Source of the DNA: a virus
IMG/VR virus record: IMGVR_UViG_3300030110_001412
Coordinates: 1-37,586 of that record
Length of the DNA stretch: 37,586 nucleotides
Strand: one strand, 5' to 3'
Shown here: positions 1 to 37,586 of the stretch, piece after piece
Layout: each line of letters opens with the position of its first letter
Position numbering within the stretch: the stretch's first letter is position 1
The notes under the pieces: model-generated
The model's database searches: none
Seen by the model: only the letters and a program-made list of their open reading frames with translations
Told to the model about the DNA's origin: nothing
Program-made: the position numbers and the translations under genes

Positions 1-515
1 GCTGTACCACCAACTGCCAATAAACCTACTGCCATTTGAGGATTTAATCCTAGACCTCTTAATAATGAATACGGAGATTTCATTACTTGAAAGAATCTTC
101 TCCACTTAGCTGACTCACTATTTAAGTATTCTACTTTTGCAAATAACCAATCCCTAAATGCTTTTACATCTTGATAGATGTAAAGAGGGGATTTTAGTAT
201 TGCCATAGGCGTAGCTTTTGCTAGTCTAATCATTTGTTTTAGACTTCTAATATGCACAGCCATTCCTAATAAGATTGATGTGACCGATATTCCAATTGAA
301 TACCAATACCATGTCTGTAGAAATTCTAAATAAGATAATACCATCGTATAGGTAATTACATAATTAAAATATCCCACCTCTATTGGTGCTATTTCCCACC
401 ATAGATTGACTGGATTGATTGCCGTAATGCTTAACGCTATTCCACCACTCACTATTGTTACAAATGTGAATAGTGCGAGCAGAGCGTTCCCTGCTTTCTT
501 TAACATTGATTTCAT
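1..515 (-). CDS. Membrane protein, C-terminus cut off by the left edge
   Basis: An uninterrupted reading frame runs from an ATG at 515 off the left edge, giving at least 171 residues. AGGAG lies 8 nt before the ATG, so the start is well supported. Hydrophobic stretches at about residues 8-30, 43-58 and 66-82 look like two or three membrane segments. A basic amphipathic part follows, and the visible end is glycine- and leucine-rich. It is the last gene seen downstream of the metallophosphoesterase and lies behind a promoter-like motif at 653-663. I do not recognise the family. A membrane-active internal virion protein or a lysis-related protein would both fit, but neither is shown by the sequence. 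Confidence 0.75.
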   Translation of the reverse strand, partial: MKSMLKKAGNALLALFTFVTIVSGGIALSITAINPVNLWWEIAPIEVGYFNYVITYTMVLSYLEFLQTWYWYSIGISVTSILLGMAVHIRSLKQMIRLAKATPMAILKSPLYIYQDVKAFRDWLFAKVEYLNSESAKWRRFFQVMKSPYSLLRGLGLNPQMAVGLLAVGGT

Positions 516-528
516 CAAGTTACTCCTG

Positions 529-615
529 TTAACTAGTAAGTTCCCCGACAATTATCATTAACGATAGTAAAAAGGCTATAAAGATACTAATTTTTATTAA
601 GATTTCTGTACGCAT
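529..615 (-). CDS. Putative 28-residue single-span membrane peptide
   Basis: A short frame starts at the ATG at 615 and encodes 28 residues. A charged start (MRTE) is followed by a continuous hydrophobic segment, about residues 5-23, ending GELTS. GGAGG lies 13 nt upstream, somewhat far. The stop codon sits just ahead of the AGGAG of the next gene, as expected for a coupled pair. It is the first frame after the promoter-like motif at 653-663. It may be a real micro-protein (a small holin-like or regulatory membrane peptide) or a chance frame in a leader. Only its size, hydrophobicity and position support it. Confidence 0.4.
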   Translation of the reverse strand: MRTEILIKISIFIAFLLSLMIIVGELTS

Positions 616-652
616 ATAGCCACTTAGTCCTCCGTTTAACTAACTGCCTATA

Positions 653-663
653 TTATTATACTA
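653..663 (-). promoter_or_regulatory. Promoter-like motif TAGTATAATAA, copy 1
   Basis: On the minus strand this reads TAGTATAATAA, identical to three other copies in the window. It overlaps the stop codon of the metallophosphoesterase gene and precedes the 28-aa peptide and the left-edge membrane protein. It contains an extended -10 element (TATAAT), but no good -35 hexamer is visible 16-18 nt upstream. It may be read by the phage sigma-like factor or by host sigma-70. Confidence 0.55.
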
Positions 664-2004
664 ATTTGGAGCCCAAACTTCTGGCAAAACGTCATTAAAT
701 GTTTGTGAACTGTCATCAAACCTATTTAGGTATATGATGTCTTTACCAATCTCTCCATATTTAGGATGATAATATAGTGCTAGTTGTCTTGGTTTGTTGA
801 TTGCTTGCACTCTTTGCATAGCAAATTCATCTCCACCCTTCATACATCCACAGATATGTATCGCACCTGTGCCGATATCTATCTCATCTATTCTATGAAA
901 GTGTCCTATTAAAACTGAATCAAAGTATTCAGGTAAACCAAGTTCTTCGTTTCTTAATTTACCTATCTCATCTTGCAGACCTTTTCTAAATTGTAAGATA
1001 TTACGCATATTCAAAATACCTTTACTAATTGCCGTGCCACTCCCTGCACCATTTACAAAGTCTCCATGAGATAAAAGTATGTTTCTATTTTTAACTTCAA
1101 CCGAAGTCATAAAAGATTTAGGAATATGAAACTCTATGTTCTTCTGATTCTTACAGAATACAGATACCCATTGATACAACATGTAATCCCAATCCATGTA
1201 CTTATTCTTCATAGGTGGTTTCCTGGTCATTCGACCATGATTACCAACAACACACGGAACTCGTACTTTATCAAAGTGTGGGGCTAAGAACATTAATGCT
1301 TGTGAAATAAGATTAGCCCCTCTAATCATTTGTCCCATGTTGTGGTCATTATTAGTTAAAGCTAATTCCATATGGATGTCTCCACTAATCATATCGCCTA
1401 ACATAGGAATTACTAACTCATCTATTTCTACAGAGTTTCTTCGTAGTTCAACAAGAGTTAATACTTGAGTAGCCCATCCGTATAGTCTTTTATTAAATAT
1501 ATCAATGTTGTAAGAGTTTAAACCCACCATCTCGTCTGCTTCAACATTATCTCCAATGTGTGTATCTGATAGAGGTGCGACCATAGATTGTGCACTAGCA
1601 GCTCTAACTTTTCCTTTGGGCTTTCGTATCTTATATTTTTGAACTGACTTGTAAGAAGGGGTAAATTTTTTAACAGCGTCTATAAGTAGTTCTTTTTTAG
1701 CTTCTTGTTTTAAAGATGTCTCTGCTACTTTTTTCCAATACTTTGCTTCACCTTTATATTTTTCAATGTTCTTAATTAGTTTAGCGTGTGCGTCAGGAGA
1801 AAAGTCTGTCGGTATTTCATTAAAGTCTTCACTAGAGAGTCCTTCTCTTAGCGAGACCTCTCTGTCGTACCATTTTTGATAAGTTGTCCGATGTGCCTCG
1901 AAGTCGTACTTTTCTTTCATCCAGGTTGCGATGTCTGTCCAACTCCACCCTGCTAGCTTCCTCTTGATTATTTCGTTTTTTGCCTTTTCTGGGATATGAG
2001 TCAT
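661..2004 (-). CDS. Calcineurin-like metallophosphoesterase with N-terminal helix-turn-helix-like region
   Basis: This 447-residue protein carries the metal-binding signatures of the calcineurin-like phosphoesterase superfamily in order: DTH at 147-149, GD at 203-204, GNHGR at 254-258, SHGD at 312-315 and GHFH at 367-370. All expected metal ligands are present, so it should be a two-metal phosphodiesterase or phosphatase. The substrate cannot be read from the sequence; nucleic acid is possible. Residues 1-50 form a basic helical segment resembling the HTH at the start of the TerS candidate here. AAGGAGAGATT directly precedes the ATG at 2004, supporting this start even though the gene then overlaps the preceding zinc-ribbon frame by 173 nt. 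It sits downstream of the portal cluster. Confidence 0.9.
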   Translation of the reverse strand: MTHIPEKAKNEIIKRKLAGWSWTDIATWMKEKYDFEAHRTTYQKWYDREVSLREGLSSEDFNEIPTDFSPDAHAKLIKNIEKYKGEAKYWKKVAETSLKQEAKKELLIDAVKKFTPSYKSVQKYKIRKPKGKVRAASAQSMVAPLSDTHIGDNVEADEMVGLNSYNIDIFNKRLYGWATQVLTLVELRRNSVEIDELVIPMLGDMISGDIHMELALTNNDHNMGQMIRGANLISQALMFLAPHFDKVRVPCVVGNHGRMTRKPPMKNKYMDWDYMLYQWVSVFCKNQKNIEFHIPKSFMTSVEVKNRNILLSHGDFVNGAGSGTAISKGILNMRNILQFRKGLQDEIGKLRNEELGLPEYFDSVLIGHFHRIDEIDIGTGAIHICGCMKGGDEFAMQRVQAINKPRQLALYYHPKYGEIGKDIIYLNRFDDSSQTFNDVLPEVWAPN

Positions 2005-2110
2005 AATCTCTCCTTATGTCTAATACCACTATTCTACCACAAGTAAAACAGTGTAAATCTTTATCTTCATTTAGTCGCATCATTCCACGACATTTGTCAC
2101 ATGTAATCAA
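1832..2110 (-). CDS. Small zinc-ribbon protein, TTG start
   Basis: The 92-residue frame opens with a clear zinc ribbon: Cys at 4 and 7 (CDKC) and 21 and 24 (CFTC). The rest is arginine-rich and charged. The start is TTG and overlaps the stop of the PAP2 gene as TTGA; no good Shine-Dalgarno is seen, so translation would depend on coupling. The last 173 nt overlap the metallophosphoesterase gene in another frame, so residues beyond about 35 may be unconstrained. The cysteine spacing is unlikely to be chance. Family unknown; a nucleic-acid or protein-binding role is inferred. Confidence 0.55.
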   Translation of the reverse strand: MITCDKCRGMMRLNEDKDLHCFTCGRIVVLDIRRDYDSYPRKGKKRNNQEEASRVELDRHRNLDERKVRLRGTSDNLSKMVRQRGLAKRRTL

Positions 2111-3717
2111 AATTCTAGTTTATCTAAGTCTAGTTTATCATACACTTTTTCTGCTAATAGAATGCCTGCCTTAGAATCACTAGGGAAATGCACCCCTGCG
2201 ATTACTCTATTCTCAGTTATTTCTTCGGCTAGTTTTAGTAGTCTATCTTTATATTCAGGGTATTTTTCACTTAACGCTTTAGCAATTATGTGTGATTGAA
2301 ACGCATGCCCTGATGGATATGAAGGCGTTTTAGAAGTCTTTAACTCTTCAGGTACCATATCCACGTTATGATGGTCAGTTAAATCTTTAGGTCTAGGTCT
2401 ATCAAACTTCATTTTTTGTCGCATAACAATTATTCTTGTATCACGAATTAAATCTTGAAGTTTTTCTTTAGTTAAATTAATTTTATTTTTTTGAGCTATG
2501 TCTAATACATCTGTAAAGTTAACAAAGGTTTCATCTAAATCATCATCTTGTTCATCAATTGCTCTTTGCTTTCGTCCCTCATCCTCAAGTTTTTGAAAGT
2601 TTCTATGTTTGGTTAATATTTTTCCTAACTCTGCTTTCACTTCTTTACTTCCGTTTGGAAAAGGGTCAGGTAATTCAATCGCATCAATTTCATTAGTTGT
2701 AAGATTAAATAATTTTAAAGGTTTATTTATTTTTTCAATTACTTCTTTTGGTAACTTATCTGTATCTGTCCATTTTAAATCGTCAATGTCCTCAGCTTTT
2801 GCAAGTTTTTGTGTGTAGTTATAAGCTGCATTGTTACCTGTATAAGTTCCACGATGTTCATCAGCATCTCTAGTTAAAATTTTTATATCTTCTTCATCTT
2901 GAATCTCATCTACATAATCTTCATCTGCTTTTTGGATTTCATATTTTCCTGTTTTAATTTTATTTTTAATTTGCTTTATTTGATTAGCTATGGATTCTTT
3001 CGCATCGTCCATACTAAATGGTGTATCTTCTTTATCATGTTCTGTGTCATGGGCTTCGTCAGAATGTTTTTCTATATACGCACCATCATCTGATTTCAAA
3101 ATGTCTGATATAAAACTATCTATATCTTTTGGTTCTGTGTCTTTTTCTATTTCAGGATTGTCATCAATCTCATCTTTTTCAGCACCTCGTTTATATTCAC
3201 CTTGTTGCCCCTTCCAATCCCAACCACTATACTGTTTAGCTACATCGACTGTACCTGAACCAACAGCTGCTGAATCTAGATTGTTTTCAGGACCTTGTTT
3301 CTTAGCATCTTCTTTATATCCACGCACTCTTCTTTCAAAATCTCCCTGCTCCATTAATACATACTCATCAGGGTCTCCATCTGTTTCCACATATTTTTCT
3401 TTTTCTTTCATGTGGTCAACTACTTTTGGACCCAAATTACCTCTTACAGTTTTATTACCATACGCACTAGCATCTTCATTTACAGTTGAAGTCATAAGTT
3501 GACCTGCGTTTTTAGAAAGACTGTTTATAAGTGCGACTAAAGATTTGGTCATGTCTTTAGGTTCTGCCATTTGTGGGCTATATTCATCTAGAAAAGCTTC
3601 TAGTTTATCTATGCCATCTCTCTTCCTTCGTTTTCGTTTAGGTTTTTGAGTGCTTCGATAAGTACTAGAAGTAAAAGCTGTATCTGGTTTTCTTAATGGT
3701 CTGTCATTTACAGGCAT
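2107..3717 (-). CDS. Large acidic protein with C-terminal PAP2-superfamily phosphatase domain
   Basis: The last 110 residues of this 536-aa protein carry all three PAP2/haloperoxidase motifs: K435-x6-R442P443, PSGH at 468-471, and R504-x5-H510-x3-D514. H510 would be the nucleophile or vanadate-binding His and H471 the acid. The family removes phosphate from lipids, nucleotides or small molecules, or oxidises halide when vanadate is bound. Residues 1-430 are very hydrophilic: a basic start (about 21-34) followed by long Asp/Glu/Lys stretches. There is no signal peptide or membrane span, unlike most PAP2 lipid phosphatases. AGGAAACTA precedes the ATG. It lies in the portal region, which suggests a virion or assembly role, though a nucleotide phosphatase role is equally possible. 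Confidence 0.8.
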   Translation of the reverse strand: MPVNDRPLRKPDTAFTSSTYRSTQKPKRKRRKRDGIDKLEAFLDEYSPQMAEPKDMTKSLVALINSLSKNAGQLMTSTVNEDASAYGNKTVRGNLGPKVVDHMKEKEKYVETDGDPDEYVLMEQGDFERRVRGYKEDAKKQGPENNLDSAAVGSGTVDVAKQYSGWDWKGQQGEYKRGAEKDEIDDNPEIEKDTEPKDIDSFISDILKSDDGAYIEKHSDEAHDTEHDKEDTPFSMDDAKESIANQIKQIKNKIKTGKYEIQKADEDYVDEIQDEEDIKILTRDADEHRGTYTGNNAAYNYTQKLAKAEDIDDLKWTDTDKLPKEVIEKINKPLKLFNLTTNEIDAIELPDPFPNGSKEVKAELGKILTKHRNFQKLEDEGRKQRAIDEQDDDLDETFVNFTDVLDIAQKNKINLTKEKLQDLIRDTRIIVMRQKMKFDRPRPKDLTDHHNVDMVPEELKTSKTPSYPSGHAFQSHIIAKALSEKYPEYKDRLLKLAEEITENRVIAGVHFPSDSKAGILLAEKVYDKLDLDKLEF

Positions 3718-3724
3718 TAGTTTC

Positions 3725-4600
3725 CTACTTTTTCTTCATTGAATTTATAAATTTTCTATATTCACTTGCTGCAGATGCTTTACCTGCCGCCTTTGCTCTT
3801 TGTTCCATGGCAACTGCCGCTTGAACTTTATGAGCTCTTGTTCTATCTGAACCCTTTATTTTTTTTACAGATTGTTTGGCTTTAGCTTCATTCTTGAAAC
3901 CTAATCCATGTATAGTTCCCTTTGGGTCTTCATCAGTATATAAGTCTGAATGTTTCTTTGACTTAGATGGTTGTCCCTTTTTTCTAGGTATTCTAGGATT
4001 ATCTTCCTTAGTAAAATCAAAATCATCTGCACTATATTTATATGTAAAATTATATTTTTGGTTTTCACCCTTAGACTTTAAAGGTTTTTTCTTAGCATAC
4101 TTTGGATTGTATCTTCCAAAAGTTGGTGTATAAAAACCTGGTGAGCCTTGTGCTGTTGTAGTTGCAACTGTTCCAGCACCACCACCAGCTCCTGGTCCAC
4201 CACCATACTCTTTCATCATTGAAACAAATTTTTTAACCTTAGCAGACTCCAACATTCTTCTACCTTTAGCTGCAAGTTTTTGAGCTTGCTGTCTTGTGCT
4301 AGGTGCAGATTCCCCCCAAGCTCTAGCCGCTAAAGCTAATCTTGTCGGTCTTCCCTTCTTGTCTTTCATTGGACCTCTAGGGTTTGTATAAAATCTAGTA
4401 AGGAAACTACCCTTTCGTTTTTTCTTCTCTGGGGTATCAGCTTTTCCTTTTACACCTGGTTTAAGATTAGCACCTTCTTTACGTTTAAAATATTTACGAC
4501 CTGCGGCTGTCAATCCACCTTTTGGGTCTTTAACTTTTTTACCTTTATATTTTTGTTTTAGTACGTCAATATAATTAATCGTCATTGTCATCGTCCTCAT
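3725..4600 (-). CDS. Basic glycine/lysine-rich phage protein of unknown function
   Basis: This protein of up to 291 residues is strongly basic. The conserved-looking block GGLTAAGRKYFKRKEGANLKP at about 28-47 continues into an Arg/Lys-rich segment; blocks like this recur in small basic proteins of marine phages, where they are domains of unknown function. A Gly/Ala linker lies at about 132-146. The C-terminal 60 residues are Lys/Ala-rich and may be helical. Three in-frame ATGs lie inside the end of the portal gene (4600, 4591, 4585). The third has GAGG at a normal distance and is the most likely start. A DNA-binding or virion-internal role is inferred only from charge and position. Confidence 0.75.
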   Translation of the reverse strand: MRTMTMTINYIDVLKQKYKGKKVKDPKGGLTAAGRKYFKRKEGANLKPGVKGKADTPEKKKRKGSFLTRFYTNPRGPMKDKKGRPTRLALAARAWGESAPSTRQQAQKLAAKGRRMLESAKVKKFVSMMKEYGGGPGAGGGAGTVATTTAQGSPGFYTPTFGRYNPKYAKKKPLKSKGENQKYNFTYKYSADDFDFTKEDNPRIPRKKGQPSKSKKHSDLYTDEDPKGTIHGLGFKNEAKAKQSVKKIKGSDRTRAHKVQAAVAMEQRAKAAGKASAASEYRKFINSMKKK

Positions 4601-6587
4601 CGTCTACTGCGTAAGTTTGATTATCAACCATGTTTGGATTCATAATACTTGTTTCTTGAGGTCGTTGCTTTTCTTTATCATCTTTTGCTTTTGGTGTAGT
4701 GAACGTAGCTTTATTTATTTCTGTAATGCCTAACGCACCCAACTTAGCTACATAATCTACACCATCTTGAGAGAACCACATTTGAGTTCCATCAGGTGTT
4801 ACTTCTTTAATTAATGGAGATGCATATCCTCTAGATACTAAGTCTCCTATCCAAGTGTTATCTTTCTTGATACCCATGTCTCTTTGTTCAGCTGCTTTTG
4901 TTCTAGCTTCTGCATACTCTTCCATGTCTCTTTCTTCATCAGTTCCACCTGCTTTATCAGTGTGGTCAGGTGTTATACCACCCATTCTACCTTTGAACTT
5001 TCTTTGAGATGAAGGAATTGATTTTGCCAATTCATCTATCGTGCCTTCTTCCTCACCACCTTCTTCAAGAGGTACTTCTTCACCACCTTCTGCCATCATA
5101 GCTTGCTGTTGTTCTTGCATCTCTTGTTGTTGTAAAGCTTGTTGTAGTCCCATCTCAGCTTGTTGCAATCCAATAGCTTGTTGTTCTCCAGCCATTTGTG
5201 CTTGTGGCACAGCTTCACCACCGACCATGAACTCTGCTTCTAGCATATCTACATCAGTGTCTTTTAACTTAACGTCAAAGCCCATATTTAAATATTGTGT
5301 TGCAATAGATATTCTTTGTTGTGCCATTGCAAGTTTAGTGTTTTCTGCTTTTTCTTCAGGGTTAGGAAGTTTTAATGTCCAATCTGTAATACCAAAAGCT
5401 TTAAGTAAAAGTGGAATTACCTTTTCATGAAATAATCTTTGGTCGCCCTCTACCACTCTGCTCATCACAGTTAGCTGTGAAGTCTGTTGTGATAGTCCAC
5501 CAAATGCGTCAGGGGCTCCTTGCCACGCAGGAGAAACTCCCCACATAGCTGCAACCCTTTCTCTAATCTCTTGTCTTACAGGTAGGTAATCCATTTCTTG
5601 TAGTGTGTGGAATAGTCTTACCATATCCACCCTACCTCTATTGTTTCTAGCTGAAACAGCAACCATAGGTATGTAGTTAGGGTCAACTCTTGTTTGAGCT
5701 GCTATGTGGTCTCTTTCACGCCTTAAGCTTTCAGGGTCATCTGTTGTAACCATAAGCATAGACGAAGGCATCTTTCTTTCAAAGAAGTATCGGTATAGAT
5801 TCTTGTCCATACCAATTAGAGTTAATGCCTTTTCAAATATAGTAAGTATTGGAGACCAACCATAAGTTTCTGATGGTGCATACTTAGTTAAATGTATCAC
5901 TTCATTATCAGCTAAGTACATGTGTTGGTTTCTATGATAATACTTGTACATTGCAGGTATTCTTTCATATCCTGCTTTAGATTTACCTGGTTCTTCAGTT
6001 ACATCAGTTCTATCTAACGGACATATCCAATGTGCATTTTTAGGTAAACCTGCCGCATCTAAATCAAATTCTACTAATGCAGGGTTCAATCTTCTAATTT
6101 CAATTACTTTAGATTTGATTTCACCATTCCCTACATCTTTATATTCTTTAGCTAAATACATAAATGCATCATCAATAGAGTTTAAGTCAAAGTGAAACTG
6201 TCTAAAGATTTCTTCAAGACTTTGGTCAAATACGTTAGCGTCTGCCATGAATTTAGCCAATCTTTCTTTTTGTTCAGGGTCGGGATTAGTTGTAGTTGCA
6301 TGCCATTCTATCCCACGTCTAAATACTTCACCTGTAATGTGATTTAATGGAGCTCGTATTTCTTCTACTGAGTATGCTATTGTTTGAATATCTTGCACCA
6401 TCTGCTGACGATATGCCATTTGATGTCTGACCCACGTATTTACAACGTGGTCTAATCCCATAGTAGGTGCTGTTCCTGTATCTCCTGTTGCCTTCTGCAT
6501 CATTTGCAACATGTTGATTTGACTATTTAAGTCAGTCATTTGCTGTGCAATTTTTGGAACTTCAGGTAAGTAGTCTCCGAGCTTCAT
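4575..6587 (-). CDS. Phage portal protein
   Basis: The 670-residue protein has the size, position and composition of a portal protein, the dodecameric ring through which DNA enters the capsid and to which the tail connector binds. Recognisable parts are a helical N-terminus with a Gln/Met-rich stretch, a central alpha/beta core with RLNPALVEFD and later YRYFFERKMPSSMLM, and the segment AMWGVSPAWQGAPD followed by Gly/Ser/Gln-rich sequence typical of portal stem and wing regions. The C-terminus is long, Gln/Glu-rich (about 460-515) and ends in a run of Asp, probably a disordered tail. AAGGAATAATAT precedes the ATG. TerL lies upstream, separated by RNR and three small genes. Confidence 0.9.
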   Translation of the reverse strand: MKLGDYLPEVPKIAQQMTDLNSQINMLQMMQKATGDTGTAPTMGLDHVVNTWVRHQMAYRQQMVQDIQTIAYSVEEIRAPLNHITGEVFRRGIEWHATTTNPDPEQKERLAKFMADANVFDQSLEEIFRQFHFDLNSIDDAFMYLAKEYKDVGNGEIKSKVIEIRRLNPALVEFDLDAAGLPKNAHWICPLDRTDVTEEPGKSKAGYERIPAMYKYYHRNQHMYLADNEVIHLTKYAPSETYGWSPILTIFEKALTLIGMDKNLYRYFFERKMPSSMLMVTTDDPESLRRERDHIAAQTRVDPNYIPMVAVSARNNRGRVDMVRLFHTLQEMDYLPVRQEIRERVAAMWGVSPAWQGAPDAFGGLSQQTSQLTVMSRVVEGDQRLFHEKVIPLLLKAFGITDWTLKLPNPEEKAENTKLAMAQQRISIATQYLNMGFDVKLKDTDVDMLEAEFMVGGEAVPQAQMAGEQQAIGLQQAEMGLQQALQQQEMQEQQQAMMAEGGEEVPLEEGGEEEGTIDELAKSIPSSQRKFKGRMGGITPDHTDKAGGTDEERDMEEYAEARTKAAEQRDMGIKKDNTWIGDLVSRGYASPLIKEVTPDGTQMWFSQDGVDYVAKLGALGITEINKATFTTPKAKDDKEKQRPQETSIMNPNMVDNQTYAVDDEDDDNDD

Positions 6588-6590
6588 ATA

Positions 6591-7028
6591 TTATTCCTTA
6601 GTTAAGTTATCAAAGTCAGTTATAGTAGATGTAATCTTAAGATTATATTCCATCGCCTTTAACTTTATAATTGCGTCCTCACTCATTCCTTTGTAAGGTT
6701 CTTCTTTTTTATTAGTCTCTTCTTTTATTTTACTAATTTCATCTTTAAGTTTAGCAATTTCAGCATCTTTTTCTTCTAACTCATATGAGTTGTCACTTCC
6801 AAAATCTACGTTCTCTAAGACTCCAAGTCTTGCTGCTTCTTTAATTAAAGCAGTAAAAGCACTTTCAGTTAAGATGGATATGGCTTCATTATCATCTGGA
6901 ATGTCATCTTCCATACTTACATCTTTAAGTGCTTCATGCCACGTATCTAAAATACGCCACGTTTTACTTGTTTCATCTCTTACAGCTATATACTGAACTT
7001 CTCTATCTCTAAGTAGACTGTTATACAT
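6591..7028 (-). CDS. Unknown acidic protein with coiled coil
   Basis: A 145-residue acidic protein ends immediately before the portal gene. Residues 1-75 appear globular, with a Tyr/Trp/Ile pattern near the start. About 83-108 forms a charged heptad-like helix (EEKDAEIAKLKDEISKIKEE) likely to be a coiled coil. AAAAGGAG precedes the ATG at 7028, so the start is sound. No family is recognised. The location between RNR, two small basic proteins and the portal suggests a head-assembly accessory or scaffold-like role, which is inference only. Confidence 0.7.
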   Translation of the reverse strand: MYNSLLRDREVQYIAVRDETSKTWRILDTWHEALKDVSMEDDIPDDNEAISILTESAFTALIKEAARLGVLENVDFGSDNSYELEEKDAEIAKLKDEISKIKEETNKKEEPYKGMSEDAIIKLKAMEYNLKITSTITDFDNLTKE

Positions 7029-7044
7029 CTACGCTCCTTTTCGA

Positions 7045-7332
7045 TTATTTTCTTTTATATAGTGTATCATCTAAGAATTTTATAAGTTTACTTAGACGAC
7101 CAACCTTTCTAGCTACTTTCTTTGAATACTTAGCTCGGCTTCCTACACCACCAGCTTTACGTTTTTTTCTATTAGTTGCAGCTTTTTGTGATGCAGATAA
7201 ACCACTTCGTACTTTTTTTGGTAAGTAGCGACCACGTTTGCTTTTAGGTTTCTTTTCATCACCCCTACTAACGTAGCCCCAATCTTGGTCACCCCAACTT
7301 GTGAGTGACCTCTGTGAATCTGTCTTAGCCAT
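7045..7332 (-). CDS. Small very basic protein
   Basis: This 95-residue protein has Lys/Arg as its most common residues. It begins MAKTDSQRSLTSWGDQDWGY and contains KRGRYLPKKVRSGLSASQKAA. This layout (SL..W....W, then GRYLP, then Lys-rich) recurs in small proteins of marine phages and large DNA viruses classed as a family of unknown function; I recall it as DUF5872-like but cannot confirm that. The start overlaps the previous stop as TAATG, with AGGAAAAAATA as ribosome site. The charge suggests nucleic-acid binding, possibly packaged with DNA. Confidence 0.7.
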   Translation of the reverse strand: MAKTDSQRSLTSWGDQDWGYVSRGDEKKPKSKRGRYLPKKVRSGLSASQKAATNRKKRKAGGVGSRAKYSKKVARKVGRLSKLIKFLDDTLYKRK

Positions 7333-7562
7333 TATTTTTTCCTATATCCCCCACCAGCTTTCTTATATCTCTGTGCAAGTAGTTGAGCTTTACGTGCAGA
7401 CCATTGTCCTGGTGCACCACCCTTACTTCCAGCTTTGATAGCAGCAAACTGTCTTTTCCTCATGGCAGGCTTAGTATAATTACCAGCTTTATTCACGGTA
7501 GATTTTTTTCTTTTTCCTTTTATTATATCAGTAAAGATACCGATAGCTTTATTAAGCAACAT
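7332..7562 (-). CDS. Small basic protein with QWSARKAQLLAQRYK motif
   Basis: I take the start at the ATG at 7562, which has GGAG 8 nt upstream, giving 76 residues beginning MLLNKAIGIFTD; an in-frame ATG at 7598 would add 12 residues inside the RNR gene. After a short amphipathic N-terminus the protein is basic, with TKPAMRKRQFAAIKAGSKGG and then PGQWSARKAQLLAQRYKKAG. This second block is familiar from small proteins of cyanophages and other marine phages, always of unknown function. It is translationally coupled between the RNR and the next basic protein. Confidence 0.75.
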   Translation of the reverse strand: MLLNKAIGIFTDIIKGKRKKSTVNKAGNYTKPAMRKRQFAAIKAGSKGGAPGQWSARKAQLLAQRYKKAGGGYRKK

Positions 7563-9432
7563 GACACATACTCCATCCACATGTTTTACATGTTTCACAA
7601 CCTGACTCCATTACAACTATTGCAGATTCACAGCAATCATAATCCGTGTTGATTCCTGTTTCACCTTTTTCTGTTACATCAACAGGTAACGGAATTTGGT
7701 TTTTCATTTCTTCCTTTTCGTCAGTCCCTTTAACCAAGACTTCTTTCTCCCGACTTCCAGCTCTATAGACTGTGATACCTTTACAACCCAATCTCCAAGC
7801 AGAAAGATAGGCTGATTCAACGTCAGCAATAGATGCTTCATTTGGAAAGTTGATTGTCTTTGAGATACCTGAGTCGCAGTCCTCTTGAAAAGCTGCTTGC
7901 ATTCCAACGTGGTCTTCAGCAGATATTTCTGGAGCTGTGACATATATTTCTTTAGCCCATGGTGGTACATCTTCTCTTGATTCTAAAGAACCTCCCTGAG
8001 ATAGATGCTCCATCAAATCTTCCGAATAGAAATCATTTCTTTTAGCATCTGCCTCAAAATATTTATTTACGTAGTAGAGAGTTTGACCTTCTAAAATATT
8101 TGCTTTTTTCCAAGCTAACGCAAATGTTGGCTCAACACCACTTGATGTATCAGCTAACATTGAAATAGTTCCTGTTGGAGCAACTGTTAATCTACAGGCA
8201 TTTCTGTATTTTTCATCTTCTCCGTAGTTACTATTCTCCCATGCAGGGAACGTTCCTCGTTCTTTAGCTAATTTTATTGATTCTGCATCAGCAGTCTTTC
8301 TAACAAAACTCATGATACTTTTACCTAATTCTCTACCCTCTGTACTATTATACTTAATTCTTAGCTGAATTAGCAGGTCTGCAAAGCCCATAACACCTAA
8401 ACCTATTTTTCTAGTAGCTTTAGTCATTTTTTCTATTTCGGGTGTTGCATATTGATTAGCATCAATTACGTTATCTAAAAAATGTACAGATGTCTTTACA
8501 GTCTTTTCTAACTCTGCCCAATCTACATCATTGTGAGTATCATGAAAAAATTTAGCTAAGTTAATTGAACCTAAATTACATGACTCATTTCCTAAAAGTG
8601 GTTGTTCACCACATGGATTAGTCGCAATCATTTCACCGTATTCTTCTATAACATGATTATCTTCATTTACATTGTCTAGGAATATCATGCCAGGTTCGCC
8701 ATTTCTCCAAGCACCATATATTATTTTATCGAAAACTTCTCTAGCATCTAATTCACCTGCAACTTCTTTTGTATTAGGATTGATTAATGGATATTTTACT
8801 TTAGCTTCAACGGCTTTCATAAAATCAGCATCTACTCCAACAGATATATTAAAGTTGTGTATGTCTCCTTCAACCTTTTTACAGTCAATAAACTCTAATA
8901 TATCAGGATGATATACAGACATAACTGCCATGTTTGCTCCATCTCTCTTACCACCTTGAGTAATCATAGACGACACTCTCGATAGTGTTTGTAGTACTTG
9001 TATTGGACCACATGCGATACCATGAGTAGTTTTTATTCGGTCACCTCTTGGTCGTAACTTAGATAAGGAAAATCCTGTACCCCCACCAAACTTTTGCACC
9101 ATTGCAATATCATGTGCAGTTTTCATAATGTCTTCCATACTATCTTCTAGAGGTAATACGAAACACGCAGACAATGTACCTTGTTCTGTTCCTGCGTTCA
9201 TTAGTGTAGGTGAGTTAGGAATAAATTTTAAATCTTTCATCATCCCTATAAAATCTAATGCTGTTAATGATGCATCAGCATCTATTCTTCCATAGTGGGT
9301 ATCAATTTTTGCTATTGCTATCCCGACTCTTTCAAACATATCATCTGCTGTTTCGATAACTTCGTTTGAATCATTTTTTAAATAGTAGCGACTTTGTGCT
9401 ACAGTTTCTGCTTGTTTTGTTAGTGTCGTCAT
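7552..9432 (-). CDS. nrdJ: Ribonucleotide reductase, class II (adenosylcobalamin-dependent)
   Basis: Reduces ribonucleotides to deoxyribonucleotides using B12 to form the thiyl radical. I choose the ATG at 9432 (AAGGAG 10 nt upstream), giving 626 residues; the frame is open to 9525 but would invade terL. Numbered from 9432: NSPTLMNAG at 73-81, the first thiol Cys at 90, the loop NPCGE at 272-276 (Asn, radical Cys274, Glu276), and the second thiol Cys at 285, 11 residues after Cys274 as in class II enzymes. The C-terminus has a Cys cluster (CETCKTCGWSMC) for re-reduction by thioredoxin-like partners. No separate radical-generating subunit is encoded nearby, as expected for class II. It is embedded in the packaging module. 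Confidence 0.93.
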   Translation of the reverse strand: MTTLTKQAETVAQSRYYLKNDSNEVIETADDMFERVGIAIAKIDTHYGRIDADASLTALDFIGMMKDLKFIPNSPTLMNAGTEQGTLSACFVLPLEDSMEDIMKTAHDIAMVQKFGGGTGFSLSKLRPRGDRIKTTHGIACGPIQVLQTLSRVSSMITQGGKRDGANMAVMSVYHPDILEFIDCKKVEGDIHNFNISVGVDADFMKAVEAKVKYPLINPNTKEVAGELDAREVFDKIIYGAWRNGEPGMIFLDNVNEDNHVIEEYGEMIATNPCGEQPLLGNESCNLGSINLAKFFHDTHNDVDWAELEKTVKTSVHFLDNVIDANQYATPEIEKMTKATRKIGLGVMGFADLLIQLRIKYNSTEGRELGKSIMSFVRKTADAESIKLAKERGTFPAWENSNYGEDEKYRNACRLTVAPTGTISMLADTSSGVEPTFALAWKKANILEGQTLYYVNKYFEADAKRNDFYSEDLMEHLSQGGSLESREDVPPWAKEIYVTAPEISAEDHVGMQAAFQEDCDSGISKTINFPNEASIADVESAYLSAWRLGCKGITVYRAGSREKEVLVKGTDEKEEMKNQIPLPVDVTEKGETGINTDYDCCESAIVVMESGCETCKTCGWSMCHVA

Positions 9433-9446
9433 TTTATTGTTTCTCC

Positions 9447-11111
9447 TTATCCTCTGTGACCACAGTAAATGCAAAGTTTTCTTTCTGGAACCCAAAAACT
9501 TGGGCTGCAAACCATCTCCGTACAATTAGGGTTCGGAGCTTTTTCGCTTGTTACTTCTTTCTGATTAACAGGTTTGAAGTCTAAACTCATCTTTTTCTTT
9601 AACTCTTCTGCACTATTTTCTTCTTGTCCTGAAGGGTCTACTGCGTCTAGCCAATCAGATGCACTACCTAAAGATTCATATCTGTACAAAGTTGTTTCAT
9701 ATGCAGCTTGTAACGCCATAGCAACAGAGAAGAAAGCATCACCATGACCCATAGGGGTTTCAGGAGCTTTTAAGTCATTGCTTACAGAAACAATTTGTTC
9801 TTTTTGTCTAGAGTCTTGAATTAACGTCAACTTGCTTTTACTAACGTATTCTTCAAAGATTTGAGCCATAGTTCGTTTACTCTTCAAAGTAAAGTGCATT
9901 GCGTGCCAAACAGGGTCTAATCCCCTATCTTCAAGCTCACCTCTAGTATTATCTATGTAACCTTTTTCTAAGTCAAAGTTTTTTGCAATATCATTTAGAT
10001 ATTCTATTTGGTCAGAGTAACTCCAACCATCTAACCAAGACTGGTGTACTTGTTCTAACTTCTCCCCTACTCTTCTGAAGATAACTAAATGTGATGGGTG
10101 TCTTTTTTTACCCACGTCAAATCCTGCAAAAAGTTGTTCGTGTTCATCTTTCTTTTTGTAGATGTTTGATGCAGGATGATTCCTAAGAGTTTCATCTTCA
10201 CATTCAGATATTTCTTCTTCATTAAAATAGGCTTCAGTTGCAAAGTGTGGCTGTAGCAAAAACTCTGAAGCGAATGATTTTGGTCGTGCTTCTTGTTGTT
10301 GCAACAACCATTCTTCACTATATAACTCAGGCATTAAGACTCTTCTGTTTGGCACAGGGTCTAGCGCTGGTAATACTCGTGATTTAAATCTATCATCTTT
10401 TTGTAGTTTAGTAAGTAAGTCACCAGGCATCATAGGTGTTCCCAAGACGACAACGGGCACACCCTTCAAAGGAATGAATAAACTTTCCGTCATGAAGTGG
10501 TCTTCTACTTTTGTTATTTGACTTGTGTTTAGTGGATTTTCGGGGTCTCTTAATACGTCATCAGCAATCAATGCTCCGTTAACGTGCATACCTCTTTTGA
10601 AAGAAAACAATCCACCATGCATAATTTCCATAGGTCTTTTATTAATATAATATCTAAATGAATAATCTGCCTTTGGAGAACGATTATCCATCATTGAAGT
10701 TAGAATTGGATTTCTTGAAACTGTTTTATTTATTTCAGATAAATGATATCTTGCCATACCATCACTGTAAGATAAATACAAAACAGAACAATCCCTTGGA
10801 GCTTTTAAAAGTCGCCACACACTAAATGCATGACCCATGATTGTAGATTTGAAATGAAAACGTGGTAATACTGCTACATAGTTTTGTCCTGTCTCCAAAC
10901 ATTCTTCAATATCATCTGCTAATATACCCACATGCCAAGCACCAAAATACTCAGGGTTATCAAAACTCTGTGACCATATGTCTCTAAGAAACTCATAGAA
11001 GCTACCTACATGATACTTCTTCTGTTCAATTAGTCCTGATGCTAATCTTGATATTGCATCGCTATATGTTGTTATTTCATTTTGTTTATTTGTCATCAGA
11101 TGTACTATCAC
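9447..11111 (-). CDS. terL: Terminase large subunit (packaging ATPase and nuclease)
   Basis: Powers DNA packaging and cuts concatemers. The 554 residues show an N-terminal ATPase with a terminase-type Walker A, PRFHFKST at 83-90, and a probable Walker B, LIADD at 181-185. A C-terminal RuvC-fold nuclease follows with acidic residues at D332 (AGFDVGKK), D387 (YIDNTRGE) and D458 (GHGDAF). Length is normal. An unusual tail after about 525 has four cysteines (530, 535, 547, 550), a probable zinc finger. TerS lies immediately upstream and overlaps by 26 nt. The ATGs at 11111 and 11096 are both possible starts, and neither has a strong ribosome site. Confidence 0.92.
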   Translation of the reverse strand: MIVHLMTNKQNEITTYSDAISRLASGLIEQKKYHVGSFYEFLRDIWSQSFDNPEYFGAWHVGILADDIEECLETGQNYVAVLPRFHFKSTIMGHAFSVWRLLKAPRDCSVLYLSYSDGMARYHLSEINKTVSRNPILTSMMDNRSPKADYSFRYYINKRPMEIMHGGLFSFKRGMHVNGALIADDVLRDPENPLNTSQITKVEDHFMTESLFIPLKGVPVVVLGTPMMPGDLLTKLQKDDRFKSRVLPALDPVPNRRVLMPELYSEEWLLQQQEARPKSFASEFLLQPHFATEAYFNEEEISECEDETLRNHPASNIYKKKDEHEQLFAGFDVGKKRHPSHLVIFRRVGEKLEQVHQSWLDGWSYSDQIEYLNDIAKNFDLEKGYIDNTRGELEDRGLDPVWHAMHFTLKSKRTMAQIFEEYVSKSKLTLIQDSRQKEQIVSVSNDLKAPETPMGHGDAFFSVAMALQAAYETTLYRYESLGSASDWLDAVDPSGQEENSAEELKKKMSLDFKPVNQKEVTSEKAPNPNCTEMVCSPSFWVPERKLCIYCGHRG

Positions 11112-11592
11112 TCACCAACGTTTGTAATCTAAGAGCTATCTTATTTATTATTTCTTGTTCAGATATCTCTTCAACTAAAATATTTAAAACTTCTTGCACA
11201 AAGGATAAATTAATCATCCCTTGCATTACTCTACGCTCACCCTCAATTCCTGTTTCTAAGGCTTTAGCTGCTTCACCTGCTCGTATAAATTCTAAACCTT
11301 TTAGTTCATTGACTGCCTTCTTACGAAGAACGTTATAGTCATCTAAATGTTCTATTTGCATTCTGCGAAGTTTTTGTGCTTCACTTTCTATTATCTCTTC
11401 TTTTGCTTTTGTTTCTGCCTCCACTTCCATTTCTTTCCACCCAAATCGTTTAGCCCACTCATAAATAGCAGGCGTAGATATTTTTATGTCATAGGCTTTA
11501 GATAATCTTTCAGAAATCTCTCTTCCAGATTTACCTTCTAAATATAATTCACGAGCATGATTCCTAACTTCATTAGGTATTTTTTTAGGCAT
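11086..11592 (-). CDS. terS: Terminase small subunit candidate
   Basis: This 168-residue protein lies immediately upstream of terL and overlaps it. Residues about 8-52 form a helix-turn-helix region (LEGKSGREISERLSKAY, then PAIYEWAKRFGW), as in many small terminase subunits. A helical, Glu/Lys-rich oligomerisation part follows. The family binds packaging sites and regulates the large subunit. AGGACGGTAGC precedes the ATG. Context, size and HTH agree, but the sequence itself is not distinctive. Confidence 0.78.
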   Translation of the reverse strand: MPKKIPNEVRNHARELYLEGKSGREISERLSKAYDIKISTPAIYEWAKRFGWKEMEVEAETKAKEEIIESEAQKLRRMQIEHLDDYNVLRKKAVNELKGLEFIRAGEAAKALETGIEGERRVMQGMINLSFVQEVLNILVEEISEQEIINKIALRLQTLVSDSTSDDK

Positions 11593-11593
11593 G

Positions 11594-12109
11594 CTACCGT
11601 CCTACATCATAGGCTACGTTAGAAAATCCTTGGTCAGCACTTTGTGATTCAATACTTCCACCAAATGGGGTTCCATTTGATTGTAAGAATTTACTCATGT
11701 CCATTCTTCCTGTTTGATTACTAGTGCCATTAAAACATTGAGGTACTTTTTCTTTAACACCTTTAGAGACAACAGTTTTGAATCTCATAGCAATTTCAGG
11801 TTTTCTAGTTCCACATATACCAACCCAACCTTCATCTTTAGGACCTAGTGGTTTATAGTGTGGGTTGTCAAGCATTGTCCCGATTGTTCTACTAGCTCCT
11901 TTTGGTGTTTCATTATATATACATTTGTAAAAGTCACACCAAACAACTTTAGCGTACTTCTTTTTAAACTCTTCAGCAGTCATTTTTTTCTTCTTACCTC
12001 TTTCGGTAGGAAGACTATCTACTGTTCCTTTAGCAACATATTTCGCCTTTGAATTGAAACGAAATGTTGGCTTATCATTTGCTTTCTTATACCCACTAGG
12101 TACTCCCAT
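11594..12109 (-). CDS. Unknown protein with probable zinc-binding Cys set
   Basis: A 171-residue protein with a basic, Lys-rich N-terminus (20-57). The central domain has Cys58 and Cys63 (WCDFYKC), Cys99 (GICG) and Cys125 (PQCF), spaced like a structural zinc site. The C-terminal 40 residues are polar and probably flexible. AAGGAG lies 10 nt before the ATG. The start overlaps the resolvase gene by 14 nt and the stop lies 1 nt before terS. No family is recognised. Placement next to the terminase genes suggests a role in DNA processing before packaging, which is inference. Confidence 0.7.
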   Translation of the reverse strand: MGVPSGYKKANDKPTFRFNSKAKYVAKGTVDSLPTERGKKKKMTAEEFKKKYAKVVWCDFYKCIYNETPKGASRTIGTMLDNPHYKPLGPKDEGWVGICGTRKPEIAMRFKTVVSKGVKEKVPQCFNGTSNQTGRMDMSKFLQSNGTPFGGSIESQSADQGFSNVAYDVGR

Positions 12110-12560
12110 TTTCTATACTCTCCTTATGTGCATGCAATGCAATACAAGCTGCATCAGCATAATCTTGTTCAGTAAAAATATCTCCCCATTTATTGATAGC
12201 ATATTCCATGATATCTTTTTTGGAAGAGTTCCCATTACCTATTATATCTTTTTTCCAGGTCTTGTTATCTACTAAATAACAAGGTAGACTCTGCTTGTGG
12301 CAAGCTAACTGTATCGCAGTTACCACCGAAGCAATTTGTATAGTTGCTTTCGCATTTTGAATATAGATTGCCTTTTCTATAGCAGTTTGTCTTATATTTA
12401 TTTTACTTATTTCAGTTTGAAATTTATCAAATATTTCAGTCAATCTTGTAGAAAAGTCTGTAGTTGTATACTGAATTTTAAATTTGTTTACTAATCGACA
12501 ACCACTATCAATAATTACAGCGTGTATTCCTTTTGATGAACAGTCCACACCCATATACAT
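12096..12560 (-). CDS. RuvC-like Holliday junction resolvase
   Basis: The 154-residue protein has the RuvC/RNase H-fold layout: first strand with GVDCSSKG (D6), an acidic residue in AIEKAIYIQN (E62), and a C-terminal DYADAACIALHA (D133, D136), matching the four acidic metal ligands of RuvC-type resolvases. Size is close to bacterial RuvC. It would cut branched recombination and replication intermediates so that TerL can package linear DNA. The start overlaps the previous stop as TAATG. It closes the recombination block. Confidence 0.82.
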   Translation of the reverse strand: MYMGVDCSSKGIHAVIIDSGCRLVNKFKIQYTTTDFSTRLTEIFDKFQTEISKINIRQTAIEKAIYIQNAKATIQIASVVTAIQLACHKQSLPCYLVDNKTWKKDIIGNGNSSKKDIMEYAINKWGDIFTEQDYADAACIALHAHKESIENGST

Positions 12561-13036
12561 TATTTCGTAATCCTTAAAGATATAATTCTGCTAATCGTAT
12601 TAAATGCTGTTGTATAAGAAGCCAATAAACCTTCTAGTCTTAAAACTTCTGCTTGAGCTTCCCTTAGTTGATGTGCGTGGTCTTTAAGATTAGGGTTTGC
12701 AGATAAAACTGCACCTTTAACTTGTTCTTTCACCATACGTTTTGCATCAGTATTTTGTTTTACAAATTTATACATAGTTACTGACATGGCTTCATCAAAT
12801 TGGTCTGATAACAATTTTGCTTGAGCTTGTACATCTGATAACGCATATTCTAAATATGACTTATAGTTACCATACATAGTTAAATATTCTTGTAATCCTT
12901 CATTAGTTTGTCGCCATGCTTCAGCAAATTCTAAATGTGGTTTTTCTTCTAAATCCCATTTTAATGAGGGGACATTCATTTTCCTTTCTATTTTTGGATT
13001 TTTAGGTTCTTCATCTAACCAACTCTGTTGTGTCAT
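12560..13036 (-). CDS. Helical protein, possible UvsY-like recombination mediator
   Basis: A 158-residue, mostly helical protein. After a short Lys/Pro-rich N-terminus, about residues 35-158 form amphipathic helices. The middle and end, AVLSANPNLKDHAHQLREAQ and then a helix ending in ISRIISLR, recall the LSAD...AIKSR ending of T4 UvsY, which loads the UvsX recombinase onto SSB-coated DNA. The genome also encodes a RecA/UvsX homologue and an SSB-like protein, so a mediator is expected. The similarity is by eye and weak. The start is coupled to the previous stop as ATGA. Confidence 0.45.
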   Translation of the reverse strand: MTQQSWLDEEPKNPKIERKMNVPSLKWDLEEKPHLEFAEAWRQTNEGLQEYLTMYGNYKSYLEYALSDVQAQAKLLSDQFDEAMSVTMYKFVKQNTDAKRMVKEQVKGAVLSANPNLKDHAHQLREAQAEVLRLEGLLASYTTAFNTISRIISLRITK

Positions 13037-13767
13037 ATTGAATGTCTCCCAAATACTTCACGTGCAACTACATCAGCACATTTGGCTACTTTATTTAAAT
13101 CTAAATCACCATCTGTTCTAACCTTTGTTTCCATATCTATCCAAAAAGCTTTTTTAGGAGATAGGTTTTCTGTAAGAGTTTCTATAACAGATTCTATATT
13201 ATCAGGACCTATACCACCTGCGAAACCACACGTGACTCCTTTATAGGGCATAGGGAATGTGCCTGGTAAAATACCTGCACCTGATGAGGTGTCAAACAGA
13301 TATTGGATGTTTGGAAAATCACCATTGTCTAAGTAATTGTAAATCCATCCGTCATTCACCCCATCAAATTGAAATATAACTTTTTTATTTGATACAGCTT
13401 TTAAAAATTGTTCTAATGTAAATAAAGTCATTTCTGTGTCAGTTACACTTTTCATAACTAATTGAAAATAATTTAATCCGTGAAAATTTAATTGTATTCT
13501 TTGAAACGCATCTAAATTTACTTTACATTTATTTTCTAATGCAACATCTAAATCACTACCACATAGATGTGCAGATAAATTCATTGGGGTTTTTTTTGCT
13601 TCTTCTAATAAATTTCTTACCCAATCTGATGTTGGAAATCTTGACCCACCTGATGATGGAAATAATATACCCCATTCTAAAAATGGATATTCTTCTGATA
13701 ACTGAGACATACCTCTAATGTTTGTTTCATTATCAGCTCCTGTTACTGTCATACGTTCTAATTTCAT
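13033..13767 (-). CDS. TrpF-like TIM-barrel protein lacking the catalytic Cys
   Basis: The second half of this 244-residue protein follows phosphoribosylanthranilate isomerase (TrpF) closely: LFDTSSGAG at 157-165, GFAGGIGPDNI at 181-191, and IDMETKVRTDGDLDL at 210-224, in the order and spacing of the TrpF strands beta 6 to 8. The N-terminus MTVTGADN would align with KICGLT of TrpF, but the catalytic Cys is replaced by Thr, whereas the Asp of LFDT is kept. It is therefore probably not a tryptophan enzyme. The gene sits between two recombination genes, coupled by ATGA at both ends, with AAGGTGAAATT as ribosome site. The true substrate is unknown. Confidence 0.65.
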   Translation of the reverse strand: MKLERMTVTGADNETNIRGMSQLSEEYPFLEWGILFPSSGGSRFPTSDWVRNLLEEAKKTPMNLSAHLCGSDLDVALENKCKVNLDAFQRIQLNFHGLNYFQLVMKSVTDTEMTLFTLEQFLKAVSNKKVIFQFDGVNDGWIYNYLDNGDFPNIQYLFDTSSGAGILPGTFPMPYKGVTCGFAGGIGPDNIESVIETLTENLSPKKAFWIDMETKVRTDGDLDLNKVAKCADVVAREVFGRHSI

Positions 13768-14444
13768 AATTTCACCTTTCTACAATCACAATAAAACTCG
13801 CCTCCACATTGTGTAGGTGGGGCTTTAAGTGACATTATAGCATAACATCTATCTAAAATCTTGCTAAACTTTTCATCATCTTTTTCTACTCTAAAACATT
13901 TTAGTTCTTGAGTGTCTTTACTTTCATATAATACATATCCTGTAGTAATACTTAGTTTGTTTAAGTGTAAATAAGTTTGTGCTTGTATTGAATGAGTTTC
14001 TTGTGGTCCATCTAATTCATCAAATAAAGAACCTTTGATAGATTTTAACTCTACTAACACAGTATTTAGTTTAGGGTGTCTTAAAATAAAATCAATCCTG
14101 CCTGATATTACAGGATTTTCTAATTTACAAGGTACTTCTCTTTTTATTAAAATTCCTAAACGTTCAAAATATTTAGTCATTCTATACTCTAAATAACTAC
14201 CATTATCGAAGATACGTTGGATTCTAGCACTTAGGGGTAACTCAGGTAATAATCCGTTATATGCTAGATATAAATATCTATCACAAGGATTACCAATAAC
14301 AGATGCATGAAACTTACCTTTCATACCACTTCGTTTTTTAGACGTAAGCATATCGTCTAACTTATTAATTAGCCATTTATCTTGTCGTTGCTTTTTTATT
14401 TTTTTTCGTTTTCCAACGGCTCCAATTTGTCTAATGCCTGCCAT
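13764..14444 (-). CDS. Cas4/RecB-like PD-(D/E)XK nuclease with probable iron-sulfur cluster
   Basis: The 226-residue protein has the RecB/Cas4 nuclease core: GRIDF with D118, ELK with E132 and K134, and QAQTY with Q154 and Y158. Four cysteines are placed as in Cas4/AddB-type Fe-S nucleases: C54 (GNPCDRYLYL) before the core, and C213, C219 and C221 near the end. It should be a DNA exonuclease making single-stranded ends. There is no cas1, cas2 or repeat array, so this is a phage recombination nuclease. GAGGAACT precedes the ATG, supporting the long start despite a 49-nt overlap with the preceding gene. Confidence 0.85.
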   Translation of the reverse strand: MAGIRQIGAVGKRKKIKKQRQDKWLINKLDDMLTSKKRSGMKGKFHASVIGNPCDRYLYLAYNGLLPELPLSARIQRIFDNGSYLEYRMTKYFERLGILIKREVPCKLENPVISGRIDFILRHPKLNTVLVELKSIKGSLFDELDGPQETHSIQAQTYLHLNKLSITTGYVLYESKDTQELKCFRVEKDDEKFSKILDRCYAIMSLKAPPTQCGGEFYCDCRKVKL

Positions 14445-14713
14445 AGTTCCTCACATATTTTTTGATGTGTTTTTTCTTTTATGTGTATTATATGTTCCAC
14501 ACCCAACTCATATAATTCACTGTCTCTCTTTCGGTCACGCTTTTTTAAATGTCCATAAACACCATCAGCTTCTATAACAGTTTTTATTTCATCAACATAA
14601 AAATCTACAGTGTATTTACCAAACTCTACTTGATTATCATATCTAAGACCCGTTACATCTAAACATAGTTGAAGTAATTTTTCTTGTTTAGTGTAATCTC
14701 TAGGTAACGTCAT
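14396..14713 (-). CDS. Small Vsr/DUF559-like endonuclease
   Basis: A 105-residue protein with a compact PD-(D/E)XK core: YTVDFYV (D37), then IEADG (E48, D50), then GHLKKRDRKRDSELYELG (H55). This is the arrangement of DUF559 and very-short-patch-repair nucleases, which nick or cut DNA at mismatches or branches. It is wedged between RecA/UvsX and the Cas4-like nuclease and overlaps both, so it probably works on recombination or repair intermediates. The family call is by motif and the substrate is unknown. Confidence 0.7.
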   Translation of the reverse strand: MTLPRDYTKQEKLLQLCLDVTGLRYDNQVEFGKYTVDFYVDEIKTVIEADGVYGHLKKRDRKRDSELYELGVEHIIHIKEKTHQKICEELWQALDKLEPLENEKK

Positions 14714-15647
14714 TCTTTAACTTTTCTAAGAGTGTGGGTTTTGCTACTATGAGTTCTTTTAATCCATTCATACCTTGAGCCTTATCCTCACCAAATGTAT
14801 ACCAAGCCCCTGCTTTTTTTATGATGCCTTGTGTAATTCCATCTCTCATGTAACTTTCAATAACATCAATACCACCATCTACTCTAAATGGTACTATTGC
14901 AGATGACCAATTACTTCCACCTACTTTAGTTTTTCTTAGTCTAACTTCCATATCAAAACCAACTTTTTGAGTTTTATCTTCAGGAGAGTTTAACCAACCA
15001 CTTCGTTTAACTTCTAATAAAAAGTGTGAAAAGAAACCTTGTGCTAATCCACCAGGCATATTTGCTAAAGCAACAGGTCCTATACTAGACCTAACTTGAT
15101 TTATTGCTACAAATGCACTGCCTTGTCTTAAAGAGTTCATTACTTTAGGTAGTGCAGAGTTTACAAATCTTGCTTGCCACGCCATTGGATTAAAACTAAA
15201 GTCTTCGTCAAGATTTTGAGCAGGCACTAATCCTGCAATACTATCTAGTACTATTACATCAATCCCTGCATTCATCATTTCTACAATAGTTTCAAATGCT
15301 TGTTCTCCACTTTCAGGTTGTGACAATAACATTTCACCTGTATCTAATCCACACTTACTCATCCAATTAGCATCCCAAGATAGTTCTGTATCTATCCAAG
15401 CAGCTACACCACCTTCACGTTGTACGTTTGCACATATTTGTGATGCAAGATAAGACTTACCTACATTCGTGGGACCATATATTAAAGTCATTCTTTTCTT
15501 TGGTATACCACCACCCGTTAATTTATCTAGATTAGGAATACCAAATTCTATCCTGTTATATTCAAATACTTCGTCATCACCTTTAACAATGTTTAGTTTT
15601 TTATTACCTAATAATTGGTCAATTGCTTTTTTTCTATTTGTTTCCAT
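14700..15647 (-). CDS. RecA/UvsX-type recombinase
   Basis: The start is set at the ATG at 15647 (GGAGACTTA directly upstream), giving 315 residues; the frame stays open to 15698. Walker A GPTNVGKS lies at 58-65 and Walker B is in IDVIVLDSIAG. The later RSSIGP and the PGG-containing loop correspond to the DNA-binding loops of RecA-like strand-exchange ATPases. Shorter than bacterial RecA and close in layout to phage recombinases. It would catalyse strand invasion for recombination-dependent replication and repair. The nuclease, resolvase, SSB-like and mediator-like genes around it make a complete set. Confidence 0.9.
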   Translation of the reverse strand: METNRKKAIDQLLGNKKLNIVKGDDEVFEYNRIEFGIPNLDKLTGGGIPKKRMTLIYGPTNVGKSYLASQICANVQREGGVAAWIDTELSWDANWMSKCGLDTGEMLLSQPESGEQAFETIVEMMNAGIDVIVLDSIAGLVPAQNLDEDFSFNPMAWQARFVNSALPKVMNSLRQGSAFVAINQVRSSIGPVALANMPGGLAQGFFSHFLLEVKRSGWLNSPEDKTQKVGFDMEVRLRKTKVGGSNWSSAIVPFRVDGGIDVIESYMRDGITQGIIKKAGAWYTFGEDKAQGMNGLKELIVAKPTLLEKLKNDVT

Positions 15648-15924
15648 TAAGTCTCCTTTTCTGCATTGCTTCTGCCCACGCCATGCAAACGGCGGCACAT
15701 TGTATTATTTCTTCGTAAACATGTCCTTCATCATCATCGTACATTGCTCTTGCAACTTCACCAACTTCTTCTATTAATATAACCAACCATCTTTCATCAG
15801 CATGCCCTGATTGGTCACCCCACAATTCGTCCTGTCTAAGTCTTTCATACAATACATCTTCTAAAGCTTGTGCTCTATTTAATTCAGATAAAAAACTTTT
15901 TGCTACTTCTTCTGGAGTGTTCAT
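15634..15924 (-). CDS. MazG-like nucleotide pyrophosphohydrolase
   Basis: The 96-residue helical protein has the pattern of small phage MazG-like all-alpha NTP pyrophosphatases: ERLRQDELWGDQ at about 27-38, DERWLVILIEEVGEVARA at 43-60 with metal-binding E52, E53 and E56, and a second helix EEIIQCAAVCMAWAEA. Enzymes of this kind hydrolyse (d)NTPs or, in some proposals, ppGpp to monophosphates. It overlaps the start of the recombinase gene by 14 nt, and its own start overlaps the previous stop as ATGA. Confidence 0.8.
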   Translation of the reverse strand: MNTPEEVAKSFLSELNRAQALEDVLYERLRQDELWGDQSGHADERWLVILIEEVGEVARAMYDDDEGHVYEEIIQCAAVCMAWAEAMQKRRLNGNK

Positions 15925-16148
15925 TTGGTATCACTCGATTCTTTCATAATACCTTCTATTTCAGTATCTACTTTATTAAGTAAAGCTTTATAAACTTTAT
16001 CTATTGCAACACCAGCCTCTTCTAATTGGTCTCCAATGGAAAGTTCAGTATCTATATCATGTACTTCCATATCCATTCGACCATATTGATTTGTGTCTAA
16101 GGCTCCTATTCTAAAAGTGAAACCTATCTTAACGCCTATTTTTGCCAC
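15921..16148 (-). CDS. Small unknown protein, GTG start
   Basis: A 75-residue protein that begins at GTG with AAAAGGA 7 nt upstream. The first half looks beta-rich (IGVKIGFTFRIG), and the second half is a helix ending in Lys/Glu. It lies between the 51-aa zinc protein, whose end it overlaps by 20 nt, and the MazG-like gene. No family is recognised; the neighbours suggest an accessory to nucleotide or replication functions. Confidence 0.65.
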   Translation of the reverse strand: MAKIGVKIGFTFRIGALDTNQYGRMDMEVHDIDTELSIGDQLEEAGVAIDKVYKALLNKVDTEIEGIMKESSDTK

Positions 16149-16284
16149 GGACTATTCCTTTTCGCTTATCTTTTAATTCTTTGAGATGGCACGGATAACA
16201 TACTCGTATCAGTGCTTTTGCAAATTTTTTTCTATTAATCTTTCTATCACATCCACTACAAGTTGTCCAATTACGTTTCGCCAT
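16129..16284 (-). CDS. 51-residue zinc-ribbon protein
   Basis: A short frame fills the apparent gap between the DUF3310 gene and the 75-aa gene. It starts at the ATG at 16284, inside the end of the DUF3310 gene. It contains two cysteine knuckles, CSGC at 9-12 and CYPCH at 29-33, 16 residues apart, as in small zinc ribbons. The rest is Lys/Arg-rich (13 Lys or Arg in the last 20 residues or so). Ribosome-site evidence is weak, with only AAGAACAAG ahead, so coupling is likely. A nucleic-acid-binding role is inferred. Confidence 0.7.
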   Translation of the reverse strand: MAKRNWTTCSGCDRKINRKKFAKALIRVCYPCHLKELKDKRKGIVRGKNRR

Positions 16285-16525
16285 CTTGTTCTTCCTTTTC
16301 AATTAACATTTCTATATATTTTTTTGCTTTATATAAATCTTTTAAACCATCTTTATATTTCCATCTCGTTATATACTTTACTACATTACCCTCTGCAAAT
16401 CCCATATCGTTGTCGTGTATGTAATCAAAAGGCTCAATTGTAAAATCATAATGTACAGGGTCAATAATTTCTTTCATGGGTTTATTATATGATTCTGTAA
16501 AACTATACTTTTTATTTTCACTCAA
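16271..16525 (-). CDS. DUF3310-family protein (possible nucleotide kinase), TTG start
   Basis: The 84-residue protein has the DUF3310 layout: DPVHY at 22-26, then GNVVKYITRW at 46-55 and KDGLKDLYKAKKYIE at 58-72. T7 gp1.7, which phosphorylates dGMP and dTMP, belongs to this family, so a role in dNTP supply fits with the RNR and MazG-like genes. The start is TTG with AGGAG 7 nt upstream, and it overlaps the previous stop as TTGA. Confidence 0.82.
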   Translation of the reverse strand: MSENKKYSFTESYNKPMKEIIDPVHYDFTIEPFDYIHDNDMGFAEGNVVKYITRWKYKDGLKDLYKAKKYIEMLIEKEEQDGET

Positions 16526-17034
16526 GTGTAATCTCCTACGTGATATCTAATACATTCTTTTGGCACATCTTTTATAGGTATTGCATAACCTTTAGATTGA
16601 TATAAGTTATCTGTGCCTATCTTCTTTTCATTATATCTTGTTTTATTGTCTAGAAACCATTTTTGAATAAGTCCCGTATCTAAAACATATAGTTGTCCCA
16701 TGTTAATAAAATAATAAAAAATAAAATCAGCTTCTGTTTTTAAAAAACAACCTAAAGTATTTTTAGATACATTACTAATAGTTTCAAAGAAAAAGTTTCC
16801 TGAACTATAAGTATCTGTTTTTACTTCTACTGTTAGTTCTTTATCATCAGGTTGTATTGACCACAACAAATCTATATCTTTAGTTTGATAAGCTTTATCA
16901 TCTTGTACGTCCCACACCCCTGTCGTTTTAGGTAATGTGTATAACCACTCTATAATGTGCACTACACCACGTTCACCTAATACTTTTTGGTCTTTCCAGC
17001 TATGGTCTAATTTTCCTGTTACCATTCTACCCAT
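16522..17034 (-). CDS. PD-(D/E)XK-type endonuclease candidate
   Basis: A 170-residue protein. A likely nuclease core is KDIDLLW (D55) followed by TVEVKTD (E70, K72), with E22 in the first helix (GERGVVHIIEW). This matches restriction-endonuclease-like folds. The middle has the aromatic string ADFIFYYFI typical of their central strand. The frame opens at 17034, but the ATG at 17025 has GAGGA at a better distance and is the likelier start, inside the last codons of the polymerase gene. Role unknown: host-DNA degradation or branch cleavage. Confidence 0.62.
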   Translation of the reverse strand: MGRMVTGKLDHSWKDQKVLGERGVVHIIEWLYTLPKTTGVWDVQDDKAYQTKDIDLLWSIQPDDKELTVEVKTDTYSSGNFFFETISNVSKNTLGCFLKTEADFIFYYFINMGQLYVLDTGLIQKWFLDNKTRYNEKKIGTDNLYQSKGYAIPIKDVPKECIRYHVGDYT

Positions 17035-19010
17035 TCCTCGCTTTCTTGTTCTGTCGTTAATAAATTACTTGCGTCTTTTTTAGTTGCCCAAGATGGTTCA
17101 CATACTTCCATATCAACATCTAAAGGAATACCTAAAGTATTTACTTTAAGCAATTCCCTTATTTTTGGCAATACCTCTTGAACTTCATTTTTATCTATCT
17201 CACATATCACTTCATCATGTACCTGTAGTAATAGATTACTTTTCTTATCTTTTAAATATTTATGTATCTCTATCATGCGTTCACTCATAATATCTGCACT
17301 TGTACCCTGGACTAAATAGTTAACCCCTTTATAGCCAAAGTTTTTATCAATCTTATATATTCTGCCGTACCGATTCTTTACCCACCCCTTTGTTTCTACT
17401 TTTTTTACTACGTTATCAAAAAATTGTCGTGAGCCTTGAATACCTTCAAAATATCTTTTCTTATAATCGCCTGCTTCATCAGGAGTAACATTTAATTGTG
17501 TTGCAAGCTTTGCGTTACCTATGCCATAAATAGTTCCAAATGTAATTGCCTTTGCTGTTTGTCTATAATATTTATATTCTTTATGATTTTCATCAACTTT
17601 AAAAGCTAATTTAGCAGCCTCGCCATGAAAATCTACATCACTTTGGTGCAACATCTTTTTTACTGCTTCATTATGCATAGCAATATAACTTAAGAAAACC
17701 CTAACTTCCATTTGAGAGTAATCAAAACTTACTAGATATGTGTTTTCTCTAGGTATAATTAGTCTACGTAGTGAGATTTGATTATTAGAATTTTCATCAA
17801 AAGACTCATCTCCAATAAAAGCCCACGTCTTTATGACATCATTACTTAGCTCCACACTTTTACCACCCTTAGCTGATATAACTGCATCTACTCTATTTTT
17901 TACTGTAGCTAAATCTTCATCTGTTAATTCTACATCCGTTACCTTAAAGTGATTACGAGGCACGTTTTGTAAGTTTGGGTTTCTAGAAGACAATCTGCCT
18001 GTTACAGTTCCCCAATTGCAAAAGTCGGTGTGCAAATCCATGCCATTTTCATTATCAAAAGGTTCTAAATAAGTAGACCTAAGTTTTTCTAATGTTCTCC
18101 ATTGCCTAACTAAGCCTGCGATAGGATGATTAATTTGTGCTAAAGCTGCTTCATTCCATGAGTCTTGCCCCTTAGCAGTTTTTTGTGGAGAGCTAATACC
18201 TAAACTTTTAAATACAGGTCCCATCTGTTGTGTGCTTGCAATATTATATTCACCTTCAAATACATTTTTAGTAATATCATTTATGTTTTGTTCTATCTCT
18301 TGTTTTCTATTTGCTATAAGTTCTGTAGCTTTCTTAACATAACTCGTATCAACTTTTACACCTTTGTTTTCCATGTCAAATAAAACATGTGTTAATTTTA
18401 TTTGAAGTTCCCATATGTCTGTTTGTTCTGTCTCTTTTATCTTGTCTAAGCAATCAAGGTATACTTTCCTGGTATAAAGCACATCTTTTTCACAATAAGG
18501 ACCCAAAACATCAATTGGTGCTTTACTAAAATCTTTTGTCCACCCACCACTACGTAATATTTTCTTTGTGTCTAAATCATATTGTGCGTGTTCTAACCCA
18601 TACCTTCTTTTAATAGTTTCTGTAAGTGAAAGCATATTAATATTACTATGTTCGGTTAATCGCACCATTGGTAGAACATCTATAATATTTTTATTAGAAA
18701 TATCCAAACCTTCTTTCTGCAAGAATCGGATGTCGAATTTAGCATTATACGCTACTAAATCGGTTGCTCTCGTTGAAAGCATATCTATTAGTAGTTTTAT
18801 TTGTTCATCAGAAAGATTTACTAATCCAAAAGGCATGTGCCTGTATGGAAAATAAAATGTGTCTGACGACTCTAATAATCCGACTCCGATTCCACAGAGT
18901 TGATTGTAACCGTGTCCATCTAACCCATTTGTTTCTACGTCCACGAAAAAAAACGTGTTTTCATACAAACGTTGTAATGTGTTATCAAATGTTTCAGGTT
19001 GTACAATCAT
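17019..19010 (-). CDS. polA: DNA polymerase, family A, with 3'-5' exonuclease
   Basis: Replicates the phage genome. Proofreading motifs: D24 and E26 (VDVETNG), N89 and D93 (AYNAKFD), Y172 and D176 (YCEKD). Polymerase motifs: TVTGRLSSRNPNLQNVP at about 335-351, motif A SFDYSQMEVR at 428-437 (D430), motif B with R483, K487 and Y495, and motif C VHDE at 597-600. The residue matching E. coli position 762 is Phe (F491). About 65 residues separate the TGRLSS block from motif A beyond usual spacing, suggesting an insertion at about 353-412. There is no 5' nuclease domain. The primase, helicase and SSB-like genes lie directly upstream. Confidence 0.95.
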   Translation of the reverse strand: MIVQPETFDNTLQRLYENTFFFVDVETNGLDGHGYNQLCGIGVGLLESSDTFYFPYRHMPFGLVNLSDEQIKLLIDMLSTRATDLVAYNAKFDIRFLQKEGLDISNKNIIDVLPMVRLTEHSNINMLSLTETIKRRYGLEHAQYDLDTKKILRSGGWTKDFSKAPIDVLGPYCEKDVLYTRKVYLDCLDKIKETEQTDIWELQIKLTHVLFDMENKGVKVDTSYVKKATELIANRKQEIEQNINDITKNVFEGEYNIASTQQMGPVFKSLGISSPQKTAKGQDSWNEAALAQINHPIAGLVRQWRTLEKLRSTYLEPFDNENGMDLHTDFCNWGTVTGRLSSRNPNLQNVPRNHFKVTDVELTDEDLATVKNRVDAVISAKGGKSVELSNDVIKTWAFIGDESFDENSNNQISLRRLIIPRENTYLVSFDYSQMEVRVFLSYIAMHNEAVKKMLHQSDVDFHGEAAKLAFKVDENHKEYKYYRQTAKAITFGTIYGIGNAKLATQLNVTPDEAGDYKKRYFEGIQGSRQFFDNVVKKVETKGWVKNRYGRIYKIDKNFGYKGVNYLVQGTSADIMSERMIEIHKYLKDKKSNLLLQVHDEVICEIDKNEVQEVLPKIRELLKVNTLGIPLDVDMEVCEPSWATKKDASNLLTTEQESEEWVEW

Positions 19011-19018
19011 TAGAACCT

Positions 19019-19720
19019 TTACTCAAACAAGTTATCAGCAGATTGTTCTGCTTCGGTTCCTGCCTTTACACCCCAAGTGTCAATACAGTATTGAGTTATT
19101 GAAGGTAGGTTAGCAATTTCTGCTTGTTTATCAGCAGGTATTTCTAACTCCCTTGCTAAAGATGTAATGTGATAGCTTGTATCTAAACCTGCCCCCATCC
19201 TTTTAATTCGGATAGGTGACTTGTCTAAGCTACCCTCATCTTCATAGATTTCTTCTAACTGTCCGAAGACAATATCCCCTCGTCCAAAACCTAATTTGAT
19301 GACCTTGAAGTCATTTACTACTTCTTTGAACATCTCTTTACCACTTTTGCCTTGCACAGGCTCCCAAGATTCCACTCTTCTTTCATTGTGGAATACCTCA
19401 TCAACGTATGCCCAAAAAGCAAATTGTTGTTTTGGTGAAACACCTTCAGGAATACCATCAATAGTTAATCCTTCAGGTAGTGCGAAGTCGTCTTTCTCTG
19501 CATCAAACACAGAATCAAGAACTGTTTTAAAAGTGTTACCGTCTCTGTATTGGTAAACTTTTATGTAAGTCATTGCAGTATCATCAGGGTGTCCTGTTGC
19601 TACTGATTTAATCAATGCCTGGTCCCCATCTTTGAACCATAGCTCTGATTGATTATTGTTAACAGTGGCTGGAGCATTAACTTGCTTTCGCCTCTGTGAA
19701 ATCATGGATATACCACCCAT
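19019..19720 (-). CDS. Putative single-stranded DNA-binding protein
   Basis: A 233-residue protein between primase and polymerase. It has an OB-fold-like, beta-rich middle with many aromatic residues (FAFWAYVDEVFH, ESWEPVQG) and a Gly-rich segment LGFGRGDIVFG. It ends in an acidic tail terminating in DNLFE, the kind of tail SSB proteins use to contact partners. AAGGAGG precedes the ATG. No diagnostic motif proves it, and the call rests on composition, tail and position in the replication operon. Confidence 0.55.
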   Translation of the reverse strand: MGGISMISQRRKQVNAPATVNNNQSELWFKDGDQALIKSVATGHPDDTAMTYIKVYQYRDGNTFKTVLDSVFDAEKDDFALPEGLTIDGIPEGVSPKQQFAFWAYVDEVFHNERRVESWEPVQGKSGKEMFKEVVNDFKVIKLGFGRGDIVFGQLEEIYEDEGSLDKSPIRIKRMGAGLDTSYHITSLARELEIPADKQAEIANLPSITQYCIDTWGVKAGTEAEQSADNLFE

Positions 19721-19739
19721 TTTTTCCTCCTTGAGCTTT

Positions 19740-20612
19740 CTAAAAAAAGCTTCTATTCGCTATTACTTCTTTGAGTAATGCTGTGTTGTTTATTTCCTGT
19801 ACATCTTTGTACATTTTTGGCAACTTAATTACTGATGTTAGCGTGCTACCTGAAAGCATTGTTGTTGCTTTTTCAGCAGCTCGTTGCCCTGCTACATCAT
19901 TATCAAAACATAACACAATTTCTTCGATTCTTAAAGACCTTAGTAAATCGCATTGTTGTTTTGACATTGTTGCTCCTAATATAGCTACACTTGGTAGTCC
20001 ACATTGCCACAACCACATAGTATCTAAAGCACCTTCAGTCACACATAAGACGTGTTTTTCAACGTTAGCTAGCTTATTTGCTCCGAATAATACTTTTGAT
20101 TTCTGAAACTTGTAGGAATACATATACTTAGGTATAGCTTTTTGCCTACGAGCAACCCACCCGACCAATTTGTTTTGCGTGTTATGAATTGGAATAATTA
20201 AATCACCCCAATTATTAGTGCCACATTTCCAAAACTTTAATATGTCATCGGTAAAACCTCTTTCATAAATCCAATTTGGAAATTTGTTTGCTATAAAATC
20301 AGGTATAAAAACATCTTCTATTTCTTCATCAGCATTATGAATGTCGATATCATCAAAGATATCTAAACTATAACTTGGTTTTGGTGTCAAAACTTCTGTT
20401 AATTGTATGTCATTATAATTTAAATGTTTTCTAAGAAATGTTTTTAATGAACCCTGCCCACAACCTGCAAAACAAATCCACACACCTTTATCAATGTTGA
20501 TTGCACAGGACGCTACGTTATCCTCATGAAAAGGACATTTGATGGAAAACTCATCAGTGCCTAAAGGCACATCAATTCCAACTTTTTCTAACGCCTCTAT
20601 CCAATCAATCAT
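19740..20612 (-). CDS. DNA primase with CHC2 zinc finger and TOPRIM domain
   Basis: The 290-residue protein has an N-terminal zinc finger with C26, H29, C47 and C51 (CPFH and CFAGC) and a TOPRIM domain with E193 (VTEGALD), D237 and D239 (CFDNDVAG). This is the DnaG-like order of zinc binding, linker and catalytic core, without a helicase-binding C-terminal domain. It makes RNA primers for the family A polymerase. It is separated from the DnaB-like helicase by one small gene, so primase and helicase are separate rather than fused as in T7 gp4. Confidence 0.92.
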   Translation of the reverse strand: MIDWIEALEKVGIDVPLGTDEFSIKCPFHEDNVASCAINIDKGVWICFAGCGQGSLKTFLRKHLNYNDIQLTEVLTPKPSYSLDIFDDIDIHNADEEIEDVFIPDFIANKFPNWIYERGFTDDILKFWKCGTNNWGDLIIPIHNTQNKLVGWVARRQKAIPKYMYSYKFQKSKVLFGANKLANVEKHVLCVTEGALDTMWLWQCGLPSVAILGATMSKQQCDLLRSLRIEEIVLCFDNDVAGQRAAEKATTMLSGSTLTSVIKLPKMYKDVQEINNTALLKEVIANRSFF

Positions 20613-20797
20613 TATTTACTTTCTTTAATTTTATTAATTACGTCCCAGTATTCTCTCATCAAAGCACTTTGCTCTTTTTTTGAAATCTTTCCATCCTCAA
20701 CTGCTTTAACTGCCACATCAACCAATTGTATAACTTCAGGTAGAACATCCTTGTACTTTTTGAAAAGACCCCAGTACTTGAAAATCATTGTAATCAA
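20612..20797 (-). CDS. Small helical protein, TTG start
   Basis: A 61-residue protein between helicase and primase. The TTG at 20797 has GAGGAG 8 nt upstream within the end of the helicase gene and overlaps its TGA stop. An ATG three codons later would be too far from that site. Residues 1-17 are hydrophobic and aromatic (FKYWGLF); the rest is an amphipathic helix rich in Lys and Glu. Function unknown; it could bridge primase and helicase, which is inference from position only. Confidence 0.65.
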   Translation of the reverse strand: MITMIFKYWGLFKKYKDVLPEVIQLVDVAVKAVEDGKISKKEQSALMREYWDVINKIKESK

Positions 20798-22047
20798 AAC
20801 TCTATCTCCTCGCTTATAGACTCGTTTATTTCTTCAATATGCCCCTTGTCAACATCCCACCGTAATAGTGATGTATCAGAAGGTAATATACCATCTCGGT
20901 ACTTCTGATATTGTACCATACGTTGTTCGTCAGATTCCTCCACTTTAGCCATTGCTATAGCTACATCAGAGGCTCTTATTAAGGCATCCCCAAAAGCTAC
21001 TTGGTCGACTCTAGGTGGCGTGAATATATCAGCCGCCTCCCTTGTAGCTTGCGTTGAGACAAATATTGGTTTGTTGGTAGCCAGGCAAATGTTTTTCATG
21101 CCGTAAAACAAACTGTGGTTTTGCTCCCACATTGCTTTTCTACCATCACCACTTGATACTAAGTAGATACCATCTACTACAACAAAGTCAGGATTATGTT
21201 TTCGTATCAATGCTTGTATACTACCTATAGATATTGTTGACTCACCTTCTATGTGGTCACATACTAATAGGTTCTTTTCATCGAGTGCTTGTAAGAACTC
21301 TTTATATTTTTCTTTATCAATTGGGTCACCATTTCTTAATGCTTTGTGGGAAAAATCATAGCCTTTCATATGTGCCATGATTACATCCATACGTAAATTA
21401 ATTGCAGATGTGGGCATTTCACTTGATATAAATAAAGTTCGGTATCCTTTCATAATTGCAATAGCTGCAGTTTGTATACACATCCAAGTTTTACCTACAG
21501 TTGGTCTAGCAAAGAAAGATATTAAATCAGCAGGTTGCCACCCCACGCCTGTTCGGTTGATGTTTGCAAAAGGTGTTGGTATACCCATAAGACCATCACC
21601 TAATTTTCGCATTTTTATTTTCTTTTCATATTCATCTAATCTATCTAATTTACTAGAATCGTAATATGTAACATCTTCATCATAGACTACGTTGATATCT
21701 TCAAGACCATCCATAATTTTAGCCAATGCCATCTTAGGGTCAGTCTTTAAATTTTCTTTATTTCTTTGGAATGATTCAACTACTTTTCTAAATATGACTT
21801 GTTTTCTAAATTCTTGTGTAAGATATCCAAAATCAGTAGATGGAACATTAATATCTAAATCAGGAAAGTTTTCTGCTAATACTTTTTTACTCGGAAAATC
21901 CTGAAAATCGTCATAAAAATTTGTTATAAAACTAAATGCTTTTCCATGTACTGCAAAGTCTTTTGATTTAAAAGGGAAATCGTCTAGTGTCGATTTTTCT
22001 TTTATGTTTAATATAATTCCTGATTCTACGTATTCGTAATTTTCCAT
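20794..22047 (-). CDS. DnaB-like replicative helicase
   Basis: The 417-residue protein has a RecA-fold helicase domain: Walker A ARPTVGKT at 180-187, SSEMP at 208-212, Walker B VVVD at 289-292, and a glutamine-containing segment STQATREAA in the H3 position. The N-terminal 140 residues are helical and divergent. It is expected to be a ring helicase unwinding the fork ahead of the family A polymerase. GAGG lies 6 nt before the ATG. The small gene and primase follow directly. Confidence 0.9.
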   Translation of the reverse strand: MENYEYVESGIILNIKEKSTLDDFPFKSKDFAVHGKAFSFITNFYDDFQDFPSKKVLAENFPDLDINVPSTDFGYLTQEFRKQVIFRKVVESFQRNKENLKTDPKMALAKIMDGLEDINVVYDEDVTYYDSSKLDRLDEYEKKIKMRKLGDGLMGIPTPFANINRTGVGWQPADLISFFARPTVGKTWMCIQTAAIAIMKGYRTLFISSEMPTSAINLRMDVIMAHMKGYDFSHKALRNGDPIDKEKYKEFLQALDEKNLLVCDHIEGESTISIGSIQALIRKHNPDFVVVDGIYLVSSGDGRKAMWEQNHSLFYGMKNICLATNKPIFVSTQATREAADIFTPPRVDQVAFGDALIRASDVAIAMAKVEESDEQRMVQYQKYRDGILPSDTSLLRWDVDKGHIEEINESISEEIEF

Positions 22048-22283
22048 TATTCCTCTGTTCTGTATACTGACCTGTTGCTATCATCTAAAACATAACACCT
22101 TCGATTTTTTTCTTCTGCCATGAGGTCAGCTATTTTTTTAGCTTCTTCTAAACCCTCAACAGATTCTTTTACACCAATTGGTTTATCTGTTAAAGAGTTG
22201 ATTGCTAGTATTCTATATTTTTTCGTGTCGGGTGTCAATTCAGTATTTCTGATGAGTCCACCTCTTCTTGTCCTTCTAACCAT
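22047..22283 (-). CDS. Small unknown protein
   Basis: A 78-residue protein whose first 48 nt overlap the preceding gene. The N-terminus is arginine-rich (MVRRTRRGG). The remainder reads like a small alpha/beta domain, with KKYRILAINS, a helix EEAKKIADLMAEEK and a strand CYVLDD. The start at 22283 is uncertain because of the overlap. No family is recognised; it sits between an unknown helical gene and the helicase. Confidence 0.55.
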   Translation of the reverse strand: MVRRTRRGGLIRNTELTPDTKKYRILAINSLTDKPIGVKESVEGLEEAKKIADLMAEEKNRRCYVLDDSNRSVYRTEE

Positions 22284-22711
22284 TTTTCAAATCTTTTTTC
22301 TAGTGTTTTTAATTCTTGTGTTTGTCGTGCATTTGGAAACCACGTAGCCTTTAATATATTATATCGCATCCAAGCTTGTTTCACTTTTGATGTACCCTTA
22401 CTAATTACGTACCAATATAATTTTGGGTCATGTTGAGTTTGATATCTTTCAAATGAATTAATAAAATTTAAAACTGAGAAATATGTAGTGTTCTGACCAA
22501 TGGCGTTGTACATACCACAAAGAAGTGAATATATATCTTTGGATTCTAATAATTTTTTTAAACCTTTAACTTCATCCCCAACAAATGGAAAGGGACTTTT
22601 ATTTTTACCTGTGTTTACATTGTACGGTTCAGAATTTAATTGTTCATATAACTCCATGAATTTAATATGTAAATCCCTGGCATTATATTCTTCAAACTTT
22701 TTGCTTTCCAT
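22235..22711 (-). CDS. Helical protein upstream of the helicase, function unknown
   Basis: A protein of about 158 residues from the ATG at 22711; a TTG one codon earlier is also possible. It is mostly helical and has an aromatic stretch with FINSFERYQ and YWYVISKG, then a long charged helix ending in EKWLEGQEE. Its place before the DnaB-like helicase would suit a helicase loader, but I see no motif of DnaC or T4 gp59. The start overlaps the end of the sigma-like gene. Confidence 0.6.
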   Translation of the reverse strand: MESKKFEEYNARDLHIKFMELYEQLNSEPYNVNTGKNKSPFPFVGDEVKGLKKLLESKDIYSLLCGMYNAIGQNTTYFSVLNFINSFERYQTQHDPKLYWYVISKGTSKVKQAWMRYNILKATWFPNARQTQELKTLEKRFEKWLEGQEEVDSSEILN

Positions 22712-23237
22712 CAATGTACGCTTTCAATTTTTCTTTTAAATTCTGTCTAACTCTATATGATGACTCACCTAAATCATTTGTTATTTCTTCCATGGTAAGT
22801 CCATCTACACGACTAGAAATAAATACTTTTTCTTTTTCCGTGAATGTATCATTATTATCAGATAATATGTCATCTAGCAAGAGTAAATTAGAAAAATCTT
22901 CAGCATTAGGGTCTTCTAAAGCTTTTTGTAGCTCGTTTGGATTCTGTTCATCATCAGTTGCAGAAATAAAAGTTTTATCAAAACTAACAACTTCAGGAAG
23001 TTTAGTGGCTTTATTTATTAAGGTAATAAGTGTATTTATCATACCTCTATGAACATATGTATGGAAACTTGCTGTGCTTTTACCACTATCGTATTTTTCA
23101 GCACACCTCATTAACACCATTCTAAGTTCTTGTATTAGGTCGTCTTTGTCCATACCATTAACATAGTATTTATTAACTAAACCTTGTATTTTAGGTTCCC
23201 ATTGTGTAATTAATGTATTGTCTATAGGTATTGTCAT
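22692..23237 (-). CDS. Phage RNA polymerase sigma-like factor
   Basis: About 181 residues from the ATG at 23237, which overlaps the previous stop as ATGA; a TTG three codons earlier is also open. Counted from that TTG, residues 17-83 resemble sigma region 2, with DKDDLIQELRMVLMRCAEKY and then FHTYVHRGMINTLITLI, the helices that bind core polymerase and melt the -10 region. Residues 134-177 resemble region 4, with TEKEKVFISSRVDGLTMEEI and an HTH ending in YRVRQNLKEKL. An acidic linker of about 45 residues replaces region 3. Size and layout recall T4 gp55, the late sigma factor, and ECF sigmas. It follows an HTH/zinc regulator. Confidence 0.8.
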   Translation of the reverse strand: MTIPIDNTLITQWEPKIQGLVNKYYVNGMDKDDLIQELRMVLMRCAEKYDSGKSTASFHTYVHRGMINTLITLINKATKLPEVVSFDKTFISATDDEQNPNELQKALEDPNAEDFSNLLLLDDILSDNNDTFTEKEKVFISSRVDGLTMEEITNDLGESSYRVRQNLKEKLKAYIDGKQKV

Positions 23238-23614
23238 TTCGCCCAACTAAGTGTTTTATCAACCCTTCCTTTATTGTAACAACTGCGAGTACAGTAAATT
23301 TCGTCAAATCCTCTACGATAACCCTGCATGATAGCCGCCCTATCTCTTCTAAATTTTACCTTACAAAAAGCACATGTAAGCTCTACTTTGTAATACTCAT
23401 AACTACATCTTCCTTTATGCACCTTAGCTGTAGATTCTTTTTTACATATTTCACAAAGTCTTACTTTTCTTTTTCTAGGTGGATTAGGTAAATTTTCTTG
23501 TTTTAATAATCTGTGTACATATTGTCTACTACATCCCACTTTTTTTGCTATTTTTGTATTAGACCATAGTGGATTATCTTTTCTAAGTTTTATTATTTTT
23601 TTAGTTGCGTTCAC
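23234..23614 (-). CDS. HTH and double zinc-knuckle DNA-binding protein
   Basis: The 126-residue protein has an N-terminal HTH at about 19-38 (NTKIAKKVGCSRQYVHRLLK). Two cysteine clusters follow: C54, C57 and C70 (CEIC), then C81, C84, C108 and C112 (CAFC, CTRSC), probably zinc-bound. Overall charge is strongly basic. It starts at GTG overlapping the previous stop (TAGTG), with no ribosome site, so coupling is needed. It is translated just before the sigma-like factor, which suggests a regulatory pair. An HNH-like nuclease remnant is an alternative, but no His-Asn-His set is visible. Confidence 0.75.
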   Translation of the reverse strand: MNATKKIIKLRKDNPLWSNTKIAKKVGCSRQYVHRLLKQENLPNPPRKRKVRLCEICKKESTAKVHKGRCSYEYYKVELTCAFCKVKFRRDRAAIMQGYRRGFDEIYCTRSCYNKGRVDKTLSWAK

Positions 23615-23808
23615 TAAAATGAATCAACGGATGCACTCGCTTTTTCAAAAGATTCAACCTTCTTTTTTATTATACGATTTAAATTTGCCGTTAATAAACT
23701 TTCAAAAGTATTGTCTTCGGTTACAGTTCCTATACCTGTTAAGTTTATCCCTGCAGCTTCCATTCGTGCCCATTGTGCATCTGTAAATGATAGTGTAATA
23801 TCAGGCAT
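23614..23808 (-). CDS. Small acidic protein after the tail fibre gene
   Basis: A 64-residue protein beginning MPDITLSFTDAQWARMEAAG, a short strand followed by an amphipathic helix, then a Lys-rich helix. AAGGAGAATTTAG precedes the ATG. Small proteins of this type often follow tail fibre genes in marine phages, but no function is known to me. It overlaps the fibre gene by 8 nt and the next gene by 1 nt. Confidence 0.7.
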   Translation of the reverse strand: MPDITLSFTDAQWARMEAAGINLTGIGTVTEDNTFESLLTANLNRIIKKKVESFEKASASVDSF

Positions 23809-26800
23809 CTAAATTCTCCTTTAGTTCAGTTATTTCGTTTTTTAATTTTTTAAGTTCAGCAATTAGTGCTACAGAAAGTAAATCATATCGTACTGATTCA
23901 ACCTCTCCATCAGGATTAGATATTGTAAATTCAGGTAAAATTTCGGCTACTTCTTCTGCAATTAATCCTACGTCTGACTTATCATTTGATTTCCATACAA
24001 AATCTTTTGGTTGCAAATCATATATTTTTTCTGTAGGAACTAATGTATCTTTTATATCTTTTTTATGTTTTTTAGATGATGTTTTACTTTTAATTAAATT
24101 ATATCCTGGACCAGTATCAACAATTAAATCTGTCCCAGTACCTGAACTTAGCGTATTTATAATCATACCTGCATTAAAAAGTTGCATTCTAGTAGCAGAA
24201 CCACTACTACCATCATCTGTGTTAAATGAAGTTGTTCTACTAGCACCTGACCCAGAAACAGCTATGTAATTATTAAGACTTGTTAATCCAGCACCTCCCA
24301 TTACAATACCATTAGTAATGTAAAAATAACCATTGTCATCAATAGATGCTTCAAGAGTTCCGTCTGATGCAAAACCAATACTGCCATCACTATGGTGGAA
24401 TATACCTGTATTACTATCTCCATCAAAAGCAAGCACTGGTGCTGTTACTAGTCCTGAACCAAAACCCTGTCCTACATAATTTGACTCTCTTACTTGTTCG
24501 GCACCTCTACCAACGTGTTTAATTTTATATTTAACATGTGCTTTTCCTCCTGCCGCTTGTCCTTTAATATCTGCATGTCCTTCTGCAATAATTAATTTAG
24601 TCGCTCTGTCTTTAACATTTGTTTCAAAGGTTTGCACATCCACCCAGTTTAATCTGACTGTACCCCCTTGCTGACCTAAATCTACGAAACAAATGTGGTA
24701 TGAATCAGGATATCCATCTGCACCCCCACCATTGCTAGAGGTTCTACCCTCAGAATCAACTATGTCAGTGGTAGTAAATAATTGTGCCCCTGTTATACCT
24801 GGTGCTGATGTGCTCGCATTATCAATATTCCATCCATCAGTACTATTTCCTGGGGCTATTTTATATTCTTCACCCTTATATCTTAATATACCTGCACCCC
24901 AATGCACTGCAGCATGTTGCTGTGTAACAATATGACTTGTATCATTTTGACCTGATGTACTAGAAAATAAAGTGCCTGGTTTAAATGTAATGTCTATGGA
25001 TGGAGGTTCGGTTTCAGATGTTGTGCTATCTTCAGTCGCAGAAAAAGCTTGGCTTTCTGTATTTCCAGCTATTTTTGTAAATGCTGATTCTACTGCTGTA
25101 TTACCTTCATCTGCTTTAACTAGGGTAATCGTGCTATTTTGTTGTCCTTGCCCTTCAGTATAGTCAATACTTGTTACCATAAAAGATGTTTGATTATCAC
25201 TAAATGTATTACTGCTAGTCGTATCTAATCCAACCAATTTATTTTTAATTTGTACTAAATGCCCTGTCCTTAATGGGACAAATATCCTAAATTTATCATC
25301 GGCTGAAAATGTGCCACTATTCAAAGTTACTGTAAATGTAGTTGAACTAGTTGCTGAAACATATCCATAAGCCGCCATACTACTACCTGAAAGTTTCCAT
25401 GCCACCATACCTACACGTAATCCATATGCTTCAGGGTCTATAGCTGCGTTGTTTGCTGTATTATAAGTGGTCACTACTGTTCCACTACTAGCAACTGCGT
25501 TTGCCGTACCATCTATATATTGATAAGCATAATTATTTATTCGCACCGTGCCTGAACGGGTTTCTGATTCATGAGATAAAGCTTCAGCTACAGCTACTCT
25601 TATTGCATCAGCATTTTTATCCATAGGTGATACAACCATATTCTTAGGTTTATTAAATCCTATTACGTCAGCTCTATTTATAGTTTGAGATGAAGAGTCA
25701 AATGTAGCATGTGTTCCATAATCATCATCACTATAATTTATTTCTGTTAATCTAAATTTTCCAGTGCTTGGGAAATTAGAATTTAAGTCAGATACTAACA
25801 TGTAATCTGTTCCTGCTGACCAACTGTTTAATTTAGTTTGATATTGTGCCCTACCAACTATTGGTATTACGTGAGATAACATGCTAATTACTTCAGCATT
25901 ATCACTATGAGATGCTCTTGTTGTGCCGTTATAACCACGCTCAACAACTAAATCAGCATCTTGACTATCATAAGTAGCCGTTTTTACAAGCATTTCCTCA
26001 CTACCTATTTTAATAATCATACCTGCTTGTATATGAACTGCTCTAATATCTGTAGATACTTCTAAAGTAACATCTGTCGTGCTTGCTGAGTCATTTATTG
26101 CTCCATCTAGTTGTCCACATTTTAAAGTTCCTGATGTCCAAGATACAGCCCCTAATTCAGATTTAACTATGAATTGTGTATTAGAAATTACTCTCTCAAC
26201 TCTAAATATATTGTGGTCAAATATAGCTCCTGCTGCACCTTCTTGTTCTTTTTGTCCTTGAACGTGTTGAGACATAATAATATTTTTTGAAAAGACTTCT
26301 GATGTCATATCAGATGCAACACCACTTGTGCCTAATTCAGCTCTATCAATTGTAATTTTGTCAAAGTCTTCACCAATTTTTCGTTCATGTACTTCATCGC
26401 TTTCATTTTTTGAAATTGCTGAAACTGTAAATATTTCTGCATTACCTGCAATTCTTACATCTTTACCAGGCTCTACAAATTCATCAGCGTCAGAAGTATT
26501 TCCTATTTGTGGGTCTGCTACTGTAGTGCTTGTAGCTAATTTTTGGTCTTTATACACAAATAAATCAGTACCACTACTACTAATAGAGCCTCCTTGTGTT
26601 GCCACGGTTATCTCTCTACCAAAAGCTCTACCGTTTGCATTTCTACCTTTAAATCGTTGAGCAGCTTCAGTTACTTCACCCGTTGCACCTAAACTAATAT
26701 TAGTGAGTAAGAATCTATCACCTGCTTCTAGAAAATGACTTGTAGCAGTATTTATAATAACTTCGTTTTTACTAGCCAAATTAGTTGTTGCAATACTACT

Positions 26801-28132
26801 AAGTCTTACTTTTCCACAAGGTGTAGAATTATTATCATCATTTTCAGGAACCCCAATATATTTCATCCAGCTATTTTCAAAACCCCATTTAGAATTAGTT
26901 GTTTTAGCTATATCATCACCAACGTTATGTCGATAGGCTCCGTTAGCCCCTGAGCCAATAGTATCAGCCCACATTCTAATCAACCAACCACCACCTAATT
27001 CATCTTGTGAACTATTAATACCGTGTACAAATCCTTCTTTACCATCTGTATAAACATAGTTTCCATTAACAGTATAGTCACCAGCTATTGGTCTGTCTGT
27101 CCAAGTAAATGTTCCTGCACCATCACCACTTGCTCCACCTATTTGAGTAGGATTTAATCTAGCAATTCTAAGTGGTGCAAACTTTTTATCTTGTCCCTGA
27201 TTTGTACCATCTCCTCCACCTTTGTCTACAAATTTAATTTCAGCTTCTGAAAAGACATCTGTTCTTACTCTATCAAAGTCAAAGTCAGATAACATTCTTC
27301 TAGTCTGCCCACCCTCAACATCACTTGAACTTAATGGGAATACTATTTTCATACCATAAGTATCCATGTTAGCTTCTGTATTTGGTCGAGTTGCTCTCTT
27401 AAAATAATTTAACATCGGGGTCTGTGTAGCACTTGTAGCCGTTGATGTAAATTGTGGTGCTAAATAATAATCATGTCCGAAAGCTGTTTGAGATACCGAA
27501 GCAGTTGGTAAACCTGTATGAGGTTCTGTTCCAGAAACTTGTTTTATTGCCGCAAGAACACTTTTCCCTGCATCTTTTGGCATAAAATCACCTGTTCCGT
27601 TAGGAAATTCTATTGTTGATGTTTCAAATTGGTCTGTATCACTTGTTGCAATGTTTCCTGTTTTACTTGAATAATCAATCATTTTAGAAATTAGCTTACT
27701 ACGTCTATTATAGACACTATCTGTCGTGTCCATTTTAGTCATTGCATCCGTTCTAAACTCTCTTAATTCATATAGATTGTCATAGCATTTAACAATTAAA
27801 ATGTTACCCATACCCATAACATATTTTTCTGCCACATCTTCTGCAAAACCTGAAAATATTACTTGTTTAGAGTAAGAATCAATAATTCTAACTTTCATAA
27901 ATTCTGTAATAATACCTGTCAGATTACCTTTAGTAGATGACGCAGTACCTGAACGAGGATTAGTTGCTTTATTAATTAAAGTCGCACTAACTTTCATTGG
28001 ATTATAAATAATATCTTGAACGCTCAACTCCATTAATGCATTGTTACCAGCAGGAGTTTGTGCTTCTACATAATTAGAACCATTAAAATATTGAAAAGAT
28101 GCTCTACCTGCACTACTGCCTACTATAGACAT
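23801..28132 (-). CDS. Very large tail hub/fibre protein with C-terminal S74-type intramolecular chaperone
   Basis: A 1443-residue protein. The first 150 residues (VKVRIIDSYSKQVIFSGFAE and following) resemble tail hub or baseplate proteins that close the tail tube. The long middle part is Ser/Thr/Gly/Asp-rich and beta-like, as in fibres. Residues 1350-1443 form an endosialidase-type chaperone: S1352...K1357-x-D-I, then FVWK, GLIAEEV and ILPEF, ending in a coiled coil. Such domains drive fibre trimerisation and are then released by self-cleavage just before the Ser. It probably covers both tail tip and host contact. GGAGG precedes the ATG at a good distance, supporting the full length. Confidence 0.85.
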   Translation of the reverse strand: MSIVGSSAGRASFQYFNGSNYVEAQTPAGNNALMELSVQDIIYNPMKVSATLINKATNPRSGTASSTKGNLTGIITEFMKVRIIDSYSKQVIFSGFAEDVAEKYVMGMGNILIVKCYDNLYELREFRTDAMTKMDTTDSVYNRRSKLISKMIDYSSKTGNIATSDTDQFETSTIEFPNGTGDFMPKDAGKSVLAAIKQVSGTEPHTGLPTASVSQTAFGHDYYLAPQFTSTATSATQTPMLNYFKRATRPNTEANMDTYGMKIVFPLSSSDVEGGQTRRMLSDFDFDRVRTDVFSEAEIKFVDKGGGDGTNQGQDKKFAPLRIARLNPTQIGGASGDGAGTFTWTDRPIAGDYTVNGNYVYTDGKEGFVHGINSSQDELGGGWLIRMWADTIGSGANGAYRHNVGDDIAKTTNSKWGFENSWMKYIGVPENDDNNSTPCGKVRLSSIATTNLASKNEVIINTATSHFLEAGDRFLLTNISLGATGEVTEAAQRFKGRNANGRAFGREITVATQGGSISSSGTDLFVYKDQKLATSTTVADPQIGNTSDADEFVEPGKDVRIAGNAEIFTVSAISKNESDEVHERKIGEDFDKITIDRAELGTSGVASDMTSEVFSKNIIMSQHVQGQKEQEGAAGAIFDHNIFRVERVISNTQFIVKSELGAVSWTSGTLKCGQLDGAINDSASTTDVTLEVSTDIRAVHIQAGMIIKIGSEEMLVKTATYDSQDADLVVERGYNGTTRASHSDNAEVISMLSHVIPIVGRAQYQTKLNSWSAGTDYMLVSDLNSNFPSTGKFRLTEINYSDDDYGTHATFDSSSQTINRADVIGFNKPKNMVVSPMDKNADAIRVAVAEALSHESETRSGTVRINNYAYQYIDGTANAVASSGTVVTTYNTANNAAIDPEAYGLRVGMVAWKLSGSSMAAYGYVSATSSTTFTVTLNSGTFSADDKFRIFVPLRTGHLVQIKNKLVGLDTTSSNTFSDNQTSFMVTSIDYTEGQGQQNSTITLVKADEGNTAVESAFTKIAGNTESQAFSATEDSTTSETEPPSIDITFKPGTLFSSTSGQNDTSHIVTQQHAAVHWGAGILRYKGEEYKIAPGNSTDGWNIDNASTSAPGITGAQLFTTTDIVDSEGRTSSNGGGADGYPDSYHICFVDLGQQGGTVRLNWVDVQTFETNVKDRATKLIIAEGHADIKGQAAGGKAHVKYKIKHVGRGAEQVRESNYVGQGFGSGLVTAPVLAFDGDSNTGIFHHSDGSIGFASDGTLEASIDDNGYFYITNGIVMGGAGLTSLNNYIAVSGSGASRTTSFNTDDGSSGSATRMQLFNAGMIINTLSSGTGTDLIVDTGPGYNLIKSKTSSKKHKKDIKDTLVPTEKIYDLQPKDFVWKSNDKSDVGLIAEEVAEILPEFTISNPDGEVESVRYDLLSVALIAELKKLKNEITELKENLDA

Positions 28133-28140
28133 GTATCCTC

Positions 28141-28713
28141 CTAGTTTCCTGGTTTATCAACAAAGTCTTGTCTTGCTGCCGCTATAAACTGCATACTAAA
28201 ATCATACCTGTCTTCTTTAGCAGCATTGACTCCAAATCGTGCACTTTGCACGGCTACTCTATATATACCCCCACCCGTATGACTAGCTGCACTATCAATC
28301 ACATTAGATGAATAACCGTTATCACCATTAGCTGGGAATGTAGTATCTCCAACTTCTACTTCTACTAACAAGTCATCTGATGCTGCAAAATCGTATACTG
28401 CATTTTCAAGTTGATTTTTAAAGGGTATTGTGTAAGTTTCTCCACCAATTGTTAAAGTAGTTGGACTAGGTTGAACAGTGTCCACCACTCCTGATATGGT
28501 AACGGATGGTCTAAAAATATTTAAATCTAATAATTCAGGAGATGCACCTGGGATTGGTATTTGAATAGGGGTCTTACCAATATTAACAGCAAACGTATCA
28601 CACTTTAAAGCAAACTTTATAGTTGCTTCTTTACTGTTAGTGTTATCATGTTCACCATTTCTAAGTAATACTGATAATGTTTCAGTTGAATTTGCCGCTC
28701 TTACGTATGCCAT
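28141..28713 (-). CDS. Minor tail or tail-tip protein
   Basis: A 190-residue beta-rich protein between the tape measure and the hub/fibre gene, where distal tail or minor tail proteins are usually encoded. It has many Val/Thr/Gly-rich strands (VTISGVVDTV, LTIGGETYTIPF) and ends polar. No motif fixes the family. AGGAG precedes the ATG. The start overlaps the tape measure stop. Confidence 0.7.
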   Translation of the reverse strand: MAYVRAANSTETLSVLLRNGEHDNTNSKEATIKFALKCDTFAVNIGKTPIQIPIPGASPELLDLNIFRPSVTISGVVDTVQPSPTTLTIGGETYTIPFKNQLENAVYDFAASDDLLVEVEVGDTTFPANGDNGYSSNVIDSAASHTGGGIYRVAVQSARFGVNAAKEDRYDFSMQFIAAARQDFVDKPGN

Positions 28714-29936
28714 TAGAGAGTCTCCTGTTGTCCATACATAGATAAAGTTTGTTCCATACCATTTCGTTCATTAATTACTTTAGCTTGAGCATCTATCCCT
28801 GGTTCTAATACAATTTTAGTTTGAAGATTGTCCACAATTGCATCTGTTACTATACTAGTTATTAACGCTGTTGGTAGTCCACCTAATGCTCCTGCTGTTT
28901 TAACTGCAGCTCCAGCACCTTCTAATAAACCTGATTTAAGACCACCTTCTTGAAAAGCCTGTATAGTATCTCTAACTCCAAATCCTGCTGTAACTATTGC
29001 TCCAAGACCTGGTATAAATTTAGCTCCTGTGGCTGCTTTACCAAGTAATCCTTTTCCTAATCCACCAAGACCAGGAATTTTAGATAAACCTGTTGCAATT
29101 TTAGTTATAAGTCCTTGAAAAGGTTTTATTATAAATTGAATAACTTTTCCTAAAGTGCTAGTAATTTTTGCACCAAAGTTTTTAAGTGCATTAGGAATTA
29201 ATTTACTAATCATCCCTGATAAACTTTTTATAATTTCTACAACAGTCTGCCCAGCACCTTTAATTAAAGTTGATGTACCTTTTATAATCATGGCAGGTAT
29301 ACCTTTTATAAAATTAGGGAATCCTTTAGTAACATAAGACATTATATTTTTTCTAATCGGCTCAACAAATTTAGCAAATAGATTTTTACCAAATTTAGTT
29401 CCAAAGAAAACTTTTACTAAACTCCACAGACCTGTAACTTTAGCAAGGGCTGCAACAGTAAATAATGCAACAATAGCTCTTCCAAAACCATCTAGATAAC
29501 TTTTAAATGTATCACCACCACCAATACCAAGAAAACTAAAAAGACCCTTAAGTCTATCTCCTATAAAAGTAAAAATACCCACTACACCATCTACGATGTT
29601 TGCTGAATATCTTTGAACAAGAGGAATAGCTTTAGCTAATAATTTTATTAGTGGTAAAAAGAATGGCACCAGAGGCATTAATAATACGTCTGCTAATGCA
29701 CCTAAAATTTGAAATAATGTACCAAAAAGACCTGTAAATATCTGTGACTGTTTAAGAATTGCGGCGATACCTAGATTAATACCTAAACTGGTTCTTAACC
29801 TTTTATTGCCCTGTTTCGCCATCTCCTTACCCTGTGCAAGTAGTTTTTGGAAGAAACCTCCTTCTTCTTCACCACCTCCACCACCATTACCACCAGTGGA
29901 ATCAATCATTAATTTTGCAATTAAATTATCTGCCAT
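28713..29936 (-). CDS. Tail tape measure protein (short)
   Basis: The 407-residue protein follows the tail chaperone pair, the normal place for the tape measure. After a Gly-rich acidic segment (14-28) it consists of repeated hydrophobic helices, including a strong membrane-like stretch at about 68-105 (LFGTLFQILGALADVLLMPL), and many small Gly/Ala helices, typical of tape measures that occupy the tube and aid DNA entry. No lysozyme or peptidase motif is seen. At about 0.15 nm per residue a tail near 60 nm would be predicted. There is no Shine-Dalgarno before the ATG. Confidence 0.8.
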   Translation of the reverse strand: MADNLIAKLMIDSTGGNGGGGGEEEGGFFQKLLAQGKEMAKQGNKRLRTSLGINLGIAAILKQSQIFTGLFGTLFQILGALADVLLMPLVPFFLPLIKLLAKAIPLVQRYSANIVDGVVGIFTFIGDRLKGLFSFLGIGGGDTFKSYLDGFGRAIVALFTVAALAKVTGLWSLVKVFFGTKFGKNLFAKFVEPIRKNIMSYVTKGFPNFIKGIPAMIIKGTSTLIKGAGQTVVEIIKSLSGMISKLIPNALKNFGAKITSTLGKVIQFIIKPFQGLITKIATGLSKIPGLGGLGKGLLGKAATGAKFIPGLGAIVTAGFGVRDTIQAFQEGGLKSGLLEGAGAAVKTAGALGGLPTALITSIVTDAIVDNLQTKIVLEPGIDAQAKVINERNGMEQTLSMYGQQETL

Positions 29937-29942
29937 ATTTAT

Positions 29943-30161
29943 TTAGTAAGCTTTTGCAGCTTGTCTCTCCATATCTTCATTTTCTTTTTGTTTAAGTGCT
30001 GCATTTATACCTACTAAGATAGATATCTCATCATCGGTAGCCTCTTGTATGACTCCGTAAGGTATACCATCTTTCAGCAATGACAGCACCACCATCCAAT
30101 ATCTATAAGTTACCATTTCATGAGGATTCAGGTCGGATGACCCCCTCAGAACCCTCATCAC
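29943..30161 (-). CDS. Second tail assembly chaperone (T part), made by -1 frameshift
   Basis: The 72-codon frame has a GTG-ATG at its start but no ribosome site. It is open in the -1 frame relative to the chaperone gene at 30158-30529 and overlaps its end by 4 nt. With the slippery A AAAAAA run and stem-loop at 30122-30170, it is expected to be translated mainly as a fusion with that protein, like lambda G-GT. The sequence is helical: MVTYRYWMVVLSLLKDGIPYG and then a Lys/Glu-rich end. The tape measure gene follows. Confidence 0.72.
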   Translation of the reverse strand: MMRVLRGSSDLNPHEMVTYRYWMVVLSLLKDGIPYGVIQEATDDEISILVGINAALKQKENEDMERQAAKAY

Positions 30162-30170
30162 TCTTTTTTT
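30122..30170 (-). other. Programmed -1 ribosomal frameshift signal
   Basis: On the minus strand a slippery A AAA AAA (30170-30164, in-frame codons AAA AAA) is followed by a 7-nt spacer containing part of the stop codon. An 8-bp stem follows, with GAGGGTTC (30156-30149) pairing with GAATCCTC (30129-30122), one G-U pair. Its loop contains a second 4-bp hairpin, GGTC-ATCC-GACC. After slipping, the ribosome continues in the downstream 72-codon frame without a stop. Layout and position match the conserved tail chaperone frameshift. Confidence 0.85.
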
Positions 30171-30529
30171 ACTTGGTCAACCTTATCGTCTTCACCAAAT
30201 GCTGATGGAACTAATCTTTCTAATGCTCCACCTAATCTAGTGTCTATACCTAGTAAAAATGATTCTGTGGTCGCTCCCCAAGGTGCTTGCACTATCATAT
30301 CTTTTAAACAATTTCTAACATATTCATCTGCTTGGAAACTTGTATTACCTTTAGAATCAAATTTCATACATTTTGAAATTAATTGATTTCTTTTGCTCCA
30401 AGACATTTCTTTAACAGTAAGTTCAAAAGAAGCTCCTGTTTCTTCAATAGTTATAGTTTTCTTTTCTGGACCTCTTTTAATCTGATAATCTTCAAGATTA
30501 AAGCCATCCGTCTTCAGCTCATCTGACAT
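30158..30529 (-). CDS. Tail assembly chaperone (G part)
   Basis: A 123-residue protein directly after the tail tube gene. It has ITIEETGASFELTVKEMSW at about 25-43, a helix NQLISKCMK, and an acidic/Lys-rich end (FGEDDKVDQVKKE) that forms the frameshift site. Genes at this place in long-tailed phages encode the chaperone that keeps the tape measure soluble while the tail forms. AGGAGG lies 7 nt before the ATG. It ends in TGA, with the -1 product continuing into the next frame. Confidence 0.8.
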   Translation of the reverse strand: MSDELKTDGFNLEDYQIKRGPEKKTITIEETGASFELTVKEMSWSKRNQLISKCMKFDSKGNTSFQADEYVRNCLKDMIVQAPWGATTESFLLGIDTRLGGALERLVPSAFGEDDKVDQVKKE

Positions 30530-30540
30530 TAAATGTCCTC

Positions 30541-30552
30541 CTATTTATTATG
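30541..30552 (-). promoter_or_regulatory. Degenerate copy of the promoter-like motif
   Basis: The minus strand reads CATAATAAATAG, matching TATAATAAATAG of the copy before the tail tube gene except for the first base, and is followed at once by the ribosome site AGGAGG of the chaperone gene. It overlaps the tail tube stop codon. It may be a weak promoter or an A/T-rich leader that looks similar by chance. Confidence 0.25.
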
Positions 30553-32296
30553 GGTATACAGGAAGTGTATCGAATACCTCGATTTTCATATTCCTAAATA
30601 CCATATTTACGTCTGCTTGTATTGGATTGTTTCCATCTATCGAATGATTCGCAGATGTAATAAACGCTCCTTGTTGATTCAGACCTTTAGCTGCAGACCC
30701 ATCATCAGGTACTGTCACCACTATTTTATCATTAGTTCCTCTCTCGAAAGTTAGAACAATGTCTATACCTGCTTTATTTGCAGCAGACGGTGTTCCATAA
30801 TCACCTTCTAGGATTAATTCTTTAAATAGTGCGTTTGCATTTTCTGCTGTAGAAGTCCCTGCTGCTGATTCTTCAGAAGCTATTGTACAAGAGAACGAAT
30901 ACTCTCTAGCTTGTTCTCTTAACTCGTTTGGACCTCTGTGTCTGCCGTGTATCGGTTTTACGTAATATCTTGGTTCAACGCTGTTTGAAATACCTAAGCT
31001 AAAGCTTCTTACTCTAGCAAAAGTAATTCCATGCATTTTTAATTCACCTTGTGAAAAATAATAAGGTTCAGTGGTTGCAAAACTTTTATTTACAGAACCA
31101 CTACCTACAGTTAAAGGATTACCAATTGCACCTGAACCTATCGTTTGCATCATATGAAAAAATGGAAGTTCACTAGCTGCTGGACCACCAGGATATTGTT
31201 GTGTCAAATCATTAGTCACACCTTCATAATCCCCTTGGTTATGTACCATTCCCATAAAAGGAACTGTGTCCCAACTGTATGATACTAATCCACCTTCTTC
31301 TCCAGTTAGTGTGGCACTATCTACCATTCCACCATAGTAACTTCTTGTAAATTCATTGCTTTCATCGGTATCTACCATTTTTATATTCCATGATAGAGTA
31401 TCTAGGTTAGTTGTTTCACTAATTAAGTGTTTGTAGTAAGACAAGCTAGTCACTTTTTTTAATGTTACTGATGAATGGGCAAAGTTTAATGGATAATCTA
31501 ATCTAATTTCATCACTTGATTTAGATACAACTCTTCTTATTTCTTGAGTTGTTGCATTTGTCATTGCTTGACCTGAACCAATATATCCAAAAACTAAAAT
31601 ATCATCGGCTGCAATATTTGTGCCTGATGAAGTTGTACAGAAGATATCTCCTTTAGATGCTGTTGCTGTTGGGTTACCTGATATGGCTGCTATTGCATCA
31701 GTGTTATCTGATTGAAAAGCTGCTGTTTGCACATTTCCAATAGGGAATCTTAGTGGTGTTCCATCTAAAAGAACGAATCCACCAACAGACCCACTGTAAG
31801 TTTGTTGTGCACTGTAAGCAATACCAAAGTTTCTTTTTGCACTCTCACCTAGTAGTCTTCTACCTTCAATAGCCATCTCTGGGTCAGGCACATCAACTGT
31901 TTCATAAACTCCTGGCACCCAATGTATTAATTGGTCATTTGCTGCCGTTGTCACGCTATCTACTTCTTTTACTTCTTGGCTCGCAACAACTGGGAAAGCT
32001 AATGGCACATCTAAAAATAATACGTTAGCTGAAGAATCTAATTTTTCTACTCTTCTTATTTGAGAGTTGTTTGCTTCATTACCTATACGTATAAAATCTC
32101 CTACTTGAACTGTTCCTGTTGCAGTAGGCACAGCAGCCACACTTATTTGTCTGTCTCCTGGACTAGCTGCAGATGACATAGTTGTAGAGTATCCACTACT
32201 TGTTTCTGTTGTGTTAGACGCAAGTTCAGGACGACCACCTTGTCCGTGCTCAGTTCCGTATGTAAATTGTGCTTGGTCTGACCGATAAACTGCCAT
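30548..32296 (-). CDS. Major tail tube protein
   Basis: A 582-residue beta-rich protein behind its own promoter-like motif and a strong AAGGAG, and before the chaperones and tape measure, the usual place of the tail tube gene. The C-terminus has the feel of phage tube proteins (ADVNMVFRNMKIEVFDTLPV), and the body has alternating strands with Ser/Thr/Gly. It is long for a tube protein, so extra decoration domains are likely, for example IVGDFIRIGNE-like strands near 65 and again near 235. It forms stacked rings around the tape measure. A major capsid identity is unlikely because head genes are not adjacent. Confidence 0.7.
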   Translation of the reverse strand: MAVYRSDQAQFTYGTEHGQGGRPELASNTTETSSGYSTTMSSAASPGDRQISVAAVPTATGTVQVGDFIRIGNEANNSQIRRVEKLDSSANVLFLDVPLAFPVVASQEVKEVDSVTTAANDQLIHWVPGVYETVDVPDPEMAIEGRRLLGESAKRNFGIAYSAQQTYSGSVGGFVLLDGTPLRFPIGNVQTAAFQSDNTDAIAAISGNPTATASKGDIFCTTSSGTNIAADDILVFGYIGSGQAMTNATTQEIRRVVSKSSDEIRLDYPLNFAHSSVTLKKVTSLSYYKHLISETTNLDTLSWNIKMVDTDESNEFTRSYYGGMVDSATLTGEEGGLVSYSWDTVPFMGMVHNQGDYEGVTNDLTQQYPGGPAASELPFFHMMQTIGSGAIGNPLTVGSGSVNKSFATTEPYYFSQGELKMHGITFARVRSFSLGISNSVEPRYYVKPIHGRHRGPNELREQAREYSFSCTIASEESAAGTSTAENANALFKELILEGDYGTPSAANKAGIDIVLTFERGTNDKIVVTVPDDGSAAKGLNQQGAFITSANHSIDGNNPIQADVNMVFRNMKIEVFDTLPVYP

Positions 32297-32312
32297 ATTA
32301 ATCTCCTTCTAT

Positions 32313-32323
32313 TTATTATACTA
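32313..32323 (-). promoter_or_regulatory. Promoter-like motif TAGTATAATAA, copy 2
   Basis: Lies in a 32-nt gap before the tail tube gene. The minus strand reads TTAGTATAATAAATAG followed by AAGGAG and the ATG. If TATAAT is the -10, the leader would be only about 12 nt and begin close to the ribosome site. A possible -35, TTAGAA, lies 17 nt upstream. High expression of the tube gene would be expected. Confidence 0.62.
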
Positions 32324-32328
32324 ATCTG

Positions 32329-32769
32329 CTAGGTAATTTCTAACAAAACAGCATTATTTACTAATTCAATATCTACTGAGCCCACCCACACATTTGCTTG
32401 TTCAGAGTTGTCTTCAGTAAACTGATTAAATGTAATTCTTTGAAAATTAGTTAAACTGTGCACTCTAGCGTGACACACTCGTCTAATTTCTCTCATTAAG
32501 TTATATAATCTTTGCCGACTATTTTTTGTATATACTTCCAATACCACTCTATAAACTCTGTTTCCGTATTTATAGTTAGCTATGGGAGTTTCTTGTATCT
32601 CAGGTGAACCTGCCCTACCTATAATATAGTCAGCTCTATTTAAATTAAATCGCACAGGGTCGTTTGCACCCGTGACTTCAATGTAATTTGGTTCAGTTAC
32701 GTTGCTAGAGTTCCACTGTGAGTTTAACTCATCTAAAATTTCACTAGCTGGCATCGGTTCATTTGGCAT
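32329..32769 (-). CDS. Tail terminator / completion protein candidate
   Basis: A 146-residue protein between the connector and the tail tube, where tail terminator or neck proteins usually lie. It has an N-terminal helix (ASEILDELNSQW), then strands with RVVLEVYTKN, a helix RQRLYNLMREIRRVCHARV, and a final strand pair VWVGSVDIELVNNAVLL. This alpha/beta pattern suits proteins that cap the tail tube and join it to the head. The start overlaps the previous stop as TAATG. Confidence 0.6.
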   Translation of the reverse strand: MPNEPMPASEILDELNSQWNSSNVTEPNYIEVTGANDPVRFNLNRADYIIGRAGSPEIQETPIANYKYGNRVYRVVLEVYTKNSRQRLYNLMREIRRVCHARVHSLTNFQRITFNQFTEDNSEQANVWVGSVDIELVNNAVLLEIT

Positions 32770-33887
32770 TAAAACACCTCAAAAGCTCTTAGACTATCTA
32801 ATACATCCATACTTTCTTGCGTAAATTGATTAACTTTTTCACTAATTGAAACTCTATCTAATCCACTTACTGTTACATCTCCAAAATCAGCGTTTCGTAA
32901 AATATCAGCGGCTACTAATTTTTTACAAACTTCTGTAATTAAAGCACCTTCTCTTGTGTCGGTGTGTATATCTTTTCCGTACAGATAATCTACTTTGATT
33001 GGTTGTGTAAACTCTCCCCCACCAAATCTAAATAATGGTGCATTATAAGATGTAAATCTAGCTGGTAATAAGAAATATCTTGAAAAATGTAACATGCCTG
33101 TATCTTTTATTAAAAAGAAATCACTTTTTCTACCTTGGGTTTTAGCTTCATAATTTCCACCATCCCAAATTTTAAAGTTTACAATCTTATAAGGGTCGGC
33201 TTTATCAAGCTTAAAACCATTAATATTAAACTCATGATATTCGTTATATGCAATATTAGGTCTCCACGACTTTCTTGTTATGTGGTCTATCTTACTTTCT
33301 GCTTCATTTATTAAAGTTTCTACAGTTTTTAAAGATGGTGTTGTGCTACTTGTAAAGTTATCACTACCTAACACACCCTCTAGTTGTAAAAGACTGTATA
33401 CATCAGGAGGGGCACAATAAGTATTAATCCCTCTCTTTTTAATGCTTTTTATTGAAGGTGCTGTGGTGACAGAAGTTGGACTACTTATACGTATCCAAAA
33501 AGCACTTTCACTATCAATAGTTGTAGTCGCCCAATTGGCAAGTCTGCCTACAGGTATTTGTTCTGCTCCGTCCCCTGAAAAACTATACATAGTATCTTCA
33601 TTGTCATCTGGGTCAACCTGATATGATGCTGATAAAGGTGTAAATTCAGTAAATGCTGAACCATTCCAATATTCATATTTTAGTGTACCTAAGCTACCAT
33701 TACCTGCTAACTCAAATACTGCCATATCAAATCTAGAAGCGTCTCCTAAATATAAAAAATCATCAGTACCTTCTAGCACTGAAAATGCAGTTCCCCCTGG
33801 TGATTGAGCTTCTAATGTTCTATCAGTAAATGAACTGCCGTCAAAAACTTCTACAAAGTCAAAATATGGTGTTGCCGATGTTGGCAT
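32769..33887 (-). CDS. Head-tail connector with an extra N-terminal beta domain
   Basis: The 372-residue protein has two parts. Residues 1-150 are a beta domain with FVEVFDGSSF, LKYEYWNGSAFTEF and SAFWIRISSP, repeats typical of phage decoration or Ig-like modules. Residues 155-372 begin DVYSLLQLEGVL and have a helix ETLINEAESKIDHITRKSW, as in gp6-type head completion proteins that dock under the portal. GGAGG precedes the ATG. The fusion of a display domain to a connector is unusual. It lies before the terminator candidate. Confidence 0.65.
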   Translation of the reverse strand: MPTSATPYFDFVEVFDGSSFTDRTLEAQSPGGTAFSVLEGTDDFLYLGDASRFDMAVFELAGNGSLGTLKYEYWNGSAFTEFTPLSASYQVDPDDNEDTMYSFSGDGAEQIPVGRLANWATTTIDSESAFWIRISSPTSVTTAPSIKSIKKRGINTYCAPPDVYSLLQLEGVLGSDNFTSSTTPSLKTVETLINEAESKIDHITRKSWRPNIAYNEYHEFNINGFKLDKADPYKIVNFKIWDGGNYEAKTQGRKSDFFLIKDTGMLHFSRYFLLPARFTSYNAPLFRFGGGEFTQPIKVDYLYGKDIHTDTREGALITEVCKKLVAADILRNADFGDVTVSGLDRVSISEKVNQFTQESMDVLDSLRAFEVF

Positions 33888-33890
33888 TTT

Positions 33891-34124
33891 TTAAGCCTCC
33901 GAATTATCCTCCGTTATTTCATCTGACTTTTCTTCGGCTATTTCTTCTGCTATATCTTCTGGAACAGTTCCAAGTTTACCTCTTAGGTAAGCTGCCGCCC
34001 CGTCCACTTGTTGTATTCTTGCAATTAATGTTTGTCTTTGGGTATCTAAACTTGCAAGTTGGGTTCTTAGTTCTTGACCCTCTTTTTCTAATGTTTCTAA
34101 ATCTTTTTTAAGCTCTTCTTGCAT
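33891..34124 (-). CDS. Small coiled-coil protein with acidic tail
   Basis: A 77-residue protein: residues 1-45 form a heptad-like helix (LKKDLETLEKEGQELRTQL), and the last 25 residues are almost all Glu, Asp, Ala and Ser. The start overlaps the previous stop as TAATG. Function unknown. Location before the connector suggests a head or neck accessory. Confidence 0.65.
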   Translation of the reverse strand: MQEELKKDLETLEKEGQELRTQLASLDTQRQTLIARIQQVDGAAAYLRGKLGTVPEDIAEEIAEEKSDEITEDNSEA

Positions 34125-34546
34125 TACGCATTTCTCCTAGAACTAATGCCTCTTTTTATAGAGGTTCTTCGTTTTCTTTGTGGTGGTGGTTCGCCCCAAA
34201 TAGGTCTAAGACCATTTAAGAATGGTAGACAATTACTTATATGTAAATAATGCCCCTCTTCTTTTTTTGCTTGCCATACCTCTCTGCATTCCTCAGAAGC
34301 ATCTCTGTATGGTTCCACCATTTCGTTAAAACCACTCACATAAAGTATATCATCACCCGTAAGGATGTTAGTGTTCAGTAAGAAAGGTTTTCCTCTTCTT
34401 AATAAACTCTTGATTTTTCTTTCTATAGTTTTGGTTCTAGAATAATGTTTCTTATAAGTTAAGACTGGAAACTCCACATAATCATCATCTTGCCACCACT
34501 TTGAGTTTTTCCAATAATGTTTATGTGTCTTGCTTTGTATCGGCAT
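34124..34546 (-). CDS. Basic protein of unknown function
   Basis: The first gene after the consensus promoter: 140 residues, basic at both ends (MPIQSKTHKHYWKNSKWW; RKRRTSIKRGISSRRNA). The middle is hydrophobic with FLLNTNILTGDDILYVSG, and two Cys lie at about 97 and 115. GGAG precedes the ATG. No family is recognised. The tyrosine- and tryptophan-rich N-terminus and basic ends would suit nucleic-acid contact. Confidence 0.65.
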   Translation of the reverse strand: MPIQSKTHKHYWKNSKWWQDDDYVEFPVLTYKKHYSRTKTIERKIKSLLRRGKPFLLNTNILTGDDILYVSGFNEMVEPYRDASEECREVWQAKKEEGHYLHISNCLPFLNGLRPIWGEPPPQRKRRTSIKRGISSRRNA

Positions 34547-34557
34547 ATAGTCACTCC

Positions 34558-34577
34558 TATTACTTTGTTCTGTAATA
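34558..34577 (-). repeat. Inverted repeat in the leader of the consensus promoter
   Basis: TATTAC and GTAATA form a perfect 6-bp inverted repeat around AGAACAAA. It starts near the predicted transcription start (about 34574) and ends next to the ribosome site of the gene at 34546. It could be an operator or a weak 5' hairpin controlling translation. Confidence 0.4.
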
Positions 34578-34580
34578 AGT

Positions 34581-34609
34581 ATTATATACCTTTACTATTT
34601 CTATGTCAA
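34581..34609 (-). promoter_or_regulatory. Perfect sigma-70 promoter driving the connector/tail genes
   Basis: The minus strand has TTGACA at 34609-34604 and TATAAT at 34586-34581, exactly 17 nt apart, in one of the few non-coding gaps. Both hexamers are the full consensus for host housekeeping sigma. Transcription would start near 34574 and run into the 140-aa gene and beyond. A TAATA-AG-TATTA inverted repeat overlaps the -10 and start. Confidence 0.88.
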
Positions 34610-34631
34610 TCCCTAAAACATTATCCATGTC

Positions 34632-34642
34632 TTATTATACTA
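34632..34642 (-). promoter_or_regulatory. Promoter-like motif TAGTATAATAA, copy 3
   Basis: Lies 23 nt upstream of the consensus -35 box, so two start points may serve the same operon. It is preceded by the palindrome at 34647-34664. No good -35 box is seen at the right distance, as with copy 1. Confidence 0.55.
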
Positions 34643-34646
34643 TTTT

Positions 34647-34664
34647 TTTAAAGAAATCTTTAAA
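34647..34664 (-). repeat. AT-rich perfect palindrome, operator-like
   Basis: TTTAAAGA and TCTTTAAA form 8-bp arms around a 2-nt centre, overlapping the stop of the coiled-coil gene and sitting just upstream of motif copy 3. A 2-nt loop makes an RNA hairpin unlikely and no T-run follows, so an operator is likelier than a terminator. Confidence 0.5.
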
Positions 34665-35283
34665 CTTCAGACTCTAAACTTTTTTTCATGTGTTCTGCAT
34701 CTAGCATAGTCATATCTATATTTTTCTTTATTGTATCTAGTGGACCATGCACGTTTAATATTTCACTAGGACCATGATGTGGGTTTAACACTTCTGCTCT
34801 TGCTAATAATGATTGGTACATATCTTCTAGTTTATCTGTTTCTACATTTTTAGTATCAAAGCTACCATCATCTAGTTCTTTTTTAAGTTTAGACCATGTT
34901 TCTATTTCTCTTACTCGGTCATTACCAACTCTTTCATGGTTTCTTAATTGCCACTCTAATTTTTCTATTTCTAGTTGCAAGAATTGTTTTTCATATTTAT
35001 CTGTTGTGTTTTCTAGTATTTCTTTTGTTTTCTCTAAAGTAATCTTGTCTTTTCTATATTCAAAAGATAACCATGCTAAGTTTTCATACATACTTGCTTG
35101 TTCTCTTACACATTGCCAATACTTGCCTGCTTTTGTAGGAAAGCTATTGTCATTTAAAACAGAGTAACGCATCTGTGCTTCTGTTCTGTACACTTGTTGT
35201 TTTATATAAGAATCTTCAACTTCTTCACGCAACGCTTCCATTTTCTTTGCGTTTTCGTTATTTAGTGCTGGAAATTCGTTCAT
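34660..35283 (-). CDS. Helical coiled-coil protein of unknown function
   Basis: A 207-residue, almost entirely helical protein rich in Glu and Lys, with heptad-like stretches at about 75-120 (KEILENTTDKYEKQFLQLE). A less helical end contains LNPHHGPSEILNVHGPL. The start overlaps the preceding stop as ATGA. It is the last gene of the right-edge tail or adhesion operon. No family recognised; a tail-fibre assembly chaperone would fit its position, but this is inference. Confidence 0.65.
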   Translation of the reverse strand: MNEFPALNNENAKKMEALREEVEDSYIKQQVYRTEAQMRYSVLNDNSFPTKAGKYWQCVREQASMYENLAWLSFEYRKDKITLEKTKEILENTTDKYEKQFLQLEIEKLEWQLRNHERVGNDRVREIETWSKLKKELDDGSFDTKNVETDKLEDMYQSLLARAEVLNPHHGPSEILNVHGPLDTIKKNIDMTMLDAEHMKKSLESEV

Positions 35284-35546
35284 GGTAATACCACTCTTTC
35301 TGGTTGTGTATCTATACTTCTTGCATCGGTATCCCAGTTTGCTATAACTGTAGTTCTTCTGTCATCTAAAATAGCTTGTGCTTCTGCTTTTGTTTTTTCA
35401 GTTGCACCTACTCTTGTAGCCCAGTTACCTGTTGCCCACTTGTCATTAGTAATAATAATTTTACCATAACTTTTTACATCAAATCTTTTTATTTCATTAC
35501 CTACAAATGTGTTGGCATTTATATTTTCTATTTCCCAATACTTCAT
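35280..35546 (-). CDS. Small protein following the Kelch-like gene
   Basis: An 88-residue protein with strands MKYWEIENINANTFVGNEI and KIIITNDKWATGNWATRVG, then a helix KTKAEAQAILDDRR. The start overlaps the upstream stop as ATGA. It may be a small virion or fibre accessory protein. Unknown family. Confidence 0.65.
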   Translation of the reverse strand: MKYWEIENINANTFVGNEIKRFDVKSYGKIIITNDKWATGNWATRVGATEKTKAEAQAILDDRRTTVIANWDTDARSIDTQPERVVLP

Positions 35547-36466
35547 GTGCTAATTGCCCTTGTAAAACTATATGCATCATCTATATATCCAGCCCCATCT
35601 TCCCTATAACCACCAACTGACATTCCATTTCCTGTAGGACCACCACCATAGTTGTTTCTTGCAGGTTGTGGGTATGTATTGCCTGTAGTCCAGGTACCTG
35701 CACTATATTCATATGTACCACCATCTGGACCACCCGCAGCTTCTCCACAAAAAACTACTAAATCATCTGCACTTGTTTTTCCAAGACAAGCTGGATTTTC
35801 ATCTAATGCTGTTGTGATATCTGTATTTGTAGTCCATGAACCACTTGAGCCAGAACTATAAGTATATTCTTCATTTTTAGCAGACCGTGAACCTGTGCTG
35901 CCTGTAACTGCTGCACCATTTCCTGATGAACCACAAGCGTTATTTGCCAAATAATACCTAGGAGTAAGCATATCTGTACTTTGTAAAGTCCAAGAAGCAC
36001 TTCTCATTATTTCATGTTTTGCATTAGTACTACCATCATAACCTCCACATGCCCAAGCATTATCTTTGTCCTCTGCTGCACCACATAAATGTGCAGCCGC
36101 TACATTGTTTAATGCATCAGCAGTTGCAAAACTACTCCCACTCCATTTTTCACAACCAGTTGAAAATGACCCTCCTCTAGTTCCACTAATACTTATTGCA
36201 CTACTTTGTGTGCCACCACCTGTAGCACCAGAAGCTGCTGCAGCTAATGTTTCTGATAATGTTGTAAAAGAACTTCCATTCCAAGTTTCAACAACATTTG
36301 TCGCAGGATTAGCACCACCAAAAATTAATGCTGCAGAAGCGTTACCAGCAATCACAGTCATATATCTATTGCTGCTAATAGTATCTCCTACATTTGCCCA
36401 TATACCTGGTCCACCTGCTGATGTATAGCTACCGAAACCTAATACTTGATATCCAAACTTAGACAT
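35543..36466 (-). CDS. Kelch-like beta-propeller protein, probable tail adhesin
   Basis: The 307-residue protein has Kelch-type repeats: a Gly-rich strand ending in GG followed by a W or Y with a short polar loop (LIFGGANPATNVVETWNG; WACGGYDGSTNAKHEI; VFCGEAAGGPDGGTYEY; SVGGYREDGAGYIDDAY). It should fold as a propeller, common in phage surface proteins that bind sugars or receptors. Composition is Ser/Gly/Ala-rich with about six Cys. The start shares one base with the previous stop (TAATG). Confidence 0.68.
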   Translation of the reverse strand: MSKFGYQVLGFGSYTSAGGPGIWANVGDTISSNRYMTVIAGNASAALIFGGANPATNVVETWNGSSFTTLSETLAAAASGATGGGTQSSAISISGTRGGSFSTGCEKWSGSSFATADALNNVAAAHLCGAAEDKDNAWACGGYDGSTNAKHEIMRSASWTLQSTDMLTPRYYLANNACGSSGNGAAVTGSTGSRSAKNEEYTYSSGSSGSWTTNTDITTALDENPACLGKTSADDLVVFCGEAAGGPDGGTYEYSAGTWTTGNTYPQPARNNYGGGPTGNGMSVGGYREDGAGYIDDAYSFTRAIST

Positions 36467-37515
36467 TACCCATCCGTACTAGCACTTGATGTGTATTCAA
36501 ATAATATACCAACTAACCTTGCATCTCCTGCCATATCATCATTGCCATCACTTACATCTCTAAATACTTGGAAATATAATAAATCTCCATCAGCACCACT
36601 ACACGCTATATCTCCTGATTTAGCACTAATGAGTAATTCTGTAGCATCACCCTGTGAATCATCTTGGGTTACAACTGCTGTGCCGTATGCGGCATCTATT
36701 TCTTCGTTATCGTTAAGTGATAATACTTGTGTTCCCCATGCTACACCTGTGGTTGCTGCTATACCAATCCAATAGAAGTAAGCATTTATGTTTCCACCAT
36801 CCCATGATTTAGGCATTGCTATAGAAAATTGTGCATGTTCATCAGAATCTTTATCAAAATCTAAAACATGAAAGTCAGGTCTACCATTAGTACCTGCTGC
36901 TACTGTAGTTAAAGCAGCACATCCTGCGTTATCTCTAGGAGTCATAGCTTGTGCTGGAACCCATATATTTTCTACACCTGCTTTTTTAATTAAAGAACCT
37001 TCAATAGTTACTTCACCTGCAGCTGACCTTGCTAGTGTAGTATCTGACGCATTTCCTAATTCAATATTACTACCTACTTTAAGGTCACCTGATACGTCTA
37101 CTCTTGTGCTTGCATTTAAATCAATTATGGCTTCACCGTCTATTTTTAATGTGCCATCTGCTGATTGTTGAATAAATGAAGCTGAATCTCCAAACATAAG
37201 TTTATTTGTACTGTTGATAGTTAGTCCTGTGCCATTTGTATGAGTAATGGTTACATTACCATTATTAAAATTCATTACTCCACCACTAGCTAAGAATAAA
37301 TCAGACCACATAAGGCTAGTTGTACCTAATGCAATACCATCGCTTGTTCCTGGAGTCAACGCATTTTCTACTAATACCATTTCTTTCGAGTTATTAGCAT
37401 GAAAGTTTATAGTATTAGCATCTGCGAAATCTATCTTAGTTTCGTCATCTTCACCGATTTTTATATCAGTTATTAAATTGCTTACTGCTGGGGGTTTATT
37501 TCCTATATATGCCAT
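36466..37515 (-). CDS. Tail fibre or virion surface protein
   Basis: A 349-residue, Asn/Asp/Gly/Thr-rich beta protein. The first 170 residues have short repeats like those of marine phage fibres (DLFLASGGVMNFNNGNVTI; GDLKVGSNIELGNASDTTLA), a likely triple-helix or shaft part. From about 178 (GVENIWVPAQAM) a globular domain with several aromatic strands follows (INAYFYWIGIAA, DLLYFQVFRDV). Similar arrangements are common in uncultured marine phages. GAGG lies between promoter-like copy 4 and the ATG. Confidence 0.65.
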   Translation of the reverse strand: MAYIGNKPPAVSNLITDIKIGEDDETKIDFADANTINFHANNSKEMVLVENALTPGTSDGIALGTTSLMWSDLFLASGGVMNFNNGNVTITHTNGTGLTINSTNKLMFGDSASFIQQSADGTLKIDGEAIIDLNASTRVDVSGDLKVGSNIELGNASDTTLARSAAGEVTIEGSLIKKAGVENIWVPAQAMTPRDNAGCAALTTVAAGTNGRPDFHVLDFDKDSDEHAQFSIAMPKSWDGGNINAYFYWIGIAATTGVAWGTQVLSLNDNEEIDAAYGTAVVTQDDSQGDATELLISAKSGDIACSGADGDLLYFQVFRDVSDGNDDMAGDARLVGILFEYTSSASTDG

Positions 37516-37532
37516 AATAAAGTTCCTCTATT

Positions 37533-37543
37533 TTATTATACTA
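37533..37543 (-). promoter_or_regulatory. Promoter-like motif TAGTATAATAA, copy 4
   Basis: Lies 18-28 nt before the ATG of the fibre-like gene. A possible -35, TTAAGA, is 17 nt upstream. As with copy 2, the predicted leader is very short and starts next to the GAGG ribosome site. Confidence 0.58.
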
Positions 37544-37559
37544 GTTTTACCTTAAATTC

Positions 37560-37586
37560 TTAAAGCTCTACTTCTATATCTGGTGG
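37560..37586 (-). CDS. Possible 3' end of an upstream gene (edge fragment)
   Basis: The last 27 bases read on the minus strand as PPDIEVEL followed by TAA. A second frame (ending in ALRI, stop at 37554-37552) is equally open. Too short to decide which, if either, is real. Confidence 0.25.
   Translation of the reverse strand, partial: PPDIEVEL

Follow-up and report, generated by a model that had tools for sequence, protein, structure and literature searches.

A probable programmed -1 ribosomal frameshift of the lambda G/GT kind in the tail genes of uncultured viruses

Between the genes for the tail tube and the tape measure protein of an uncultured virus lie two small overlapping frames, and the question they raise is whether the second one is translated as a protein of its own or is reached, through a programmed slip of the ribosome, as an extension of the first. 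The window considered here, i.e., the whole stretch of 37,586 nucleotides analysed from the IMG/VR record IMGVR_UViG_3300030110_001412, has a GC content of 35% and carries this tail chaperone cassette on its minus strand; folding of the plus strand at these coordinates was dropped, since the genes run on the minus strand. A first-pass annotation, made from the letters, had proposed a complete -1 frameshift cassette at this place. In the light of the homologues described below, we consider with high confidence that ribosomes at this locus would be programmed to slip into the -1 frame as they do at lambda G/GT.

The cassette and its neighbourhood in the window

All the elements of such a cassette are present, namely an in-register heptamer, a near stop, a stem and a -1 frame (Table 1). 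The 3′ end of the G open reading frame reads GTA AAA AAA GAG TGA, which sets the seven A in the register A AAA AAA, as the first-pass annotation had claimed (30170-30164, minus strand, in the G reading frame). Its description of a downstream frame of 72 codons, exactly -1 and free of stops ahead of the junction, is likewise borne out by the map of open reading frames: from five codons 5′ of the zero-frame TGA through to 29943, the -1 frame contains no stop. The predicted GT fusion is 195 aa long, with the junction ..QVKK-RVMRVL...

Table 1. Coordinates of the putative frameshift cassette and of the flanking tail genes in the window.
Feature	Position	Strand	Basis and remarks
Tail tube protein, 582 aa	30548..32296	-	Pfam Phage_tube_2, E 1.8e-7
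G-like tail assembly chaperone, zero frame	30158..30529	-	Open reading frame of 123 aa, C-terminus ..QVKKE*
Slippery heptamer A AAA AAA, zero-frame register	30164..30170	-	Sequence; in-register X XXY YYZ in 83/83 loci
Zero-frame stop TGA	30158..30160	-	One codon past the heptamer; overlaps the GTG/ATG of the -1 frame
Outer stem, 5′ arm ATGAGGGTTC	30149..30158	-	Folding and helix search; starts after a 5-nt spacer
Inner hairpin GGGTC atcc GACCT	30130..30143	-	Folding; not conserved
Outer stem, 3′ arm GAATCCTCAT	30120..30129	-	Folding and helix search; 10 bp, one G-U
T-like -1 frame	29943..30164	-	73 codons and a stop, counted from the shift point; conserved in 53 lineages
Tape measure protein, 407 aa	28713..29936	-	PHROG tape measure, E 1e-6

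Taken from the window only, an A7 run or a stem could be due to chance, because 29 A7 runs occur on its minus strand and because, in a sequence of 35% GC, the stem is only modestly better than its shuffled counterparts (z of -1.6, -1.85 and -2.4). In-register shifty heptamers are in fact frequent in the AT-rich genes of the window. The signal becomes compelling only through its conservation in homologues.

Regarding the identity of the genes, the G product matches a PHROG tail assembly chaperone with an E value of 8e-4 in the window, and 11 of 16 G homologues match phrog_25860 (best E 5e-6). Its AlphaFold model (mean pLDDT 82) resembles the BFVD models of tail assembly chaperones from HHTV-2 and Bacillus phage and, weakly, that of the Mu chaperone. 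In Pfam, TAC_5 was hit only below the cut-off; in the PDB, 3klu (YqbN) reached an E value of only 0.2, and the profile search of the same database returned only spurious metallo-beta-lactamase scores with E above 0.2. As for the -1 domain, a confident, helical model was obtained (mean pLDDT 92), neither PHROGs nor BFVD offered a convincing relative, and its T-like role is suggested by its position. A tail-tube homologue lies 5′ in 52/52 other lineages and a tape-measure homologue lies 3′ in 51, the order tail tube, G, T, tape measure being held in 51/52 lineages besides that of the window. This synteny, together with the chaperone matches of G, agrees with the proposal of the first-pass annotation that the locus occupies the site where long-tailed phages make their G-GT fusion.

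A particular arrangement is found in the clade of the window (L001-L005), where the tape measure gene starts 3-6 nt past the T stop (29936-29946, minus strand, in the window) and is preceded by no Shine-Dalgarno (SD) sequence (-0.1 kcal/mol, the family median being about -6 to -7), hinting at a coupling of tape measure translation to that of T. Such coupling was rejected as a rule of the family, a good SD being found before the tape measure gene in most lineages.

Several other genes of the minus strand deserve mention. Near the portal gene, an open reading frame of 536 aa (2107-3717) has a phosphatidic acid phosphatase (PAP2) domain at its C-terminus (Pfam E 2.6e-9) and looks unusual for a phage structural region. 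In the product of 22692-23246, Pfam detects region 2 of sigma-70 (E 1.4e-9), which suggests a bacterial host. Lying 3′ of the tape measure gene, 23801-28132 encodes a protein of 1443 aa with a C-terminal S74 endosialidase-chaperone domain, probably a tail fibre or tip protein, while the 244-aa product of 13033-13767 has a weak phosphoribosylanthranilate isomerase match, below the cut-off (Pfam E 2.8e-4).

Conservation of the junction and the competing explanations

Profile scans of IMG/VR and GTDB contigs provided 82 loci with a readable junction, one of them on a GTDB MAG contig; L033 was excluded, its match being partial and its junction not identified. Together with the window they make 83 loci, corresponding to 53 lineages at a cut-off of <80% DNA identity over 220 nt. 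Among 50,697 phage records, the sole match for G was the haloarchaeal virus HHTV-2 (28-32% identity), and tblastn detected, as named relatives, none other than HHTV-2 for G and, for the terminase, a Sinorhizobium phage with a weak match. About 50 lineages of uncultured viruses, devoid of a close cultured relative, are those in which, to judge from their sequences, the G/GT frameshift is kept.

The comparison with relatives, suggested by the first-pass annotation as a check on the A run, has a clear outcome: an in-register X XXY YYZ is present at 83/83 junctions, as A AAA AAA in 81 loci, A AAA AAC in one (L059) and T TTA AAA in another (L081). The preceding codon is ATA, GTA, TTA, CTA, GCA, ACA or AAA, which stand for Ile, Val, Leu, Ala, Thr or Lys with a constant final A; the exception is one lineage where the codon AAT gives the T of T TTA AAA. 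The A run is exactly seven nucleotides long in 49/53 lineages, longer ones being those of L095 (nine) and L056 (eight). A zero-frame stop is found one or two codons 3′ of the heptamer in 50/53 lineages, at a distance of 3 nt in 38 of them and of 6 nt in 12, and a -1 frame stop lies at most two codons 5′ of it in about half of the lineages; the shift point is thus pinned to the heptamer from both sides. SD-like elements 5′ of the heptamer are not enriched (a 4-nt match in 12/53 lineages, compared with 0-26 at four control positions).

Past the heptamer, the -1 frame runs on for 65-90 codons with no stop in 53/53 lineages, the median for the +1 frame being 12. The alignment of the 53 lineages reveals a domain conserved from the shift point onward, with the motif R[VI]xxFLRG..YW..LLK.GIPW. 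In 21/53 lineages no ATG, GTG or TTG occurs in the first 15 codons of this frame, and in two of them (L039 and L088) there is no start codon for more than 70 codons, with the motif still conserved from the shift point. Separate initiation therefore cannot explain T in general. The first-pass annotation had named the kind of homologue that would speak against it, i.e., one lacking both run and stem or having two separate genes with their own ribosome sites, and no such case occurs among the 83 loci: in all of them the heptamer is kept and the -1 frame is without a ribosome site of its own.

These data have to be confronted with other explanations, one of which is translational coupling. Ribosomes ending G at the TGA would restart at an overlapping start codon and yield a separate T, and the window itself has what this requires, since the GTG (30161) and ATG (30158) of its -1 frame overlap the G stop as GTGATG, an arrangement that, from the window alone, leaves room for reinitiation. 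A start codon at most two codons from the junction is in fact present in 20/53 lineages, the window among them, often as TAATG. Coupling leaves unexplained, however, the 21 lineages with no early start and a domain that is nonetheless conserved, as well as the retention of the heptamer in all loci. Moreover, the T starts are without SD pairing: in the window they score -0.9 and -2.4 kcal/mol versus -10.2 for G, and in the family the best-SD start of G has a median of -9.7 kcal/mol versus -2.4 for the first possible start of T. The statement of the first-pass annotation that the second frame has no ribosome site of its own holds as regards SD pairing, but it overlooked the GTG/ATG overlapping the stop. 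Overall, coupling as the explanation of T is very unlikely, and reinitiation at GTGATG as a general mechanism was rejected because many lineages have no start at all, although some free T could be added in this way in the lineage of the window. In 18/53 lineages the third residue past the shift is Met, usually through a TAATG over the G stop (e.g., L054, L055, L061 and L080), and a minor reinitiation product beside the fusion is possible there.

Transcriptional slippage, in which RNA polymerase would add an A at the run and the altered mRNA would encode the fusion, predicts the same protein; A runs do slip, and those of L095 and L056 are longer than seven. Nevertheless, polymerase slippage has been cited for A runs of n>7 (PMC3711429), and the run length found in most lineages is under that figure; rather than runs above seven A, of variable length and in free register, the family displays a fixed register and downstream RNA pairing, which suit ribosomal slippage. 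In turn, L059 (A6 and then C) and L081 (TTTAAAA) have no long A run and keep a ribosomal heptamer in register, as would be expected of tandem slippage on the ribosome and not of a polymerase on an A run. This alternative is thus extremely unlikely. Finally, the locus might consist of two normal neighbouring genes, or reflect a pseudogene or an error of assembly, with run and stem arising by chance in AT-rich DNA. The commonness of A7 and the modest stability of the single-sequence fold would be compatible with this view; the recurrence of the arrangement in 53 lineages, which come from many different assemblies, the MAG contig included, makes its probability practically negligible. The programmed ribosomal frameshift is the reading retained in what follows.

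A downstream stem under partial selection

With regard to the stem of the window, folding corrects several details of the first-pass annotation: the spacer is of 5 nt, not 7, and the outer stem, announced as 8 bp with one G-U, does contain the G-U but extends to 10 bp and ends 2 nt past the reported end. Nested in it, an inner stem of 4-5 bp pairs 30143-30139 with 30134-30130.

At the family level, the 50 nt that begin 5 nt past the heptamer fold more stably than their shuffled versions, with a mean z of -1.37, the values at other positions ranging from -0.73 to +0.11. When the 3′ arms were swapped between lineages, own arms gave -9.60 kcal/mol versus -7.05 for swapped ones (z -6.8, 0/10000 permutations), while nine control positions stayed at |z| <= 2.2; the test only partly removes kinship among the lineages, an effect which the controls suggest to be small. 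A perfect helix of at least 8 bp is found in 57% of the lineages versus 22% of the chimeras. Since about 40% of the lineages have no such helix, the stem is not universal, and where present it varies in sequence and in the register of the 3′ arm. From these comparisons, it is the pairing potential, and not one fixed sequence, that is conserved in part of the family. Spacing of 5-9 nt and covariation, as expected of a 3′ stimulator, are accordingly seen for part of the family only.

Closer to the window, the outer stem is kept in the sister L005, where a U-A takes the place of the G-U. The inner stem, for its part, is disrupted in the sisters L001 and L003 (GGTC to GAAC). Because of this disruption two tiers are unnecessary, and the inner 4-bp stem was rejected as an essential element; the idea of a two-tier stem well suited to hold a ribosome survives only for its outer part, on which selection acts in some members of the family. 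On these grounds, the outer stem is probably a real stimulator in the clade of the window.

Proposed mechanism and comparison with known systems

Most ribosomes would read ..GTA AAA AAA GAG TGA and terminate there, yielding the 123-aa chaperone G. A minority, with A AAA AAA occupied by tRNA-Lys in both the P and the A site, would move back one base and read AAA AAA AGA GTG ATG AGG.., thus adding a helical domain of 73 aa and producing a GT protein of 195 aa. In analogy to lambda, G would coat the tape measure protein and tail-tube subunits would be recruited by the T portion of GT, the ratio of G to GT being set by the efficiency of the slip, which the stem a few nucleotides 3′ probably boosts in the lineage of the window. 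That slippage occurs, how the tRNAs move and that the products act as chaperones is what we infer. A frameshifting of 10% has been reported for A_AAA_AAA in a tested cassette and of 6-7% for HK97-like tail chaperone genes (PMC3711429), and from these figures the efficiency in the window would probably lie between a few percent and about 10%.

The closeness of the G stop could mean either that the stop takes part in the process or that the overlap is simply minimal. It could be imagined that the G stop is itself part of the stimulator, with terminating ribosomes, release factor level or queueing altering slippage, and that in the clade of the window the amount of tape measure protein may depend on the frameshift as well, by coupling to T. 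The latter idea comes from the tape measure gene having no SD and starting 3-6 nt past the T stop; as a whole, the proposal is speculative and seems to us unlikely.

A G/GT frameshift would be maintained across a wide range of uncultured viruses, to which hardly any cultured phage is related. The 53 lineages constitute a clean comparative set, with a heptamer near-fixed, a stop adjoining it and a variable stem, which allows one to ask how slippage is tuned by the distance of the stop and the strength of the stem. There is also a consequence for annotation, as in many genomes T is reachable only via G and can easily be overlooked or taken for a gene of its own.

Among known systems, the reference is the -1 frameshift of lambda G/GT and its counterparts in long-tailed dsDNA phages, as presented in the account of Xu, Hendrix and Duda (2004) relayed by PMC5009743. 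The likeness comprises the position between tail tube and tape measure, the overlapping frames with T in -1 and the in-register heptamer, as well as the many lineages with no independent T start; no sequence relation of T to these proteins was found. The slippery sequence of lambda is GGGAAAG, unlike the A AAA AAA of the window family. It has been described that some tailed phages apparently use no frameshift stimulator (PMC5009743), in contrast to the downstream stem selected in part of the present family. Two phage sets have mean heptamer-to-stop distances of 26 and 36 nt, respectively (PMC10885494), unlike the 3-6 nt by which the G stop follows the heptamer here in 50/53 lineages.

Haloarchaeal viruses offer two different comparisons. 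In HCTV-1, -2 and -5, tail chaperone -1 frameshifts have been reported on X XXY YYZ, A_AAA_AAC included (PMC5009743); they are like the window family in heptamer type, a likeness by description between different viruses and hosts. HHTV-2 genes 47/48, for their part, share the gene order, the G fold (Foldseek E 8e-7) and a short tape measure gene (419 codons). Their junction (L034, 3290-3320) has the -1 relation but reads GAG GAA AAC TGA, in which a canonical X XXY YYZ is missing, and the annotation treats gene 48 as separate, starting from its own GTG 8 nt past the stop; such a junction without heptamer is a point against the frameshift reading, coming from a distant relative.

In the dnaX gene of E. 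coli there is equally a tandem lysine slippage on an A run followed by a 3′ stem. The stimulators of dnaX are this 3′ stem and an upstream SD-like element. The differences are that its heptamer is A AAA AAG, that no upstream SD-like element is enriched in the window family and that the -1 shift in dnaX yields the shorter of its two products.

Altogether, the features of the G/GT class are found in the window family: two small genes between tube and tape measure, a conserved -1 overlap, a heptamer and a chaperone upstream, with a T lacking its own initiation in 21/53 lineages and, in the window, a start codon without SD. The locus would be ordinary in kind, a member of a well-known frameshift class encountered in a family of uncultured viruses, for which the comparative evidence is strong.
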